Below are positions 1 to 64,000 of a DNA stretch of 64,000 nt, one piece after another. The notes below the pieces were generated by a model. That model saw nothing but the letters and a program-made list of their open reading frames with translations. It had not been told where the DNA came from and did not search any database. Position 1 is the first letter of the stretch; each line of letters opens with the position of its first letter. Source of the DNA: Cetobacterium sp. NK01 (GTDB lineage: Bacteria; Fusobacteriota; Fusobacteriia; Fusobacteriales; Fusobacteriaceae); NCBI RefSeq assembly GCF_024506395.1, contig NZ_JANIBO010000001.1, positions 310,001 to 374,000 of the forward strand, given 5' to 3'. The position numbers and the translations under genes are program-made.

Positions 1-411
1 TACATCTCCATTCGATGGTCTATACTCTTCTAAAGCTTTTATAACTCCTATATTTCCTTCTTGAATTAAATCTAAGTAATCAATTCCTGCAATTAAATAA
101 TCAAAAGCGATATTAGCAACCTCTCTTAAATTACCTTCTACTAATTTATGAACACTTTCTTCTTCATCTAAAGTTTCTAAAAGATTACTTATCTCTTCTT
201 TTGAAAGAGGCTGAATATAAGATATCTCTTCTAAATATTCACCTACAATTCCTTCTACAACATAGCTATTATCCTCAACTTTTTCTTCTTTTCTTATATC
301 TATATTTTCAAACTCTAATTTTAAAGCTGAATTTTGCTTTAAAAATTTTATAAAGTCTTTATCCTCAATACAGTTTTTTAATATTTCTTTTTCAAATTCT
401 CTTATTTTCAT
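1..411 (-). CDS. Sigma-70-like protein, second paralogue (truncated by window edge)
   Basis: Only the first 137 codons are present; the 3' end lies outside the window. The start ATG follows a G-rich ribosome-binding site. Around residues 58-70 the stretch YLEEISYIQPLSKEEI resembles sigma region 1.2 of the RpoD encoded next door ([16 protein letters not shown]). Around residues 91-130 the sequence NLREVANIAFDYLIAG and [17 protein letters not shown] matches sigma region 2.1-2.2, the main core RNA polymerase clamp contact (RpoD has [12 protein letters not shown] and [17 protein letters not shown]). Regions 2.3-2.4 and 4 would be beyond the edge. It follows rpoD after a terminator hairpin. It is either an alternative sigma factor or a truncated sigma-like regulator; which one cannot be decided from this fragment. 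Confidence 0.75.
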   Translation of the reverse strand, partial: MKIREFEKEILKNCIEDKDFIKFLKQNSALKLEFENIDIRKEEKVEDNSYVVEGIVGEYLEEISYIQPLSKEEISNLLETLDEEESVHKLVEGNLREVANIAFDYLIAGIDYLDLIQEGNIGVIKALEEYRPSNGDV

Positions 412-445
412 TTTTATCCCCTTTTTTTAATATAAATAATATAAA

Positions 446-468
446 ATGGGGGTTTTAACTACCCCCAT
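446..468 (-). terminator. Terminator after rpoD
   Basis: Perfect 8 bp stem (446-453 with 461-468, G-C core of five pairs) with a 7 nt loop, directly after the rpoD stop. The tail read on the minus strand is T-rich (TTTATATTATTTA) but interrupted, so some read-through into the sigma-like gene is possible. Confidence 0.7.
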
Positions 469-474
469 ATTGTC

Positions 475-1710
475 TTATACTTTAAAATCTTCTAGTTTTT
501 TTCTTCTGCTTGGATGTCTTAACTTTCTAAGTGCTTTTACCTCTATTTGTCTAATTCTTTCCCTTGTTACTTTAAAGATTTTTCCTACTTCTTCTAGAGT
601 TTTAGGTGCACCATCATTTAATCCATATCTAAAGATTAAAACTTGTTCTTCTCTACTACTTAAAGTTTTTAACACATCATTTAATTGCTCTCTAAGTAAA
701 GTTCTATTTGTTAACTCATAAGGATTTTGCATTTTATTGTCTTCTACGAAATCTCCTAATTCACTATCTTCTTCACTTCCAACTGGAGTTTCTAATGATA
801 TTGGATCTTGATTCATCTCTTGAATACTTTTTATTTTTTCAACTTCCATCCCTAATCTATCTGCTAAAACTTCTGGAGTAGCGTCTTTTCCTGTTTCTTG
901 AAGGTAAATTCTAGCTTCTTTTTTAATTTTATTAATTGTTTCTATCATATGAACTGGAATACGTATAGTTCTTCCTTGATCTGCTATTGCTCTTGTTATA
1001 GCTTGTCTTATCCACCATGTTGCGTAAGTAGAAAATTTATATCCTTTACTATACTCAAACTTTTCAACAGCTTTCATTAATCCTATATTTCCTTCTTGAA
1101 TTAAATCTAATAGTTTTAATCCTCTGTTTGTATGCTTTTTAGCAATACTTACAACTAGTCTTAAGTTAGCTTCTATAAGTTGTTGTTGAGAATATTCATC
1201 TCCTTCTAATGCCGCTTTAGCATAACCTAACTCTTCTTCATGAGTTAATAGAGGAATTTGTCCAATTTCTCTCAAATACATTTTAATTGGCTCGTCTACT
1301 TCCATCTCTCCTGTAATACTAAACAAATCATCATTTACTAAGTCATCTTCACTAACTTCTTCTATATCATCTGGATTAAAATCAAATTCCTCTGAATAAT
1401 CTGCTGCTTTTTCTTCTTCCTCTTCTTCTTCATCTAATTCAACAACAGGTCTTTTTACTATTGGAGTTATAACTTTTTTTAAATCTTTTCTTCCTTCGTC
1501 TTTTCTCTTAATATTTTCCTGTTTCTTAATTTCTTCTTGGGAAATTATTTTAATTCCCTGTTCTGTCATTCCATTTATTAAAAACTCTATTCTTTCTGGT
1601 GGAAAATCTGAACTTAATTGGCTATTAATCTCTTCATAGCTTATTACTTTATTTTCCATTGCCTTTCTTAATAAAGCTAAAACCTTTTCATTTTTTATAA
1701 ACTCCTTCAT
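475..1710 (-). CDS. rpoD: RNA polymerase primary sigma factor RpoD (sigma-70/SigA)
   Basis: Housekeeping sigma factor of 411 residues that directs RNA polymerase to -35/-10 promoters. The N-terminal part holds a region 1.1-like helical segment and a very acidic linker (DEEEEEEE, about residue 95). Region 1.2 follows ([16 protein letters not shown]), then region 2 with the core-binding [29 protein letters not shown] and the -10 recognition part [17 protein letters not shown]. Region 3 and the region 4 helix-turn-helix ([20 protein letters not shown]) are complete. The length is typical of SigA proteins and much shorter than E. coli sigma-70, because the non-conserved insert is missing. It lies 42 nt after dnaG, preserving the classic dnaG-rpoD pairing, and has a strong SD (GAGGAGG). 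Confidence 0.98.
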
Positions 1711-1752
1711 TAGTTGAAGCCTCCTCTATTGAATAAATTATCTTTCAAAATT

Positions 1753-3537
1753 TTAAGCATTGATATTTTTAAACTCACTATACAATGCACGAAGGTCATT
1801 GAACTCAATATGTTGTTTCAATTTATCCTCTATTTTTTTTAGCTTAATATGTTTTAATAAGTTACTTCTTTCTTTTAACGCTTCTTTTAATTCTAATATA
1901 AACCACGACATAAAAATAATCTGGAATCCCTTCTCAATATCTAATTTATTTGAAAAATCATCTATAGAAAGTAAGGATATATTTACCAACTCCTTTTCTT
2001 CATCTTGTGTCAGATTTCCTGTTAAAATTATATCTTTTATTATATTTGTACTTTTTTCTGCATTTTCTTGTAGAAATTCTATGTATTGAAATATTTTTTT
2101 TCCTAAACTACTTACAATCTCTTTATTTTTAAAGTCTATAAAATATTCATTATGAGAAAGAATTAATGCTAATGTTAATTTTTCTAGATTATATAGTCCT
2201 TTTTCGTCTAAATCCTTACTTTCCTCTTTTTTTTCGTAAGTATTTTTTATTCTTTTTTTATTATTATTTGTTATTAAAATTGTTTTTAGTATTTCTAAAT
2301 CTATATTTAATGATTTACTCAACTTATCAATATATAAACTTTTTTCTAAATCACTATCTAAACATTGAAAAAACCCTTTAAACCTATTTATAAAGTTTTG
2401 TTTTGACATATGATCTTCTAAACTATACTCTGATGAATATCTTAAATATAAATAATCAAAAGCTTCTAAAGATTCTTTAACAACTTTTAAAAATGCATCT
2501 TTACCATATTTTTTTAAATAATCGTCTGGATCTTTAGCATCTTTATATGATAAAACTCTAATATTAAATCCTTCAGATTTTAATATTAAAATTGATCTTT
2601 CTGTAGCTTTTTGTCCTGCTTCATCCATATCAAAAGATAATATAACATTATTTGTATATTTTTTTAAAAGCTGAGCTTGCTCTTCTGTTAAAGCAGTTCC
2701 TAAAGGAGCTAAGGCTACATCAAAACCATATGAATGAGCTGATAAAACATCCATATAACCTTCCATTAATATAGAATAGTTTTTCTTTTTAATATTACTT
2801 CCTTTTTGAATGAAACCATAAAGATTTCTTCCTTTTGTAAAAATAGGAGTTTCTTGAGAATTGATATATTTGGGAATCTCTTTACTATCTTCTAATGATC
2901 TACCTCCAAAAGCTATAACCTTACCAGCTATTGAGTATATTGGAAATATTACTCTATTTCTAAAGGTATCATATATACCTTTTTCACTCTCTTTAGCTAA
3001 TCCTAAAATAAATATTTTCTCTTTTTCAAACCCCTTTGTTATTAAATAATCATAAAGTCCTGTCCATATATTTGGCGCATAACCAATTTCATTTTCTTTT
3101 ATTAATTTTGGGTTTATTTTTCTTTTTGATAAATATTCTAAAGCATCTCTAGCTGTATTTTTGAATATCTCATTTTTATAATAATTATGAGCTTCTTCCA
3201 TAATATCATAATACTCTTTATTTTCATTAATTTTACTATTTCCTACTTTTGTTATTGGAATATTATATTTTTTTGCTAATTCTTCAACTGCTTCAACAAA
3301 AGATATTTTTTTATATTCTGAATAGAATTTAATAGGATTTCCACCAGCACCACAAACAAAACATTTACAAATATTTTTGTTTGGACTAACTACAAATGAT
3401 GGATGATTATCTTGATGAAATGGACATAAACCTTTATAATTAGCTCCTGCCTTTTTCAAATCAACAAACTCTCCTACAACTTCTTCAATATGTAATTGTT
3501 GTAACAATAAATCAATATCTTCTGATTTATATTTCAT
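1753..3537 (-). CDS. dnaG: DNA primase DnaG
   Basis: Synthesises RNA primers at the replication fork. The N-terminal CHC2 zinc finger is visible (C38, H41, C59, C62). The TOPRIM catalytic part around residues 255-335 carries the acidic motifs MEGYMDV and SFDMDEAG. The C-terminal third (after about residue 400) is Lys/Glu-rich and should be the DnaB-interacting helicase-binding domain, poorly conserved as usual. Length 594 residues is normal. It is the first gene of the dnaG-rpoD operon and has a well-formed promoter about 70 nt upstream of its start. Confidence 0.98.
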   Translation of the reverse strand: MKYKSEDIDLLLQQLHIEEVVGEFVDLKKAGANYKGLCPFHQDNHPSFVVSPNKNICKCFVCGAGGNPIKFYSEYKKISFVEAVEELAKKYNIPITKVGNSKINENKEYYDIMEEAHNYYKNEIFKNTARDALEYLSKRKINPKLIKENEIGYAPNIWTGLYDYLITKGFEKEKIFILGLAKESEKGIYDTFRNRVIFPIYSIAGKVIAFGGRSLEDSKEIPKYINSQETPIFTKGRNLYGFIQKGSNIKKKNYSILMEGYMDVLSAHSYGFDVALAPLGTALTEEQAQLLKKYTNNVILSFDMDEAGQKATERSILILKSEGFNIRVLSYKDAKDPDDYLKKYGKDAFLKVVKESLEAFDYLYLRYSSEYSLEDHMSKQNFINRFKGFFQCLDSDLEKSLYIDKLSKSLNIDLEILKTILITNNNKKRIKNTYEKKEESKDLDEKGLYNLEKLTLALILSHNEYFIDFKNKEIVSSLGKKIFQYIEFLQENAEKSTNIIKDIILTGNLTQDEEKELVNISLLSIDDFSNKLDIEKGFQIIFMSWFILELKEALKERSNLLKHIKLKKIEDKLKQHIEFNDLRALYSEFKNINA

Positions 3538-3603
3538 TAATATTCTCCTAATCTCTTAGATTTTTAAGTAAAAAATATTTAAGAGCAAACCGCTCTATCC
3601 TAA

Positions 3604-3632
3604 ATTATATTATATTTCTAGTAAATATGCAA
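3604..3632 (-). promoter_or_regulatory. Promoter of dnaG-rpoD
   Basis: On the minus strand TTGCAT (3627-3632), a 17 bp spacer and a perfect TATAAT (3604-3609). Transcription would begin near 3597, and the RNA would open with a small 5 bp hairpin (AGAGC/GCTCT, 3582-3596). Spacing and position fit a sigma-70 promoter; no experimental support. Confidence 0.7.
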
Positions 3633-3649
3633 TTTTTTTTTAAAAATAA

Positions 3650-3676
3650 AAAGAAGGATTTAAAAAATCCTTCTTT
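3650..3676 (-). terminator. Terminator after the SurA/PpiD-like gene
   Basis: Perfect 12 bp stem (3650-3661 with 3665-3676) with a 3 nt loop, followed on the minus strand by TTTATTTTTA. It lies 8 nt after the stop codon at 3684. Confidence 0.85.
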
Positions 3677-3683
3677 CAAATTT

Positions 3684-5432
3684 TTAATTTTCTGTATTTT
3701 GAGTACTTAACTCAATCTCTTTCAAAGCTTCTTGCGCTTTTGTATTAACATAATCAGCTTTTACTTGGTTTTCAAACTCTTCAAAATTAGCTTTTTTCTC
3801 ATCTACTTGAGAGTCTTTTCTATAAATTATAAAATCTTTTTGTTCCTTTATAAATCCTACTTCTCCTAATTTAGAATCATATATAGATTTAGCTAACTCT
3901 TCATTATATCCTAATCCAGGTACATATCCCTCTTCTGTTATTCCATCTATTTTTTCAGAGAAAACAATATCTTTATCATTTTTTAAATCTTCAAATGTTA
4001 TTGTTTTATTGTTTAAATCCTTTACTATTTCAGAAACCTGAGCATCTTTTGCATTTAATGTCTCTTCTGAAGGTTCAGGAATTATTAGAATATGACTAGC
4101 TGTAACTGTTTCATTCTTATTATCTTTAGATTCAACAAAAATTATATGATATCCAAATTGAGTTTTTACAACTTCTGGATAAACTTCACCAGCTACTCCT
4201 GTAAATGCCGCATCTTCAAAAGGCTTTACCATATCTCCTTTTTTAAATGTTCCTAATGCACCACCATTTGGTCCACTTGGTCCTTCAGAATATTTTTTAG
4301 CCATCTCTGCAAAATTTTCCTTATTTACTTTTTTTAATAACTCTTCTGCTCTAACTTTTGCTTTTGCATCATCTTCTTCAGTTGGTTGAACTTTTAAAAT
4401 TGCTATATTTGCATCAGCACTTTTTAAAGTATCATAATTTATTTGATTTTCTTGGAAAAAATCTTTTAAATCATTTTGAGTATAAGTAATTTCTGATTTT
4501 AACTTACTATAAAGTTCTTTTACTGCATTTGCAACCTGAAGATCTAATGGTAAAGCTTCATTTACTTTTACTCCTTTAGCTTCTGCAGCTTTTAAAAGTT
4601 TTATCTCTGACTCAATTGAAGATTTTGCTAACTCTTTTGCTTGAGTTAAATCTCCTTTTGTCATAGTCAATGCATTTAATACTCTCTTTGCATATTCTAC
4701 ATTATTAACTTTAACCCCATCAAATTCAAAAGCTTCTTTTTCTACATAAGCATCAAAATTTTTATCTAAATCTTGAAGTTTCATTTTAGCTCTAGCTTCT
4801 GTCATATCTTCTGCATATACTTCTGCTCCCTTTTGAGTTTTCAAAGCTTGTTCAATTTGAGCCTTTACTTCTTCTAAAGGTTTTCCTTGAAACATTGTAT
4901 ACTTATAGTCTGAATAGTATTCGTTAATCTCTTCAGGAGTAATATTTACATTTCCAGTTATAGCTTCTGAAACTTTCTGGAGTATCAAATTTTCCTTTAT
5001 CTCTTTTTCTAAAGTCTTTGTTGTATATCCTTGACTTAGAAGTGCATTTTTGAACTGCTCCTTATCTGGAAAAGCTGCTTTTATTTGATCCATCTGAGCA
5101 TCAACTTCTGAATTAGAAACTTTAATTTTCAATTTATCTGCCATCTCTAACAAAAGATTTTTATTTATAAGTTCATTAAAAGCAATTGTATTCATTAACT
5201 CTGGATCTATATTAGCTCCTAAATATCTTTTATAATTTTCTGACATTATAGCCATTGATCTATGAGCTTCTACCATAGTAACTTTTTTACCGTTCAATTT
5301 AAATGCCAATTGTGAATTAGATGAAGTATTCTTAAACGACATCGCATAACCGGCTATTAAACTTATGAAAAAGAATATTGTTACTACCCAAATTACAGGT
5401 TTCATGTTTCTTCTAAACTTTCTAATTGCCAT
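3684..5432 (-). CDS. SurA/PpiD-type periplasmic peptidyl-prolyl isomerase (foldase)
   Basis: A membrane-anchored periplasmic folding factor of 582 residues. Residues 12-32 form a single transmembrane helix after a basic N-terminus, giving an N-in, C-out anchor as in PpiD. A SurA_N-like chaperone part follows (about 40-180). A parvulin-type PPIC rotamase occupies about 340-437 with the typical AKKYSEGPSGPNGGALG and QFGYHIIFVE segments. A second rotamase-like start (TASHILIIPEPSEETL, about 444) suggests a further, degenerate or partial parvulin module. It starts 32 nt after the AAA+ regulator gene with no terminator between, so the two are probably cotranscribed. In a diderm it would help outer-membrane protein biogenesis. 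PpiD-like is the best guess; assignment to PpiD versus SurA is not certain. Confidence 0.9.
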   Translation of the reverse strand: MAIRKFRRNMKPVIWVVTIFFFISLIAGYAMSFKNTSSNSQLAFKLNGKKVTMVEAHRSMAIMSENYKRYLGANIDPELMNTIAFNELINKNLLLEMADKLKIKVSNSEVDAQMDQIKAAFPDKEQFKNALLSQGYTTKTLEKEIKENLILQKVSEAITGNVNITPEEINEYYSDYKYTMFQGKPLEEVKAQIEQALKTQKGAEVYAEDMTEARAKMKLQDLDKNFDAYVEKEAFEFDGVKVNNVEYAKRVLNALTMTKGDLTQAKELAKSSIESEIKLLKAAEAKGVKVNEALPLDLQVANAVKELYSKLKSEITYTQNDLKDFFQENQINYDTLKSADANIAILKVQPTEEDDAKAKVRAEELLKKVNKENFAEMAKKYSEGPSGPNGGALGTFKKGDMVKPFEDAAFTGVAGEVYPEVVKTQFGYHIIFVESKDNKNETVTASHILIIPEPSEETLNAKDAQVSEIVKDLNNKTITFEDLKNDKDIVFSEKIDGITEEGYVPGLGYNEELAKSIYDSKLGEVGFIKEQKDFIIYRKDSQVDEKKANFEEFENQVKADYVNTKAQEALKEIELSTQNTEN

Positions 5433-5464
5433 ACTTAAACCCTCCGAAAAATTTTGTAAGATTA

Positions 5465-6850
5465 TTATTTTGTATCTAAACCATATTTTCTGATTTTCTC
5501 ATAAAGAGTTGTTCTTCCAATTCCTAAAAGCTTAGAAGTCTCTTGCTTATTCCATCTTGTCTTTTGTAAAGCCATTGCTATTACAACTTTTTCAACTTCA
5601 TCTAAAGCATAAATTTCTTGCTCTAATATATTTTTTAAAGGTCCTACTCCGATAACAGTTTTATTTTCAACTGTATCAGATTTCATTTTTATTTCTAATG
5701 GTAAATCTTCAACATCAATATTTCTATCGTTACATAAAATTACCATTCTTTCTATCATATTTTTTAACTCTCTTATATTTCCAGGGTATGAATATTCCAT
5801 CAGATATTTCATAGCATCTCCAGAAATAACAGGTATTTCTCTTCTTAAATCTTTTACAATTTTATTTAAGAAATAGTTAGCTAACATTGGAATATCATCT
5901 TTTCTATCTCTTAAAGGTGGAACCTCAATAGGGAAAGCTGTTAATCTGTGGTATAAATCTTTTCTGAATTTTCCTTTTTCAGTTTCTTCTTTTAGATCTT
6001 TGTTTGTTGAAACTATAAATCTTACATCGACTCTTCTTGATTTATTTCCTCCAACTCTTCTAAACTCTCCATACTCAATAACTCTTAAAACTTTAGATTG
6101 AGCCTTTAAATCCATTGCTGATATTTCATCAAGAAATACAGTTCCTCCATCTGCCTCTTCTAAAATTCCTTTTTTACTTGTTGTAGCACCTAAGAAAGCA
6201 CCTCTCTCATAACCAAAAAGTTCTCTTTCAATTAAATCTTCTGGTAATGAAGCACAAGATATTGTAATATAGTTTTCTTTTCTTCTATCACTCTTTTTGA
6301 ATATCTCTTTAGCAATTAATTCTTTTCCTACTCCATTTTCTCCTGTTATTAAAACAGTTAAATCACTTTCAGCTACTTTTTCTATTAAATTTTTTACTTC
6401 TTTTACTCTTGCAGACTGACCTATAATTTCATTTTCGTCTTCTGTATCAGAAAGCTTTTCTTCTAACTTTCTTTTCTCTTTTACTATCTCTAAGTTTCTT
6501 AGAGCTGGTATCATTATTCTATTCATCTCTTTAACATCTACTGGTTTTAATAAATAGTTATAAATATCAGCTTCCTTCATCTCTTGAATTAAAGTCTCAT
6601 TCTCTTCATCTAATAATCCAATAACTACAAAATCTTTACCTATACCATTTAATTTTCTTTTTGCTTCTGAGAAATTAAACCAAGTTAAGTACTCATCTAA
6701 TAAAACTACATCAAAGTCACTCTCTCTTAACATATCTAACGCATCTAATAAATTATTAAATGTTATTATTTCATAAACTTCTGATAAAGCTTTTCTTACT
6801 TGTTTTAAAGTTTCTTTTCTTTCTGAAACTACTAATATTGATTTTTTCAT
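5465..6850 (-). CDS. NtrC-like AAA+ transcriptional regulator with degenerate receiver and GAFLGA loop
   Basis: 461 residues from the ATG at 6850, chosen because AGGAGG sits 6-7 nt before it; an upstream in-frame start (6883) has no such site and lies inside the promoter. Order of domains: receiver (1-115), AAA+ ATPase (about 142-375) and a Fis-type HTH (about 420-460, ETSKLLGIGRTTLYEKI). Walker A is GENGVGKE (170-177) and Walker B TVFLDE (237-242). The sigma-54-contacting loop reads GAFLGA (217-222) rather than GAFTGA. The receiver keeps D52 and K102, but the acidic Mg2+-binding pair is replaced by Ser-Glu (VVSER, 7-11) and the Thr/Ser switch position by Gly/Leu. Known family: bacterial enhancer-binding proteins. 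Inference: it may act without phosphorylation and perhaps without sigma-54. It probably shares an operon with the downstream foldase gene. Confidence 0.9.
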   Translation of the reverse strand: MKKSILVVSERKETLKQVRKALSEVYEIITFNNLLDALDMLRESDFDVVLLDEYLTWFNFSEAKRKLNGIGKDFVVIGLLDEENETLIQEMKEADIYNYLLKPVDVKEMNRIMIPALRNLEIVKEKRKLEEKLSDTEDENEIIGQSARVKEVKNLIEKVAESDLTVLITGENGVGKELIAKEIFKKSDRRKENYITISCASLPEDLIERELFGYERGAFLGATTSKKGILEEADGGTVFLDEISAMDLKAQSKVLRVIEYGEFRRVGGNKSRRVDVRFIVSTNKDLKEETEKGKFRKDLYHRLTAFPIEVPPLRDRKDDIPMLANYFLNKIVKDLRREIPVISGDAMKYLMEYSYPGNIRELKNMIERMVILCNDRNIDVEDLPLEIKMKSDTVENKTVIGVGPLKNILEQEIYALDEVEKVVIAMALQKTRWNKQETSKLLGIGRTTLYEKIRKYGLDTK

Positions 6851-6886
6851 CCCTTTCCTCCTACTTTCTATTTTCGTTAACAATGT

Positions 6887-6915
6887 ATTATAATTGATAT
6901 TTTGTTATTTTTCAA
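6887..6915 (-). promoter_or_regulatory. Promoter of the AAA+ regulator-foldase operon
   Basis: Minus-strand TTGAAA (6910-6915), 17 bp, TATAAT (6887-6892). A sigma-70-type promoter about 30 nt before the SD. The remaining intergenic DNA up to 7045 is AT-rich and shows no clear hairpin or gene. Confidence 0.7.
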
Positions 6916-7045
6916 GACTTTTTTTAAAAATTCTGTTCTAGATTATTTCAAAGAGTTTCACTCTAAACATTAGTTCTAGTTTTTCTCATTTTTTCCTTTT
7001 TAATTTTAATATATTTTATAATTTATGTTTGTTTTTTTATATATA

Positions 7046-7654
7046 TTATTTCAACATAGATTTTAAAAACAGATTATAAAACATCTCTATTTCTCTAGAA
7101 ATATCAATTGTTGAATATTTTTCAACCATTCTCTTATAGCTTTCTTCATCTACTACTTCAATTCCTGTTTGTGTTATTAAGTAAAGTAAAAGCGTTGTTA
7201 AAGATGCACTCAACATAGTTCTTATCTTTTCTATTTCACTTCTATATTCTTCTTTTATATGTTCTCTATTAACAGTTAAAAATTCACTAAATATAATATC
7301 TCTTTTCATATAATCATCATGAGTTAAGCCAATCTCTCCATTTTCATATATTTTAGCAAATAAAAATAAATTATATCTATCATCTTTTAATGTTAGTCTT
7401 CTTCTAACAATCATTTTTAATTTCTCTTCAAAAGATACATCTAAATCTCCAACTTCTTTTAAAAACTCTTTTCTACTTATTACAGAGTTATCCATAATTT
7501 CTAATAGTAGCTCTTCTTTACTTTTAAAATAATAATAAAACCCACCCTTTGCCATTCCTAAAACATTAGCTATATCTTCTATTTTTGTGTTTCTAATTCC
7601 ATTAGCTGCAAATAAAATAGTTGCAGTTCTTTTTATACGATCTCTTTTCGTCAC
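7046..7654 (-). CDS. TetR/AcrR-family transcriptional regulator
   Basis: 202 residues. The N-terminal TetR DNA-binding domain is clear: TATILFAANGIRNTKIEDIA followed by VLGMAKGGFYYYFKSKEELL (residues 10-50), the signature GxFYYxFxSKEEL turn. The C-terminal helical ligand-binding part has no recognisable specificity. It is the last gene after dxr-tmk-rseP, starting 22 nt after rseP, so it is probably read from the same transcript, which is unusual for a TetR gene that normally sits beside its target. The ligand is unknown. Confidence 0.92.
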   Translation of the reverse strand: MTKRDRIKRTATILFAANGIRNTKIEDIANVLGMAKGGFYYYFKSKEELLLEIMDNSVISRKEFLKEVGDLDVSFEEKLKMIVRRRLTLKDDRYNLFLFAKIYENGEIGLTHDDYMKRDIIFSEFLTVNREHIKEEYRSEIEKIRTMLSASLTTLLLYLITQTGIEVVDEESYKRMVEKYSTIDISREIEMFYNLFLKSMLK

Positions 7655-7676
7655 AATCTCACGTCCTTAGTTTTTA

Positions 7677-8705
7677 TTAAAATTTAAAAATATTAAATAT
7701 ATCATTAGCTGTTGCAAATATAATTAAACCAAATAACATTATCATTCCTATAGTGTGAACTCTCTCTTCTAATTTCTTGTCAACTTTTATTCCAACTAAC
7801 TCTAAAATTACAAATATTATTCTTCCTCCATCTAAAGCTGGAAAAGGAAGTAAATTAAATATTCCTACATTTATTGATAAAATAGCTAATAACCAAATTA
7901 AAATTCCTGAACTTCCACTTCTGCTTGCATCTCCAACTACTTTTACAATACCTACAGGACCACTTATATCTTTAGCTTTTACCTTTCCTGTTATAAGCAT
8001 TTTTACTCCACCTAATGTATCTTCAAAAACTCCTATAAAAATTTTAAATGATTGCTTAACTCCGTCTATTAGTCCATATTTTTCAAACTTATATTCTGGA
8101 ATTATTCCCATCATTGGAGCCTTATCATCACTTATTTTTGTTAAAGGTACTAAAAGATTAAGTTCTTTTCCTTCTCTTTCAATAACTACATTCAATTTTT
8201 CTCTCTCTTTAGAATCTTTTGATATTGTTTCTCCTATTTGAGACCATGTAGATATTTTTGTTCCATCAATCTCTTTTATAATATCTTTTTCTTTTAAAAC
8301 AGTTGATGCTTTAGCTTCTTTAATCACATTTCCAATTACTGGATTGGTATTTTGAATCGCTTTTCCACTTGTGAAAGTTATTCCTAAAATTACTAATAAA
8401 GCAAGCATGAAATTCATAAAAACTCCTGCGAATAAAACTATAAATCTTGCAAAAGGAGATTTACTATTAAATCCATTTTCAACTTTACTTCCAACTTCCA
8501 TTCCATCAATATTTACAAATCCTCCAATTGGTATAACTCTTATAGAATATAAAGTTCTTCCATTGTAGTAAGAGTATAACTCCGGTCCCATACCAATTGC
8601 AAATTCTGAAACAGGCATTTTAAAAAATCTAGCTGCTAGAAAATGTCCTAACTCGTGTATAAAAATTATTACTCCTAGTAATAACAACGCTATTATTATA
8701 TCCAT
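7677..8705 (-). CDS. rseP: Site-2 RIP zinc metalloprotease RseP
   Basis: Inner-membrane site-2 protease, 342 residues. The active-site HELGH lies at residues 17-21 in the first transmembrane helix; the third zinc ligand motif LDGG is at 291-294 (LLPFPALDGGR). A single PDZ-like domain sits in between (about 115-190), so it is the short, one-PDZ form. The family cleaves membrane-bound anti-sigma factors and removes remnant signal peptides; the substrate here is unknown. It follows tmk by 11 nt. The dxr-rseP neighbourhood is widely conserved in bacteria. Confidence 0.96.
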   Translation of the reverse strand: MDIIIALLLLGVIIFIHELGHFLAARFFKMPVSEFAIGMGPELYSYYNGRTLYSIRVIPIGGFVNIDGMEVGSKVENGFNSKSPFARFIVLFAGVFMNFMLALLVILGITFTSGKAIQNTNPVIGNVIKEAKASTVLKEKDIIKEIDGTKISTWSQIGETISKDSKEREKLNVVIEREGKELNLLVPLTKISDDKAPMMGIIPEYKFEKYGLIDGVKQSFKIFIGVFEDTLGGVKMLITGKVKAKDISGPVGIVKVVGDASRSGSSGILIWLLAILSINVGIFNLLPFPALDGGRIIFVILELVGIKVDKKLEERVHTIGMIMLFGLIIFATANDIFNIFKF

Positions 8706-8716
8706 TATTCCTCCTG

Positions 8717-9412
8717 TTATAAAACTTTACTTACAAGCTCAAATATTTCATCTGAAATCTCTTCTATTGTTTTCAATCTATTTTTTTCAACACATTTTAT
8801 TTCTGACCAAGAGTACTTTTTAGATATTTCACAGGCATTTTCATGTGATTTTTTTAAATATTCAATATTTTTTTCATGGATATCTTTTTTATCTTCACCA
8901 GTTATTTTATTTTTTCTTTGCGCCATTAATTCTTGAGCAGTTTCTGTTGGCATATTTAAAAATATTACTAAATCCGGTCTTGGGATTTCCATTTTATCAT
9001 ACTCTAAATCTTCTAACCAATCTAGATATTTTTCTTTTTCTTTTTTATCATTTATTTTTGATGCTTGATGTACCATATTTGAAGTTGTATATCTGTCTGT
9101 TACAATAATTCCGCCCTCATTATAAAAATTTCCCCAATCTGTTTTATATGAGGCATATCTATCTATAGCATACATTGTCGATGCTGGATATGGATTTACT
9201 TTTTCTGCATCTTTTCCAAATTCTCCTGCTAAATACATCTTAACTGGTTCACATGCTGGACTATTATAATTAGGAAAAGATATTTTTTTGATTTTTTTGA
9301 TTTTTTCACATAGTCTTTCATACAAAATAGCCGTTTGAGTCTCTTTCCCGCTTGAATCTGTTCCTTCTATTACTATTAATCGCCCTTTTTTAATCTTCTC
9401 CATAATTATCAT
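8717..9412 (-). CDS. tmk: Thymidylate kinase (dTMP kinase), long form
   Basis: Phosphorylates dTMP to dTDP. The P-loop [13 protein letters not shown] is at residues 15-27, followed by the nucleotide-binding DRY motif (TDRYTTSNM) and the lid-region arginine/lysine stretch ([15 protein letters not shown]). At 231 residues it is longer than the usual 205-215, with an extended region around [13 protein letters not shown]. The start overlaps the end of dxr by 23 nt; a second ATG at 9403 is equally plausible because neither has a strong SD. It sits between dxr and rseP in one transcript. Confidence 0.9.
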
Positions 9413-10544
9413 ATACCCACTTTCTTGTCTCTTTATCTACTTTTTTTATTGTCTCTAAATTATCTGCTTCTTCTATAGAGTGCTGCTCCATAGCTTTCTT
9501 TATTATTTCATATATTTGTAAAAATTTTATCTTCCCTTTTAAAAATAACTCCACAGCTACTTCATTAGCAGAGTTAAATACACATGGCATTGTTTTTCCA
9601 GTCTTACCAGCATAAAATGCTAACTCAACCCCTTTAAAAACATTGTTATTAATTTGATCAAAACTTAATTCTTTTAATTTTTTTAAATTTAATCTCTCTA
9701 ATTCACAACTACCTTCTCTATTAGGATATGTAAACGCATACTGAATTGGAAGTTTCATATCTGGTACTCCTATTTGAGCAATTATAGAGTTATCTACAAA
9801 CTCCACCATCGAATGAACTATACTCTGTGGATGAACCAGTACTTCTATATTGTCATAGTCTATTCCAAAAAGCATATGTGCTTCAATAACTTCTAGCCCC
9901 TTATTAATCAAAGTTGATGAATCTATAGTTATCTTTCTTCCCATAGACCAGTTTGGATGTTTTAATGCTTGCTCTACAGTCACCTCTTTTAAATCTTCTA
10001 ATGTTTTTCCTCTAAATGTTCCACCACTAGCTGTTATAATTAGCGTTTTTATCTCTTTATAATTGCTACCTTGTATACTTTGAAATAAAGCTGAATGCTC
10101 ACTATCAACTGGTATAATTTCTGCTTTTGGATATTTTTTTAAAAGATTATTTATATATTCTCCTGCTGCTACCATTGTTTCTTTATTAGCTAGTGCTACT
10201 CTTTTTTCTTTTTTTATAGCTTCTACTGTTGCTTCAATCCCGATAGCTCCACTAATTGCAGTCAATACAATATCGGCTTCCTCTAGTCCTCCCATAGTTT
10301 TTAAGCCATCATCACCAAAATAAACAACCTTCTCTGGATATAAATTTTTTAAAATATCTGCCTTATCTTTACTACCTATACAAATATATTTAGGATCAAA
10401 TTTTTCAATTTGTTCTTTTAACAATTCAAAATTTGAATAACCTGATATTCCTAACACTTGGAACTCTTCTTGTTTTGCACCTATAACCTTTAACGCATTT
10501 GTTCCAATACTCCCAGTAGATCCCAAAATAGTTATCTTCTTCAT
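9390..10544 (-). CDS. dxr: 1-deoxy-D-xylulose 5-phosphate reductoisomerase
   Basis: Second enzyme of the non-mevalonate (MEP) isoprenoid pathway, making 2-C-methyl-D-erythritol 4-phosphate with NADPH. The Rossmann motif [14 protein letters not shown] opens the protein. The metal and substrate site [15 protein letters not shown] and the loop TASGGTFRG are present, as is [21 protein letters not shown]. Length 384 is typical. The SD AAGGAG is 6-7 nt before ATG. A terminator-like hairpin lies 40 nt upstream, so it may have its own promoter or depend on read-through from uppS-cdsA. Isoprenoids made here feed UppS, encoded just upstream. Confidence 0.97.
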
Positions 10545-10576
10545 TTCCCTCTCCTTAATTTACATATATTTTCTCT

Positions 10577-10603
10577 AAAAAAATGGTAGCTTTTTAAGCT
10601 ACC
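10577..10603 (-). terminator. Terminator after cdsA
   Basis: 8 bp stem (10585-10592 with 10596-10603; GGTAGCTT/AAGCTACC) with a 3 nt loop, followed on the minus strand by ATTTTTTTAGAG. It separates uppS-cdsA from dxr. Confidence 0.85.
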
Positions 10604-10608
10604 TTCTT

Positions 10609-11421
10609 CTAAATAAATTTTAATAAATAATATACAACTGGAACTACAAATAACATACTATCAAAACGATCTAGTATGCCACCGTGTTCACCTAATAACT
10701 TTCCTGAATCCTTTATTTTAAACTCTCTTTTAAACATCGATTCACCTAAGTCACCAATTTGCGCAACAATACTAATTAAAAATCCAAACAACAGTACTAT
10801 AAATATATTTACTTCAGTTCCAAAAATATTAAAATATTTGTTGATTAAATAGATGGCTACCATTGTAAAAACTGTTCCTCCAATAGATCCTTCTATGGAT
10901 TTTTTAGGACTTATAGAACTAAAACCTTTTTTGAATATTTTTCTTCCAATTCCCATTCCAACAAAATATGCAAAAGAATCACAAACCCAAACTAATATTT
11001 GAATTGTTAATAACCATTTCCCTCCGTTTGGAAGATAATTCATTAGCAATAGGTGCGTAAATAACCCTGAAACATAAACTACACCTAACAGTGTTACTCC
11101 AATATCTCTGCTTGAATTTTCTACTTTATTTTGTAAAACCTTCTTTCCTATCAATGCTATCACTAACAATGTAATTGGCATAAATATCAAAGTAGAGTTA
11201 TCTACATCTGCAAAGTATACTATATTTGGTATTGATAAACCTGCAATATATCCTAAATTTATATCAGGTTTTTTTCCACCAATTTCTGCCATTTTATAAA
11301 ACTCAAAAAGCCCTACTAAAATAACAAAGTTTACAAATAGTAATAGTAAAAATCCACCCTTCAATAATACCATCATTAAAAGTGGAATTCCTATTAAAGC
11401 TACTAATATTCTATTTAACAT
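10609..11421 (-). CDS. cdsA: Phosphatidate cytidylyltransferase (CDP-diacylglycerol synthase)
   Basis: Integral membrane enzyme, 270 residues with about eight hydrophobic segments, making CDP-diacylglycerol from phosphatidate and CTP. The C-terminal signature is visible: SPKKSIEGSIGG, then GDLGESMFKREFKIKDSGKL and HGGILDRFDS. The usual PGHGG core reads GEHGG here, a substitution at the proline-glycine position. It begins directly after uppS (adjacent stop and start region). The product feeds PssA (27970-28680) and then Psd (36769-37668), both in this window. Confidence 0.95.
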   Translation of the reverse strand: MLNRILVALIGIPLLMMVLLKGGFLLLLFVNFVILVGLFEFYKMAEIGGKKPDINLGYIAGLSIPNIVYFADVDNSTLIFMPITLLVIALIGKKVLQNKVENSSRDIGVTLLGVVYVSGLFTHLLLMNYLPNGGKWLLTIQILVWVCDSFAYFVGMGIGRKIFKKGFSSISPKKSIEGSIGGTVFTMVAIYLINKYFNIFGTEVNIFIVLLFGFLISIVAQIGDLGESMFKREFKIKDSGKLLGEHGGILDRFDSMLFVVPVVYYLLKFI

Positions 11422-12108
11422 CTATTTTACTCCTCCAAAACGCCTATCTCTTTTTTGATAACTTTCTATAGCCTTCATTAATTCATCTCTATTAAAATCT
11501 GGCCAATAGGTATCTGTTACATATATCTCAGAATAGGCTATCTGCCACAATAAAAAATTAGAAATTCTCATTTCTCCACTTGTTCTTATTAGTAACTCTG
11601 GATCAGGTAACTGATTGTATAGATATTTTTCTATAATCTCCTCTGTTATCTCTTTTTCATCATTTTTTATAATCTCTTTTATAGCATCTATTAGCTCAGC
11701 CCTTCCTCCATAGTTAAAAGCTATATTCAATGTTATTCCAGTATTTCCTTTTGTTACATTTTCAAGCTTTTCAATTTCATTTAAAAGATCCTTACTAATA
11801 CCCTCTTTTCTTCCAGATACTATAAATCTAACATTATTTTTCATTAATAATTTTTTTTCATTTTTTAAATAAGTTTTAAATAAAAACATTAAAGTGTCTA
11901 CTTCTTCCTTTGCTCTTTTCCAATTCTCTGTTGAAAAAGCATAAACTGTTAAGTATTTAACACCTAATTCACCACAAGAGGTTAATATTTTTCTCAAAGT
12001 ATCTGCTCCTGCTTTATGTCCGTAAGTTCTAGGCATACCTTTCTCTTTTGCCCAACGACCATTTCCATCCATAATTATCGCTATATGATTTGGTATATCT
12101 AATTTCAT
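11422..12108 (-). CDS. uppS: Undecaprenyl diphosphate synthase (isoprenyl transferase)
   Basis: Makes the C55 undecaprenyl carrier lipid for peptidoglycan and other envelope polymers. 228 residues from ATG 12108, picked because GAGGAG precedes it by 7 nt; the upstream ATG at 12132 lies almost on the -10 element. The catalytic HIAIIMDGNGRWAKEKG at the N-terminus and the C-terminal LIRTSGEMRISNFLLWQ and YSEIYVTDTYWPDF segments are intact. Followed immediately by cdsA. Confidence 0.97.
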   Translation of the reverse strand: MKLDIPNHIAIIMDGNGRWAKEKGMPRTYGHKAGADTLRKILTSCGELGVKYLTVYAFSTENWKRAKEEVDTLMFLFKTYLKNEKKLLMKNNVRFIVSGRKEGISKDLLNEIEKLENVTKGNTGITLNIAFNYGGRAELIDAIKEIIKNDEKEITEEIIEKYLYNQLPDPELLIRTSGEMRISNFLLWQIAYSEIYVTDTYWPDFNRDELMKAIESYQKRDRRFGGVK

Positions 12109-12135
12109 TTTTTTCTCCTCTCGATAAATCACTAA

Positions 12136-12144
12136 ATTTTACCA
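12136..12144 (-). promoter_or_regulatory. Probable extended -10 promoter of uppS-cdsA
   Basis: Minus-strand TGGTAAAAT (extended -10 TGn plus TAAAAT at 12136-12141) with no good -35. It lies 28 nt upstream of the chosen uppS start and just downstream of the nadD terminator hairpin. Confidence 0.45.
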
Positions 12145-12189
12145 TATTTAGAACATTTTTTCCATAAAAAAAATGATCTCTAAGTGAAC

Positions 12190-12215
12190 AAAAGAGGTAG
12201 TTTTTATGCTACCTC
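12190..12215 (-). terminator. Weak terminator after nadD
   Basis: 7 bp stem GAGGTAG/CTACCTC (12194-12200 with 12209-12215) with an 8 nt loop, just after the nadD stop, followed by only four T residues on the minus strand. The sequence resembles the cdsA terminator (shared GGTAG core). Confidence 0.55.
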
Positions 12216-12218
12216 CTT

Positions 12219-12785
12219 TTACTTTTGATATAAATTATGACTTTTTATGAACTCTGCTATCACTTTTGGCACCATGTTATCTATAGATACTCCATTCATT
12301 ATTGATTCTCTAACTCTTGTTGAAGAGTAATTTAAAAATGGATTTTTAACTTGCAAAAGATTTGGATCTTTTAAAAGTGTAGTATATCCTTCTCGCTGTA
12401 GAACAACAACTTTTGATAATTTTAAAATTTCTTGGTATTTTTTCCATTTATGAAAATATGCTCCTGAATCTTCTCCAATAATTTCAAAATATTCATTATT
12501 AGGATATTTTTTTATAATTTTTAAAAGAGTATCATAAGTAAATGAAAGTTTATTAGATTTAACTTCTAAATCTAAAACCTCTATTTTAGGATCTAATTTA
12601 AATGCAAGTTTGCACATCTCAAGCCTCAATTCCCCACTTACCATTAATTTTTCTCTATGTGATGGAATACCTACAGGTATAATAAGAAGTTTGTCTAATT
12701 TTAAATAATCTATAATAAATTTTGCCATATATATATGTCCGTTATGTATAGGATTAAAGCTCCCACCATATATCCCAATTTTCAT
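12219..12785 (-). CDS. nadD: Nicotinate-nucleotide adenylyltransferase
   Basis: Adenylates nicotinate mononucleotide in NAD synthesis. The nucleotidyltransferase motif GIYGGSFNPIHNGH is at residues 4-17 and the second ATP-binding motif YSSTRVRES near 162. Length 188 is typical. It begins 1 nt after the PTS EIIA-like gene. With pncB (38137-39645) the window encodes two steps of the nicotinate salvage (Preiss-Handler) route. Confidence 0.96.
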   Translation of the reverse strand: MKIGIYGGSFNPIHNGHIYMAKFIIDYLKLDKLLIIPVGIPSHREKLMVSGELRLEMCKLAFKLDPKIEVLDLEVKSNKLSFTYDTLLKIIKKYPNNEYFEIIGEDSGAYFHKWKKYQEILKLSKVVVLQREGYTTLLKDPNLLQVKNPFLNYSSTRVRESIMNGVSIDNMVPKVIAEFIKSHNLYQK

Positions 12786-12786
12786 T

Positions 12787-13239
12787 TTATCCTATCTCCG
12801 CAATAGCTTCGATTAAGCACTCTGTTGTTGTACTTTCTAAAATACTCTCTCTTATCTTTTTATCTCTAAATATTCTAGAGAGTGATGATAGTAATTCTAA
12901 ATATTTTTTGCTTTCACCTTTAGGTACTCCTACTAATATAACTATTTTTACTTTTTCACCATCTAATGAATTAAAATCAATGGGATTTTTTAAAAGTGCA
13001 ACTGATACAACTATATCCTTTACTACTTCAGTTCTAGCATGAGGTATCGCAACGCCCATACCAATTCCTGTAGTTCCTACATTTTCTCTTTGCAAAACCT
13101 CTTTATAAAAAATATCTCTATCTACAATCAAATTACTATTTTCACTCATATTAAACACTAATTTTTTTAATATCTCATCTTTTGATACAGATTTATTATC
13201 TAGAATGTTAATCATTTTTACATTAAAATAATTTAACAC
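12787..13239 (-). CDS. PTS EIIA domain protein of the fructose/PtsN (nitrogen-PTS) family
   Basis: A single EIIA-type-2 domain of 150 residues. The phosphorylatable histidine is H67 in MGVAIPHARTE; the segments VSVALLKNPIDF and KIVILVGVPKG match the PTS EIIA-2 fold. There is no EIIB or EIIC beside it. Lying between an unknown gene and nadD in the smc-lpxK operon, it looks like a regulatory PtsN-like protein rather than a sugar transporter subunit, but this is inference from context. Confidence 0.88.
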   Translation of the reverse strand: MLNYFNVKMINILDNKSVSKDEILKKLVFNMSENSNLIVDRDIFYKEVLQRENVGTTGIGMGVAIPHARTEVVKDIVVSVALLKNPIDFNSLDGEKVKIVILVGVPKGESKKYLELLSSLSRIFRDKKIRESILESTTTECLIEAIAEIG

Positions 13240-13252
13240 TTGTTGCCCCCTT

Positions 13253-13963
13253 TTAAAGCTTTATACTATTCAAAATTTCATTTTTAACTTGATCGTTGCT
13301 TTTTTCTTTCTTTTCTTTTATCCCTTGCAATAAAATACTTTTGTATTTTTTTTCATTTTTATAAGAATAACTTTCTAAAACTTTTTTATATGCTATTAAT
13401 TCTAATACTTCTGGAACTTCATCTACTTCTTCCTCTAATTCTATTGCGCATTCTAATCCATTTAAATCATATCTCTGTTTTGTAAAATAACTAATTACAA
13501 GATATCCTATTTCATCAATCCAACCTAATGTATTTACAATCTCTCTTATAGCTAATGCCATTAAAGGTTTATTAAAATCTATATTATCCATTAATGCTAA
13601 ATTAAATAAAGTTTTAAAAAATTCCTCTTTATCTTTTAAAGCTAATTCCTTACCATATTTTTTAGAGAATTCTAAATCACCCTTTATAACTAACTTCACA
13701 AAATTTTCTTTTAACTTATCTATTGATACATTTGATAATCGATCAATTTTTTTCTCTTTAACTCTTTCAACTTTATTACTTTCTTTTTCTAAAGTTTCAT
13801 AAAAAATAATATCATCTTTACAAAATACCATAGCTGGGATTGTTAAATTTGCACATTTTCTTTTTATTACACCTTCACTATCTATTGTCAAATAGGCTCT
13901 TTTATCAAGAATTTCTGCACTTTCAATTACTTTTGCAACTCTTTCTTGTATCTTATTTATCAT
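13253..13963 (-). CDS. Conserved-looking protein of unknown function
   Basis: 236 residues from the ATG at 13963; GTG at 13972 is an alternative that has better spacing to AAAGGA (the ATG is about 13 nt from it). I do not recognise a family. The sequence is soluble, charged and mostly helical, without signal peptide, transmembrane helix or obvious catalytic motif. The N-terminal 60 residues look beta-rich (YLTIDSEGVIKRKCANLTIP), then a helical middle, a short acidic run (ELEEEVDEVPEV) and a lysine-rich tail. The start lies inside the lpxK 3' end (ATGATAAATAA), so it is translationally coupled to lpxK and is followed by the EIIA gene. Confidence 0.75.
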   Translation of the reverse strand: MINKIQERVAKVIESAEILDKRAYLTIDSEGVIKRKCANLTIPAMVFCKDDIIFYETLEKESNKVERVKEKKIDRLSNVSIDKLKENFVKLVIKGDLEFSKKYGKELALKDKEEFFKTLFNLALMDNIDFNKPLMALAIREIVNTLGWIDEIGYLVISYFTKQRYDLNGLECAIELEEEVDEVPEVLELIAYKKVLESYSYKNEKKYKSILLQGIKEKKEKSNDQVKNEILNSIKL

Positions 13964-14969
13964 ATATTTCACCAATTCCTTTTAAACTATTGTCATCTAA
14001 CATTGTAAACTCTATTTTAAGAACGAATAAATTATCTATTTCTATATCTTTTGGAAGTTTCACTAAATCTTTTTCTGTTGTTATTATAAAATCTGCATCC
14101 ATAGCTTTAGCTCTTTTTTTTATAGTATCAAAGTCTTTCTCTTTAAAATCATGATGATCCATAAAATCAACTCTCTCAATATACTCTGGATTTAAAGAGA
14201 TTACTGTTTTTTCAAAATTAAGTGGATTTGCAAGTCCAGAAAAAAGAAGAACTCTTTTTCCCGCAACCCAAAATAAAGGTTTTGCATTTCCTTTTATATC
14301 ACATAAAGATGTTACTCCATGCTTTGCAACTGAAACAGGTTTTTTAAACTTTACTTTTAAAAATCTTTTTAGTGTTTCTAAATCGCTCTCAGATACTAAG
14401 TCTGATTTTGTTATTATAAATTCACTTGCTCTCTCTCCACCTTTTTGAAAGTCCTCTCTCAAAGTTCCTTTAGGTAATAAAGCACCCCACCCAAAAGGGT
14501 TTGTTGCATCAATCAAAACAATATCTCTATTTCTTTTTAATTTTCTATGCTGAAATCCATCATCTAATATTATAGTATCCACACCAAATTTTTCTACTGC
14601 TAATTTACACGCTTCATACCTATCTCTTCCCACAATTACTGGTACTTTCAAATTTAAAGCATGAATATATGGTTCATCACCACTCTCTTTTGATGTTACT
14701 AGAATTTTTTTTCCATCACTTACTATTAATGGATCTACTTTTCTTTTTCCTCTATATCCTCTTGATACTATAGCAACTTTTTTTCCCATTTTTAAAAGTT
14801 TTTTTGCAAAGAATTGAACTGCTGGAGTTTTTCCAGTACCTCCAACAGTTATATTTCCTATACATAAAATATCAACATCTGGTATCTCATTTATTTTAAG
14901 ATACCTTTTATCGTAAAGCCAATTTCGTATTGAGGTTATTAAAAAATATATATACGATAAAAGTTTCAT
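13953..14969 (-). CDS. lpxK: Tetraacyldisaccharide 4'-kinase
   Basis: Phosphorylates the 4' position of the tetraacyl disaccharide to form lipid IVA at the inner membrane. The N-terminus carries a hydrophobic membrane-association stretch; the P-loop GNITVGGTGKTPAVQFFAKK is at about 37-56. Other family segments include SRGYRGKR, GDEPYIHA and ILDDGFQHRKLKRNRDIVLI. Length 338 is normal. It sits 15 nt after smc rather than next to the main lpx cluster, which starts 9.6 kb upstream in transcriptional terms. Confidence 0.97.
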   Translation of the reverse strand: MKLLSYIYFLITSIRNWLYDKRYLKINEIPDVDILCIGNITVGGTGKTPAVQFFAKKLLKMGKKVAIVSRGYRGKRKVDPLIVSDGKKILVTSKESGDEPYIHALNLKVPVIVGRDRYEACKLAVEKFGVDTIILDDGFQHRKLKRNRDIVLIDATNPFGWGALLPKGTLREDFQKGGERASEFIITKSDLVSESDLETLKRFLKVKFKKPVSVAKHGVTSLCDIKGNAKPLFWVAGKRVLLFSGLANPLNFEKTVISLNPEYIERVDFMDHHDFKEKDFDTIKKRAKAMDADFIITTEKDLVKLPKDIEIDNLFVLKIEFTMLDDNSLKGIGEIYDK

Positions 14970-14984
14970 TTTTTCCTCTCTTTA

Positions 14985-17900
14985 CTAAATTTTTACTTGA
15001 ACTAATTTAGAAATTCCAATTTTTTTATTCATTGTTACTCCATATAGAGAATCTGAAGCTTTCATTGTTTCTTTATTATGTGTTATTAAAATAAATTGAG
15101 ATCTATCTGTAAATTCTTTTAATTTACCAATTAATTTTCTTGTATTTTTTTCATCAAGAGCTGCTTCAATCTCATCTAAAAATGTAAATGGGCTAGGTTT
15201 ATACATAAATATCGCCATTATAAAAGCTATTGCAACCATAGATTTCTCTCCACCAGATAGTAGTGAAAGTGCTTGTCTTTTTTTATTTTTATATTTTACT
15301 GATATTTCAACTCCGCAGTTTAAAAAATCTTCTCCATTATGTAAAGATAATTTTCCTTCAGAGTTATCTAATGTCTCTATACACATCTCATTAAAGTTTT
15401 TATTTATTTCTTCATAAGCTTCATAGAATTTTTCTTCTATTGTTTCGTCAATCTCTTTTATTAAAAGAGATAAGCTCTTTTCTCCTTTTACTAAATCTTC
15501 TCTCTGAAGATCAATAAATTTATATTTATTATCTAATTCTTTGAATTCTTCAATTGAAAGTAAATTTACAGATTCAAAACCTTTTAATCTTAACTCCAAC
15601 TCTCTTACTTTTGTTCTAGCAAGTTTTATTTCATCTTCATTTAAAAGCGATAATGAAACTTCTGAAAGTTCCTCTAACTGAATTAAAATTTCCTCTACTT
15701 CTTTTGATATTCTTTCCTTTCTCTCAATCTCTCTATTTAAAATCTCTCTTTCTTTAAATAAAGTAGATTCTATTTCTCTAGAGTTTTTCATTAAGGTTTT
15801 AGAGTTCTCTTCTAATAAATGATCTTCTTTTTTCATCTCTTTTAGTTCTTGATTTTCATTTTCAAATTTTATATTTTTATTTTTTATATCTTCTGCTATA
15901 GTATGAGCCTTTTCTTCTAATTTTTCAAGTTCTTTTTTTATTTCTAATAAAATATTTGAAACTTTTTCCTTTTTTTCTTTAAATTCTTTTTGTTCAAATA
16001 TTTCTTTTTCTTTTTCTTTTTCAATTTGAACAAACCTATCTTTACTGTTTAAATATAATATTCTTATATCTGAGAATTGATTTTTCAAATTATTTATCTC
16101 TTCATTTAAATTTTGAATAGCTAAATTTTCACTATCTAATTCATTTTTTAATTCTAGTACAATTTTTTCAGTTATTTCTTTTTCACTTTGTGAACTTTCA
16201 ACTCTTTTAGCGTATTCTTTACTATAATTTTCTTCTTCTTGTATTTCAATATCAACGACTCTTTTTTCTTTCTCTAATTTTTCACCTTTAGATTTTAAAT
16301 CTAAATATAACTCTTCTGCTAATTTAGTTTGTTTTCTTAAAGAATCCTCTAAGGCGTCTATTCCACCTATTTCATCCTCATATTTCTCTAATTTTTTACT
16401 CATAATTTGAACTTTATCGTTCCACTCTTTTAGCTTATTAGACATATCTTTTATATTATCTTCTAATACTTTTATCTCTTTTTTTCTTTCAAATATTTGA
16501 CTTACAATAGAGTTTGAGTTCTCTCCACCTGTTATTCTACCTCTAGAACTAAGTAGCTCTCCAGAAAGTGTAACTATGTTTCCATTATAACTATTTTCTT
16601 TTAAAATTTTTAAAGCTACATCAGTTCCATTTACAACTAAAATATTTCCAAGTAGCATATCTAATATTTTAGAATATTTTTTTTCAACTGATACTAAATC
16701 TGAGGCTCTTCCTATAACACCATCTTTTTTAGGAACCTCTTTCATAGAACCTACTTTAATTGTATCTAATGCTAAAAATGAAGCTCTTCCTGCTTTTTTT
16801 TCCTTTAAAACTTCTATCCCTTTTTTAGCTACGTCACTTGTAGACACAACTATATCTTGTAAATTTCCAGGTATAGCTGCCTCAATAGCTTTTTGATATT
16901 CTTCTGGAACTGTTAATAGTGATATTACTGCTCCTTCAACTCCTGGTATTTTAGCATTTAGAACTTCTTTTACTCCTTTATAGAATCCCTCATTACTTTC
17001 TTGAACTCTATAGAGACCTTGTAATTTAGCAGCTGCTCTTTTCTCTTCAAATTCAGCATTTCTTATTAGTTCTGCTGCTTTATTCATATCTCTACTTAAT
17101 TCAGTAATCTCTTGTTCTAATTTTATTTGTCTTTCTTCTGTTTCTTTTAATTCTTTTGCTTTTAGTTCTTTGTTTTTTAAAGCTTTTTCTAGCTCTTTTA
17201 AATTTTCATCTATTTTAATATGAAAAGTTTCCTTTTCTTCCTTTAGAGATGAAATTTTAAATTCGCTTCCCTTCATTCTTCTTGTAGAACTTTCTATTTC
17301 ATTTAAAAGTTTTAATTTTTCAACTTCTAAATCCATTATTTTTCTTTTTTTTAATTCAATTCCTATCTCTTTATCTCTTTTTAATGTCTCTTTTTCTTCT
17401 ATACTTTTTTCAAAAACCTTATTTTTTCCCTCTATCTCTAAAACTCTTTTTTTAACTCTTTCTTCTTCTTCTTTTAATTTTATTAGGATCTCTTTTTTAG
17501 AATCAAATACCTTTTCTAAAGATACTTTTTCTTCCTCTTTTTGTTTTAACTCTCTTAAATAAGATGTGATTCTTTCCTTTGTCCTAATCTCTTCTTTTTC
17601 TAACATTTCTATTTCAGATTTTAAAGTAGTGTTATTTTCTGAGAAATTTTCTATTTTTGAATATAAATCTTTTCGTCTATTTTCGATATTATTTAACTCT
17701 AATTCTGTTTTTTTCAACTCTTCTTCTAAAGAATTAGTTATTACTGCTAATCTTTCTTTTTCTTTTTCTCCCGATTTTAAAATTTCTTCTTTTAAATTCA
17801 AATCAAAAGTTAAAACTCCTTTTTGTAAGAGATTTTTTTCATCTTTAATAGATAAATATTCAATTGCCTTTTTAGATTGCTTTTCTACTCTAGATCTATT

Positions 17901-18500
17901 TTCACCGATTTCACTTAATACAAGCTCTATTTTTTCCAGCTCATTTTGAACCTTCTCTAATCTTTTTTCAGATTCTAATTTTTTTTGTTGAAACTTTTTT
18001 ACTCCTGCTGCTTCTTCTATTATACTTTTAATCTCTTTATTAGATGAAGATATTATTCTTTCAACTTTACCTTGCCCTATAACTGAGTATGCACTTTTAC
18101 CTACTCCTGTATCTAAAAATAGTTCTCCTATATCTTTCAATCTCACTTTTTTATCATTTATTAAATAATCATTATCTCCATTTTGAGACATTTTTCTTGT
18201 TATTTTTATACTTTCTGCTTCAATTGGAAAAAAATTATCTCTATTATCTATAAAAAGTGATACTTCTGCATAATTTGCTGGCTTTTTTCCCTCTCCTCCA
18301 GAAAATATAATATCTTTGCTTTCTTTTGCTCTTATATTTTTATATGACTGTTCACCTAAAACCCATAATATTCCATCTAATATATTTGATTTACCACTTC
18401 CATTTGGTCCAACAATAGAGGTTATTCCTCCATCAAAATCTATTCTTATTCTTTCACCAAAGGATTTAAATCCGTAAATTTCTACACCTTTTAAATACAT
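14985..18500 (-). CDS. smc: Chromosome segregation protein SMC
   Basis: ATPase of the SMC-ScpAB condensin. 1171 residues: an N-terminal head with Walker A (IVGPNGSGKSNILDGILW, about 29-46), two long Lys/Glu-rich coiled coils (about 165-490 and 680-1000), a hinge around 510-660 (GAVISLLTVPEEYQKAIEAA), and a C-terminal head with signature LLSGGEKSMVAIAF and Walker B FTFLDEIEAALD. Its kleisin partner ScpA is at 46830-47510; scpB is not in the window. The start ATG is preceded by GGGAGAGAGA. A terminator ends rdgB just upstream. Confidence 0.98.
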   Translation of the reverse strand: MYLKGVEIYGFKSFGERIRIDFDGGITSIVGPNGSGKSNILDGILWVLGEQSYKNIRAKESKDIIFSGGEGKKPANYAEVSLFIDNRDNFFPIEAESIKITRKMSQNGDNDYLINDKKVRLKDIGELFLDTGVGKSAYSVIGQGKVERIISSSNKEIKSIIEEAAGVKKFQQKKLESEKRLEKVQNELEKIELVLSEIGENRSRVEKQSKKAIEYLSIKDEKNLLQKGVLTFDLNLKEEILKSGEKEKERLAVITNSLEEELKKTELELNNIENRRKDLYSKIENFSENNTTLKSEIEMLEKEEIRTKERITSYLRELKQKEEEKVSLEKVFDSKKEILIKLKEEEERVKKRVLEIEGKNKVFEKSIEEKETLKRDKEIGIELKKRKIMDLEVEKLKLLNEIESSTRRMKGSEFKISSLKEEKETFHIKIDENLKELEKALKNKELKAKELKETEERQIKLEQEITELSRDMNKAAELIRNAEFEEKRAAAKLQGLYRVQESNEGFYKGVKEVLNAKIPGVEGAVISLLTVPEEYQKAIEAAIPGNLQDIVVSTSDVAKKGIEVLKEKKAGRASFLALDTIKVGSMKEVPKKDGVIGRASDLVSVEKKYSKILDMLLGNILVVNGTDVALKILKENSYNGNIVTLSGELLSSRGRITGGENSNSIVSQIFERKKEIKVLEDNIKDMSNKLKEWNDKVQIMSKKLEKYEDEIGGIDALEDSLRKQTKLAEELYLDLKSKGEKLEKEKRVVDIEIQEEENYSKEYAKRVESSQSEKEITEKIVLELKNELDSENLAIQNLNEEINNLKNQFSDIRILYLNSKDRFVQIEKEKEKEIFEQKEFKEKKEKVSNILLEIKKELEKLEEKAHTIAEDIKNKNIKFENENQELKEMKKEDHLLEENSKTLMKNSREIESTLFKEREILNREIERKERISKEVEEILIQLEELSEVSLSLLNEDEIKLARTKVRELELRLKGFESVNLLSIEEFKELDNKYKFIDLQREDLVKGEKSLSLLIKEIDETIEEKFYEAYEEINKNFNEMCIETLDNSEGKLSLHNGEDFLNCGVEISVKYKNKKRQALSLLSGGEKSMVAIAFIMAIFMYKPSPFTFLDEIEAALDEKNTRKLIGKLKEFTDRSQFILITHNKETMKASDSLYGVTMNKKIGISKLVQVKI

Positions 18501-18523
18501 TCTCTCTCCCTAATAACTTTTGT

Positions 18524-18553
18524 CTTAAAAAAAGCTAACCCATTTAGGTTAGC
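18524..18553 (-). terminator. Terminator after rdgB
   Basis: 7 bp stem GCTAACC/GGTTAGC (18534-18540 with 18547-18553), 6 nt loop, then TTTTTTTAAGA on the minus strand. The rdgB stop codon lies inside the hairpin. Confidence 0.85.
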
Positions 18554-19139
18554 CTATATTTAATATTTTATCAATTCCATTTTTTAAAGCTTCTAAGGCT
18601 TTTGCTCTATGGCTAATTTGATTTTTTATTTCAGGCATTTCAGCAAATGTTTTATCGTACTCTGGTAAATAGAAATGAGGATCGTATCCGAAACCTTCTT
18701 TTCCTCTGGCTTCATCTATAATTATCCCTTCTATTTCACCTCTAAATGAGTGATACTCTCCATTTGGTTTTCCTAAAGTTATCACAGTTACAAACTTTGC
18801 TTTTCTATTATCTATCCCTTGTAAGTTCTCTATTAGCTTTTTATTATTTGCTAAATCGTTCCCATCTTCTCCAGCGTATCTAGCAGAGTAAACTCCAGGT
18901 TCGCCATTTAAAGCCTCAACACAAAGGCCAGAGTCATCTGAAATTGTGATCATATTTGTAAACTTTGCTATCTCTAATGCCTTCTTTTTTGAGTTTTCTT
19001 CAAAAGTATTTCCATCTTCTATAACCTCAGGAATTTCTATTCCATCTTTTATAGAAAGTATTTCAAAATCTAATCCAGATAAAATTTTTGACATTTCATC
19101 TATTTTTTTCTTATTTCCTGTGGCCAAAAATATTTTCAT
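18549..19139 (-). CDS. rdgB: XTP/dITP pyrophosphatase (RdgB/HAM1 family)
   Basis: House-cleaning hydrolase that removes non-canonical purine triphosphates. 196 residues starting with the family motif FLATGNKKKIDEM, then TFEENSKKKALEIA, TISDDSGLCVEAL, GVYSARYAGEDG and the C-terminal GFGYDPHFYLPEYDKTFAEM and SHRAKAL. Its start overlaps the rph stop by one base (TAATG), a common rph-rdgB pairing. Confidence 0.97.
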   Translation of the reverse strand: MKIFLATGNKKKIDEMSKILSGLDFEILSIKDGIEIPEVIEDGNTFEENSKKKALEIAKFTNMITISDDSGLCVEALNGEPGVYSARYAGEDGNDLANNKKLIENLQGIDNRKAKFVTVITLGKPNGEYHSFRGEIEGIIIDEARGKEGFGYDPHFYLPEYDKTFAEMPEIKNQISHRAKALEALKNGIDKILNIG

Positions 19140-19870
19140 TACTTAGAAAACTCCTCCTCTATCTCTTTTCTTTGAATATCTATTAACTCATAAATTCCCT
19201 TTTCAGCTAAATCTAATAATTCATTTAACTCTTTTCTCGAGAATGTCGCTTCTTCTCCAGTTCCTTGAATCTCTACAAACTCTCCTTTATCATTCATAAT
19301 TACATTCATATCTACTTCTGCTTCTGAATCTTCAGTATACATTAAATCAAGTACTGGAGTTCCTTTTACAGTTCCTACAGATATTGCTGCAATATTAGCT
19401 ATAATAGGATTTTCTGCTAATAGTCCTTTTTCCATAAGTCTTCTCATTGCCATTTCTAAAGCTATAAATCCACCTGTTATTGATGTAGTTCTTGTTCCAC
19501 CATCTGCTTGAATAACATCACAATCAATAGTTATTGTTCTTTCTCCTAATTTTTCAAGATCAATACAAGCTCTTAAAGCTCTTCCTATAAGTCTTTGAAT
19601 CTCCATTGTTCTTCCACCTAATTTTCCTTTGGCAGCTTCTCTTTGGTTTCTCTCTCCTGTTGCTCTTGGTAACATTGAATATTCCGCTGTTATCCATCCT
19701 TTACCTTGATTTTTTAAAAAAGGTGGTACCTTCTCTACAACAGTTGCAGTACAAATAACTTTTGTATTTCCAACCTCTATTAAAACACATCCCTCAGCAT
19801 ACATAGTGTAGTTTCTCGTAATTTTTACTTCTCTTTTTTCATTTGTTTTTCTTCCGTCTAATCTTATCAT
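19139..19870 (-). CDS. rph: Ribonuclease PH
   Basis: Phosphorolytic 3'-5' exoribonuclease trimming tRNA 3' ends. 243 residues with the family signatures [66 protein letters not shown] and [18 protein letters not shown]. The active phosphate-binding arginine lies in the GGTRTTS stretch. It is 12 nt after msbA. Confidence 0.97.
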
Positions 19871-19882
19871 TTCTCTTCCTTT

Positions 19883-21724
19883 CTATATATACTGCTCTAA
19901 CTCTTCCAGTTTTTGAGTTTCAATTAAATCCACTGTTTCTATTGGTTCTATCTTCCCAAATTGAATTTCATAAAGCTTTCTGTATATTCCGTTATTTTCT
20001 AGTAATTTTTGATGAGTTCCAACCTCTTTTATCTCTCCATTCTCCATTACAACAATTTTATCAGCATTTATTATTGTGGACAATCTATGAGCTATAACAA
20101 AAGTTGTTCTTCCTTTCATAAGTGTATCTAAAGCTTCCTGAACCAATCTCTCTGATTCAGTATCTAGAGCAGATGTGGCTTCATCTAAAATCATTATACT
20201 TGGATTTTGTATAAGTGCTCTAGCTATAGCTATTCTTTGTTTTTGTCCTCCAGATAATAAAACTCCTCTTTCTCCAACTTCTGTTTCAAATTGATTTGGT
20301 AATTCCATTATAAAATTATATGCATTTGCCATTTTAGCCGCTTTTATTATCTCTTCTTCAGAAACATTATCTTTTCCAAATCCTATATTTTCTCCTATAG
20401 TTCCACTAAATAAAAATGTTTCTTGAGGCACTATCCCTATATGATTTCTATATTTTTGTAATGATATCTCTCTTATATCTATATTATTTATTTTTATACT
20501 TCCTGAAGTTATATCATAGTATCTTGGTAATAAATTTACTAAAGTAGTTTTTCCGCTTCCGCTTTTTCCAACTAAAGCTATAACTTCTCCTGCTTTAACA
20601 TTTAAGTTAAAATTTTTAAGAACCTTCTCATCTCCATCATCATATTTAAAATCTACATCTATAAAATCAATTGTATTTATAGTTTCTGGAACCTCTTTTA
20701 CTGTATCTCCTATATGGTCTGGTTCTAATTCCACATCTAAAATTTCAATTACTCTATCTGCAGATGGTAAAGCTTCTTGTAGTTCACTATTTCTTTTAAT
20801 TAATGTTTTTAAAGGTTGCTGCATAAGTCCAATAGCAGTTATAAATGATATTAAATCTCCAGGAGTCATAGTTTCTGCTACTATTATTTGATAACCTCCA
20901 TATCCTGCAACTAAAAGAATCATTATTGTTGCTAAGACCTCATTAATTGGTGATATTTTAGCTTTAATTTTTGTAGTTTTATAAATTTTATCAAACTCTT
21001 CTTGAGTTACATCCATATATTTATCTATAATTTTATCACTTCTATTAAATCCTTTTATAACAGATATACCTGACAAAGCTTCTTGAACAAATGCTGTTAC
21101 ATCTCCAACTGTATCTTGTCTAACCCTACCTGATTTTCTAATTTTTTTAGTATATTTTTTTACCATAGAAAGTATAGCTGGTAAAACTGTTAAAGATATT
21201 AACGCTAATATAAAATCAACTTGAAACATTCTAAATAAAAGTGCTATTACAGTTACAAACTCTTTTAACATATCAAATAACATAAATCCTATTCTTCCAA
21301 GAGTTGTTGAATCTCCTGAAAGTCTAGCCATTAAATCCCCTAACTTATTTTGTTTAAAATAAGCTATCGGTAACTTTTGTAAATGTGAGAATACATCTAT
21401 TTTAATATCTCTTCTTATTTTTTCTGTTATATATCCTGATGAAATATCTGCAAAATAGTTTGTTATAACTTTCAAAATAGTAGATGCAAAAATAGCTCCA
21501 ATAACAATCATCATCATTTTTGCATTTTTTTTCACTAAAACATCATCTATTAAATATTTACTTAACCATGCAGGCACTGCACTCATCAAAGATGTTACAG
21601 TAGATAATAATATTACTCCTAACATAGCTGTTTTATATTTCAAACTATATTTTAAGAAAGTTTTTAAAGATTTATTTTTAAAAAACCCCATTATTTTCCT
21701 ATCTAATTCATTAATTTTTTCCAT
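19883..21724 (-). CDS. msbA: ABC exporter, MsbA-like lipid A flippase
   Basis: 613 residues with six transmembrane segments in the first 330 residues and a C-terminal ATPase: Walker A VGKSGSGKTTLVNLL, signature LLSGGQKQRIAIARAL, Walker B SIMILDEATSALD, and H-loop FVIAHRLST. The exporter architecture is a half-transporter homodimer. The gene is 1 nt upstream-adjacent to lpxB, in the lipid A operon, which argues for MsbA function (moving core-lipid A across the inner membrane). Sequence alone cannot exclude another lipid or drug substrate. Confidence 0.9.
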   Translation of the reverse strand: MEKINELDRKIMGFFKNKSLKTFLKYSLKYKTAMLGVILLSTVTSLMSAVPAWLSKYLIDDVLVKKNAKMMMIVIGAIFASTILKVITNYFADISSGYITEKIRRDIKIDVFSHLQKLPIAYFKQNKLGDLMARLSGDSTTLGRIGFMLFDMLKEFVTVIALLFRMFQVDFILALISLTVLPAILSMVKKYTKKIRKSGRVRQDTVGDVTAFVQEALSGISVIKGFNRSDKIIDKYMDVTQEEFDKIYKTTKIKAKISPINEVLATIMILLVAGYGGYQIIVAETMTPGDLISFITAIGLMQQPLKTLIKRNSELQEALPSADRVIEILDVELEPDHIGDTVKEVPETINTIDFIDVDFKYDDGDEKVLKNFNLNVKAGEVIALVGKSGSGKTTLVNLLPRYYDITSGSIKINNIDIREISLQKYRNHIGIVPQETFLFSGTIGENIGFGKDNVSEEEIIKAAKMANAYNFIMELPNQFETEVGERGVLLSGGQKQRIAIARALIQNPSIMILDEATSALDTESERLVQEALDTLMKGRTTFVIAHRLSTIINADKIVVMENGEIKEVGTHQKLLENNGIYRKLYEIQFGKIEPIETVDLIETQKLEELEQYI

Positions 21725-21725
21725 T

Positions 21726-22796
21726 TTATTTTCCTTTCAATAAAAATTCAGCATATCTTTTTGTAATATCTACTCCAGAAAGCTTCTCTCTTATTCGTTG
21801 AATTTTTTCTTGAACAGAGTCTAAATTTTCTAAAACAGTTTTCATACTTTTTTCTATTTCCACAGAGTTACATCTTTTTTGTAATAACTCTGGAAAAACC
21901 TCTTCATTTAAAGTTAAATTTGGTAAAGATACAAAACCAACTTTTAAAATATATTTAGCTATTACATAATTTATAAAACTAGTTTTATAAACTACTATTG
22001 TTGGAATACCTAGTAAAGCTAGCTCTAAAGTAACTGTTCCTGATGCAGCTATCGCAATTTTACTCTCTTTAACACTTTTATTTAAAGATATATCATAACA
22101 AATTTCTAAATTTTTTAAATCTGCTAAGTTTTCATCTATCCACTTTAAATGCTCTTTTGAAGAAAGTTTTAGAAGATATTTCTCATTTGGATTCTTTTTT
22201 ACAAGATTCATGAAATCAGGTATTAAAGATTTTATCTCCTGTTTTCTACTACCTGGAAGCAATAAAATTTTGTCTCCAGTTCTATCTATTTTTTTATATC
22301 TCTCTGTAAATGGATTTCCATAGTAAATCGCATTTACATTATGTTTTTTATAAAAATCAACTTCCCAAGGAAAAATAACCATAATATGGTCAGCTAATTT
22401 TAGTTTATCAATTCTTTTCTCTCCCCAAATCCAAAGTTTTGGAGGAATATAGTAAAAAATTTCAATATCTTTTATCTCTTTTTTTAAAAGTTCTAAAAAT
22501 TTAAGATTAAATCCTCCATAATCTACCATTATTACTTTTTTGATATTTTGTTCTTTTATAAAATTAAGATATTCTTGAGCTTTCTCTTTTAGGTAGCTAT
22601 ATTTTTTTATAGCTTCTGTAAATCCCATAATAGCTAACTCATCAATATCTTGAATTACATTAACTCCAGCATCTTTAGAGTGCTTTCCAGCAACTCCATA
22701 GAACTCCACATTTTTATCTAACTCTTTAGCTTCTCTTACCAAATAGGATAAATGTAAATCTCCAGATACCTCTCCTGTTGAAACAAATATTTTCAT
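21726..22796 (-). CDS. lpxB: Lipid-A-disaccharide synthase
   Basis: GT19 glycosyltransferase joining UDP-2,3-diacyl-GlcN and lipid X. 356 residues: N-terminal FVSTGEVSGDLHLSYLVRE, then YIPPKLWIWGEKRI, the PGSRKQEIKSLIPDF nucleotide-binding stretch and AIAASGTVTLELALLGIPTI. Overlaps the end of lpxI by 4 nt (ATGA), indicating translational coupling. Confidence 0.97.
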   Translation of the reverse strand: MKIFVSTGEVSGDLHLSYLVREAKELDKNVEFYGVAGKHSKDAGVNVIQDIDELAIMGFTEAIKKYSYLKEKAQEYLNFIKEQNIKKVIMVDYGGFNLKFLELLKKEIKDIEIFYYIPPKLWIWGEKRIDKLKLADHIMVIFPWEVDFYKKHNVNAIYYGNPFTERYKKIDRTGDKILLLPGSRKQEIKSLIPDFMNLVKKNPNEKYLLKLSSKEHLKWIDENLADLKNLEICYDISLNKSVKESKIAIAASGTVTLELALLGIPTIVVYKTSFINYVIAKYILKVGFVSLPNLTLNEEVFPELLQKRCNSVEIEKSMKTVLENLDSVQEKIQRIREKLSGVDITKRYAEFLLKGK

Positions 22797-23596
22797 ATTT
22801 TCACTCCAATAATAAAGATATTATTTCTTTCTGCTAACTCAATGCAATTTTTCATATCTAAAAATAACATTTTATTTGCTTCAGCTACTATCCCTTTAGC
22901 TTTTATTTCAATTGCTCTATTAATTGTTTCTATTCCTATTGCAGGTATATCTACTCTCATATCTTGCTGAGGTCTTGCCATTTTTATGATTATACAATTC
23001 TCTCCTGCATACTCTCCAGCTCTTTCAATAGTTTTATCTGTACCTTCAATACCTTCTAATGCAACAACAGAGGAATCTTTACACACAACTGTCTGTCCAG
23101 CATCTATTTCACTTAATGCTTTAGCTGCTTCTATTCCTATTTTTATTGTTTTACTATCATCTGAAGATGGAACATTTTTGGTATAACATTTTTCATTAAA
23201 CATCATACTTCCTAATAAGTGATTTTGAGGTAAAACTTTTATCTTATTTAGTCTTAAAAAAGATATAACTCCAAATAAAAGAGTCTCGTCTTTTTTATCT
23301 GGAAGCTTTTCCATTAATTTCTCACCAAAATAATCTAGTTTCATCTCTTTAAACAGTATTGATTTTTCAACTTTTCCAAGCATAACAACTTCTTTTATTT
23401 CATTTAATAATAAATATCTTGTAATCTCTCCAATTTCTCCAATATTAAAATCTCTATAGTTTTTATGCTTTTTTATCTCTTCTTCAATGGTATCAAAAAG
23501 TCCTATTAAGTATACCTCTATCCCTCGAGCTTCCGCTTCTTTAAGGAAATATAGAGGTAACTTACCGTTACCTACTATTATTCCAACTTTTTTCAT
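22793..23596 (-). CDS. lpxI: UDP-2,3-diacylglucosamine pyrophosphatase LpxI
   Basis: 267 residues of the LpxI (DUF1009) family, which cleaves UDP-2,3-diacylglucosamine to lipid X at the alpha phosphorus and replaces the unrelated LpxH. Visible family segments: GIIVGNGKLPLYFLKEA at the N-terminus, LGKVEK, the middle LPQNHLLGSMM, and the C-terminal ALEGIEGTDKTIERAGEYAG, MARPQQDMRVDIPAIG and AKGIVAEANKMLFLD. The position between lpxA and lpxB is the expected one. Overlaps the lpxA stop by one base. Confidence 0.95.
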   Translation of the reverse strand: MKKVGIIVGNGKLPLYFLKEAEARGIEVYLIGLFDTIEEEIKKHKNYRDFNIGEIGEITRYLLLNEIKEVVMLGKVEKSILFKEMKLDYFGEKLMEKLPDKKDETLLFGVISFLRLNKIKVLPQNHLLGSMMFNEKCYTKNVPSSDDSKTIKIGIEAAKALSEIDAGQTVVCKDSSVVALEGIEGTDKTIERAGEYAGENCIIIKMARPQQDMRVDIPAIGIETINRAIEIKAKGIVAEANKMLFLDMKNCIELAERNNIFIIGVKI

Positions 23597-24369
23597 TATC
23601 TTGTAATCCCCCTATTACTAGTTTTTATAAATTCTACAAGATATTTTATATTTTTATCATTAGGAAATTCATTTTCAAGTTCAACTAAAGCATCTTTTAA
23701 AGGGTTTCCATTTCTGAATATAATTCTATATGCCTTTTTTAAGTTCGAACGGTCTTCCTCAGTAAATCCTTTTCTTCTAAGTCCTACTGTATTCAATCCT
23801 CTTATAACAGCTTTATTTCCTTCAGCCATAACAAATGGACAAATATCTTGGTTTATTGCACTTCCTCCACCAGTCATAGAATAAGATCCTATTCTACAAA
23901 ATTGATGTACTGGAGTCAATCCACCAACTATAGCAAAATCATCTACTGTAACATGACCTGCTAAAGTAACTCCATTTGCTAATATACAATTATTACCAAC
24001 AATAACGTCGTGAGCAACATGTACATAAGCCATCAATAGATTATTACTTCCAATTCTTGTTTCCCATCTATCATCCGTTCCTCTATGAATTGTTACAAAC
24101 TCTCTAATACTATTATTATCTCCAATTATAGTTTTTGTTGGTTCACCTTTATACTTTAGATCTTGTGAAGCTTTTCCAATAGAAACAAATGAATAAATTG
24201 TATTGTTTTCTCCAATTTCAGTTATTCCTTCAACTACAACATGAGATTGTAATACTGTACCTTTACCAATTTTTACGTCTTTTCCTACTATACAGAAAGG
24301 ACCTATCTTTACTTCTGGTTCCAGTATTGCTCCATCCTCAACTATAGCAGTGCTATGAATTTCAATCAC
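23596..24369 (-). CDS. lpxA: UDP-N-acetylglucosamine O-acyltransferase
   Basis: First enzyme of lipid A synthesis, a left-handed beta-helix trimer. 257 residues of hexapeptide repeats (for example IHSTAIVEDGAILEPEVKIG). The catalytic-histidine segment is AYVHVAHDVIVGNNCILANG. The C-terminal helical part begins near GLRRKGFTEEDRSNLKKAY. Acyl-chain length selectivity cannot be read with confidence. Starts 20 nt after fabZ. Confidence 0.97.
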   Translation of the reverse strand: MIEIHSTAIVEDGAILEPEVKIGPFCIVGKDVKIGKGTVLQSHVVVEGITEIGENNTIYSFVSIGKASQDLKYKGEPTKTIIGDNNSIREFVTIHRGTDDRWETRIGSNNLLMAYVHVAHDVIVGNNCILANGVTLAGHVTVDDFAIVGGLTPVHQFCRIGSYSMTGGGSAINQDICPFVMAEGNKAVIRGLNTVGLRRKGFTEEDRSNLKKAYRIIFRNGNPLKDALVELENEFPNDKNIKYLVEFIKTSNRGITR

Positions 24370-24388
24370 TATTTTTTCACCCTACTCT

Positions 24389-24814
24389 CTATTTTTCCAT
24401 AATAGTAAATGTAAATGATGCCTCTGTAACCACTTTATCATCTACTTTTGCTACTCCTGTAGCTTTAACTATGTTTCTTCTTAATTTATCAACTTGAACT
24501 TCATATATTAATTGATCTCCTGGTCTAACTGGAGCTTTAAATTTAACATTCTCTATCGCAGCAAAATAAGGCACTTTTCCCTCTGTATCATCCAGAACTA
24601 ATACACCTAAACATTGAGCCATTCCCTCAACTATTAAAACTCCTGGCATAATTGGATGTCCTGGAAAATGTCCATTAAAAAACTCCTCATTTACAGTTAC
24701 GTTTTTTAATCCTCTTATTTTTTGCGCTTCTTTATCCATCTCTAAAACTCTATCAACTAATAAAAACGGATATCTGTGTGGTATTCTTTTCATTATCTCC
24801 ATAACATCTAACAT
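24389..24814 (-). CDS. fabZ: 3-hydroxyacyl-[ACP] dehydratase FabZ
   Basis: 141 residues, hot-dog fold. The active-site histidine and glutamate lie in NGHFPGHPIMPGVLIVEGMA. IPHRYPFLLVDRVLEMD opens the protein. FabZ draws on the same 3-hydroxyacyl-ACP pool as LpxA and LpxD, which explains its place between lpxC and lpxA. Overlaps lpxC by 7 nt. Confidence 0.97.
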   Translation of the reverse strand: MLDVMEIMKRIPHRYPFLLVDRVLEMDKEAQKIRGLKNVTVNEEFFNGHFPGHPIMPGVLIVEGMAQCLGVLVLDDTEGKVPYFAAIENVKFKAPVRPGDQLIYEVQVDKLRRNIVKATGVAKVDDKVVTEASFTFTIMEK

Positions 24815-25650
24815 ATTTTTTCCTCCTGCTTTTTAAGTAATTTTGCAAACTCTATATCTAAAGCATGTCCTGCTTTAATAGCTATTATGTGTCCTTTTAT
24901 AGGTCTATTTAAAACTTTTAAATCTCCTATTAAATCTAATATTTTATGTCTTACAAATTCATCGCTATATCTTAAACCATCTGGATTTAAAACTCCATCT
25001 TTTTTTATAACAATAGCATTTTCTAATGTTCCACCCAATGCTAAATTATTTTTTTTCAAATAATCTATTTCATAATCAAATCCAAAAGTTCTAGCATTTG
25101 CTATTTCATTTTTATATGAATCTAAATCTACAACAACTTCTAGCATTTGACTTTTTAAAAATGTATGATCAAATTTTATAGTATATGTTATCTTATATCC
25201 ATCAAATGGTAATGCTATGATATGTTTATCACCGACAGTTAAATTTAGAGGTTCTTTTATTTCAATCTCTTTAACCTCTTCATCTAAATTTATTATACCT
25301 GCATTCTCCATAACCTCTAGAAAAACTTTTGCACTCCCATCACCAATTGGAAGTTCATTTCCATCTAACTCTATTATTAAATCTGTAATTCCAGTTACAT
25401 ATAAAGCAGATAAAAAATGTTCAATTGTATAAACTGTTGCTCCAAATTCATTTTTTAAATTTGTTCCTCTTGTTAAATCAAATGTATTTTCTATTGCCAT
25501 TGTAATTATATTTTTTCCATCTTCTAAATCCACTCTTTTAAAGATTATTCCACCATCTTTAGAAGGAATTAACTTCATTTTTATTTCTTCTCCCTTATGT
25601 AAGCCAATTCCATTATATTGAACTTCTTTATTAAGAGTTTTTCTCTTCAT
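24808..25650 (-). CDS. lpxC: UDP-3-O-acyl-N-acetylglucosamine deacetylase
   Basis: Committed zinc-dependent step of lipid A synthesis, 280 residues. Zinc ligands are visible in TIEHFLSALYV and in DEFVRHKILDLIGDL; the general base region GHIIAIKAGHALD is near the C-terminus. ELDGNELPIGDGSA is the substrate-loop signature. It is followed by fabZ and preceded 20 nt upstream by pcrA, so the lipid A operon appears to be read from the pcrA promoter or an internal one. Confidence 0.97.
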   Translation of the reverse strand: MKRKTLNKEVQYNGIGLHKGEEIKMKLIPSKDGGIIFKRVDLEDGKNIITMAIENTFDLTRGTNLKNEFGATVYTIEHFLSALYVTGITDLIIELDGNELPIGDGSAKVFLEVMENAGIINLDEEVKEIEIKEPLNLTVGDKHIIALPFDGYKITYTIKFDHTFLKSQMLEVVVDLDSYKNEIANARTFGFDYEIDYLKKNNLALGGTLENAIVIKKDGVLNPDGLRYSDEFVRHKILDLIGDLKVLNRPIKGHIIAIKAGHALDIEFAKLLKKQEEKIC

Positions 25651-25670
25651 AAATTCTCTCTCCTTTTAAA

Positions 25671-27860
25671 TTATGCTTTAGTTAAAAACTTTGTAGCTAA
25701 AACTATAGCAATATCCTTTTTCCCATCCACAAATTGAACTCCAATTTTTTTCTCTGAAATTTCAATTACTTTTCCTAATCCAAACTTTGTATGAATTACT
25801 TTTTCTCCCATAGCAAACGGTGAATTCGAAATATTTTTCATCTTTTTCAAATCCTCTGCATCTATTATATTTTTAAATCCTGTTATTTTTTTAGTTTCTG
25901 ACGAAATTCGTGATTTTGGTAACGTTTCACTAGGTTTTTCAACTCTTTCTAAAACTTCTTCTGGCAACTCTTCTATAAATCTTGATTTTATTTTTGTTAA
26001 AAACTCACCATATACAAATCTACTTTTTGCATGAGATATATATAATTTTTCCTCTGCTCTTGTTATTGCAACATAGCATAATCTTCTTTCCTCTTCTAAT
26101 TCTTCTGGATTAAATAAAACTTTTTTAGATCCTGGAAAAATATCATCCTCAACTCCTGTTAAAAATACTACTGGGAATTCTAATCCTTTTGAATTATGGA
26201 TAGTCATTAGTTTAATATAATCAGCCTCTCCCTCTAACTCATCTGTTGCACTTACTAAAGATATATTTTCTAAATACTCTCTTAAAGTTAAAAAATCTAC
26301 TGTTTTTTCTAACTCTACTATTGAGTTTTTTAATTCCTCTACGTTTTCAATTCTTCCTTCAGCCTCTACTCCATAAGATGCATTTAAATATGAAAAGTAT
26401 CCAATTCTTTTTATTAATTCATCAAATACTTCACTTACACTTCCCTCTCTACTTAAATCTATTAAATCATTTAATATTGTGTAAAGTTCATCTAATGCTA
26501 TCTTTACTCCAGATGTTAACCCAGGTATCTCTGTACCTTTTCCTAAGGCCTCAAACATAGATATTTCCATCTCATTTGAATAATCTCTTATTTTTTCAAT
26601 GCTTTTATCTCCTATTTTTCTTTTAGGAACATTTATTATTCTATTTAAATTTATCGTATCTTGAGGATTATTAATAACTGTTAAATAAGCTACTATATCT
26701 TTAATCTCTGCTCTTTGATAAAATTGCATTCCACCAAATACTTTATATGGAATATTATATTTTAATAATCCTTCTTCAAAAAGTCTTGATTGTGCATTTG
26801 TTCTATATAAAATTGTAAATTCTTTATAGTTTTTTCCCATATTTTTTCTTTTTACAATTTCTTCAATTATATAGTTTACCTCTTCACGTCCATCTAAACA
26901 CTCTTTTACAGTTATTAGTTCACCTTGAGGTTTTTTTGTCCATAAATTTTTATCTCTTGCAGTTTTATTATTTTTTATAACTTCATTTGCTGCAGTTAAG
27001 ATAGCTGATGTTGAACGATAATTTTCTTCTAATTTAACTACTAGAGCGTCTTTATACTCTTTTTCAAAATCAAGAATATTTTTTATATTAGCTCCTCTAA
27101 ATCCATATATACTTTGATTCTCATCTCCAACTACACATATATTTCTGTATTTAGAAGCTATTTTTGTTATAATATTATATTGTATATTGTTTGTATCTTG
27201 GTATTCATCCACCATTATGTATTGAAATTTTTCTTGTAGTTTTTCTAATACCTCTGGAATTTCTAATAATTTATGAAGATTTACTAAAATATCTGAAAAA
27301 TCCATACCATTATTTTCTTTTAAAATACTATTATATCTTCTATAACATTCTAAAACTATTTTATAATTAGCATCAAATCTATTTTCTTTTTCATAATCAG
27401 AAACAGTTACACCATTCTCTTTTAGTTTCGATATTATAGAAACTACTGCACCCTCAGTTAAAGATTTATCATTGACAACTAATTCTTTCATGATACCTCT
27501 CACAACTCTTTTTTGGTCATCTGTATCATAAATTGTAAAATTTGCATTATAACCTAATTTATCTCCATATACTCTTAACAATCTAACTCCAAATGAGTGA
27601 AATGTTGAGATCATAGCTTTATGTGCATCATCACCTATTAAAAGTTCAACTCTTTCTCTCATCTCTCTTGCTGCTTTATTAGTAAATGTAACAGCTAAAA
27701 TTTTATATGGAGAAATTCCTTTTTCATTTATCATATGCGCTATTCTATAAGTTATCGTTCTAGTTTTTCCAGATCCTGCTCCTGCTAAAATTAGAAGTGG
27801 TCCTTGGATTTTTTGAGCTGCTTCTCTTTGTTTTTCATTTAATTTATCTAATATACTCAT
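25671..27860 (-). CDS. pcrA: ATP-dependent DNA helicase PcrA/UvrD
   Basis: Superfamily 1A 3'-5' helicase, 729 residues. Motif I LILAGAGSGKTRTI, motif Ia AVTFTNKAAREMRERV, motif II YIMVDEYQDTNNIQY, motif III VVGDENQSIYGFRGA, motif IV KLEENYRST, motif V TIHNSKGLEFPVVFL and motif VI VAITRAEEKLYIS are all present. The C-terminal tail (VIHTKFGLGKVIEISEKKIG) is the Tudor-like RNA polymerase-binding part of PcrA. A promoter lies just upstream. Confidence 0.97.
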   Translation of the reverse strand: MSILDKLNEKQREAAQKIQGPLLILAGAGSGKTRTITYRIAHMINEKGISPYKILAVTFTNKAAREMRERVELLIGDDAHKAMISTFHSFGVRLLRVYGDKLGYNANFTIYDTDDQKRVVRGIMKELVVNDKSLTEGAVVSIISKLKENGVTVSDYEKENRFDANYKIVLECYRRYNSILKENNGMDFSDILVNLHKLLEIPEVLEKLQEKFQYIMVDEYQDTNNIQYNIITKIASKYRNICVVGDENQSIYGFRGANIKNILDFEKEYKDALVVKLEENYRSTSAILTAANEVIKNNKTARDKNLWTKKPQGELITVKECLDGREEVNYIIEEIVKRKNMGKNYKEFTILYRTNAQSRLFEEGLLKYNIPYKVFGGMQFYQRAEIKDIVAYLTVINNPQDTINLNRIINVPKRKIGDKSIEKIRDYSNEMEISMFEALGKGTEIPGLTSGVKIALDELYTILNDLIDLSREGSVSEVFDELIKRIGYFSYLNASYGVEAEGRIENVEELKNSIVELEKTVDFLTLREYLENISLVSATDELEGEADYIKLMTIHNSKGLEFPVVFLTGVEDDIFPGSKKVLFNPEELEEERRLCYVAITRAEEKLYISHAKSRFVYGEFLTKIKSRFIEELPEEVLERVEKPSETLPKSRISSETKKITGFKNIIDAEDLKKMKNISNSPFAMGEKVIHTKFGLGKVIEISEKKIGVQFVDGKKDIAIVLATKFLTKA

Positions 27861-27876
27861 ATTTTACTCCTTTAAA

Positions 27877-27906
27877 ATTATACCATATAATTATATGACT
27901 ATTCAA
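27877..27906 (-). promoter_or_regulatory. Promoter of pcrA and probably the lipid A operon
   Basis: Minus-strand TTGAAT (27901-27906), 18 bp, TATAAT (27877-27882). The spacer contains the perfect palindrome CATATAATTATATG (27885-27898). It begins right after the pssA terminator. Confidence 0.6.
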
Positions 27907-27953
27907 ATAAAATACCCGATTTTCCAATAGTTTTTTTGGATTTTATCGGGTAT
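27905..27953 (-). terminator. Terminator after pssA
   Basis: Outer 9 bp stem ATACCCGAT/ATCGGGTAT (27912-27920 with 27945-27953), with a further inner 5 bp stem TCCAA/TTGGA, followed on the minus strand by TTTTATTTG. Confidence 0.75.
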
Positions 27954-27969
27954 CATAATCAATTATTTT

Positions 27970-28680
27970 TTATTCAACTTCTTCTTTTGATCTTTCTGTA
28001 AAAAATTTTGTTAAATTAACTAGTATGTAGTAACATGTCACAATAAACATACTATACTTTAATGTTGCTAAAATCAATACGATAAATGGTATTGTCATTT
28101 TTTTAGGAACAAATCCAAATACTTTATCTGGGGTTTTAAACGGTATCGTACTAACCATTAAAATAGCAGCTAATAATGTTAATCCTACAAATACCTCTAT
28201 TGAAAATAAGTTCATTCCAAAGTTTGTTTTTACTACTTCTACAAACAGAAGGTAAGAACATACAACCGATGCTCCTGATGGTATTGGCATTCCACTAAAG
28301 TCATCTTTTTCACTTGACGCTGTCGTTACTATATTAAATTTAACTAATCTCATAACTCCACATAATGCATATATAAATGAAATTGGAATCACAAAAGATT
28401 TCATCCCGTCAGAACTTTTTAAAACCGAATAAACCAATATTCCTGGTGCTAATCCAAAAGATATTGCATCACAGAAAGAATCAAACTCCTTTCCAAATTC
28501 ACTAAATGCATCAAGTTTTCTTGCTGTTTTTCCATCTAAACCATCACATACCATAGCTAATATTATAAACCAAATAGCTTTTGAGAAATCCCCCGCAATG
28601 GAAGCTGTGATACTTAGATATCCTAAAAACATATTCGCTGCTGTAATTGCATTAGGTGCAATATACTTTCTTTCTACCAT
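27970..28680 (-). CDS. pssA: CDP-diacylglycerol-serine O-phosphatidyltransferase
   Basis: Integral membrane CDP-alcohol phosphotransferase of 236 residues. The family motif is complete: CDGLDGKTARKL followed by FGKEFDSFCDAISFG (D-x2-D-G-x2-A-R-x8-G-x3-D-x3-D). Several hydrophobic helices follow. It makes phosphatidylserine from the CdsA product, and Psd at 36769-37668 decarboxylates it to phosphatidylethanolamine. Monocistronic, between a divergent promoter and its own terminator. Confidence 0.95.
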   Translation of the reverse strand: MVERKYIAPNAITAANMFLGYLSITASIAGDFSKAIWFIILAMVCDGLDGKTARKLDAFSEFGKEFDSFCDAISFGLAPGILVYSVLKSSDGMKSFVIPISFIYALCGVMRLVKFNIVTTASSEKDDFSGMPIPSGASVVCSYLLFVEVVKTNFGMNLFSIEVFVGLTLLAAILMVSTIPFKTPDKVFGFVPKKMTIPFIVLILATLKYSMFIVTCYYILVNLTKFFTERSKEEVE

Positions 28681-28712
28681 TTTTAATCATCTCCCTATTT
28701 TTACAAATCTAT

Positions 28713-28744
28713 TTGATTTTATCACATATATAATATAAAATCAA
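28713..28744. promoter_or_regulatory. Symmetric divergent promoter pssA / ylmH-like
   Basis: A perfect 10 bp inverted repeat (TTGATTTTAT at 28713-28722, ATAAAATCAA at 28735-28744). On the plus strand TTGATT (28713-28718), 17 bp, TAAAAT (28736-28741); on the minus strand exactly the same arrangement, TTGATT (28739-28744), 17 bp, TAAAAT (28716-28721). The -35 of each promoter overlaps the -10 of the other. Promoter assignment is by consensus only. Confidence 0.5.
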
Positions 28745-28789
28745 TATATCTATGTTTTTCAAAATATTCCAATTGAAAGAGAGTTATAT

Positions 28790-29566
28790 ATGAATAAAAA
28801 CTATTTTTTTAATCTTTTTCCAAAAGAGGATGAATATCTAATCGCATCTATTTGGGAAGATATTTTACTATGCTTAGATATTGATTATCCTGTATATGGA
28901 ACGGTATTTTTACCACCTCATATTTGGATAAAAATTTCTGAGTTTTTAAAAACAACAAATTTAAATATTTTAACTTTTGGTTTAACAGAAATTAGTGAAA
29001 AAAAACTAATTGTTTTTGTTCCTAAAAATTTCGATCTTAACAATGTAGAACCTATTGTAACGCACTTTAAAATTGATTGTTCTAATAAGTTTAAAACCTT
29101 ACATCATAAAGATTTTTTAGGAACTATTATGAGTTTAGGATTAAAACGAGAAACTTTAGGAGATATTTTAGTAAAGGATAATATCGGTTACTGTGTTTCA
29201 ACAAAAGAAATTTTTAAAATTATCGAAACCAACCTTAAACAAATAAATAGTATTCCAAGTAAAATAAGTAAGGTTTCTTCTAACGATATTCCTAACATTC
29301 AATTTAAAGAATTTACAGATACAGTCTCATCTTTTAGATTAGATTCTATAGTAGCTTCTATTGCTAATATTTCTAGAAGTATTAGCATTGATTTAATTGA
29401 CTCTGGAGAAGTTTTTATTAACTATAATGTTGAAAAAAGCAAAAACAAACAAGTAGAAATAGGATCTATTATTACAATTAGAAAAAAAGGTAAATTTATT
29501 TTAGACAAAAACCTGGGGGAAAATAAAAAGGGAAAGTTTAAAATTCTTATAAAACAATATACTTAG
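28790..29566 (+). CDS. S4-domain RNA-binding protein, YlmH-like
   Basis: 258 residues. The C-terminal S4 domain is seen around 180-235 (RLDSIVASIANISRSISIDL, then DSGEVFINYNVEKSKNKQVE and GSIITIRKKGKF). The N-terminal part resembles YlmH proteins (the EDEYLIASIWEDILLC and GLTEISEKKLIVFVP stretches, and DFLGTIMSLGLKRETLGDIL before the S4 domain). YlmH is a ribosome-associated RNA-binding protein in Firmicutes, usually near the cell-division/sepF cluster; here it stands instead before a molybdopterin-binding gene, 10 nt apart. Confidence 0.85.
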   Translation: MNKNYFFNLFPKEDEYLIASIWEDILLCLDIDYPVYGTVFLPPHIWIKISEFLKTTNLNILTFGLTEISEKKLIVFVPKNFDLNNVEPIVTHFKIDCSNKFKTLHHKDFLGTIMSLGLKRETLGDILVKDNIGYCVSTKEIFKIIETNLKQINSIPSKISKVSSNDIPNIQFKEFTDTVSSFRLDSIVASIANISRSISIDLIDSGEVFINYNVEKSKNKQVEIGSIITIRKKGKFILDKNLGENKKGKFKILIKQYT

Positions 29567-29576
29567 GGAGGTTTTT

Positions 29577-30590
29577 ATGAAAACGGTTAAAACTGTTGAC
29601 GCAACTGGAATGATTTTATGCCATGATATAACTAAAATTGTTCCTGGAGAATTTAAAGGTGTTGCCTTTAAAAAAGGACACATTATAAAAAAGGAGGACA
29701 TTCCTGAACTTTTAAAACTTGGAAAAGATAATCTTTATGTATGGGAGCATAAAGAGGGAACACTTCACGAAAATGATGCTGCTATTAGAATAAAAGATCA
29801 TATTGCTGGCAGCGGACTAGATTTCTCTACTATTAAAGAGGGAAAAATAGACTTTATTGCCAACATGGACGGGCTTTTAAAAATCGATATAACTGAACTC
29901 TTCAAAATAAACAGCTTAAGAGAGATTATTGTTTCGACTCTTCATAATAATACACCTATAAAAAAGGGAACTAAGGTTGCAGGCACTAGAGTTATACCTT
30001 TAGTTATTGATGAAAATAAAATAATTCAAATGGAAGAGATTGCAAAAAAAGAAATTATTAAAATTTTACCTATAAAACCAAAAAAAATAGCTATTATTAC
30101 TACTGGAAACGAAGTTTTTTATGGAAGAATTCAGGATAAATTTGGTCCTATTTTAACTAAAAAAGTTGAAGAATACGGCTGCGAAGTTATTTATCATGCT
30201 TTTTCATCAGATGATAAAGAGATGATAAAAGAAAAAATACAAGAAGCTTTAAATAGCGATGCTGAATTAATTCTTTGTACTGGCGGTATGTCAGTGGATC
30301 CTGATGATAGAACGCCTCTTGCTATTAGAGAAATGGGCGGTGAACTAATAACTTATGGTTCTCCTGTCCTACCTGGTGCTATGCTCCTATTAGCATATCA
30401 TGGTAAAAAGGCTATTTTAGGGCTACCTGGTTGCGTTATGCATTCCAAAAGAACAGCATTTGATTTAGTTCTCCCTAGAATTTTAGCCGACGAAAGAGTT
30501 AACTTTGATGATATTGCTTCGTATGGTCATGGAGGATTATGCTTAGATTGTCCTGTATGTACTTTTCCTCATTGTTCATTTGGAAAATAA
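29577..30590 (+). CDS. Molybdopterin-binding (MoeA/MogA-like) protein with C-terminal Cys cluster
   Basis: 337 residues. The MoCF_biosynth domain occupies about 165-310: AIITTGNEVFYGRIQDKFGP, ELILCTGGMSVDPDDRTPLA and ILGLPGCVMHSKRTAFDLVL. The N-terminal half (AHGM-like DATGMILCHDITKIVPGEFK) resembles the MoeA domain that binds the cofactor. The tail ends in a four-cysteine cluster (C322, C325, C328, C333), a pattern suited to Fe-S or zinc binding. No other molybdenum-cofactor gene or molybdoenzyme lies in the window. Function beyond pterin binding is uncertain. Confidence 0.85.
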   Translation: MKTVKTVDATGMILCHDITKIVPGEFKGVAFKKGHIIKKEDIPELLKLGKDNLYVWEHKEGTLHENDAAIRIKDHIAGSGLDFSTIKEGKIDFIANMDGLLKIDITELFKINSLREIIVSTLHNNTPIKKGTKVAGTRVIPLVIDENKIIQMEEIAKKEIIKILPIKPKKIAIITTGNEVFYGRIQDKFGPILTKKVEEYGCEVIYHAFSSDDKEMIKEKIQEALNSDAELILCTGGMSVDPDDRTPLAIREMGGELITYGSPVLPGAMLLLAYHGKKAILGLPGCVMHSKRTAFDLVLPRILADERVNFDDIASYGHGGLCLDCPVCTFPHCSFGK

Positions 30591-30602
30591 ATTTTTATTA
30601 TA

Positions 30603-30656
30603 AAAAAAACGAGTCTAATCTAAAAATTAAATTTCTAGATTAGACTCTCATTTTTA
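30603..30656. terminator. Bidirectional terminator
   Basis: 12 bp stem GAGTCTAATCTA/TAGATTAGACTC (30611-30622 with 30636-30647); T-rich tails on both strands (TCATTTTTAA on plus, GTTTTTTTTA on minus). Serves the molybdopterin-binding gene and the converging aldose epimerase-like gene. Confidence 0.9.
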
Positions 30657-31541
30657 ATAAAATCTAATTATTTGCGAATATTTTTTTTGTTCATTTGAAT
30701 TCAGTTTCTGAATTTCCCTTTTATCTTCAACTCTATTTGATCCATTTGTAAAATCAGTAATTCCAGCCCATGGCTCTAAACATATGAACTCACTAGAATC
30801 AGTACTTGTCCATAAAGTTAAAATCGGTAAATTTTCAAATTTAAACTCTAATCCATGATTAGATTTAGTATGTCTTAAATTTACAACATTATTTTTTAAT
30901 CCATCTATCACTATTGCATCTTTAGAAAATTTTTCTTTTGATAAAACAAACTTTTCTGTTACGATTAACTCTTCAGATATTTCAGATAAAAAAGAATTGT
31001 TAGTTTCATCAATTTTATAAAAACTACACTTCTCTTCTTTGAATTCTAAATAATAATTTTCAAATTTACTGTCTCCATTATAGTTACAATAAAAAGCTGT
31101 ATGTCCACCTATATGATAATACATTTCAACTATACCATTATTTTTTACTACATAATTATGATGTAATGTATCATTTTCTAATATGTACTCTATTATTAAA
31201 GAAAAGTTATAAGGGTATTTTTCTTTTATATATTCATTTGGTTTCAATTGGAACTTTGCTGTTGTCTTTGTTATTTCTAAAGTTTCAAAATCTAAATCTC
31301 TAGCAAATCCATGCTTTGTCATTGGCAAAGATACTCTCTCATCTTTGCCTAAAGGATAATCTATTTCACCTTTTAATATATTACCTATAAAAGGAAAAAG
31401 ATTGGGAGCACTCTTTTTAAAACTTCCGTCAGTTCCTGGCCAAATATATTCAATGTTATTTTCTTTATTAACTACACTTTTTAATTCCGCACCGAACTTA
31501 TTTATTAAAACAACTAATTTTTCATTCTCAATTTTTATCAT
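30654..31541 (-). CDS. Aldose 1-epimerase (galactose mutarotase)-like protein
   Basis: 295 residues of the GalM/YihR-like superfamily: IENEKLVVLINKFGAELKSV, YIWPGTDGSFKKSAPNLFPFIG, PMTKHGFARDLDF, the H in YHIGGHTAFYC and FICLEPWAGITDF. These are typical of the LacX-type subgroup, which interconverts sugar anomers or binds phosphorylated sugars. The substrate is unknown. Last gene of the operon that begins with psd. Confidence 0.9.
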   Translation of the reverse strand: MIKIENEKLVVLINKFGAELKSVVNKENNIEYIWPGTDGSFKKSAPNLFPFIGNILKGEIDYPLGKDERVSLPMTKHGFARDLDFETLEITKTTAKFQLKPNEYIKEKYPYNFSLIIEYILENDTLHHNYVVKNNGIVEMYYHIGGHTAFYCNYNGDSKFENYYLEFKEEKCSFYKIDETNNSFLSEISEELIVTEKFVLSKEKFSKDAIVIDGLKNNVVNLRHTKSNHGLEFKFENLPILTLWTSTDSSEFICLEPWAGITDFTNGSNRVEDKREIQKLNSNEQKKYSQIIRFY

Positions 31542-31566
31542 GAGATCTCCTCCCCCTACATTGAAA

Positions 31567-32229
31567 TTAGTACTGTACTAAATTTGGAAATTGAGAATCT
31601 AGAATTTCATCCATTTGAGCAGTAAATTCAGCATTTTCTTCATTTTTTAAGAACTCTTCTACATCACCTGTAATTTCTATTCTTTCAATAATATCTCCCT
31701 GTTTTATTGAATCTACAACCTTTTGATCATCTTCAGATACAACTTCTCCAAAAATTGTATGTTTGTAATTTAACCATGGAGTCTCAACATGTGTAATAAA
31801 GAATTGTGATCCATTTGTCTCTGGACCTGCATTAGCCATTGCTAAGATTCCTTTTTTGTCAAATACAACTCCTTCTTTAAACTCATCTATAAATTGATAT
31901 CCAGGTCCACCTGTTCCTGTTCCTGTAGGATCTCCACCCTGAACCATGAAATCCTCAATTACTCTATGGAATTTTATTCCATTGTAATACTCTCTCATTG
32001 CTAAATGAGCAAAGTTTAAAACTGTTACTGGTGCCACTTCTGGGAAAAGTACTAAATTAATATCCCCTCTTGCTGTAACTATTTTAGCATTTAATTTTAC
32101 TTGTTTCATATTTTTTACCTCCATATTTTTTCCTAAAACAACCCTTGGTTTTGCAAACATCTTTTTTGAAAGAAAAAAGACAATAAATACTGCCAATAAA
32201 ATTAAAATCTGTTTGAATCCTTTTTCCAT
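31567..32229 (-). CDS. Cyclophilin-type peptidyl-prolyl cis-trans isomerase, membrane-anchored
   Basis: 220 residues. An N-terminal hydrophobic helix ([19 protein letters not shown], residues 8-26) is an anchor or signal. The cyclophilin domain follows from about 48: [20 protein letters not shown], the catalytic [25 protein letters not shown] and [11 protein letters not shown]. The C-terminal about 30 residues after the fold are acidic. It is a second folding catalyst besides the PpiD-like protein. Confidence 0.95.
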
Positions 32230-32235
32230 TCTTAA

Positions 32236-32889
32236 CTAGTCCTCCATTTTAAAAGCTTCTTTATAAGTTTCTAGAAGTTCTTCTTCTGAAACAACCCCGT
32301 AAATTTCATAAGGCCATTTAGATTCTAACTTCTTTTTTAATTGATTGATATCCTTTTCAACTAATAAGTACTTATCCTCTATATTTCTAAGTTTTTCTCT
32401 AACTGGTTGCAGTTTATAAATTATATCAAATTGTTCCTCTTCTTGTATAGTATCTTTTAATAAGTTTTCTAATTTTTGTTCTTCTATTGCTAACTTATTG
32501 TATTTTTCAACTATTTTATCTTTTCTATCTAAGAGTCTATTTAAATTATATTTAAAAAATCTTTTTACAACTATAGCTCCAGATTTACCTTCAAGTTTTT
32601 CTCTTTTTTCTAAATTTTCTTTAACCACGTCTATTGACAGATTATTTTTTTCTCTAATCTCTTCTATCATATTTTCAAAAGCTTCAAACTCTTTACTATC
32701 CATCTTATCTATTTTCATTTCTAAAAGTGCTCCATAGATTCTTTCGTACGGAACTAAAACTTTTTCTTCCAACATCTCTACTCCAGATAAATCTCCTATT
32801 TCTTTTAATTTATCCAATTGTAAAGATGTTGTTTTTAAAACAGTTAAAATAACTTCTTGAGCATACAGTATAAATTCATCTCTCTTCAT
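32236..32889 (-). CDS. Coiled-coil protein of unknown function
   Basis: 217 residues, strongly helical and charged, with no signal peptide, membrane segment or catalytic motif that I can recognise. Heptad-like Leu/Ile spacing is best at about 85-125 and 135-195 (ILKKKLESK-type stretches), consistent with a coiled coil. It begins one base before the end of the upstream flavoprotein gene region and is followed 6 nt later by the cyclophilin gene, so it is an operon member and probably a real protein. Confidence 0.75.
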   Translation of the reverse strand: MKRDEFILYAQEVILTVLKTTSLQLDKLKEIGDLSGVEMLEEKVLVPYERIYGALLEMKIDKMDSKEFEAFENMIEEIREKNNLSIDVVKENLEKREKLEGKSGAIVVKRFFKYNLNRLLDRKDKIVEKYNKLAIEEQKLENLLKDTIQEEEQFDIIYKLQPVREKLRNIEDKYLLVEKDINQLKKKLESKWPYEIYGVVSEEELLETYKEAFKMED

Positions 32890-34122
32890 TTAATCTCTTT
32901 CCTTTCTTTTCATAGATTTTCCAGCTAAAACTCCCATTGAACATGCAGCTTGAATATTATAGCCACCTGTATCTCCATCTATATCTACAATCTCTCCTAC
33001 TAAATAAAGATTTTTTACTTTTTTCGATTCCATAGTTTTAGAATTAATTTCATCCAAGGCTATACCACCTTTAGTTACCATAGCCATTTCAAAACTTCCT
33101 ACTTTAGTTATCTCCATTTTGTACGATGTCAAATATCTCACTAAACTTTCTCTTTTTTCTTTTGAAAGTTCCGCTAACTTTAAAGCTTCATCTATTTCAA
33201 TCTCTTTTAAAACTATTTTTACAAATCTTTCAGGTAAAGAGTATTTTAATAAAAACTTCTTTACATTTTTTTTCCCATCTATATTTGTTTCATCTATTAA
33301 CTCTCTATTTAAACTTTCATATTCTTTATTAACATAGTTTATTTCTAAATAACTTTCATTTTCAACATACCTTGAATTATCAAGAATTCCTGGCCCACTA
33401 AAATTTGTGTGTGTTAGCAACACAGGCCCTCTTTTTTCAACTATTTTTTTATTATCTTTCCAAATTACAATCTCTACATCTTGAAAACTTATTCCTGAAA
33501 GATCTTGAAAAACATAGTTTTTTACGTATAGTGGTGTTAATGCAGGTCTAGGAGGTACTATTTTATGGCCTAGCTCTTTTGCAATTATATAGCCGTCTCC
33601 AGTTGTGCCTGTTCCTGGATATGATTTCCCTCCTGTAGATAAAACTAAATTTTCACAGAAATAAGTCTCTGAATCTGTTTGAATACAAAATTCCTCTAAG
33701 TTTTTTTCAATTTTCTGAATTTTTATATTCTCTATTATTTCAACTTTTAAGTTTAACATCTGTTTTTTTAGCAAATTTAGAACATCTAAAGAACTAAATG
33801 TATGAGGAAAATATTTTCCACTTTCCTCTACTAAAGTTAATGGTAATCCATTATCCTTAAAAAAGATTTTTAAAGCATCTGGAGAATACTTATTTAAAGC
33901 TTCTTTTAAAAATTTTCCATTTGCTCCATACTTATCTAAAAATTCTTTTGGCTTTCCAGTATGAGTTAAATTACATTTCCCACTACCAGCAACTAAAATC
34001 TTATTTCCAATACGTTTATTTTTTTCTAATAAAGCCACTTTAAATCCTCTTTGAGCTGCAGTAATAGCTGCAAAAATACCGCTAGGGCCTCCTCCAACAA
34101 CTATTAAATCAAATCTATTCAT
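32890..34122 (-). CDS. HI0933-family FAD/NAD(P)-dependent oxidoreductase (flavoprotein)
   Basis: 410 residues from ATG 34122; the longer frame start at 34155 lies inside the upstream methyltransferase gene and is rejected. The dinucleotide-binding motif FDLIVVGGGPSGIFAAITAA opens the protein. Family segments include LLEKNKRIGNKILVAGSGKC, NLTHTG, VLSTGGKSYPGTGTTGDGY and the C-terminal GEIVDIDGDTGGYNIQAACS. Members of this family (YhiN-like) are of unsettled function. TAATG overlap with the upstream gene indicates coupling. Confidence 0.93.
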   Translation of the reverse strand: MNRFDLIVVGGGPSGIFAAITAAQRGFKVALLEKNKRIGNKILVAGSGKCNLTHTGKPKEFLDKYGANGKFLKEALNKYSPDALKIFFKDNGLPLTLVEESGKYFPHTFSSLDVLNLLKKQMLNLKVEIIENIKIQKIEKNLEEFCIQTDSETYFCENLVLSTGGKSYPGTGTTGDGYIIAKELGHKIVPPRPALTPLYVKNYVFQDLSGISFQDVEIVIWKDNKKIVEKRGPVLLTHTNFSGPGILDNSRYVENESYLEINYVNKEYESLNRELIDETNIDGKKNVKKFLLKYSLPERFVKIVLKEIEIDEALKLAELSKEKRESLVRYLTSYKMEITKVGSFEMAMVTKGGIALDEINSKTMESKKVKNLYLVGEIVDIDGDTGGYNIQAACSMGVLAGKSMKRKERD

Positions 34123-35258
34123 TATCTTGCACCATAATATTGATAATAGTGACACTTTATTCCACCATTATATAACTTTCTATTTTTTGTAGATTTTTTT
34201 CCAAAAGCCTTCTCAAAATTTTCATAAGATGTAATTATATAATATGACCACTTAGGGAATCTCATCTGGAATATATCTCCCATAAGACCATACAATCTTT
34301 CAACTGCATCTTCGTCTAACAAACGATCTCCATAAGGCGGATTTGATATTATACATCCCTTTTCAGCCATGTTCTCTAATTCTAAAAAGTTCATACATTT
34401 AAATTCTATCTCTTCTTCTACTCCAGCTCTTATTGCATTTAATTTAGCAACTTCTACTGTTTCTGCATCTATATCCGAAGCAAAAATTCTCACTTCTTTA
34501 TCGTAATCCTCTCTTGAAAAAGCTTCGTCTCTTAAATCAACCCAAAGATTTTCAGGTATAATATTCCATTTTTCTGATGCAAAATTTCTATTTACTCCTG
34601 GAGCTACATTTCTAGCAATCATAGCTGCTTCAATAGCTATAGTTCCAGTTCCACACATAGGATCTATCAGAGGTCTATCTCCACCCTTCCAACGACTTAA
34701 CAATACTAAAGCAGCTGCCATTGTTTCTTTTAATGGTGCTTCATTAATTAAATTTCTATATCCTCTCTTATGTAACCCTTCCCCACTTGTATCAATCATA
34801 ACTAAGAAAATATCATTATGTGCTTGTATTTTAACTCTATAGTGAGCTCCTGTTTCAACAAGTTTTTGTGTTTGATAAGCTACCTTTAATCTTTCAACTA
34901 TTGCTTTCTTAACTATTTTTTGAATATCTGATTTTGAAAATAACTTACATTTTACAGAACTTACCCAACTTATAGGAAATTCACCATCAATTGATATAAT
35001 ATTTTCCCAAGGTAGCCTCTTAATATTTTCGAACAAATTATCAAATGTTAATGCTTTAAACTCTCCCATTTTTATAAAAACTCTATCTGCACATCTAAGA
35101 TGTAAGTTAGCTTCTACTATATCTTTTTCATCTCCATCAAATTCTACTCTTCCGTTAAATGTTTCTACATTTTGAAACCCTAGTTCTTTACATTCATCTT
35201 TAACAACACTTTCTAATCCCATTGTTGCTGATGCTATTAATCTATATTTTTTATTCAT
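34122..35258 (-). CDS. THUMP-domain class I SAM-dependent RNA methyltransferase (RlmL/YpsC type)
   Basis: 378 residues. An N-terminal THUMP/ferredoxin-like RNA-binding part (about 1-160) is followed by a Rossmann methyltransferase: RPLIDPMCGTGTIAIEAAMI, ASDIDAETVEVAKLNA and the N2-guanine methyltransferase motif NPPYGDRL. By family this is the N-terminal-half equivalent of RlmL, methylating 23S rRNA guanosine (G2445 in E. coli). Starts with a TAATG overlap with the preceding permease-like gene. Confidence 0.93.
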   Translation of the reverse strand: MNKKYRLIASATMGLESVVKDECKELGFQNVETFNGRVEFDGDEKDIVEANLHLRCADRVFIKMGEFKALTFDNLFENIKRLPWENIISIDGEFPISWVSSVKCKLFSKSDIQKIVKKAIVERLKVAYQTQKLVETGAHYRVKIQAHNDIFLVMIDTSGEGLHKRGYRNLINEAPLKETMAAALVLLSRWKGGDRPLIDPMCGTGTIAIEAAMIARNVAPGVNRNFASEKWNIIPENLWVDLRDEAFSREDYDKEVRIFASDIDAETVEVAKLNAIRAGVEEEIEFKCMNFLELENMAEKGCIISNPPYGDRLLDEDAVERLYGLMGDIFQMRFPKWSYYIITSYENFEKAFGKKSTKNRKLYNGGIKCHYYQYYGAR

Positions 35259-36337
35259 TACTCACTCCTTTTTTTTAAACACTCTAAATATATAAATTTA
35301 ATTATTACAAATACTGGAACCCCTAAAAACATTCCTAAAGGTCCAAAAAAACTTCCACAAACCATAACAGCTACTATAGTCCAAAAACTACTCATTCCAA
35401 CTGACTCTTCCATTATTTTAGGACCTATTATAAATCCATCTACTGCTTGACCTATTCCAATCGCCACAAAAAGATATATTACTTTTAAAGGTGCTGCTAA
35501 TAATATTAAAAAAGTTGCTATTGTCCCTGCAACAATGGATCCCACATATGGTATCATATTTCCTATCCCTACCATAACCCCACTTAATAATGCATACGGA
35601 ACTTTCGCTATAAATAAAACTAAAAACACAATAAATCCTACTACCGCTGAAGTTATTATTCTTCCTAAAATATATTTCAAAAATACATCATTTACTTTTC
35701 TTACAAATTCAACCCCATATTTTGCTCTATTTTTTGTTGTGAAAAGTAAAAAAACATTTTCTAAAAACTCCATAAAATACTCTTTACTATATAATAAATA
35801 AAGAGAAATAAAAATACCTATAAAAAAGTTTATCAATCCCATTAAACTTTTTAAAACTCCTGCTCCTAAACCAAATGCTAAATTTTTAAAATTACCTAAA
35901 TTCGTTCTTGTAAATTTGACTAAATTATTTTCAATCTCTTTTGGATCGAAGAATAGCATATCTTTTGATTTTAAAAATTCAATTAAATGCTCCGCATTAG
36001 AACTCAAGCTCGCTAGCATTGTTGGAAATTTTTCAATTAAATCTGTCATGCTATTTATTATATTTGGAACAATTATTAAAAATAATTCAATTATTAATAG
36101 AAACACAATCATTAAGCTTATCCCTATTGCCCAAGATCTTTTCATTTTAACTTTATTTTCAAATATTTTTACAAGTGGACTTACTAATACCGCTATGAAA
36201 ATAGCATATATAAATGGTATTATAGAACTTACCATTTGCCCAACTATAGAATTAAAGGCTTCGTTGTATTGAAAAAATGTTTGAAGTAAAATTAACAAAA
36301 ATCCTATTATAAAAAAATGTATGTATTCTTTTTTCAT
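35258..36337 (-). CDS. AI-2E/PerM-family membrane protein
   Basis: 359 residues with about eight transmembrane segments: two at the N-terminus, one at about 65-90, a pair around 150-185, and a cluster of four at about 215-345. The hallmark is the glycine-rich GNMIPYVGSIVAGTIATFLI and the C-terminal GPLGMFLGVPVFVIIKFIYL. The family comprises AI-2 exporters, Na+(Li+)/H+ antiporters and proteins of unknown role, so the substrate cannot be named. Confidence 0.92.
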   Translation of the reverse strand: MKKEYIHFFIIGFLLILLQTFFQYNEAFNSIVGQMVSSIIPFIYAIFIAVLVSPLVKIFENKVKMKRSWAIGISLMIVFLLIIELFLIIVPNIINSMTDLIEKFPTMLASLSSNAEHLIEFLKSKDMLFFDPKEIENNLVKFTRTNLGNFKNLAFGLGAGVLKSLMGLINFFIGIFISLYLLYSKEYFMEFLENVFLLFTTKNRAKYGVEFVRKVNDVFLKYILGRIITSAVVGFIVFLVLFIAKVPYALLSGVMVGIGNMIPYVGSIVAGTIATFLILLAAPLKVIYLFVAIGIGQAVDGFIIGPKIMEESVGMSSFWTIVAVMVCGSFFGPLGMFLGVPVFVIIKFIYLECLKKRSE

Positions 36338-36361
36338 ATTTTTTTCCTTTCTTAATCCATA

Positions 36362-36760
36362 TTATTTAATAACAAAATCTACATCATCACTTCTCTCATT
36401 CGTTTTACCAACAACTTTTATTATTAATCGATCTGGAACTCCTATTATAACTTCTCCTGGTTGCGCTATCCATCCCTGCTTTACATTTAGTTTCAATGGT
36501 GAATTTGATGTAGTTACTCTAATTTTTTTATTCTTTATTTTTATATTTACTCCCCCTATATCTGTTGGAACAAAAATATCTTTCTCTTCATTTTGTAAAG
36601 GGTAAACATATTTCAACTGATTATTTACATAAACTTCTGCATTTGCTGCATCAGATGCTTTGAATTTAGTAATTTGAATTCCTAAAATAGAAAAGATTGC
36701 TATTAAACTAATATAAATTATCGCATCACCTTTTCTAAAATATTTTCTCTCTTTTGCCAC
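36362..36760 (-). CDS. NusG domain II-containing protein
   Basis: 132 residues. A single transmembrane helix (AIIYISLIAIFSILGIQIT, about 14-33) is followed by a beta-rich extracytoplasmic domain. The pattern VYVNNQLKYVYPLQNEEKDI, VNIKIKNKKIRV and KQGWIAQPGEVIIGVPDRL matches the NusG domain II-like secreted family found in Firmicutes and Fusobacteria, often close to FMN:protein or RNF-related genes. Its function is unknown. Overlaps no neighbour: 8 nt from psd. Confidence 0.85.
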   Translation of the reverse strand: MAKERKYFRKGDAIIYISLIAIFSILGIQITKFKASDAANAEVYVNNQLKYVYPLQNEEKDIFVPTDIGGVNIKIKNKKIRVTTSNSPLKLNVKQGWIAQPGEVIIGVPDRLIIKVVGKTNERSDDVDFVIK

Positions 36761-36768
36761 AAGTTCAC

Positions 36769-37668
36769 CTACTTAGCTTTTCCTATTTTTTCACCCATAT
36801 ATACTTTTGTTTCAATCCCTCTACTACTATTCTCTAAAATATCTTTATCAAAACTCACTTTATTTTTTTGAAAAAACAATACACAAGAAGAACCTCCGAA
36901 GAAGAAGTATCCTTTTTCATCTCCTTTTTTTATAAAAGTATTAGGCTTATAAGTTTGTTTGATTCCCCCAACCATCGTTGCTCCTATCTCGCTTAAAATA
37001 ATTTCTCCAAACCTTTCTGTCTTGAGAATCGAAATCTCTCTCTTATTCTCACAATAAACTCTAAAATTTTTCTTTATTGCGTAAGGAGATACTGAGTAAT
37101 AATACCCATCAATAAGTTTTGATTCGCCTATTTCTCCATCTGCTGGGAAATGAAATCTATGATAATCTACTGGAGCTAGCCTTATTATCATTATTGTTCC
37201 TCCAATAAATTTTTTAGCTTCTTCTTTGTCCATTAAAAATTCTTCTATTGTAAAATCATCACCCTTTAAAAAAAACTTAGATGTTTCTTGTAAATTTTCA
37301 AAAACTAAAATTTTACCATCTGCAGGAGATACTAATATATCTTCTCCATTAGCAATCTCTCTTGCACCCTCTTTTAGCTCTCTTATAAAAAAATCATTAA
37401 AAGATGTGAAATCTTCAATTCTTTTTTTAGATTCATCCATATTTATATAATTTGCATCTACGAAAGGCTTTATTTTTGCTATGGATGATTTTTCAGCCAT
37501 CTTTTTTCCATAATAATCTGTTAAAAATTTTTTTCTAACAACTAAATTCAGAGGGAGTTTTCCTAAAGGATTATAGTATAAAAACTTTAAAAATCCCTCA
37601 CCAGGTGGATTTTCTGTTTTTATTTCTCCTGTTTTTCTCTCAATATAATTAATTTTATCAAAATTCAT
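36769..37668 (-). CDS. psd: Phosphatidylserine decarboxylase proenzyme
   Basis: 299 residues from ATG 37668, which is 7 nt after AAGGAG; the upstream ATG at 37674 would be only 1 nt from it. The enzyme self-cleaves to make a pyruvoyl group. The cleavage motif is GGSS ([12 protein letters not shown] near the C-terminus) instead of LGST; serine variants are known in the family. SPADGKI and [16 protein letters not shown] are further signatures. It completes phosphatidylethanolamine synthesis after PssA. First gene of the operon running to the aldose epimerase-like gene. Confidence 0.95.
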
Positions 37669-37680
37669 ACACATACTCCT

Positions 37681-37708
37681 TTTACATATTAATTTTTTAT
37701 TGTATAAT
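37681..37708 (+). promoter_or_regulatory. Promoter of mgsA
   Basis: TTTACA (37681-37686), 16 bp, TATAAT (37703-37708), 29 nt before the mgsA start. Confidence 0.65.
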
Positions 37709-37736
37709 ATCTATAGTAAAACTTATGGAGGTCAAA

Positions 37737-38105
37737 ATGAAAAAAATAGCATTAATCGCTCACGACAACATGAAGCCAGAAATGGTTAGCTTTGCAAAAA
37801 AATATGAGCATATCTTAGCAAAATACCCTCTTGTTTCAACTGGTACAACTGGACTTAGAATTATGGAGGCAACTAATCTACAAATTCAACGCTTCAAATC
37901 AGGGCCTATAGGTGGTGATCAACAAATTGGTGCTGAAGTAGCTACAGATAATATCGCAGCTATTTTATTTTTTAGAGATCCTTTAACTTCTCAACCACAC
38001 GAACCTGATATCTCTGCACTTATTAGAGTTGCTGATGTACATAAAGTTCCAATTGCTACAAATTTAGCTTCAGCTGAATTACTTATTATTGGTTTAAATA
38101 AATGA
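37737..38105 (+). CDS. mgsA: Methylglyoxal synthase
   Basis: 122 residues from ATG 37737, which has GGAGG 6 nt before it; the ATG at 37725 is part of that SD. Converts dihydroxyacetone phosphate to methylglyoxal plus phosphate, a phosphate-starvation bypass of lower glycolysis. Family signatures [45 protein letters not shown] and [18 protein letters not shown] are all intact, including the catalytic aspartate in GGDQQ. Confidence 0.97.
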
Positions 38106-38109
38106 TTAT

Positions 38110-38140
38110 AATAGGCTGACTTATGTCAGCCTATTTTTAA
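38110..38140. terminator. Bidirectional terminator mgsA / pncB
   Basis: Stem AATAGGCTGAC/GTCAGCCTATT (38110-38120 with 38125-38135) with loop TTAT and a TTTTTAA tail on plus; lies between the convergent stops. Confidence 0.85.
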
Positions 38141-39645
38141 TTGATTTGACTTTTTATTTCTTTAATTAAATTATATTTTAATTCAATTAAATCTTTTGAT
38201 AAATCTATTTTATATTGGTGTGGATTTTCTAATCTTTTTCTTTCATCAGATATTTTATTCAAGGAATTCAAATAATATTCTCTTGAATTAACTACATTCA
38301 TCAATTGAGAACTTTCCTCCATTACTACACCATCTTTTACAAATTCACACGTTAGTTTTTTATAAGTATATTCACCTTTTCTCAGTAAACTTGATTTAAA
38401 CTCATATTTTTCATCTCTTATTACTAAATCTTCTCCTAATAATAATTTTTTCTTGTCTGAATCATTATTTACAAGAGTTATTAAATCAGCATATGCAAAA
38501 CCATCTTTATCATAAATTCTATAAACCTCTTTAAATCCCGGATTTGAAATTTTTATAACATCCTCTGAAAGCTTTATAACTGGTTTATAATCTATTTCAA
38601 CGATTTTATAAACTCCTCCAAAACATGGATTTGATTTACTTACTGCAATAGCATCTCCTACACCGAATATATCTACGCATGCTCCCTGTTCTTTTAAAGA
38701 TTTTATTAAAGATTCATTTAATGAATTTGTTAAAAATATTTTAGCTTTTTTTAAACCAGCAGCATCTAATTCTTTTCTACATTTTTTTGATAAATATGCT
38801 AAATCTCCTGAATCAATTCTAATTCCATAGTTTCCTTTATAAGAATCATCTATTCCATTATCTTTAAAACTTTGTATTGCATTCTTTAATCCAATTCCCA
38901 ATGTATTATAAGTATCTATTAATAATATTAACGAGTTTGCCTTTCTTTCTCTCCTATGTTTTATAAAAGTATCAAAAGCTTTTTTCTCAGCTAATGCACC
39001 TACACCAAAAGCTTGAATAAATGAATGAGCCATTGTTCCTACGCTAGGAACTCCGTACTTATATTCTGTAACTAGGTTAGAATGTGATAAACATCCCCCT
39101 ATTATAGAAGCTTTTGTTCCTGATACTGCACTATCAAATCCATGCGCTCTTCTGCTTCCAAAAGAACTTACAGGAATGGGGTATGCTGCCCTTGTTATTC
39201 TTGATGCTTTTGTTGCTATAGCTAGTTGCATATTCATTAAATTTAAAATTGGTGTTTCTAAAATTTTAGCTTGAATCAATGGTGCTTTTATTGAAATTAT
39301 AGGTTCATTTGGATATACAATTTCTCCGTCTCTCATGGCGTACAAATCACCTGTGAACTTCATCTTCACTAAATATTCCAAAAGATGTTTCTCCTCTATT
39401 ATTTTAGAAAAATACACTCTTTTTTCTTCTTCACTAGTTTCATTTAAAATCTCAATTAGTTCAATAACTTCTTGAACACCTGATACAACTGCAAATCCAC
39501 CGTCTTCTGTTTTTCTAAAGTACATATCGAATATAGCTTCTTTTTCCTCCATATGTTCCATTAAAAAAATATCACTTTCTGTATATTGATACCTATCTGA
39601 ATTAATAACTTTTGCAAAATCTGTTAAAATTCTTTCTCTCCCCAT
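38137..39645 (-). CDS. pncB: Nicotinate phosphoribosyltransferase
   Basis: Salvages nicotinate to nicotinate mononucleotide with PRPP. 502 residues, matching the long Gram-positive-type PncB. Visible motifs: YFRKTEDGGFAVVSGVQEVI in the N-terminal domain, SSFGSRRAHGFDSAVSGTKA (active-site region with phosphorylatable His), GIRIDSGDLAYLSKKCRKEL and FGVGDAIAVSKSNPCFGGVY. Works upstream of NadD. Divergent from dtd across an inverted repeat. Confidence 0.95.
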   Translation of the reverse strand: MGRERILTDFAKVINSDRYQYTESDIFLMEHMEEKEAIFDMYFRKTEDGGFAVVSGVQEVIELIEILNETSEEEKRVYFSKIIEEKHLLEYLVKMKFTGDLYAMRDGEIVYPNEPIISIKAPLIQAKILETPILNLMNMQLAIATKASRITRAAYPIPVSSFGSRRAHGFDSAVSGTKASIIGGCLSHSNLVTEYKYGVPSVGTMAHSFIQAFGVGALAEKKAFDTFIKHRRERKANSLILLIDTYNTLGIGLKNAIQSFKDNGIDDSYKGNYGIRIDSGDLAYLSKKCRKELDAAGLKKAKIFLTNSLNESLIKSLKEQGACVDIFGVGDAIAVSKSNPCFGGVYKIVEIDYKPVIKLSEDVIKISNPGFKEVYRIYDKDGFAYADLITLVNNDSDKKKLLLGEDLVIRDEKYEFKSSLLRKGEYTYKKLTCEFVKDGVVMEESSQLMNVVNSREYYLNSLNKISDERKRLENPHQYKIDLSKDLIELKYNLIKEIKSQIN

Positions 39646-39687
39646 ATTGTCCCTCTTTTAAATTATTAGTTTTTAATTTTTCTTAAT

Positions 39688-39713
39688 AATTATATCACTT
39701 TTATGATATAATT
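39688..39713. repeat. Perfect inverted repeat overlapping divergent promoters (pncB / dtd)
   Basis: AATTATATCA (39688-39697), 6 nt, TGATATAATT (39704-39713). Each arm contains a TATAAT in outward orientation: plus-strand TATAAT at 39707-39712 for dtd and minus-strand TATAAT at 39689-39694 for pncB. The -35 regions are weak (TTGGTA 18 bp upstream on the minus side, TTAATA on the plus side). Confidence 0.6.
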
Positions 39714-39742
39714 ACCAATAAAAATAGAAAAGGAGTTGCTTT

Positions 39743-40195
39743 ATGAGAGCTGTTGTACAGAGAGTTAAACACGCTAGTGTTACTGTTGATAATCAAATTA
39801 CCGGAGAAATTAATCAAGGATTTCTTGTACTTTTAGGTGTCACTCATGACGATACTGAAAAGGAAGTTGATTGGTTAGCTAAGAAGATTACTGACTTAAG
39901 AGTTTTTAATGATTCTGAAGATAAAATGAATTTAGGATTAAAGGATGTCAATGGAGAACTTTTAATTATATCTCAATTCACTTTATATGGTAATTGTATT
40001 AAGGGACGTCGTCCAGCATTTATAGAGGCTGCTAAACCAGATATAGCAAATGAACTGTATGAAAAGTTTTTAAAAAAATGTAAAAACTTAGGATTTAAAA
40101 CTGAAGCTGGTATTTTTGGAGCTGATATGAAAGTAGAACTTCTAAATGACGGACCTGTAACTTTAATTATCGATACAAAAGATTGTTCAAAATAA
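39743..40195 (+). CDS. dtd: D-aminoacyl-tRNA deacylase
   Basis: Clears D-amino acids (and glycine mischarged on tRNA-Ala) from tRNA. 150 residues with MRAVVQRVKHASVTVDNQI, LLGVTHDDTEKEVDWLA, the active-site ISQFTLYG and the C-terminal cross-subunit GPVTLII. Strong SD (AAGGAG) 7 nt before ATG. First gene of a three-gene run with the FMN oxidoreductase and tpx. Confidence 0.97.
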   Translation: MRAVVQRVKHASVTVDNQITGEINQGFLVLLGVTHDDTEKEVDWLAKKITDLRVFNDSEDKMNLGLKDVNGELLIISQFTLYGNCIKGRRPAFIEAAKPDIANELYEKFLKKCKNLGFKTEAGIFGADMKVELLNDGPVTLIIDTKDCSK

Positions 40196-40216
40196 TCATA
40201 ATCTAAGGGAGGAGAA

Positions 40217-41242
40217 ATGGATATAAAAGAGATTAAAAAAAATGCAAAGGAAAGAATGAAAGAGTTTTGTATATTATGTTCGGAGTGCAATGGTCGTTGG
40301 TGTGCTGGTAAGGTTCCTGGTATGGGTGGAGCTGGCAACGGCGCAAGTTTTCAAAGATCATATGAAAAATTAAAAGAAATCAAGATTGCCATGAGAACTC
40401 TACATAATATATCTAATCCTAAACTTAGTTGTAAAATTTTTGGGGAAAATCTATCTTTCCCTGCTTTAGTAGCTCCTATAACTGGAACAAAATTCAATAT
40501 GGGTGGATATGTTAATGATGAAGAGTATTCTAACGATATTGTTTTAGGAGCAATCGATGCTGGAACAATAGCAATGATTGGAGATACTGGAGATCCAACT
40601 TGTTTTGAATCAGGTATTAACGCCATTAAAAAAGGAAATGGAAAAGGAATCGCTATAATTAAACCTAGAGAAAATTCAGAAATTATAAAAAGAATAAAAA
40701 TTGCTGAAAAAGCTGGAGCTATTGCTGTTGGTGTAGATGTAGATGGCGCTGGATTAATAACTATGAAATTATTTAATCAACCTGTTGGTCCTAAATCTTT
40801 ACAAGATTTAAAAGAAATTATTTCTTCTACTAATTTACCTTTTATTGTGAAAGGAATTTTGACAGTAGATGAAGCTAAACTTTGTGTAGAAGCCGGAGCT
40901 GCAGCTATTGTTGTGTCTAATCATGGCGGTCGTTGCTTAAATGAAACTTTTGCTCCTGCTGAAGTTTTAAAAGACATTTCTGAAGCTGTTGGTAATGATA
41001 TCTTTATTTTTGCTGATGGGGCTGTTAGAGAGGGTGTAGATATTCTTAAATATTTAGCACTTGGAGCTAATGCAGTTCTAATAGGACGTCCTATTATTTG
41101 GGGATCGATAGGCGGTAGACAAGAAGGTGTTAAAGTTACTTTAGACACTTTCAAAAGTCAACTATTTCAAAGTATGATTCTTAGTGGTGCTGATGACGTC
41201 GAAAATTTCAAAAATTTTTCTTGCATTTTATATACTAAATAA
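40217..41242 (+). CDS. FMN-dependent alpha-hydroxy-acid dehydrogenase-like protein with N-terminal Cys cluster
   Basis: 341 residues. TIM-barrel flavoenzyme of the lactate/glycolate oxidase superfamily: FPALVAPITGTKFNMGGY, the active-site region FIVKGILTVDEAKLCVEAGA, VSNHGGRCLNETFAPAEVL and FADGAVREGVDILKYLALGA. The N-terminus carries C18, C21, C24 and C29, a pattern suggesting an Fe-S cluster or zinc site not present in classic lactate oxidases. The substrate is unknown; the anaerobic context and the cysteines argue against simple oxygen-dependent lactate oxidase. Confidence 0.85.
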   Translation: MDIKEIKKNAKERMKEFCILCSECNGRWCAGKVPGMGGAGNGASFQRSYEKLKEIKIAMRTLHNISNPKLSCKIFGENLSFPALVAPITGTKFNMGGYVNDEEYSNDIVLGAIDAGTIAMIGDTGDPTCFESGINAIKKGNGKGIAIIKPRENSEIIKRIKIAEKAGAIAVGVDVDGAGLITMKLFNQPVGPKSLQDLKEIISSTNLPFIVKGILTVDEAKLCVEAGAAAIVVSNHGGRCLNETFAPAEVLKDISEAVGNDIFIFADGAVREGVDILKYLALGANAVLIGRPIIWGSIGGRQEGVKVTLDTFKSQLFQSMILSGADDVENFKNFSCILYTK

Positions 41243-41249
41243 GTATAAT
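41221..41249 (+). promoter_or_regulatory. Promoter of tpx
   Basis: TTGCAT (41221-41226), 17 bp, TATAAT (41244-41249). The -35 lies in the last codons of the preceding gene; tpx can therefore be transcribed separately. Confidence 0.65.
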
Positions 41250-41277
41250 TTAAATATAAAATTTAGGAGGTTTTATC

Positions 41278-41784
41278 ATGGAAAGAAAAGATGCTATTAC
41301 ATTTGGAGGAAGTCCATTAACATTAATTGGAAAAGAGGTTATTGTTGGAGACGTAGCTCCTAACTTTACTGTTACAAAAACTGATTTATCACCTCTTTCA
41401 TTAAATGATTTAAAAGGGAAAACAGTTGTTATATCAGCTATGCCATCAATTGATACACCTGTTTGTGAAATGCAAACTATAAGATTTAATAAAGAAGCTG
41501 CAAAATTAGAAAATGTTGTTATTTTAACAATTTCTATGGATTTACCTTTCGCATTAAATAGATTCTGTGGAGCTAAAGATATTAAAAATGCTATAACTAC
41601 TTCAGATTATAAAGATAGAGAATTTTCACATAACTATGGTTTATATATAAAAGAGCTTGGATTAACTTCAAGAGCAGTTATTATAATTGATAAAGACGGA
41701 AAAATTGCATATACTGAATACTTAAAAGAAATTACAGAAGAGCCTAACTACGACTCTGCTTTAGAAGCATTAAAAAAACTATAA
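41278..41784 (+). CDS. tpx: Thiol peroxidase (atypical 2-Cys peroxiredoxin)
   Basis: 168 residues. Peroxidatic cysteine C63 in the motif MPSIDTPVCEMQT and resolving cysteine C97 (NRFCGAKDI). Reduces hydrogen peroxide and organic peroxides using thioredoxin. The C-terminal SRAVIIIDKDGKIAYTEYL is typical. SD AGGAGG before ATG. For an anaerobe this is an oxidative-stress gene. Confidence 0.97.
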   Translation: MERKDAITFGGSPLTLIGKEVIVGDVAPNFTVTKTDLSPLSLNDLKGKTVVISAMPSIDTPVCEMQTIRFNKEAAKLENVVILTISMDLPFALNRFCGAKDIKNAITTSDYKDREFSHNYGLYIKELGLTSRAVIIIDKDGKIAYTEYLKEITEEPNYDSALEALKKL

Positions 41785-41785
41785 T

Positions 41786-41816
41786 AAAAAATCCCCTTTT
41801 TAAAAGGGGATTTTTT
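41786..41816. terminator. Bidirectional terminator tpx / DUF368 gene
   Basis: AAAAAATCCCC, T/A-rich turn, GGGGATTTTTT (41786-41816): a GC stem flanked by A and T runs, so it works on both strands. The minus-strand gene stops at 41815, inside it. Confidence 0.9.
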
Positions 41817-42558
41817 ATATAAATAATGTTTCAGCTATTTGAATTAATGAAACTATAATTATTCCTACTATAAAATTTAAAGTATAGCTTCTATATTTAT
41901 TTAATAATACATTCATTCCTTTTGAAACTAAAATAAGTCCTATTCCAGTCCCTACAGCAAAAACTCCCAAAGGCAAAATATTAAAACTTTTAATATATCC
42001 TAAAATATTATAATATTCACCTAGAATCATCAACAATAATGATCCTGAAATTCCAGGAATTACCATAGCTCCCGCTGCAACTAAACCACAAAAAAACAAC
42101 TTAATTCCATAAGAAAAAGTAAATATAGAGTCTGCTGTTCTCACTATCTCTTCTCCTGCAAAAATTTTAGTTATATAGATAAATATTCCTGTAAAAATAA
42201 CACCACTTAAAAATGCAATCAAATTATCTTTTTTAAAAAACTTTTCTCCTTTTAAAATTACAGGGATTGAAGGTATTATCAATATTAAGAATATAATCGT
42301 TGTACCCTTTGGATATAATTCATACATTTTTGATATAACTCCTGCAAAAACTACAATTCCTATTACTGCTCCTAATCCAATTTGAGATAAAAATTTAGCA
42401 TACTCTATTTTTTTATTCATTGGTGCTGTTAAAAAATTCCCAACTGCTTCTGTCAATTTATCATAGATATTTAATACAACTGCTAATGTTCCTCCTGAAA
42501 CACCTGGCAAAACATTGGCAATACCTATTATAATTCCTTTTAAAAAATTCTTAAGCAT
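41815..42558 (-). CDS. DUF368 polyprenyl-phosphate-transporter-like membrane protein
   Basis: 247 residues with about seven to eight hydrophobic segments. The DUF368 hallmark is a repeated glycine/proline loop: IGIANVLPGVSGGTLAVVL near the N-terminus and AAGAMVIPGISGSLLLMILG in the second half. Some DUF368 proteins (PopT) recycle undecaprenyl phosphate across the inner membrane; that would suit the uppS pathway here, but the assignment rests on family membership only. Confidence 0.85.
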   Translation of the reverse strand: MLKNFLKGIIIGIANVLPGVSGGTLAVVLNIYDKLTEAVGNFLTAPMNKKIEYAKFLSQIGLGAVIGIVVFAGVISKMYELYPKGTTIIFLILIIPSIPVILKGEKFFKKDNLIAFLSGVIFTGIFIYITKIFAGEEIVRTADSIFTFSYGIKLFFCGLVAAGAMVIPGISGSLLLMILGEYYNILGYIKSFNILPLGVFAVGTGIGLILVSKGMNVLLNKYRSYTLNFIVGIIIVSLIQIAETLFI

Positions 42559-42574
42559 TATTCTCTCCTAATTT

Positions 42575-43630
42575 TTATTTTATTATTTTAGCTATATCAA
42601 TAAGTTTTCCTTGTGAATAAACTTCCACTTTCTCTTTAGAAAATTCATTATAAAAAACATCTACAATAGTTCCTTCTCTTTCTTTTAACGAAGGACTATT
42701 GTATACATTATTTTTTACACGAACTCCACTATTATAAACTTTTCTTTTATATTTATTTAGAAAATATAAAAGTCGAATTTTATCATCGTCACTTAATTGA
42801 TTAATTTCATTTTCCTCTATAAATAAATATTTTTTTATAAATTGTGAAATCTCGTATATATTATTAGGTTTATTTTTATTAAACTCTTTCAGAATATCCG
42901 TATCAATGTATTTTATAAATCGCAATATATTTTCATCAGTTTCTTCTTGAATAAAATTTATTTTTGTTTGAAAAAAAATTATTCTTAATAAATTTTTTGA
43001 AACTCCCATAATTTTTTCATCTAAAGAGATATTCTTAGGATATGCTCCTTCTATTATAATACTTTCCTGAATAAAATTAAATAGTTTTATTAACTCTCTT
43101 TTTTCTTCTTCGAAAATAAAATTTATAATTTTATAATTTTCTTTGTTATAAAATATTGTTAAATAGTAAATTTTATTTTTGTTGTAAAAAAAAGGAATTG
43201 GTACAGCTTTTTGTATAATAGCATATTCATATACTTTATCCTTTTTTACTGATTTTATTGAATTTTGTTTTATATTCTCATCCAAATTATTTATTATTCT
43301 AAAAAATGTTGGATAACTAATCATAGTATTACAAGAATTTAAAGTATTTTTTGCTTTATCGTATAACTTTGTTATAGGTAAGGTATGGTATTCTTTGTAC
43401 AAAGTCTTTAGGTGACTTAAGGTATCTTCATTTACTTTTTTAAAAGTATTTTTATCTGCTCTTGTTTTTTTTAAAAGTCCTTTTTCTCCTAAATCTTTAT
43501 ATTGACTTACCCATCTTTTTAAAGTGGCATAGGATATTTGGGTTTCTTTTTCTATCTCTCTTAATTTTTTCTCCTTCTTAAAAAAGGGCTCAAGTATCTT
43601 ATATTTTTTATTTTTTTCATCTACATTCAT
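42575..43630 (-). CDS. Mu/TnsB-type transposase-derived DNA-binding protein with apparently dead catalytic core
   Basis: 351 residues. The N-terminal 120 residues look like the HTH region of Mu/TnsB transposases (REIEKETQISYATLKRWVSQ, GLLKKTRADKNTFKKVNEDT, ISYPTFFRIIN). Residues 140-250 match the rve core in outline (IYYLTIFYNKENYKIINF; ISLDEKIMG; NILRFI). The second aspartate may be kept (D204), but I find no counterpart of the first, and the expected ER pair reads L236-R237. The last 70 residues resemble Mu-transpos_C (RVKNNVYNSPSLKEREGTIV then VEVYSQGKLIDIA). No terminal repeats or TnsC/MuB ATPase partner are nearby. It is probably a domesticated DNA-binding protein, divergent from the PTS gene. 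Alignment was done by eye. Confidence 0.7.
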   Translation of the reverse strand: MNVDEKNKKYKILEPFFKKEKKLREIEKETQISYATLKRWVSQYKDLGEKGLLKKTRADKNTFKKVNEDTLSHLKTLYKEYHTLPITKLYDKAKNTLNSCNTMISYPTFFRIINNLDENIKQNSIKSVKKDKVYEYAIIQKAVPIPFFYNKNKIYYLTIFYNKENYKIINFIFEEEKRELIKLFNFIQESIIIEGAYPKNISLDEKIMGVSKNLLRIIFFQTKINFIQEETDENILRFIKYIDTDILKEFNKNKPNNIYEISQFIKKYLFIEENEINQLSDDDKIRLLYFLNKYKRKVYNSGVRVKNNVYNSPSLKEREGTIVDVFYNEFSKEKVEVYSQGKLIDIAKIIK

Positions 43631-43665
43631 AGATAGTTTTACCCCCTTTTTAAATCTTTTGTTAA

Positions 43666-43674
43666 ATTATAACA
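43666..43674 (-). promoter_or_regulatory. Extended -10 promoter of the transposase-derived gene
   Basis: Minus-strand TGTTATAAT (TATAAT at 43666-43671 with TGn), no good -35; 36 nt upstream of the start. Confidence 0.5.
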
Positions 43675-43718
43675 CAATTAATGCGTAAAAAAAAGGCTCA
43701 TTTATTTTGATAATTTTC

Positions 43719-43763
43719 TTGACTTTTTTTAAAATAAAATGTATTCTTTTAGTGAATTAACTA
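43719..43763 (+). promoter_or_regulatory. Promoter and possible operator of the PTS gene
   Basis: TTGACT (43719-43724), 17 bp, TATTCT (43742-43747). Immediately downstream is a short dyad TAGT-N6-ACTA (43750-43763) at the expected transcription start, a position suited to an operator. Confidence 0.5.
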
Positions 43764-43791
43764 TTTTTATCAATCTTAATGGAGGAATTTT

Positions 43792-45267
43792 ATGAAAATA
43801 TTTGCTGAAGTTCAAAAAATCGGTAAAGCATTGATGACACCGGTTGCAATTTTACCAGCTGCTGGTATATTTCTTGCTGCTGGTAATAAGTTAGGAATAC
43901 CTTTAATGGAGCAAGCAGGAGGAATTATTTTTGGTAACTTACCACTTCTATTTGCTGTTGGAGCTGCTATTGGTCTTGTTGGTGGAGACGGTATCGCTGC
44001 ACTTGCTGCTATCGTAGCGCTTTTAATTATGAATACAACTATGGGAACACTAACAGATGCTGCAAATGGTATCGCTGCTGGAAACCCTGCTTTTGCTGAG
44101 GTTTTAGGAATCCCTACACTTCAAACTGGAGTTTTCGGAGGGCTTATCGCAGGTATTATAGCTGCAATTTGTTATAAAAAATTCTATAAAACTGAATTAC
44201 CTGCATTTTTAGGATTCTTTGCCGGTAAAAGATTAGTTCCAATTATGACTGCTGTTCTTGCTTTCTTAGTTGGTTTAGCTATGCCTTATATTTGGCAACC
44301 AGTTCAAGCAGGGCTTGCACAATTATCATATTTAGCTAATGAAACAAATACTAATATCTCTACATTATTATTTGGTATAACTGAAAGAGCATTAATTCCT
44401 TTTGGATTACACCATATATTCTATGCACCGTTCTGGTTCCAATTTGGAGAGTATACAAACAACGCTGGTCAAATTGTTAATGGAGACCAAGCTATCTGGT
44501 TTGCAATGTTAAAAGATGGAGTACATTCATTCTCATCAGCTACTTATTCTGGTGCTGGTAAATTTATGACTGGTAAATTCCCATTCATGATGTTTGGATT
44601 ACCTGCTGCTGCACTTGCTATGTATCATGAAGCTAGAACTGAAAATAAAAAGATGGCTGCTGGAATTTTATTCTCTGCTGCTCTTACATCTTTTTTAACA
44701 GGAATAACTGAACCTCTAGAATTCTCATTCTTATTCGTTGCTCCTATATTATATGGAATTCACTGTGTATTTGCAGGACTATCATTTATGTTAATGAATA
44801 TGTTTGGTGTTAGAATTGGTATGACATTCTCTGGTGGAGTTATAGATTACATCATGTTCGGTGTTTTACCTGGTACTGAAGGATTTGAAACTAACTGGCC
44901 AATGGTTATAGTTGTAGGAATTGGATTCTCTATTATCTATTATTTCGGATTTAGATTCTTTATTAGAAAGTTTAATTTAGCAACTCCTGGAAGAGAAGTT
45001 GGCTCTGATATTGATGATCAGCCTAAAGCTCAAGGTAGTGAATTAGCAACTCTTGTTTTAGCTGCTCTAGGTGGAAAAGAAAACTTAATATCTGTAGATG
45101 CTTGTATAACTAGATTAAGACTTGAAGTTAAAGATTCATCTCTTGTTAATGATGCTGAGTTAAAAAGATTAGGAGCATCTGGAGTTTTAAAAGTTGGACA
45201 AAATGGAGTTCAAGTAATATTTGGTGCTAAAGCACAATTTATTGCAAATGATATAAAAGCGTTATAA
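43792..45267 (+). CDS. nagE: PTS transporter IICB, N-acetylglucosamine type
   Basis: 491 residues: EIIC (about 1-385, with [37 protein letters not shown] and [18 protein letters not shown]) and EIIB (about 415-491, phosphorylated cysteine C438 in VDACITRLR). The [16 protein letters not shown] segment is characteristic of the GlcNAc branch. The EIIA domain found in E. coli NagE is absent, so a separate EIIA-Glc-type protein is needed. Imports and phosphorylates GlcNAc, giving GlcNAc-6-P. Strong SD GGAGG. Single gene between promoter and terminator. Confidence 0.9.
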
Positions 45268-45272
45268 TATAA

Positions 45273-45305
45273 ATAGGTGAGAAGCTAAATTAGCTCCTCA
45301 CCTAT
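45273..45305. terminator. Bidirectional terminator after the PTS gene
   Basis: Outer stem ATAGGTGAG/CTCACCTAT (45273-45281, 45297-45305), one mismatch, inner stem AGCTA/TAGCT, 3 nt loop. T-rich tail on plus (ATTTTTTAT). The methyltransferase stop (45285) lies inside. Confidence 0.85.
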
Positions 45306-46829
45306 ATTTTTTATATTCATCAACTCACAAAAATAAGCATCTATTTCTCTCTGAATTTCTTCATTGAAATTTTCAATCTGTTTTTTTACCAAATCAGCTA
45401 TATAATTTATTTCATTTTCATTAATCGGATAATACATTGGACACTCTTTTAAAGGAGTTGAATAAAACTCTAAATTTTTGCCCTTTTTTTTTCCTATATA
45501 ATTAAACCAAGAAAAAAAGACTTTCGAGTTTAAATATCCTAAGATATAATGCAAGTTTATATTATCATTTTTTTGTGTTAAATAATATATATCTGCACTC
45601 CCATAAAATTCTTTTTCTGTATAGGCAAAATTATTTGTCTTGCATCTTTGTCTAACAACTATTTTAGGCTTTAAAAATATTTCCTCATCTCTAGCCCATT
45701 GTAACTCCCACCAATTTATTCTGCTATTAACAACTTCTCTTCTTAAAGATAATTTATTTTTAAACTCTATTAAATAATTAGATATCTCTTCATTTAATTT
45801 TGATTTACTATTTAAATACATTATCCAAAATGGTGGTTCTTCAGAAACCCTATATTTCCCAATATCTTTATTTTTATAAAAAGGTTTCAAGTATTTTTTA
45901 AACTCCTCTTTGTATTCATCAAAAACAAATACTTTATCCGCTCCACTAACTATTCCTTGATTAACATTTAATAATTCTCCAAGTGTAACATTACTTTTAT
46001 CTCTTATTTTTTTTATATTCTCTTTCCAAAACGGGGGAATTAAAGTAACTTTTGTATGCTCTTCAGCAAAAATATTCTCTTGTTCAATCAAATATTCTAT
46101 TCCATCATCATTTATTAACACATCAGAGTTTTTTTTGTTTTTTTGCCAATAAAAAATAATATTATGCTGACCAATAGCATCTTTAAAAATAGAGTAACTA
46201 TAATTCTCTATTCTAAAAAAGTCTCCTTCTTTTTTTAATTTTTCTCTCAATCCCTCTGCACTATCTGCTTTTAACCAATAATTAGTAGTTAAATAAACAA
46301 GAATTCCATTTTCTTTTAAAATATCTATTCCTTTTTCTATAAAAAAATAAAAATAATCCATCTTTGGCTTATAATATTTTTTCCCAAAATTAGTTTCTTT
46401 TATAGTTTGAAATATTTCTTTATGATTTTTTTCTCCTAAATATGGTGGATTACCTATAACTATATCATATTTTTCATAAATATCTTCGTATAGTGAATCA
46501 CATTTTTTTAAGTTTAACTTTCCGCATACTCCATATTTAAAGAAAAGAGCCAAAGCTCTTTTCTCAAAGTTTTTTAATGCATTTAAATCTATATCAAACC
46601 CTGTTATCCACTTCTCACTATATTTATATTCTCCATAAATATCTTTAGACATTTTTATTAATTCTTCTAATATTCCTAATAAAAGATTTCCTGAACCACA
46701 GGAGATATCTATTATTTTTATATTTAGAAAATTTTCCTTCGGAACCTTTTCTAAATATCTGCCTAAAGCAATCTTTCCCATGGTTATTGCATATTCCTCT
46801 GGTGTATATATTTTATAATTATATTCCAC
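45285..46829 (-). CDS. TaqI/Eco57I-like adenine-specific DNA methyltransferase, solitary
   Basis: 514 residues. SAM motif I is IIDISCGSGNLLLGILEEL (39-57), followed by a motif II-like TGFDIDLNAL and the catalytic motif IV NPPY at 127-130 (amino-methyltransferase, N6-adenine type by family). The C-terminal half contains a TaqI-type target-recognition part (NVTLGELLNVNQGIVSGADK; FLKPKIVVRQRCKTNNFAY; HYILGYLNSKVFFSWFNYIG). No nuclease domain, specificity subunit or restriction gene is adjacent. It directly abuts scpA, inside the polA-whiA-ribF-scpA run. Likely an orphan methylase; the target site cannot be read from the sequence. Confidence 0.88.
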   Translation of the reverse strand: MEYNYKIYTPEEYAITMGKIALGRYLEKVPKENFLNIKIIDISCGSGNLLLGILEELIKMSKDIYGEYKYSEKWITGFDIDLNALKNFEKRALALFFKYGVCGKLNLKKCDSLYEDIYEKYDIVIGNPPYLGEKNHKEIFQTIKETNFGKKYYKPKMDYFYFFIEKGIDILKENGILVYLTTNYWLKADSAEGLREKLKKEGDFFRIENYSYSIFKDAIGQHNIIFYWQKNKKNSDVLINDDGIEYLIEQENIFAEEHTKVTLIPPFWKENIKKIRDKSNVTLGELLNVNQGIVSGADKVFVFDEYKEEFKKYLKPFYKNKDIGKYRVSEEPPFWIMYLNSKSKLNEEISNYLIEFKNKLSLRREVVNSRINWWELQWARDEEIFLKPKIVVRQRCKTNNFAYTEKEFYGSADIYYLTQKNDNINLHYILGYLNSKVFFSWFNYIGKKKGKNLEFYSTPLKECPMYYPINENEINYIADLVKKQIENFNEEIQREIDAYFCELMNIKNIGEELI

Positions 46830-47510
46830 TTAACCCCTCCTAAAGAGCCTTAAGTTACCTTCACCCTCTATCAATATAATTCCATCTCTGTATAAGTCTA
46901 AAACAGCTAAAAATATATAAACTAAATGGGTTCTATTTTCAGCTCTTCTAAATAGATCAACTACTTCTTTTTCTGAAGAGTATAAAATAACCTTTATCCT
47001 ATCCATCTCTTCTTTTAGTGAATATCTTTTTTCTACTTCGATCTCTAAAAACTCTTCACTTTTAGGTAAATATTTAACATAACTATTAAACATATCTTGA
47101 AGTTTCAGTGTTGTTAAATCAAATTCTTTTGGAATATTTTTAGTTATTTTTCGCCCTTCTTTTCTTGTATAAGATATATTATATTCACATTCTATTTGAG
47201 ATATCACTTGTGCAACTTCTTTAAATACTTTATAATCTTCAAGTCTTCTTTTTAAATCCTTTTCTTTTTCTTCTTCTTTTTCTATACTTAAAATTGATAC
47301 CGCTTTTATCTCTAAAAGTTCTGAAGCGATCTCTAAAAATTCAACTTTTATACTCAAATTATCAGTTTGAGCTGTTTCTATAAATTGAAGGTATTCATCT
47401 ATTATCTGAGATATTTTTATTTCAGATATCCTCATCTTCTTTTTCTCTATTAGATGCAACAAAAGATCTAAAGGCCCTTCAAAATTATCTATTTTTAACA
47501 CTATCTCCAT
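46830..47510 (-). CDS. scpA: Segregation and condensation protein A
   Basis: Kleisin subunit bridging SMC heads. 226 residues: FEGPLDLLLHLIEKKKMRIS at the N-terminus (SMC neck-binding) and the C-terminal winged helix (YIFLAVLDLYRDGIILIEGE) that binds the SMC cap. ScpA with Smc (14985-18500) implies an SMC-ScpAB condensin, although scpB is not in the window. The start overlaps ribF by 26 nt; the SD-like AAGGG lies in ribF. Confidence 0.93.
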   Translation of the reverse strand: MEIVLKIDNFEGPLDLLLHLIEKKKMRISEIKISQIIDEYLQFIETAQTDNLSIKVEFLEIASELLEIKAVSILSIEKEEEKEKDLKRRLEDYKVFKEVAQVISQIECEYNISYTRKEGRKITKNIPKEFDLTTLKLQDMFNSYVKYLPKSEEFLEIEVEKRYSLKEEMDRIKVILYSSEKEVVDLFRRAENRTHLVYIFLAVLDLYRDGIILIEGEGNLRLFRRG

Positions 47511-48444
47511 TTTCTTTTCCCTTAACCTTCTCTCTCCAATTTAAAACATCGTTTTTTATTGTTTCTTTTAATTCTTCCATAGAATTAAATTTTTTTTCCT
47601 GTCTTAAAAATTCTATTAAAGAAACATATATTTTTTTCCCATAAATATCTTTATCAAAATCTAATATATGAACTTCTATACTTCTTTCATCTGGTTTCAA
47701 TGTAGGATTTTTACCTATATTAATAACTGCATGCCACGGATCTTTTTCTCCCTCAATTTTAACTTTACCTCCATATATTCCAAAAGGAGGATATATTTTA
47801 TTTAATATTTTTAAATTAGCTGTAGGAAAACCCATAATTCTACCAAACTTTCTTCCATGAATAACTTCACCTATAATTAAAAATGGTTGTCCTAAACATC
47901 TATTTGCAATATCCAAATTACCTGTTGCCAGCATTTCTCTTATAAATGTAGAACTTATAATTTGCTCTTTAATCCGAACTGGTTCTATTATATTTGTAAT
48001 AATTCCATAACGCTTTCCCAATTGCTTTAAATTCTCTACTGTTCCTTTACCACCTTTTCCAAAAGAAAAATTGAATCCTACATATATCTCTTTCGTTTTT
48101 AATATTTTCGCTAAAACTTTTTCTACGAAGCCCTCTGGAGTCATACTAGAAAATTCTTCTGTAAAGGGTTGTAATATTAAATAATCAACTCCTAAAGATT
48201 TTATTACATGTATTTTTTCCTCTAAAGAACTAATTAATTTTGGAGCTTTAACTCGATTTGTAATTTCCATTGGATGATTTAAGAAAGTAAATACAGCTGA
48301 TTTTCCATTTGTTTCTTTAGCTTTTTTAACCGCTTGAGAAATTAATTCTCTATGCCCCATATGAATTCCATCAAAAGCTCCAATCGCTACATAAATATTT
48401 TCAAATCTTTCCTTAGTTAGCAAAATATCTTCTATTATTTTCAT
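47485..48444 (-). CDS. ribF: Bifunctional riboflavin kinase / FAD synthetase
   Basis: 319 residues. FAD synthetase half: YVAIGAFDGIHMGHRELISQ (nucleotidyltransferase HxGH) and ISSTFIREMLATG. Riboflavin kinase half from about 185: HGRKFGRIMGFPTANLKI, GIYGGKV, and IEVHILDFDKDIYGKKIYVS. Converts riboflavin to FMN and FAD, needed by the flavoproteins in this window. Lies 10 nt after whiA. Confidence 0.96.
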   Translation of the reverse strand: MKIIEDILLTKERFENIYVAIGAFDGIHMGHRELISQAVKKAKETNGKSAVFTFLNHPMEITNRVKAPKLISSLEEKIHVIKSLGVDYLILQPFTEEFSSMTPEGFVEKVLAKILKTKEIYVGFNFSFGKGGKGTVENLKQLGKRYGIITNIIEPVRIKEQIISSTFIREMLATGNLDIANRCLGQPFLIIGEVIHGRKFGRIMGFPTANLKILNKIYPPFGIYGGKVKIEGEKDPWHAVINIGKNPTLKPDERSIEVHILDFDKDIYGKKIYVSLIEFLRQEKKFNSMEELKETIKNDVLNWREKVKGKENGDSVKNR

Positions 48445-48454
48445 AGTACTCCCC

Positions 48455-49357
48455 TTATACTTCCCTTTCTCTTTCTAAAAGTTCATTATGTATTTCTTCT
48501 AATCTTCTAAATCTATTTCTAATTCCAGATTTAGATATTCCTATTATTTCTGCTAACTCTTGTAAAGATGCCTCTGGATTTTCTAATCTTAAAAAAGCTA
48601 TTTCTTCTAAGACTGGACTTAACTCATTTAGCCCAATTTTACGCCCTATTAAATTTATCATTTTTATTTGTTTCCTAGCTGTATCCAAAGTTTTTGTCTC
48701 ATTTGCAACTTCCCAATTCATTTCTCTTATAGTTTTATTTTTCAAATCCTTTATCATAGTTGTTTCTTCATAATTATAAAATTCTCTCATAGAACCTATT
48801 AAAACTATTATATCCATAATATCTTCAGCATTTCTCATATATACAAGAGGTTTATTTCTTTTTATTGTCTTATAAACTTTTTTTTCCATTTTCATTAAAA
48901 GTTCATACAATTCTTCAGCTAACTCTTCACTATCAACAAAAAAATCTAACGCATACTCTTTTTCTGGAGATTTTATATATCCACATCCTAAAAACATACC
49001 TCTTATAAAACCTTTTTCTATTTTTTCATTTATCAATTCTTTTTTTGAACTATAATCTCTTAATTTTTCAATAAATTTTTTTATCCCTGGTTGTGATGGT
49101 AATGTTATTGCATAACTATTATGTTCTCCAAATTTTTTACTTTTTGAAAATTTTATAAATATCTTTAAATTTGTTAGATTTTTTAACATAGAGTATATTC
49201 TTTCTGCTATCTCTTTATTTTCCAATTTTAACTCTATACTATTTTCGTTAATAGCATGTTTTAATAAGAGTATCGCTCTTATCTCGGCGTATTTTTCATC
49301 TTCATTCAAGTCGCAACGATGAAGTATTTCATTTTTAACTTTATAAGTATACGACAC
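48455..49357 (-). CDS. whiA: WhiA-family DNA-binding protein
   Basis: 300 residues. The N-terminal LAGLIDADG-like part shows RCDLNEDEKYAEIRAILLLK and the IRGMFLGCGYIKSPEKEYAL stretch, in which the homing-endonuclease catalytic acids are not evident. The C-terminal HTH is EASLQELAEIIGISKSGIRN. In Gram-positives WhiA regulates division and acts downstream of a yvcJ/yvcK cluster; here it stands between polA and ribF instead. Its presence in a diderm is consistent with Fusobacteriota. Confidence 0.93.
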   Translation of the reverse strand: MSYTYKVKNEILHRCDLNEDEKYAEIRAILLLKHAINENSIELKLENKEIAERIYSMLKNLTNLKIFIKFSKSKKFGEHNSYAITLPSQPGIKKFIEKLRDYSSKKELINEKIEKGFIRGMFLGCGYIKSPEKEYALDFFVDSEELAEELYELLMKMEKKVYKTIKRNKPLVYMRNAEDIMDIIVLIGSMREFYNYEETTMIKDLKNKTIREMNWEVANETKTLDTARKQIKMINLIGRKIGLNELSPVLEEIAFLRLENPEASLQELAEIIGISKSGIRNRFRRLEEIHNELLEREREV

Positions 49358-49366
49358 AATCTCCTC

Positions 49367-52033
49367 CTACTTTGTTTCAGCCCAATTCTGTCCTATAGAG
49401 CTATTTACTTCTAATTTAACTTTAGAGAATTGAATACTTTCTCTCATTATTTTTTCTATTTTTTCTTTATATTCTAAAACCTTTTCTTTTTCCACCTCAA
49501 ATATCAATTCGTCATGAACTTGAAGTAACATGTGTATATCTTTTTTATCTTTTAATAAATCATATAAATTTATCATAACCTTTTTTAAAACTTCAGCAGC
49601 AGTTCCCTGAATTACTGTATTTACAGCCATTCTTTCTGCTTGATTTTTTATAACTCTATTTTTTGAGTTGATTCCTTCTATTATTCTTTTTCTCTTAAAA
49701 TATGTCTCAACATATCCATGTTCTTCAGCATATTCAATTATCTCTTTTTCTAAATGCTTAACTGCTGGGTACTGTTCAAAATATCTTGTTATATAATCTG
49801 AAGCTTCTTTTGGTGTTATTTTTAATTCTTGAGATAATCCAAAAGCTGTCTTACCATATATTATACTAAAGTTTACTGTTTTAGCAGCATCTCTTTGCTC
49901 TCTTGTCACTAAAGCATCTTCTGATAAGTCAAAGATTTTTCTAGCTGTTAAACTATGTAAATCTAAATTCTCAGAGTATGCTTCTATTAAATTTGTATCC
50001 TGTGATATTTCAGCTAAAACTCTTAATTCTATTTGAGAATAATCTATTCCCAATAAAACAGAACCATCCTTAGCTATAAATCCTGCTCTTATTTTCATTC
50101 CCTCTTCAGTTCTCACTGGAATATTTTGAAGATTTGGGTCTGATGATGATAATCTTCCTGTTGCCGTACCTGTTTGATTAAAAGTTGTATGTAATCTATT
50201 ATTTTCATCAACCATTCTTGGAAGAGGATCCACATAAGTTGATTTTAATTTACTTAATTTTCTAAACTCTAAAATAGATTTAGCTATTTCATACCCTTGT
50301 TCAGCTAATTTTTCTAAAACCTCACTGTCAGTTGAAAATCCTGTTTTAGTTTTTTTCACTGGGGGAATATTTAAATTAATAAATAAAACCTCACCTAATT
50401 GTTTTGGAGAATTGATATTAAATTCCCCTTCTGCTTCTTCATATATTTTTTTTGTTAACTCATCTATTCTGCTCTCTAGCTCTAAGCTATATTTAGAGAA
50501 GTATTCTGGTGATATTTTTATCCCTTCAATCTCCATATCAGCTAATACTCTAATCAAAGGCATCTCTGTTTCTTTTAAAACATTGTATAGATTATTATTT
50601 TCCAACTCTTTTACAAGCTCTGGATAAGCAACAAGCATTCCCCTTGTTCTTTTTGTAAGAAACCTTCCATAATCTTCAGTAGATACATCCTCTATTTTTG
50701 TTTTTCCAAAAACTTCATTATACTTTTCTACATCATCTTCTATAACATTTCTTAACATTACCTCAATCTCTTCTCTAGTTTGAGATGTTAATAAATGATA
50801 AGCTAACATTGTATCAAAATCCATATTTTTTACAAAATATCCATGTCTCAAAAAGTTTTTAAAGCCATATGATATAAATTTATTGTTAGAATTTAAAACT
50901 TCTTTAAAAGAATTTTTACTCTCTTCATCTTTTAATGGCAAAAAGTAATCTTTATTTTTTAAAGATACTGCTACGCCTTTTTCTCCCCAATAAATAGCTA
51001 TTTCACTATCTGAGTTTAACTTTTCTTTTATTTTAACTCCTTCTAATACAAAGAATCCTTTTTCTTCAAGTATTTCAGGTGCTCCTTGAAAACTAAATAA
51101 TCCTAGTTGCATTCCATTTTGTGAAGCTGGTTGAGCTATAACTTGACTTTGTCCATCTTCTAAATTCATTTTTTTTATTAGAGATTTAAATTCTAATGTT
51201 TTAAAAAGTTCTAAAAGTTTTTTATCATCTTTTTTATACTCTAACTCATCTGCCTTCACGCCTAAGTTCAATAGTTCAATAGTTGCTAACTCACGACTTA
51301 TAAAAGCTAACTCTCTATCTTCAATTAAATTATTTACTAAAGATTTTCCTATTCCAGGAAGCTCAGTCAAAGAATCTATATTCTCATAAATCCCTTCTAA
51401 ATTTCCATATTTTTCTAGCATCGGGATAGCTTTTTTAGAACCAATTTTTCTTACACCTGGAATTCCATCACTTGTATCTCCAATTAATCCAAATAAATCT
51501 GGAATCATTTTTGGTTTTACTCCAAGCTGTTCAATAACATCCTCTTCAGTTGATAGTATTTTCAGTCCTCCACCATCACCTTTTCCTAAAAGAGCGATAT
51601 TCACATGTGAATCTAAAATCTGAGATAAATCTTTATCCCCTGTTATTATATAAGATTCAATACCTTTAGCTCCTAACTCTTTAGCCAAGCTTCCTAATAC
51701 ATCATCTGCCTCATATCCATCTATCTTAAATTTTTTTATTCCAAAACAATCTAAAAGTTCCTCTATTCTAGGTATTTGAGCTACTAAATCCTCTGGCGCT
51801 GCATCTCTTTGAGCTTTATATTCTTTATATATTTCACTTCTTTTTAAAGTGGCTCTTTTTACATCAAAAGCAGCTCCTATATAATCAGGATTTAATTGAT
51901 TTATAATACTCATAAGAGTATTAACAAATCCATATACCGCTCCTGTTGGTTCATTTTTAGTTCTAAAATTTAAATTTCCATAAAAAGCTCTATACATTAT
52001 TGCACTCACATCTAATAAAACTGCTTTTTTCAT
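49367..52033 (-). CDS. polA: DNA polymerase I, without proofreading exonuclease residues
   Basis: 888 residues from ATG 52033; the upstream frame start at 52066 lies just 4 nt from the -10 box and would be upstream of the transcript. The 5'-3' exonuclease domain (1-290: LLDVSAIMYRAFYG, TGDKDLSQIL, LFGLIGDTSDGIPGVRKIG) is intact. The middle 3'-5' exonuclease fold is present but the canonical DTE motif is missing (DSEIAIYWGEKGVAV in its place). The polymerase domain is complete: GTATGRLSSSDPNLQNIP, LGIDYSQIELRVLAEIS, RDAAKTVNFSIIYG and LLQVHDELIFEV. Repair and Okazaki fragment processing. Confidence 0.96.
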   Translation of the reverse strand: MKKAVLLDVSAIMYRAFYGNLNFRTKNEPTGAVYGFVNTLMSIINQLNPDYIGAAFDVKRATLKRSEIYKEYKAQRDAAPEDLVAQIPRIEELLDCFGIKKFKIDGYEADDVLGSLAKELGAKGIESYIITGDKDLSQILDSHVNIALLGKGDGGGLKILSTEEDVIEQLGVKPKMIPDLFGLIGDTSDGIPGVRKIGSKKAIPMLEKYGNLEGIYENIDSLTELPGIGKSLVNNLIEDRELAFISRELATIELLNLGVKADELEYKKDDKKLLELFKTLEFKSLIKKMNLEDGQSQVIAQPASQNGMQLGLFSFQGAPEILEEKGFFVLEGVKIKEKLNSDSEIAIYWGEKGVAVSLKNKDYFLPLKDEESKNSFKEVLNSNNKFISYGFKNFLRHGYFVKNMDFDTMLAYHLLTSQTREEIEVMLRNVIEDDVEKYNEVFGKTKIEDVSTEDYGRFLTKRTRGMLVAYPELVKELENNNLYNVLKETEMPLIRVLADMEIEGIKISPEYFSKYSLELESRIDELTKKIYEEAEGEFNINSPKQLGEVLFINLNIPPVKKTKTGFSTDSEVLEKLAEQGYEIAKSILEFRKLSKLKSTYVDPLPRMVDENNRLHTTFNQTGTATGRLSSSDPNLQNIPVRTEEGMKIRAGFIAKDGSVLLGIDYSQIELRVLAEISQDTNLIEAYSENLDLHSLTARKIFDLSEDALVTREQRDAAKTVNFSIIYGKTAFGLSQELKITPKEASDYITRYFEQYPAVKHLEKEIIEYAEEHGYVETYFKRKRIIEGINSKNRVIKNQAERMAVNTVIQGTAAEVLKKVMINLYDLLKDKKDIHMLLQVHDELIFEVEKEKVLEYKEKIEKIMRESIQFSKVKLEVNSSIGQNWAETK

Positions 52034-52069
52034 TTTTTTCCCCTTTCTACAATTTACATTTTTCATAAT

Positions 52070-52098
52070 ATTATACCATATTCAATACCTTAGTTAAA
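52070..52098 (-). promoter_or_regulatory. Promoter of polA
   Basis: Minus-strand TTTAAC (52093-52098), 17 bp, TATAAT (52070-52075). Predicted start of transcription near 52063, which supports the polA start at 52033. Confidence 0.65.
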
Positions 52099-52138
52099 AA
52101 AATTATTTTATAAATAAATATTATTTTTTTTATTTTTC

Positions 52139-52147
52139 TGTTATAAT
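52139..52147 (+). promoter_or_regulatory. Extended -10 promoter of ssb
   Basis: TGTTATAAT (TGn plus TATAAT at 52142-52147), 34 nt before the ssb start, AT-rich upstream and no clear -35. Confidence 0.55.
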
Positions 52148-52180
52148 CTCTGTGTATAAACTAAAATATAGGAGGTATTT

Positions 52181-52606
52181 ATGAATCTAGTCGTATTAAT
52201 TGGACGTTTAACTAGAGATCCTGAACTTAAATTTGGTCAAAGCGGAAAAGCATACTCAAGATTTAGTTTAGCAGTTGACAGACCTTTTTCTAAAGGAGAA
52301 GCTGACTTTATTAACTGTGTTGCTTTTGGAAAAACAGCTGAACTTATCGGTGAATACTTAAGAAAAGGTAGAAAAGTTGCTGTTAATGGTAGACTTCAAA
52401 TGAATAGATATGAGGTAAACGGAGAAAAAAGAACAAGTTATGACGTACTTGTTGAAAGCATGGAATTTGTTGAAGGAAGAGGAGAAGCATCTGCACCATC
52501 TGATTTTGCTCCAACGCCATCTTATTCAGCACCTAAAGTTGCTGAGCAATCTTCTAATGATGACTTTGGTGGATCATCTTTTGATGAAGATGAGTTTCCA
52601 TTCTAA
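52181..52606 (+). CDS. ssb: Single-stranded DNA-binding protein
   Basis: 141 residues. OB-fold signatures LVVLIGRLTRDPELKFGQSG, YSRFSLAVDRPF, FINCVAFGKTAELIGEYLRK and GRLQMNRYEVNGEKRTSYDV. A short disordered linker leads to the acidic tip DEDEFPF, the protein-interaction tail (usually DDDIPF). SD AGGAGG. Stands alone, next to the TPP riboswitch. Confidence 0.97.
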   Translation: MNLVVLIGRLTRDPELKFGQSGKAYSRFSLAVDRPFSKGEADFINCVAFGKTAELIGEYLRKGRKVAVNGRLQMNRYEVNGEKRTSYDVLVESMEFVEGRGEASAPSDFAPTPSYSAPKVAEQSSNDDFGGSSFDEDEFPF

Positions 52607-52625
52607 TAATTAAATAATATTTTAA

Positions 52626-52700
52626 ACTACTAGGGGTGCCCTTTGGCTGAGACTTACCCTTAGAACCTGATCTAGTTAATACTAGCGTAGGGAAGTAGTT
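52626..52700 (+). ncRNA. TPP riboswitch (THI element)
   Basis: Carries the conserved THI-box core: CTAGGGGTGCC, GGCTGAGA, ACCCTTAGAACCTGATCTAG, TTAATACTAGCGTAGGGAAG, in order and with normal spacing. P1 closes with ACTACT/AGTAGT ends. A possible promoter overlaps the ssb end (TTGATG 52581-52586, 17 bp, TAATAA 52604-52609). It senses thiamin pyrophosphate and precedes tenA-thiZXY, with an intrinsic terminator in between. Confidence 0.97.
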
Positions 52701-52732
52701 AATTATCACTTTTATTTTATAATTGTGTATAT

Positions 52733-52775
52733 AAAGCTATTTTCCTATTTTTTGGAAGATAGCTTTTTTTATTTA
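52733..52775 (+). terminator. Riboswitch-linked intrinsic terminator
   Basis: 13 bp stem (52733-52745 with 52753-52765, one G-U pair) followed by a T run (TTTTTTTATTT). It sits between aptamer and tenA, so TPP binding most likely favours termination. A competing antiterminator was not worked out. Confidence 0.85.
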
Positions 52776-52800
52776 TATAAATTTTTACAGGAGGTTTTTT

Positions 52801-53454
52801 ATGTTTTCAAAAGAGTTATACAAAAGTGCAAAAGAAATTTGGAATAGCTACTACACCCATCCATTTGTAAGAGGAATCGGTGAGGGTTCTCTAGAAAAAG
52901 ATAAATTTAAATTCTATATTATCCAAGATTATATCTACCTTCTTGATTATGCAAAACTTTTTGCATTAGGTGTTATAAAAAGTAAAAATGAAAGTGATAT
53001 GAAAAAATTTGCTGCACTTACAGATGGAATTCTAAATTCTGAAATGGGAATACACAGAGTTTATATGAAAAAATTAGGAATTACTGAACTAGATATTGCA
53101 TCAGAAAAACCAACTCTTGATAATACTTCATATACTAGTTACATGCTCTCGGTAGCTCACTGTGGTGATATAAAAGAAGTGGCTGTTGCTGCTCTTTCTT
53201 GTATGTGGAGTTATGAAATGATTGGTTTGAAGTTAAAAGAACTCTATGGTTCTAGCGATGAATTCTATGGTGAATGGATTGAATGTTACTCTTCTTCTAG
53301 ATACAAAGAGTTAACTAATTGGAATATTGAGCTAGTTGAAAAATATTGCCAAAATATTTCAGCAGAAGAAAAAGAACATTTAAAAACAATTTTTATTAAT
53401 TGTAGTATTTACGAGTATAAATTTTGGGATATGTCTTATAAGGAGTCTTTTTAA
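52801..53454 (+). CDS. tenA: Thiaminase II / aminopyrimidine aminohydrolase TenA
   Basis: 217 residues. Hydrolyses degraded thiamin pyrimidines (aminomethyl-HMP analogues) to HMP. All-helical family with FYIIQDYIYLLDYAKLFALG, the active-site cysteine in AALSCMWSYEMIG and the C-terminal helix EYKFWDMSYKESF. First gene behind the TPP riboswitch and followed 1 nt later by the ABC transporter genes, the known tenA-thiXYZ salvage arrangement. Confidence 0.95.
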   Translation: MFSKELYKSAKEIWNSYYTHPFVRGIGEGSLEKDKFKFYIIQDYIYLLDYAKLFALGVIKSKNESDMKKFAALTDGILNSEMGIHRVYMKKLGITELDIASEKPTLDNTSYTSYMLSVAHCGDIKEVAVAALSCMWSYEMIGLKLKELYGSSDEFYGEWIECYSSSRYKELTNWNIELVEKYCQNISAEEKEHLKTIFINCSIYEYKFWDMSYKESF

Positions 53455-53455
53455 C

Positions 53456-54172
53456 ATGAATATGCTTGAAGTAAAAAATTTAACTTTTAAATACGATAAT
53501 CATAACTTTATTTTAGACAATCTTTCATTTAATATAAAACATAATGAACTAATTAGTATAGTAGGTGGAAGTGGGTGTGGAAAATCAACACTCATAAAAA
53601 TATTAGCAGGAATTGAAAAAAATTTTAATGGCACTGTTCAGTTAAAAAGTATATCTTATATGCCACAATCAAATACTCTTTTGCCATGGAGAACTATTTT
53701 AGAAAATATACTTTTACCAATTGAAATAAAAAAAGGAAATAAAAAGATAGAAAAAGGAAAAGCCATCTCTCTCCTAAAACGTTTTGATTTATTAGAATAT
53801 TCAGATAGTTATCCTAAAGAGCTTTCTGGAGGAATGAAACAGCGTATCTCGCTTATTCGTACATTAATGAGTGGTGGAGACTTGCTTCTCTTAGACGAAC
53901 CTTTTTCAGCTTTAGATGCTATAACTAGAGAGGATTTACAAAATTGGCTTTTAAATCTAATATCAACACTTAAAAAAAGTATGATTTTTATCACTCATGA
54001 TATTGATGAAGCAATCTTTCTATCTCATAGAATTTTTGTTTGTTCAAAAAAACCTCTTTCTAAATTTAAAGAGTTTTTAGTTCCTGAAAATATAACTCTT
54101 GAAAAAAAAATACATCTGAGAAAAGAGATTCTTTCTATTATTAAAGGAGATAACTTTTATGAAAAAAATTAA
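53456..54172 (+). CDS. thiZ: ABC transporter ATP-binding protein for thiamin precursor (ThiZ)
   Basis: 238 residues. Walker A VGGSGCGKSTLIKILAG, Q-loop YMPQSNTLLPWRTILEN, signature ELSGGMKQRISLIRTLM, Walker B LLLLDEPFSALDAITRE and switch HDIDEA. Of the nitrate/taurine/ThiZ group of importer ATPases. The specificity (formyl-aminomethyl-HMP or HMP-like pyrimidine) is inferred from the riboswitch and tenA. Overlaps thiX by 14 nt. Confidence 0.92.
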   Translation: MNMLEVKNLTFKYDNHNFILDNLSFNIKHNELISIVGGSGCGKSTLIKILAGIEKNFNGTVQLKSISYMPQSNTLLPWRTILENILLPIEIKKGNKKIEKGKAISLLKRFDLLEYSDSYPKELSGGMKQRISLIRTLMSGGDLLLLDEPFSALDAITREDLQNWLLNLISTLKKSMIFITHDIDEAIFLSHRIFVCSKKPLSKFKEFLVPENITLEKKIHLRKEILSIIKGDNFYEKN

Positions 54173-54899
54173 TTTTTCTCTAATCTCTCTTTTTTCATTT
54201 TTTATACTATGGGAAGTTCTAGGAAGATATATTAATAAAGGTTATATTCTTCCTACTCCTTTAAATATATTAAAAAAAATCTGGATTCTCAAAGAAAGTC
54301 TTTTCTTTATACATTTACCAGCTACACTCAATATTGCAGTGATTTCTTTAATATTAACTATTTTATTAGGTCTATTTTTAGCTATCTCTATGGATTTTAG
54401 TCATATAGTATACAGTTGTATCCATCCTTTAATTATAACTAGCCAAACTATTCCTATTACTGCTCTAGCTCCTATTTTTATCTTATGGTTTGGTTACTCC
54501 ATTTGGAGTAAAGTTGTGGTTGCTGTAATTATATCTTTTTTCCCAGTTACAATAACTATATATAACGGTTTACAAAATGTAGAAAAAGATGAGATTAATT
54601 ATTTTAAAAGTCTTAAAGCAAGTAAAACACAAATTTTTTTAAAGTTAAAATTGCCTAGAGCCCTTCCCAATTTTTTTTCAGCTCTTAAAATGAGTATTCC
54701 TCTTGTTTTAATTGGAGCAGCTATTGGAGAATGGTTAGGCGCTACATCTGGTCTTGGATATTTTAGTAAAAGAATGATGTCTCAATTAGATGGTGCTGGA
54801 GTTTTTGCACCTATAGTTATTATATCTTTACTTGCTATAACTTTAGTACAAATTATAACTATATTCGAAAATATAATATTACATTGGAGGAGCAAATGA
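54159..54899 (+). CDS. thiX: ABC transporter permease for thiamin precursor (ThiX)
   Basis: 246 residues, about six transmembrane segments. The EAA-like cytoplasmic loop is FKSLKASKTQIFLKLKLPRA followed by a conserved IPLVLIGAAIGEWLGATSGL. The family is the BPD_transp_1 nitrate/taurine/HMP type. Coupled to thiZ (14 nt overlap) and to thiY (4 nt overlap). Confidence 0.93.
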   Translation: MKKINFSLISLFSFFILWEVLGRYINKGYILPTPLNILKKIWILKESLFFIHLPATLNIAVISLILTILLGLFLAISMDFSHIVYSCIHPLIITSQTIPITALAPIFILWFGYSIWSKVVVAVIISFFPVTITIYNGLQNVEKDEINYFKSLKASKTQIFLKLKLPRALPNFFSALKMSIPLVLIGAAIGEWLGATSGLGYFSKRMMSQLDGAGVFAPIVIISLLAITLVQIITIFENIILHWRSK

Positions 54900-55870
54900 A
54901 AAAAATACTTACTGTTTTAATACTTGTTACTTTATTACTAAGTTGCAATTCAAAAAAAGAGGATAATTTAAAAGAAGTTTCTATAATTTTAGATTGGTAT
55001 CCTAATGCTGTACACTCTTTTCTTTACACAGCTGTTGAAAAAGGATATTTTAAAGATGAAGGAATAAAATTAAACATAATTTACCCCTCTTCACCTAGTG
55101 ATTCTTTAACTTTGCCTGCTGCAAAAAAAGCTGATATAGGAATCTCTTATTTAAATAGTGTCATTATGGCAAGAGCTAATGAAAACGTTCCTATAAAATC
55201 TTTTGGTGCAATACTCCAAAGATCCGTTAATACAGTTATATCTTTAAAAGAAAAAAATATAACTTCTCCAAAAGATTTTCAAAATAAAATTGCAGGTACT
55301 AGTGGTGGAGTTCTTTCTGAAACGTATTTAAAATCAATGATGATTTCTCAAAATTTAGATCCTAACTCTCTTAAAATTACTGATGTAGGATTTGAACTTC
55401 TAACATCTATGATTACAAATCAAGTTGATTTTACAATTGGAAATATGATTAATCATGAAGTTCCTGTTATTAAAGAGAAAGGTATAGATATAAACTATTT
55501 TTTAATTGATAACTTTGGAATTCCTCAAGCATACGAACTTATTTTAGTTGCTAATGATGAACTTTTAAACCAAAATAAAGATACTTATACAAAAGTTCTA
55601 AAAGCTATGCAAAAAGGATTTGAAGATGTTAAGAACAATCCTAGTGAATCTTTAAATCTTCTTCTTTCAAAACAAGCTGTTGATCAATTTCCACTAAGTG
55701 AAACTGTAGAAAAGGAAAGTTTAGAAATTTTACTACCAATAATGGAAACACCTCAAAATAAATTTTTAACTCAAACTAAGAAAATTTGGGAAAATAATGT
55801 TAATTGGTTATACGAAAATGGTATCATTCAAAAAAAACTTCCAGCTGAAAATTTTATATATCAATTTTAA
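54896..55870 (+). CDS. thiY: Thiamin-precursor-binding lipoprotein (ThiY, NMT1/THI5-like)
   Basis: 324 residues from ATG 54896 (GGAGG 5 nt before; the in-frame start at 54884 is inside thiX). Lipoprotein signal: hydrophobic helix ending LLLSC with Cys about residue 17, so it is anchored by lipid. NMT1-like fold: VSIILDWYPNAVHSFLYTAV, KGYFKDEGIKLNIIYP, the GTSGGVLSETYLKSMM loop and PQAYELILVANDELL. In fungi the homologous domain makes HMP; here it should only bind pyrimidine ligand. Confidence 0.92.
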   Translation: MKKILTVLILVTLLLSCNSKKEDNLKEVSIILDWYPNAVHSFLYTAVEKGYFKDEGIKLNIIYPSSPSDSLTLPAAKKADIGISYLNSVIMARANENVPIKSFGAILQRSVNTVISLKEKNITSPKDFQNKIAGTSGGVLSETYLKSMMISQNLDPNSLKITDVGFELLTSMITNQVDFTIGNMINHEVPVIKEKGIDINYFLIDNFGIPQAYELILVANDELLNQNKDTYTKVLKAMQKGFEDVKNNPSESLNLLLSKQAVDQFPLSETVEKESLEILLPIMETPQNKFLTQTKKIWENNVNWLYENGIIQKKLPAENFIYQF

Positions 55871-55920
55871 ATTTTTTAATATATAATACCCTTTAGAAAT
55901 AAATTTTTGGAGGGATTATT

Positions 55921-57264
55921 TTGAAACAAATTCGCTCTCTTTGGAGAGAAAATAGAAGTGAAATTCTATCTATTTTTACTATTGCTTTACCTACTATTGT
56001 AGATATGTTTGTGCAAACACTACTTGGATTTTTTGATTTAATTATGGTTGGACGATTAGGTCCAGAAGCTATTGCTTCTGTCGGTTTAGGAACTGCTCCA
56101 ATTTTAACTGTTATTCCAATATTTTTCGCAATCAGTGTTGGAACTACAGCTATGGTCAGTCGTGCATTTGGAGCTAAAAATTATAATGAAGCTAAAGAGG
56201 GGATGAGTCAAAGTTTAATCTTAGGAGTTCCTGCAGCTTTCATCGTTACTTTTATCTTTATTATTTTCGGTAAAAATATCCTTGGAATTATTAGTAAAAA
56301 CCAACCTATAACAGATGCTTTAAATTATTTAAAAGTTGTTTCTTTAGGAATTCCTTTTTTGTGCTTTAACATTATTTTTTCATATGGATTTAGATCTATT
56401 AACAAAGCTAAAATTCCAATGATTAATAATACAATTAGTATTTTTTCAAATATATTACTTAATTATATCTTTATCTTTGTTTTAAATCTTGGAGTTTTTG
56501 GTGCTGGAGTAGCTACAACAATATCTAGAGGAATAGTTACTTTAATATTTTCATTCTTAATAATATATAAAAAAAATTATTGTATTGCATTAAGTAAAAA
56601 AGATTTTAAAATAAATAAAGAGATTTGTAGACGGCTTTTAAAAGTTGGATTACCCTCTGCTGGAGAACAAGGAATATTTAGAATTGGGATGCTTATTTTT
56701 GAAGCTATGGTTATAAACTTAGGAACACTTCAATACGCAGCACATAAAATAGCTTTAACTGCAGAGTCTTTCTCCTTCAATTTAGGACTTGGATTCTCTG
56801 TTGCTGGTACTGCTCTTGTTGGACAGCACTTAGGAGCAAAACAGTATCAAGAAGCGAAAAAAGCTGGCTATTTAAACATGTTTTTAGCTATGGGAGTTAT
56901 GACTGCATTTGGATTTATTTTTATGATTTTTCCAAAATTTGTAATTTCAATGTTTACAAAGGAACAATCTATAGTTCCTATGGCAAGTTCTGCCCTTAGA
57001 ATCGTATCTATCGCTCAGCCTATTTTAGCGGTTTCAATGGTTTTAAGTGGTGCTTTAAGAGGAGCTGGAGATACTAAATCTGTTCTTTGGATTACATCTA
57101 TTGGTGTATTTTTAGTTAGAATTCCACTTACATATCTATTCTTATATATATTTAACTTTGGTTTAAATGGTGCTTGGATGGTAATGATTGTAGATTTAAC
57201 ATATCGTGGGTTAGCGTGTTTGTATAGATTTAGACAAGGAAAATGGAGGTATATTGAAGTATAA
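55921..57264 (+). CDS. MATE-family multidrug/toxin efflux transporter
   Basis: 447 residues, twelve transmembrane segments in two MatE repeats: ALPTIVDMFVQTLLGFFDLI with MVGRLGPEAIASVGLG, and the second VGLPSAGEQGIFRIGMLIFE with LVGQHLGAKQYQEAKKAGYL. The start is TTG at 55921 with GGAGG 7 nt before it. It follows thiY by 50 nt without a terminator, so it may be read partly from the thiamin operon. Substrate unknown; family exports cationic drugs by Na+ or H+ exchange. Confidence 0.92.
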   Translation: MKQIRSLWRENRSEILSIFTIALPTIVDMFVQTLLGFFDLIMVGRLGPEAIASVGLGTAPILTVIPIFFAISVGTTAMVSRAFGAKNYNEAKEGMSQSLILGVPAAFIVTFIFIIFGKNILGIISKNQPITDALNYLKVVSLGIPFLCFNIIFSYGFRSINKAKIPMINNTISIFSNILLNYIFIFVLNLGVFGAGVATTISRGIVTLIFSFLIIYKKNYCIALSKKDFKINKEICRRLLKVGLPSAGEQGIFRIGMLIFEAMVINLGTLQYAAHKIALTAESFSFNLGLGFSVAGTALVGQHLGAKQYQEAKKAGYLNMFLAMGVMTAFGFIFMIFPKFVISMFTKEQSIVPMASSALRIVSIAQPILAVSMVLSGALRGAGDTKSVLWITSIGVFLVRIPLTYLFLYIFNFGLNGAWMVMIVDLTYRGLACLYRFRQGKWRYIEV

Positions 57265-57266
57265 TT

Positions 57267-57596
57267 ATGATAATACAAATTTTTGGAAAAAAGAGCTGTA
57301 ACGAAACTAAAAAAGTTCAACGATTTTTTAAAGAAAGAGGAATTAAAACTCAATTTATTGATTTACTTGAGAAAGCTCCCTCAAAAAAAGAGTTTGAAAA
57401 TTTCTTAAAATACTATGATTTAAATGACTTTTTAGATATTGAAGGAAAAGAGTATAAAAAAAGAAACCTAGAATATATGGTTTATGACACAATGGATTTG
57501 CTTCTAGAGAGTCCTATTCTTTTTAAAACTCCTATTATTAGATCAGATAAGGGTGTTATTTTAGGATATAATCCCGAAAAATTAAAAAATATATAA
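57267..57596 (+). CDS. ArsC/Spx-family thioredoxin-fold protein
   Basis: 109 residues. The N-terminal IQIFGKKSCNETKKVQRFFK has one active cysteine (C11) with no CxxC, like arsenate-reductase-related proteins, and the C-terminal FKTPIIRSDKGVILGYNPE contains the conserved cis-Pro/Arg region. Related to ArsC, YffB and Spx; it could be a detoxification enzyme or a regulator. Starts 2 nt after the MATE gene. Confidence 0.85.
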   Translation: MIIQIFGKKSCNETKKVQRFFKERGIKTQFIDLLEKAPSKKEFENFLKYYDLNDFLDIEGKEYKKRNLEYMVYDTMDLLLESPILFKTPIIRSDKGVILGYNPEKLKNI

Positions 57597-57597
57597 T

Positions 57598-57640
57598 AAA
57601 AAATCCTCATTAAAGAAACTATCTTCGATGAGGATTTTTT
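57598..57640. terminator. Bidirectional terminator
   Basis: AAAAAATCCTCAT/ATGAGGATTTTTT stem (57598-57610 with 57628-57640) with a 17 nt loop; A and T runs serve both directions, between the ArsC-like gene and the convergent WYL gene. Confidence 0.85.
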
Positions 57641-57641
57641 A

Positions 57642-58481
57642 TTACTCATATTTAATTAAGGCTTTTCTATACTTCTCTTTAAACCACTCTCTTAAATCTT
57701 GTGGTTCTAATATTTCAACTTCATCTAAAAAAAAACTAAAATATCTTTTTGCTTTTTCATGTGAACATTCTAATATATACTCATCTTTATCGATTTTTAT
57801 AACTTGTGGTCTATTTGTTTCTATTTCATTAAATATCTTTTTTCCACCTGTTGTTAATTTAATCTTAATATATTGTCCAAAAGATATAAAAGGATCAAAA
57901 TTATCTTTCATTTTATCTATAAACTCTTTATCTCTTAGCTTAAAAGATGTATTTTTTATATAAATTGATTTTATATATTTAATCTTATAGTTTTTCCATT
58001 TTCCTTCTCTCAAATTATAACAAAATAGATAATTCATAACCTCTAGCTTAGAACTTTCAATCAAATATGGTTCAACTTCAATATTTTTTTCATCTCGAAA
58101 AACTATCTTGATTGTTCTTTTCTCTTTTATTGAATAATTTATTCTTTCAACTATCTCTTTAAATAAAAAACATTCTCTCTTTTTCTTTCCTAAACTAGCA
58201 TATTCAATTAAAATTTCTCTAAAGAACTCTGATTCATTTTGAATATTATTTTCCTCTAAAAAATTATAATATCCTTCTAAGTTTTTTTTATTTAAATTAA
58301 ATTGAATAACTGAAGTTTCTCCTTTATAAGGATAAATAAATTTCTTCTCTTGGTTTTCCTTTATTTTTTCTGCATATATATAATTTAATAACGTATTTTT
58401 TTTTATAAAAAATTCCTCAATATCATTTTCTAAAATCTCAACTATTTTTCTAGGTAAAGTCACTCTTATTTTTTTTTCCAT
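57642..58481 (-). CDS. WYL-domain protein (putative transcriptional regulator)
   Basis: 279 residues. The WYL domain is in the middle: TIKIVFRDEKNIEVEPYLIE, LEVMNYLFCYNLREGKWKNY and IKYIKSIYIKNTSFKLRDKE. The C-terminal extension is a WCX-like part (KIKLTTGGKKIFNEI to SFFLDEVEILEPQDL). The N-terminus (about 1-100) has a short ribbon-like KKIRVTLPRKIVEILENDIE, similar to a ribbon-helix-helix or other DNA-binding start, rather than a clear winged HTH. WYL proteins sense ligands such as nucleotides; none is inferred here. Confidence 0.8.
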   Translation of the reverse strand: MEKKIRVTLPRKIVEILENDIEEFFIKKNTLLNYIYAEKIKENQEKKFIYPYKGETSVIQFNLNKKNLEGYYNFLEENNIQNESEFFREILIEYASLGKKKRECFLFKEIVERINYSIKEKRTIKIVFRDEKNIEVEPYLIESSKLEVMNYLFCYNLREGKWKNYKIKYIKSIYIKNTSFKLRDKEFIDKMKDNFDPFISFGQYIKIKLTTGGKKIFNEIETNRPQVIKIDKDEYILECSHEKAKRYFSFFLDEVEILEPQDLREWFKEKYRKALIKYE

Positions 58482-58522
58482 ATTTCACCCCAATGAAATC
58501 GTTATCTAGTGGCTATTATATC

Positions 58523-58538
58523 ATGAAAATAACTATTT
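58523..58538. promoter_or_regulatory. Possible RpiR operator in the WYL-rpiR intergenic region
   Basis: ATGAAAATAACTATTTT resembles the operator-like palindrome ATGAAAATTATTTTCAT upstream of the PTS gene. Only the left arm is exact, so autoregulation is possible but not shown. The rpiR -10 may be TATAAT around 58566; no good -35. Confidence 0.35.
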
Positions 58539-58594
58539 TTTTATAAATTTATTTATGATATAGTTATAATATAAATATTCTAGGAGGTTTTACT

Positions 58595-59389
58595 TTGGAT
58601 ATCGTATATGAAATAAAACAAAGGTATAACAGTTTTTCCCAAAAAGAAAAAGATATCGCTAATTATATACTCAAACATAAAGATAATATTGAAAATATAT
58701 CAATCACCAACCTTTCAAAAGCAACGGGAGCATCTACCTCTACAATAACTAGATTTTCTAAAAAAATTAATTGCGATAGTTTTGTTCAAATGAAAATTAA
58801 GTTAAATACAACTTTTAATAACCCTCTTCCTAAAGAAAATGATCTTTTCTCAGCTGTTCATAACTATTATACAGAGGTAATCGAAAAAACAAACCAATTA
58901 ATCAATAAAAAACTTATTTTAAAAGTTGTTGAAGAGATAAAAAAAGCTAAAAGAATTTACATATATGGGGTAGGAAGCTCTGGACTTACTGCACATGAAT
59001 TTATGCAAAGACTTTTAAGAATGGGATTTAACGTTTCTAGTATCACTGATTCTCATATGATGATTATAAATAGTGCTATTGTTTCAGCTGATGATCTTGT
59101 TATTGGAATATCTATTTCTGGTGAAACAAAAGAGATTGTGGATTCTTTAAGAGTTTCTCAAAAAAATGGTGCCCATACAATTGGAGTTACAAGTTTTCCT
59201 AATAGTTCCATAAAAAAATTTTCCAACGATTTAATTTTGATTTGTGCTTCAGATTTTATTCATAAAAGAGATTTTATTAACACTCAATTCTCAACTATGT
59301 ATCTTTTTGACCTAATCTCTACAATTCTTTTATCTAACAAGGATTTAAGAAAAAAAATGCAATTAACAATTGAAGCAATTTTAAAATAA
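58595..59389 (+). CDS. MurR/RpiR-family transcriptional regulator
   Basis: 264 residues from TTG 58595, which has AGGAGG at 58582-58587, 7 nt before it. N-terminal HTH_6 (about 1-75: NISITNLSKATGASTSTITR) and a C-terminal SIS sugar-phosphate-binding domain (about 100-240: IYIYGVGSSGLTAHEFMQRL, VSADDLVIGISISGETKEI). This family senses phosphosugars such as ManNAc-6-P, MurNAc-6-P or GlcN-6-P. It is followed by a PTS and nanE, which indicates an amino-sugar regulon and ManNAc-6-P or GlcNAc-6-P as the ligand. Confidence 0.92.
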   Translation: MDIVYEIKQRYNSFSQKEKDIANYILKHKDNIENISITNLSKATGASTSTITRFSKKINCDSFVQMKIKLNTTFNNPLPKENDLFSAVHNYYTEVIEKTNQLINKKLILKVVEEIKKAKRIYIYGVGSSGLTAHEFMQRLLRMGFNVSSITDSHMMIINSAIVSADDLVIGISISGETKEIVDSLRVSQKNGAHTIGVTSFPNSSIKKFSNDLILICASDFIHKRDFINTQFSTMYLFDLISTILLSNKDLRKKMQLTIEAILK

Positions 59390-59412
59390 ACAGCTTAAAA
59401 GCTGTTTTTTTG
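59388..59412 (+). terminator. Terminator after rpiR
   Basis: AAACAGCTT/AAGCTGTTT (59388-59396 with 59399-59407) and a T run (TTTTTTTG). Confidence 0.85.
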
Positions 59413-59446
59413 TTGTAATTTTAATATTTATGTGATATATTCATAC

Positions 59447-59500
59447 TATAATTAATGAAAATTATTTTCATATATGTATATTTATATGAAAATAATTTAT
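59447..59500 (+). promoter_or_regulatory. PTS-nanE promoter region with tandem operator-like sites
   Basis: A TATAAT (59447-59452) is followed immediately by a perfect 7-3-7 palindrome ATGAAAATTATTTTCAT (59455-59471). A second partial copy ATGAAAATAATTTAT lies at 59486-59500, centre-to-centre 31 bp away, close to three helical turns. They fit a repressor or activator of the RpiR type. A CRP/FNR-like half-site TGTGA occurs at 59431-59435, just upstream of the -10; this is weak. Confidence 0.5.
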
Positions 59501-59516
59501 GCAACAGGAGGTTACT

Positions 59517-61010
59517 ATGTTTAAAAATTTACAAAAAATTGGTAAATCATTCATGCTTCCAATAGCTATTTTACCAGCTGCTGGATTGCTTTTAGGAATT
59601 GGAGGAGCTCTTTCAAACGCAAACACTGTCAATGCTTATCCTTTCTTAAATATACCAATTCTACAAGGTATTTTACAAGTTATGTCTGCTTCTGGAGAAG
59701 TTATTTTTGCTAATCTAGCTCTTATTATGTGTATTGGACTTGCTATTGGATTAGCTAAAAAAGATAAAGGAACAGCTGGTTTAGCTGGTGCTGTAGCTTT
59801 TTTAGTTATGAATGCTTCTATTAAAGGATTAATTACAGCATTTAAACCTGAAGTAGGGTCTATCGACACAGGTGTTGTTGGAGCTATTGTTATAGGTTCT
59901 TTAGTAGCTTACCTACATAATAAATATAGCAATATTAAACTGCCTGCTGTTCTTGGTTTCTTTGGTGGATCAAGATTTGTTCCTATTGTTTCTTCTTTTG
60001 CAGCAATTGGAATCGGTATAATATTTTTCTTAACATGGCCAACATTCCAAGGATGGCTAACATCTGCTGGAAAGTCGATTGCTAGTTTAGGAATTTTTGG
60101 AACTTTCCTTTATGGTTTTCTTTTAAGACTAAGTGGAGCTGTTGGACTACATCACATGATTTATCCTTTATTCTGGTATACTGAGCTTGGTGGAACTGCT
60201 CAAGTTGCTGGAAAAACTATTGTTGGAGCTCAGAATATTTTCTTTGCTCAATTAGCTGATCCTAATCATACTGGTCTATTTACTGAGGGAACTAGATTTT
60301 TTGCTGGACGTTTTGCTACTATGATGTTTGGTCTTCCAGCTGCTTGTTTAGCTATGTACCATTGTACACCTCTAAATAAAAGAAAACTTGTTGGTGGATT
60401 ATTTTTAGGAGCTGCAATTACATCTTTTATCACAGGAATTACAGAACCTATCGAATTTATGTTTTTATTTGTTGCTCCTTGGTTATATGGAGTTCATGCA
60501 TTCTTTGATGGTTTATCTTTTCTTGTAGCTGATTTATTAAATATATCTATTGGAAATACATTCTCTGGAGGTTTAATAGACTTTACTCTTTTTGGTGTTC
60601 TACAAGGAAATGAAGCGACTAATTGGATGTATGTTTTAATAATTGGAGCGATTTGGTTTGCTCTGTATTATTTTTCTTTTGTATTCTTAATTAAGCGTTT
60701 CAACATTGCAACTCCTGGTAGAGAGGGAGATGATGAAGAGATTAAAATAGTAACTAAAGATTCTCTTTTTGAAACATCTAAAGAAGTTTTAGCTGCTCTT
60801 GGTGGAAAAGAAAATATTGATGATGTTGATGCTTGTATAACAAGACTTAGAGTATCTGTTAAAGATGTATCTAAAGTTGACAAAGCTAAATTAAAAAGTC
60901 TTGGTGCAACTGGAGTTTTAGAAGTACAAGGTGGGATTCAAGCTATTTTTGGAGCTATGGCTGATCCTATTAAACAAAAAATAAATGAGATTATAGAAAA
61001 TAACAACTAG
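59517..61010 (+). CDS. PTS transporter IICB, glucose/GlcNAc superfamily
   Basis: 497 residues from ATG 59517 (AGGAGG 5-6 nt before; an in-frame ATG at 59499 precedes the SD). EIIC about 1-400 (FMLPIAILPAAGLLLGIGGA, RLSGAVGLHHMIYPLFWYTE, FITGITEPIEFMFLFVAPWL) and EIIB with cysteine C440 ([13 protein letters not shown]). No EIIA. Followed 9 nt later by nanE and preceded by an RpiR gene, which points to ManNAc (or another amino sugar) rather than glucose. Confidence 0.9.
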   Translation: MFKNLQKIGKSFMLPIAILPAAGLLLGIGGALSNANTVNAYPFLNIPILQGILQVMSASGEVIFANLALIMCIGLAIGLAKKDKGTAGLAGAVAFLVMNASIKGLITAFKPEVGSIDTGVVGAIVIGSLVAYLHNKYSNIKLPAVLGFFGGSRFVPIVSSFAAIGIGIIFFLTWPTFQGWLTSAGKSIASLGIFGTFLYGFLLRLSGAVGLHHMIYPLFWYTELGGTAQVAGKTIVGAQNIFFAQLADPNHTGLFTEGTRFFAGRFATMMFGLPAACLAMYHCTPLNKRKLVGGLFLGAAITSFITGITEPIEFMFLFVAPWLYGVHAFFDGLSFLVADLLNISIGNTFSGGLIDFTLFGVLQGNEATNWMYVLIIGAIWFALYYFSFVFLIKRFNIATPGREGDDEEIKIVTKDSLFETSKEVLAALGGKENIDDVDACITRLRVSVKDVSKVDKAKLKSLGATGVLEVQGGIQAIFGAMADPIKQKINEIIENNN

Positions 61011-61019
61011 GAGGATTTT

Positions 61020-61667
61020 ATGAAAAGAGGTCTTATTGTATCATGTCAAGCACTAGAAAACGAACCTTTACACAGTTCATTTATAATGGGCAGAATGGCT
61101 GTTGCTGCTCAAATAGGAGGAGCTGTTGGAATTAGAGCAAATGGAGTAGAAGATATTCTTGAAATAAAAAAAGTAGTTGATTTACCAATCATTGGTATCA
61201 TAAAAAAAGATTATGAGAATATGGTTTCTTATATTACTCCCACTGAAAAAGAGTTAGAAGCACTTATTGCTACTGATATTGATGTCATTGCTCTTGATGC
61301 TACTATAAATGCTGATTTAAATCTTTTAAAGTCTTTAAAAGTTAAATATCCTAACCAAAAATTTATGGCTGATATATCTACTACTGAAGAGGGAGTTCGT
61401 GCAGAAAAATTAGGTTTTGATTATATTGGAACAACTTTAGTTGGATACACTGAACAGTCTAAAGGCTTAAATAACTTTGATGTTCTTAAAGAGTTAATAT
61501 CAAAATGTAAAACTCCTATAATTGCTGAAGGAAATTTTGACACTCCAGAGAAATCAAAATTAGCAATGGAATTAGGATCTTATGCTGTTGTTGTTGGTGG
61601 TGCTATCACTAGACCTCAACTTATTACTAAAAAATTTGCTGATGAAGTAAATAAAGTTAAATTTTAA
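61020..61667 (+). CDS. nanE: N-acetylmannosamine-6-phosphate 2-epimerase
   Basis: 215 residues, TIM barrel. Converts ManNAc-6-P to GlcNAc-6-P. Visible: [72 protein letters not shown], and [20 protein letters not shown] with [10 protein letters not shown]. The catalytic Lys lies in the IGIIKKDY segment. With the upstream PTS it would bring ManNAc into the GlcNAc-6-P pool; nagA/nagB are not in the window. Confidence 0.95.
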
Positions 61668-61668
61668 T

Positions 61669-61700
61669 AAAAAAGATAGAGTTTATTCTCTATCTTTTTT
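61669..61700. terminator. Bidirectional terminator nanE / aminotransferase
   Basis: AAAAAAGATAGAG/CTCTATCTTTTTT stem (GATAGAG 61675-61681 with CTCTATC 61688-61694), 6 nt loop, with A and T runs serving both strands. Confidence 0.85.
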
Positions 61701-62843
61701 ATTTACAAAATTAATAAATCTATCTATTGCTTCATTTAAAATTTCTTCATCTTTTACTAAAGAAATTCTTATATAATTATCCATTCCAAAGGCTATTCCA
61801 GGAACAACTGCAACTCTTTCCTCTTCTAAAAGACTCTTAGCAAAATCTAAAGAGTTTAATTTTGTAATTCCATCTAAGGATACAAAAATATAGATTGCTC
61901 CTTTTGGTTTTATAACAGATATTTGTTTTTCTTTTAACTTTTTATATACACTTTCAGCTCTTTTCTTATAAATTTCAACTTGTGAAGATATATCTTTACA
62001 CTCTTTTAAAGCTATTAGTGCTCCTTTTTGAGAAATTATACTCGCTGATGTTACTGCATATTGATGTACCTTTACCAAATACTCTCTCATTTTTTTACTT
62101 GCTATTATATATCCTATTCTCCAACCAGTTAAAGAATGTGATTTTGAAAAACCATTAATTAAAATAACATTTTCTCTATATCCATCTTGTAAAAAGCTAT
62201 TATGTTCACCCTCAAATATAATTTCACTATAAACCTCATCGCTTATTATATACAAATGATTCTCTTTAACAAATTTTAATATCTCATCTCTATTTTTTCT
62301 AGATATAGTTATACCTGATGGATTTGATGGATAATTTAAAATGATAGCTTTCGTCTGAGGAGTCACATATTTTTTTAAAACATCAACAGTCAATTCAAAA
62401 TTGTCACTTGATGTATCCATTTTTATTAACTTAGCTCCAGCTAATGTTATTAATGGCTCATACCCTGGATAAACAGGTAAAGGAGTTAAAACCTCATCTC
62501 CTGGCATAATTATAGTCTTTATTGCTGTTGATAATCCTTCTGTACTACCAACAGTTATAATTATTTCATCTGGCTCTATATTTAAACTATATCTTTCTTT
62601 ATAATATCTTCCAATCTCTTCTCTTAACTCAACCATACCACCTAACTGTGGATAACCTAATTTAGCATCTTTCATGTACCCAATAGTTTCATCTATTATT
62701 ATTTTAGGTTGTGGTAAATCTGGTTCTCCTATTGTTAGATTAATCAGTGGCTTTTCACCCCCTTCATATTCCCTACAAGCTTCTGCTATCTTTCTTATAA
62801 CAGATATCTCAATTTTATCTAAATTTGGATTTACTTTTAGCAT
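61683..62843 (-). CDS. Class I/II pyridoxal-phosphate aminotransferase (AspB/PatA-like)
   Basis: 386 residues, fold type I. Family segments: PLINLTIGEPDLPQPKIIID, YPQLGGMVELREEIGRYY, LNYPSNPSGITISRKNRDEI, IISDEVYSEIIFEGE, the PLP lysine in INGFSKSHSLTGWRIGYI and VAVVPGIAFG. The neighbourhood (asd, aspartokinase) suggests a role in aspartate-family or lysine/methionine synthesis. Whether it prefers aspartate or an N-acyl-diaminopimelate precursor (PatA/DapX-like) cannot be decided from sequence. Confidence 0.92.
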   Translation of the reverse strand: MLKVNPNLDKIEISVIRKIAEACREYEGGEKPLINLTIGEPDLPQPKIIIDETIGYMKDAKLGYPQLGGMVELREEIGRYYKERYSLNIEPDEIIITVGSTEGLSTAIKTIIMPGDEVLTPLPVYPGYEPLITLAGAKLIKMDTSSDNFELTVDVLKKYVTPQTKAIILNYPSNPSGITISRKNRDEILKFVKENHLYIISDEVYSEIIFEGEHNSFLQDGYRENVILINGFSKSHSLTGWRIGYIIASKKMREYLVKVHQYAVTSASIISQKGALIALKECKDISSQVEIYKKRAESVYKKLKEKQISVIKPKGAIYIFVSLDGITKLNSLDFAKSLLEEERVAVVPGIAFGMDNYIRISLVKDEEILNEAIDRFINFVNKKDRE

Positions 62844-62857
62844 ATTTTCTCCTCTAG

Positions 62858-63841
62858 TTATTTTTTCATTAAAATTTCTGCAATTTGCACTGCATTTGTT
62901 GCTGCTCCTTTTCTAATATTATCAGCTACAACCCATAAATTTAATCCTTTTTCTATGCTAAAATCTTTTCTTAAACGCCCCACATAAACTTCATCCGTTC
63001 CATTAGCTTGAGTAGCTAATGGGTATCTATTATTTTTCACATCATCTTCAAGCACAATGCCTTTTGTTTCTCTAAATTTTGCTTTTAGTTCTTCTAAGTT
63101 CGCTTCTCTTTCTAACTCAACATTTATTGATATAGAATGTCCATTTAAAACTGGTACTCTAACACATGTTGCAGTTATTGGAAGATTTTTTTTATTTAAA
63201 ATTTTACGAGTTTCATTTATCATTTTTTCTTCCTCTTTAGTATATCCATTCTCTAAAAAAGAATCTATATGTGGTAAACAATTATTAACTATTGGATGAG
63301 GATATGTTTTTGGTTCTTCTCCTTTTAATCCTCTTTGTAAATCCTCTATTCCTTTTATTCCACTTCCCGATACAGCTTGGTATGTTGAATACACAACTCT
63401 TTTTATACCATATAGCTCATCTATTATTTTTAATGGAACAACTGATTGAATCGTTGAACAATTTGGGTTAGCTATTATACCATTATTTTTAAATATATCC
63501 TCTGGATTTACTTCTGGTACTACTAGTGGAACATTTTCGTCCATTCTCCAAGCACTACTATTATCAACTACTATTACACCTTTTTCACTTGCAATTGGAG
63601 CAAATTTCTTACTAATATCTCCTCCTGCTGAAAATAGTGCTATATCTATCTCTCTATCAAAACTATTTTCTGTAAGCTCCTCTATCACTAAAGTTTTCCC
63701 TTTAAAAATAACCTCTTTTCCAGCTGAACGAGCCGAAGCAAAAAGATATAAATTTTTTATTGGCAAATCTCTCTCCTCTAGAACTTTTAAAAAAGTTCCA
63801 CCTACCAATCCGCTTGCTCCTACTATTGCTATATTATACAT
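62858..63841 (-). CDS. asd: Aspartate-semialdehyde dehydrogenase
   Basis: Reduces aspartyl phosphate to aspartate semialdehyde. 327 residues. NADP motif IAIVGASGLVGGTFLKVLEE at the N-terminus, nucleophile cysteine in ANPNCSTIQ, substrate loop YSTYQAVSGSGIKGIEDL and the C-terminal catalytic histidine in PVLNGHSISINVELE. Between the aspartokinase and the aminotransferase genes. Confidence 0.97.
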   Translation of the reverse strand: MYNIAIVGASGLVGGTFLKVLEERDLPIKNLYLFASARSAGKEVIFKGKTLVIEELTENSFDREIDIALFSAGGDISKKFAPIASEKGVIVVDNSSAWRMDENVPLVVPEVNPEDIFKNNGIIANPNCSTIQSVVPLKIIDELYGIKRVVYSTYQAVSGSGIKGIEDLQRGLKGEEPKTYPHPIVNNCLPHIDSFLENGYTKEEEKMINETRKILNKKNLPITATCVRVPVLNGHSISINVELEREANLEELKAKFRETKGIVLEDDVKNNRYPLATQANGTDEVYVGRLRKDFSIEKGLNLWVVADNIRKGAATNAVQIAEILMKK

Positions 63842-63854
63842 TTTAGTCCCTCCA

Positions 63855-64000
63855 TTATATTGAAAATACTTCTGCTAATTTTTCTACTACTTTTATTGTA
63901 TCAGATTCTTTTATAATTAACGAGATTGAAATTTCTGATGTAGTACATTGATAAAATGATGAATCAATCTCTGCTAATACTTCAAAAACTTTTGCTGCTA
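63855..64000 (-). CDS. lysC: Aspartokinase, C-terminal fragment (truncated by window edge)
   Basis: Only the last 48 codons are in the window. The peptide AAKVFEVLAEIDSSFYQCTT followed by SEISISLIIKESD and VVEKLAEVFSI matches the ACT domain that ends monofunctional aspartokinases, the regulatory part that binds lysine or threonine. It is 13 nt upstream of asd, the usual lysC-asd order. The catalytic domain is outside the window. Confidence 0.85.
   Translation of the reverse strand, partial: AAKVFEVLAEIDSSFYQCTTSEISISLIIKESDTIKVVEKLAEVFSI

Follow-up and report, generated by a model that had tools for sequence, protein, structure and literature searches.

Turning a transposase into a transcription factor is a classic route in eukaryotes, and it is well known in animals and plants. 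To our knowledge, no transcription factor derived from a DDE transposase has been worked out in bacteria, where this fate has hardly been described. TnsB and MuA recognize asymmetric DNA sites, about 22 bp long, through a two-part helix-turn-helix (HTH). Mlc and GlcT are the ptsG regulators of E. coli and Bacillus, and TldR proteins derive from the RNA-guided nuclease TnpB. The closest bacterial precedents in the literature we searched are TldR (PMC13418256) and Ner/SfsB (PMC8987985). TldR proteins are RNA-guided transcription factors (PMC13418256). They are likewise a bacterial transposon protein turned transcription factor. SfsB/Ner is likewise an element-encoded DNA-binding protein reused for the control of sugar genes, but Ner was a small phage Xre-type regulator from the outset and not a transposase; the portion available of this 2022 review of recruited mobile elements concerns Xre/RHH-type regulators, not transposases (PMC8987985). 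In the open-licence PMC literature we found no description of a Mu-C-type regulator or of a Fusobacterium ptsG regulator.

Here we describe such a candidate in a 64,000-nucleotide stretch of the genome of Cetobacterium sp. NK01 (the window). A first-pass annotation had proposed that a dead Mu/TnsB-type transposase was co-opted here to regulate sugar uptake. This proposal is borne out by fold, loss of the catalytic triad, selection, pairing with PTS genes and a candidate cognate site, with binding inferred. We put at roughly 0.85 the probability that a domesticated Tn552/TnsB-type DDE transposase, no longer catalytic, serves here as a dedicated local regulator of PTS genes, its binding and its effect on expression being inferred. 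All of the evidence is computational, without binding, expression or genetic data. The open reading frame was confirmed as 351 codons divergent from ptsG (start 43792), and the gene, its presumed target and its domains are as follows.

42575..43630, minus strand: regulator gene, a 351-aa domesticated TnsB/Tn552-type transposase.
43792..45267, plus strand: ptsG, glucose-specific PTS IIBC, the presumed target (TIGR02002, above cut-off).
43475..43624, minus strand: first HTH, residues 3-52, with an invariant TLKRW recognition helix (Pfam, AF2 model).
43283..43429, minus strand: second helical/HTH-like domain, residues 68-116 (AF2 model; whole-length TnsB/MuA alignments).
42875..43228, minus strand: RNase H-like (rve) core, residues 135-252, catalytically dead (AF2 model, TnsB match).
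42584..42757, minus strand: Mu-transpos_C beta barrel, residues 292-349 (Pfam, AF2 model).

What kind of protein is this? Pfam HTH_28 (residues 9-58, 5e-6) and Mu-transpos_C (residues 290-343, 1e-8) both match above cut-off and are found in all 27 homologues of alignment A1; no Pfam rve match was obtained in the 351-aa protein. An AF2 model built from 17 relatives (pLDDT 81.6, pTM 0.59) places helical DNA-binding units at 3-52 and 68-116, an RNase H-like core at 135-252 and a barrel at 292-349. The Foldseek comparison with MuA and TnsB that the first-pass annotation called for gave ShCAST TnsB, MuA, Tn7 TnsB and IstA as the best PDB matches (E of 5.5e-14 for TnsB 7svw and 1.2e-11 for MuA 4fcy), and a structure match of the model had a VIA Z of 14.4. 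From sequence alone, the family profile reached ShCAST TnsB at E=1.6e-16; this profile was required, as a PDB sequence search with the single protein returned no useful match. As modelled, the protein is a full TnsB/MuA/Tn552-type fold with a two-part HTH, an RNase H-like core and a Mu-C barrel. The order of HTH, rve-like core and barrel, noticed earlier in the letters, is thus upheld by Pfam, the model and the TnsB, MuA and IstA matches. It satisfies one criterion for an active DDE (Tn552/TnsB/MuA) transposase, and fold and domain order are common to TnsB (type V-K CAST/Tn7) and MuA. Tn552-type transposases, Mu-C family proteins of about 480 aa that come with an AAA ATPase, have the same domain order, and the sequence similarity extends from HTH to barrel. 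An assignment to the IS481 transposases (NCBIfam) was rejected at 39.4 bits against a cut-off of 224, with only the N-terminal region matched.

The remaining criteria for an active transposase are not met: an intact triad, a partner AAA+ ATPase (TnsC/MuB/IstB) and flanking inverted ends or mobility. The catalytic positions map as follows.

43214..43216, minus strand: I139, first catalytic Asp position, lost (ShCAST TnsB mapping, Tn552-type alignment).
43019..43021, minus strand: D204, second catalytic Asp position, kept (same two sources).
42920..42925, minus strand: L236-R237, catalytic Glu position, lost (same two sources).

ShCAST TnsB D205, D287 and E321 correspond to I139, D204 and R237, and the Glu aligns to L236 when Tn552-type transposases are the reference. 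The earlier guesses that D204 is the second Asp and that L236-R237 occupies the place of the ER pair were correct by both alignments. Its view that the DDE center is dead extends to the whole family: the first Asp is present in none of 46 aligned regulators, the second position is Asp in 22 of them and S, A, N or T in the remainder, the third is Glu in only 8, and a complete D-D-E triad occurs in 0/46. In the same alignment, all three acids are present in three plasmid-borne Tn552-type transposases, each next to an AAA ATPase gene, and in a 618-aa phage-Mu-like transposase of family genome G071 (L135:3177-6010, minus strand), which is followed by a MuB-like ATPase.

The absence of transposon ends and of a neighboring TnsC/MuB ATPase, also claimed earlier, held up. 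No such ATPase was found among the window's open reading frames at 37.7-48.4 kb, and the annotated neighbors of the relatives inspected include no transposition ATPase, unlike those of the Tn552-type matches. No transposon ends were recognizable within about 1-2 kb of the gene; repeats within 2 kb were considered as ends and dismissed as ordinary AT-rich chance repeats. Three acids together with intact ends and an adjacent ATPase would have refuted the proposal, and this combination was looked for and not met. Because these three defining features fail, we file the regulator as an exapted relative of Tn552/TnsB-type transposases and not as a member. The regulators differ from Tn552-type proteins in missing the DDE acids, an ATPase and transposon ends, in a shorter C terminus and in their PTS neighbors.

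The regulator was said to face a PTS gene, and comparison across 52 loci (the window and 51 others, a few partial or decayed) gives a divergent PTS gene in 52/52, which meets the criterion of conserved divergent linkage for a local regulator. The partner is ptsG in most loci and ptsI in four (L059, L060, L061 and L063), while in six (L049, L052, L055, L056, L062 and L131) it is crr, with ptsG behind it. In RefSeq, the regulator lies opposite ptsH-ptsI-crr-nagE in Haliovirga and, on a plasmid of Cetobacterium somerae, opposite a PTS EIIC gene. Across 61 Fusobacteriaceae genomes, 44 encode both regulator and ptsG, 3 ptsG only, none the regulator only and 14 neither. Since three genomes retain ptsG without it, the regulator is dispensable for having ptsG. 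Early branches of the regulator tree lead to the ptsI type and to part of the crr types, so on sequence grounds the ptsG link may be derived, although the deep forks are weak.

Several other genes lie near these loci. A second crr-like gene is found on the far side of the regulator in genus g14 (L049:6151-6681, L052:6137-6667). In the window, 41815-42558 on the minus strand, which we take to be a DUF368-type membrane protein gene, starts 16 nt past the regulator stop on the same strand; a gene of this type lies downstream of the regulator in Cetobacterium and genus g10, and the two may be co-transcribed. The window also holds a second IIBC PTS gene (59499-61010, plus strand), preceded by an RpiR-type regulator and followed by a NanE-like gene, which judging by sequence probably serves amino-sugar uptake.

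Could the gene simply be a transposase relic? The regulator is present in the 44 Fusobacteriaceae genomes mentioned and in Haliovirga, with carriers including Cetobacterium, Fusobacterium mortiferum, Propionigenium maris, Ilyobacter, Psychrilyobacter and Haliovirga abyssi. None was found in the sampled genomes of another family of the same order (f4), and at the sensitivity used neither phage records nor viral contigs yielded a relative. In the tree, regulators split from transposases with 99% SH-aLRT, and dN/dS between species of 0.03-0.15 indicates purifying selection. Clear descent from transposases is what an inactive insertion would leave, retained by chance or as an antagonist of resident transposons. 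We consider this very unlikely in view of the purifying selection, the same PTS neighbor across at least 10 genera and the near absence of other Mu-C transposases: the only other Mu-C proteins in the 61 genomes are one full-length phage-Mu-like protein and a short unresolved match in G013. Purifying selection, a conserved place in many species and loss of catalysis are the criteria for a domesticated transposase, and all are met. The regulator is an established host gene and not a mobile element. Some copies are carried by large plasmids, and the genome of the window has a second, intact regulator/ptsG pair on another contig (C3). In this same genome (G000), a third pair (contig C4, L064:7310-10072) has both regulator and ptsG broken, a case of joint decay.

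The intergenic region contains a candidate site for the regulator.

43689..43714, plus strand: O1, putative operator, AAAAAAGGCTCATTTATTTTGATAAT, asymmetric; its GGCTCA begins 24 nt before the ptsG -35.
43719..43747, plus strand: ptsG promoter, TTGACT-17-TATTCT (sequence, intergenic alignment).
43666..43674, minus strand: regulator promoter, extended -10 TGTTATAAT (read from sequence; conserved within Cetobacterium).

The extended -10 promoter attributed to the regulator was found where expected, reading TGTTATAAT from 43674 to 43666 on the minus strand. The short dyad reported at the ptsG promoter did not survive comparison, as it is not conserved beyond Cetobacterium; what is conserved is instead an asymmetric site immediately 5' of the PTS -35, with the consensus AAAAAAGGCTCAWTTWTTTTGAWA in the intergenic alignment. 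The distance from GGCTCA to the PTS -35 is 22-25 nt in 49/52 loci, whichever PTS gene is present; L056, L060 and L062 have no clear O1 at this spacing. (At L131 the automatic start codon is too far upstream, and the site was taken from a separate site scan.) The O1 position weight matrix (PWM) was trained on these loci, and the independent tests are pattern searches, spacing and controls. All 25 matches of a strict O1 pattern in the 61 genomes lie in a regulator/PTS intergenic region, its reversed control had no match in these genomes, and all but 4 of 57 matches of a looser pattern fall within the regulator locus. This confinement, essentially to one locus, speaks against the earlier suggestion that the protein shapes local chromatin.

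It remains conceivable that O1 belongs to another regulator, such as a global catabolite regulator, and that its transposase-like neighbor has a different job; no binding data exist to exclude this. We regard it as improbable, since the distribution of O1 follows the regulator gene. With <=3 mismatches allowed, the genome of the window has a single match to the extended pattern. Only background scores were obtained before the three regulator-less ptsG genes and before the second ptsG of G031, a genome that does bear the regulator, and the same was true of the window's other IIBC gene (59499). Conversely, where ptsI or crr adjoins the regulator, it is that gene which O1 precedes, and the site is found again within the regulator's own coding sequence. 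A site that is conserved at the target promoter and occurs only alongside the regulator is the other criterion for a local regulator that is met here. We also asked whether O1 came from transposon ends. The motif scored nothing above background near Tn552-type transposases, where the best match fell in homologous codons of the transposase gene. O1 is placed by a promoter and not at a DNA end, in which the regulator, catalytically dead and kept by its host, differs from TnsB and MuA.

In Fusobacterium and other genera, the second copy of the site, O2, reads TTAAAAAAGGCTCAATTATTTTGAAA on the strand antisense to codons KIIEPFL. It has the orientation of O1 and lies 130-164 nt from it. O2 is intact in Fusobacterium and other genera and decayed in Cetobacterium (PWM 13-18 where found, versus 34.8 for O1), including the window.

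43581..43606, plus strand: O2', degenerate second site in the regulator 5' coding region (PWM 13.0).

Taken jointly, six neighboring O2 codons show the strongest synonymous conservation among 74 conserved columns, with the minority codon GAG in 28/29 genes, and 0/20000 random column sets equaled this constraint. The latter is not a strict probability because the genes are related; the rest of the same genes served as control. O1-O2 distances cluster at 130-133, 139-145, 153-156 and 161-164 nt. Helical phasing (best period 11.15-11.45; R(10.5)=0.43-0.61) is only suggestive, as the period was picked post hoc and lineages are not independent. Four loci (L039, L047, L049 and L055) have a weak reverse-orientation copy, AAAAAAAGCTCAAAGATATAGAAAA (PWM 9-15). 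Located about 34 nt past O2, some 90-105 nt into the regulator gene and near codon 30, it may be a third site or just KLKDIE codons.

Two direct-repeat sites in many loci, together with the retention of D204 in Cetobacterium, could be taken to mean that the protein is still an active, non-canonical recombinase acting on O1 and O2. We find this the hardest reading to credit, given that the first Asp is lost in 46/46, the Glu in most and the second Asp replaced by T, S, A or N in about half, and that no inverted or excised arrangement was seen among the loci inspected.

How, then, might a dedicated PTS regulator of this kind work? Its fold, loss of catalysis, selection, linkage and co-occurring site were computed, while binding to O1 and O2, control of the PTS promoter and self-control are inferred. 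The two-part N-terminal HTH would read asymmetric O1, about 22-26 bp, upstream of the PTS -35; an asymmetric site of this length is in keeping with a two-part HTH like that of MuA and TnsB, with binding inferred by analogy. In most genera outside Cetobacterium, the regulator would also read O2 in its own 5' coding region. The two sites flank the regulator promoter, and bridging or loading both is inferred to cause autorepression; the regulator probably controls itself too. Occupancy of O1 is inferred to control the PTS promoter. The regulator would probably respond to a sugar phosphate or to the state of the PTS, an analogy drawn from Mlc/EIIB and not shown.

The sign of this control is less certain. 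We lean slightly to repression over activation, on the grounds that the PTS promoters come close to consensus (TTGACT/A, about 17, TATTAT-like) and that paired sites surround the regulator promoter. Activation is a variant that differs in sign only: at O1, core or barrel would contact sigma region 4 or alpha-CTD and recruit RNA polymerase. It is a serious possibility, short of our preference, as O1 lies wholly upstream of the -35 with a spacing of 22-25 nt across ptsG, crr and ptsI promoters. Near-consensus promoters, however, usually need no activator, and a second operator within the gene suits a repression loop. The near-fixed spacing itself is compatible both with occlusion by the protein body and with polymerase contact. 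More tentatively still in its details, the family may be one of transcription factors from a DDE transposase in which the pairing of two asymmetric, end-like sites is inherited from the transpososome, with one site at the PTS promoter and the other in the regulator's coding sequence, and a repression loop replaces the synaptic complex.

The regulator follows the path of eukaryotic domesticated-transposase transcription factors, with catalysis lost and DNA binding kept (the latter inferred here), but those arose from different DDE families and its host is a bacterium. TldR uses a guide RNA, whereas the regulator is a DDE transposase with a putative direct DNA site. With Mlc and GlcT it has in common a presumed role, local control of the glucose PTS, and neither protein families nor site types are related. 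Very probably, then, a dead jumping-gene enzyme is now a permanent switch protein beside the glucose-uptake genes of Fusobacteria, in the absence of binding data. The family lends itself to testing, with target and site both named, and it presents a putative regulatory site maintained in coding sequence through synonymous constraint. It also provides a candidate regulator of glucose uptake for a phylum with few known regulators.
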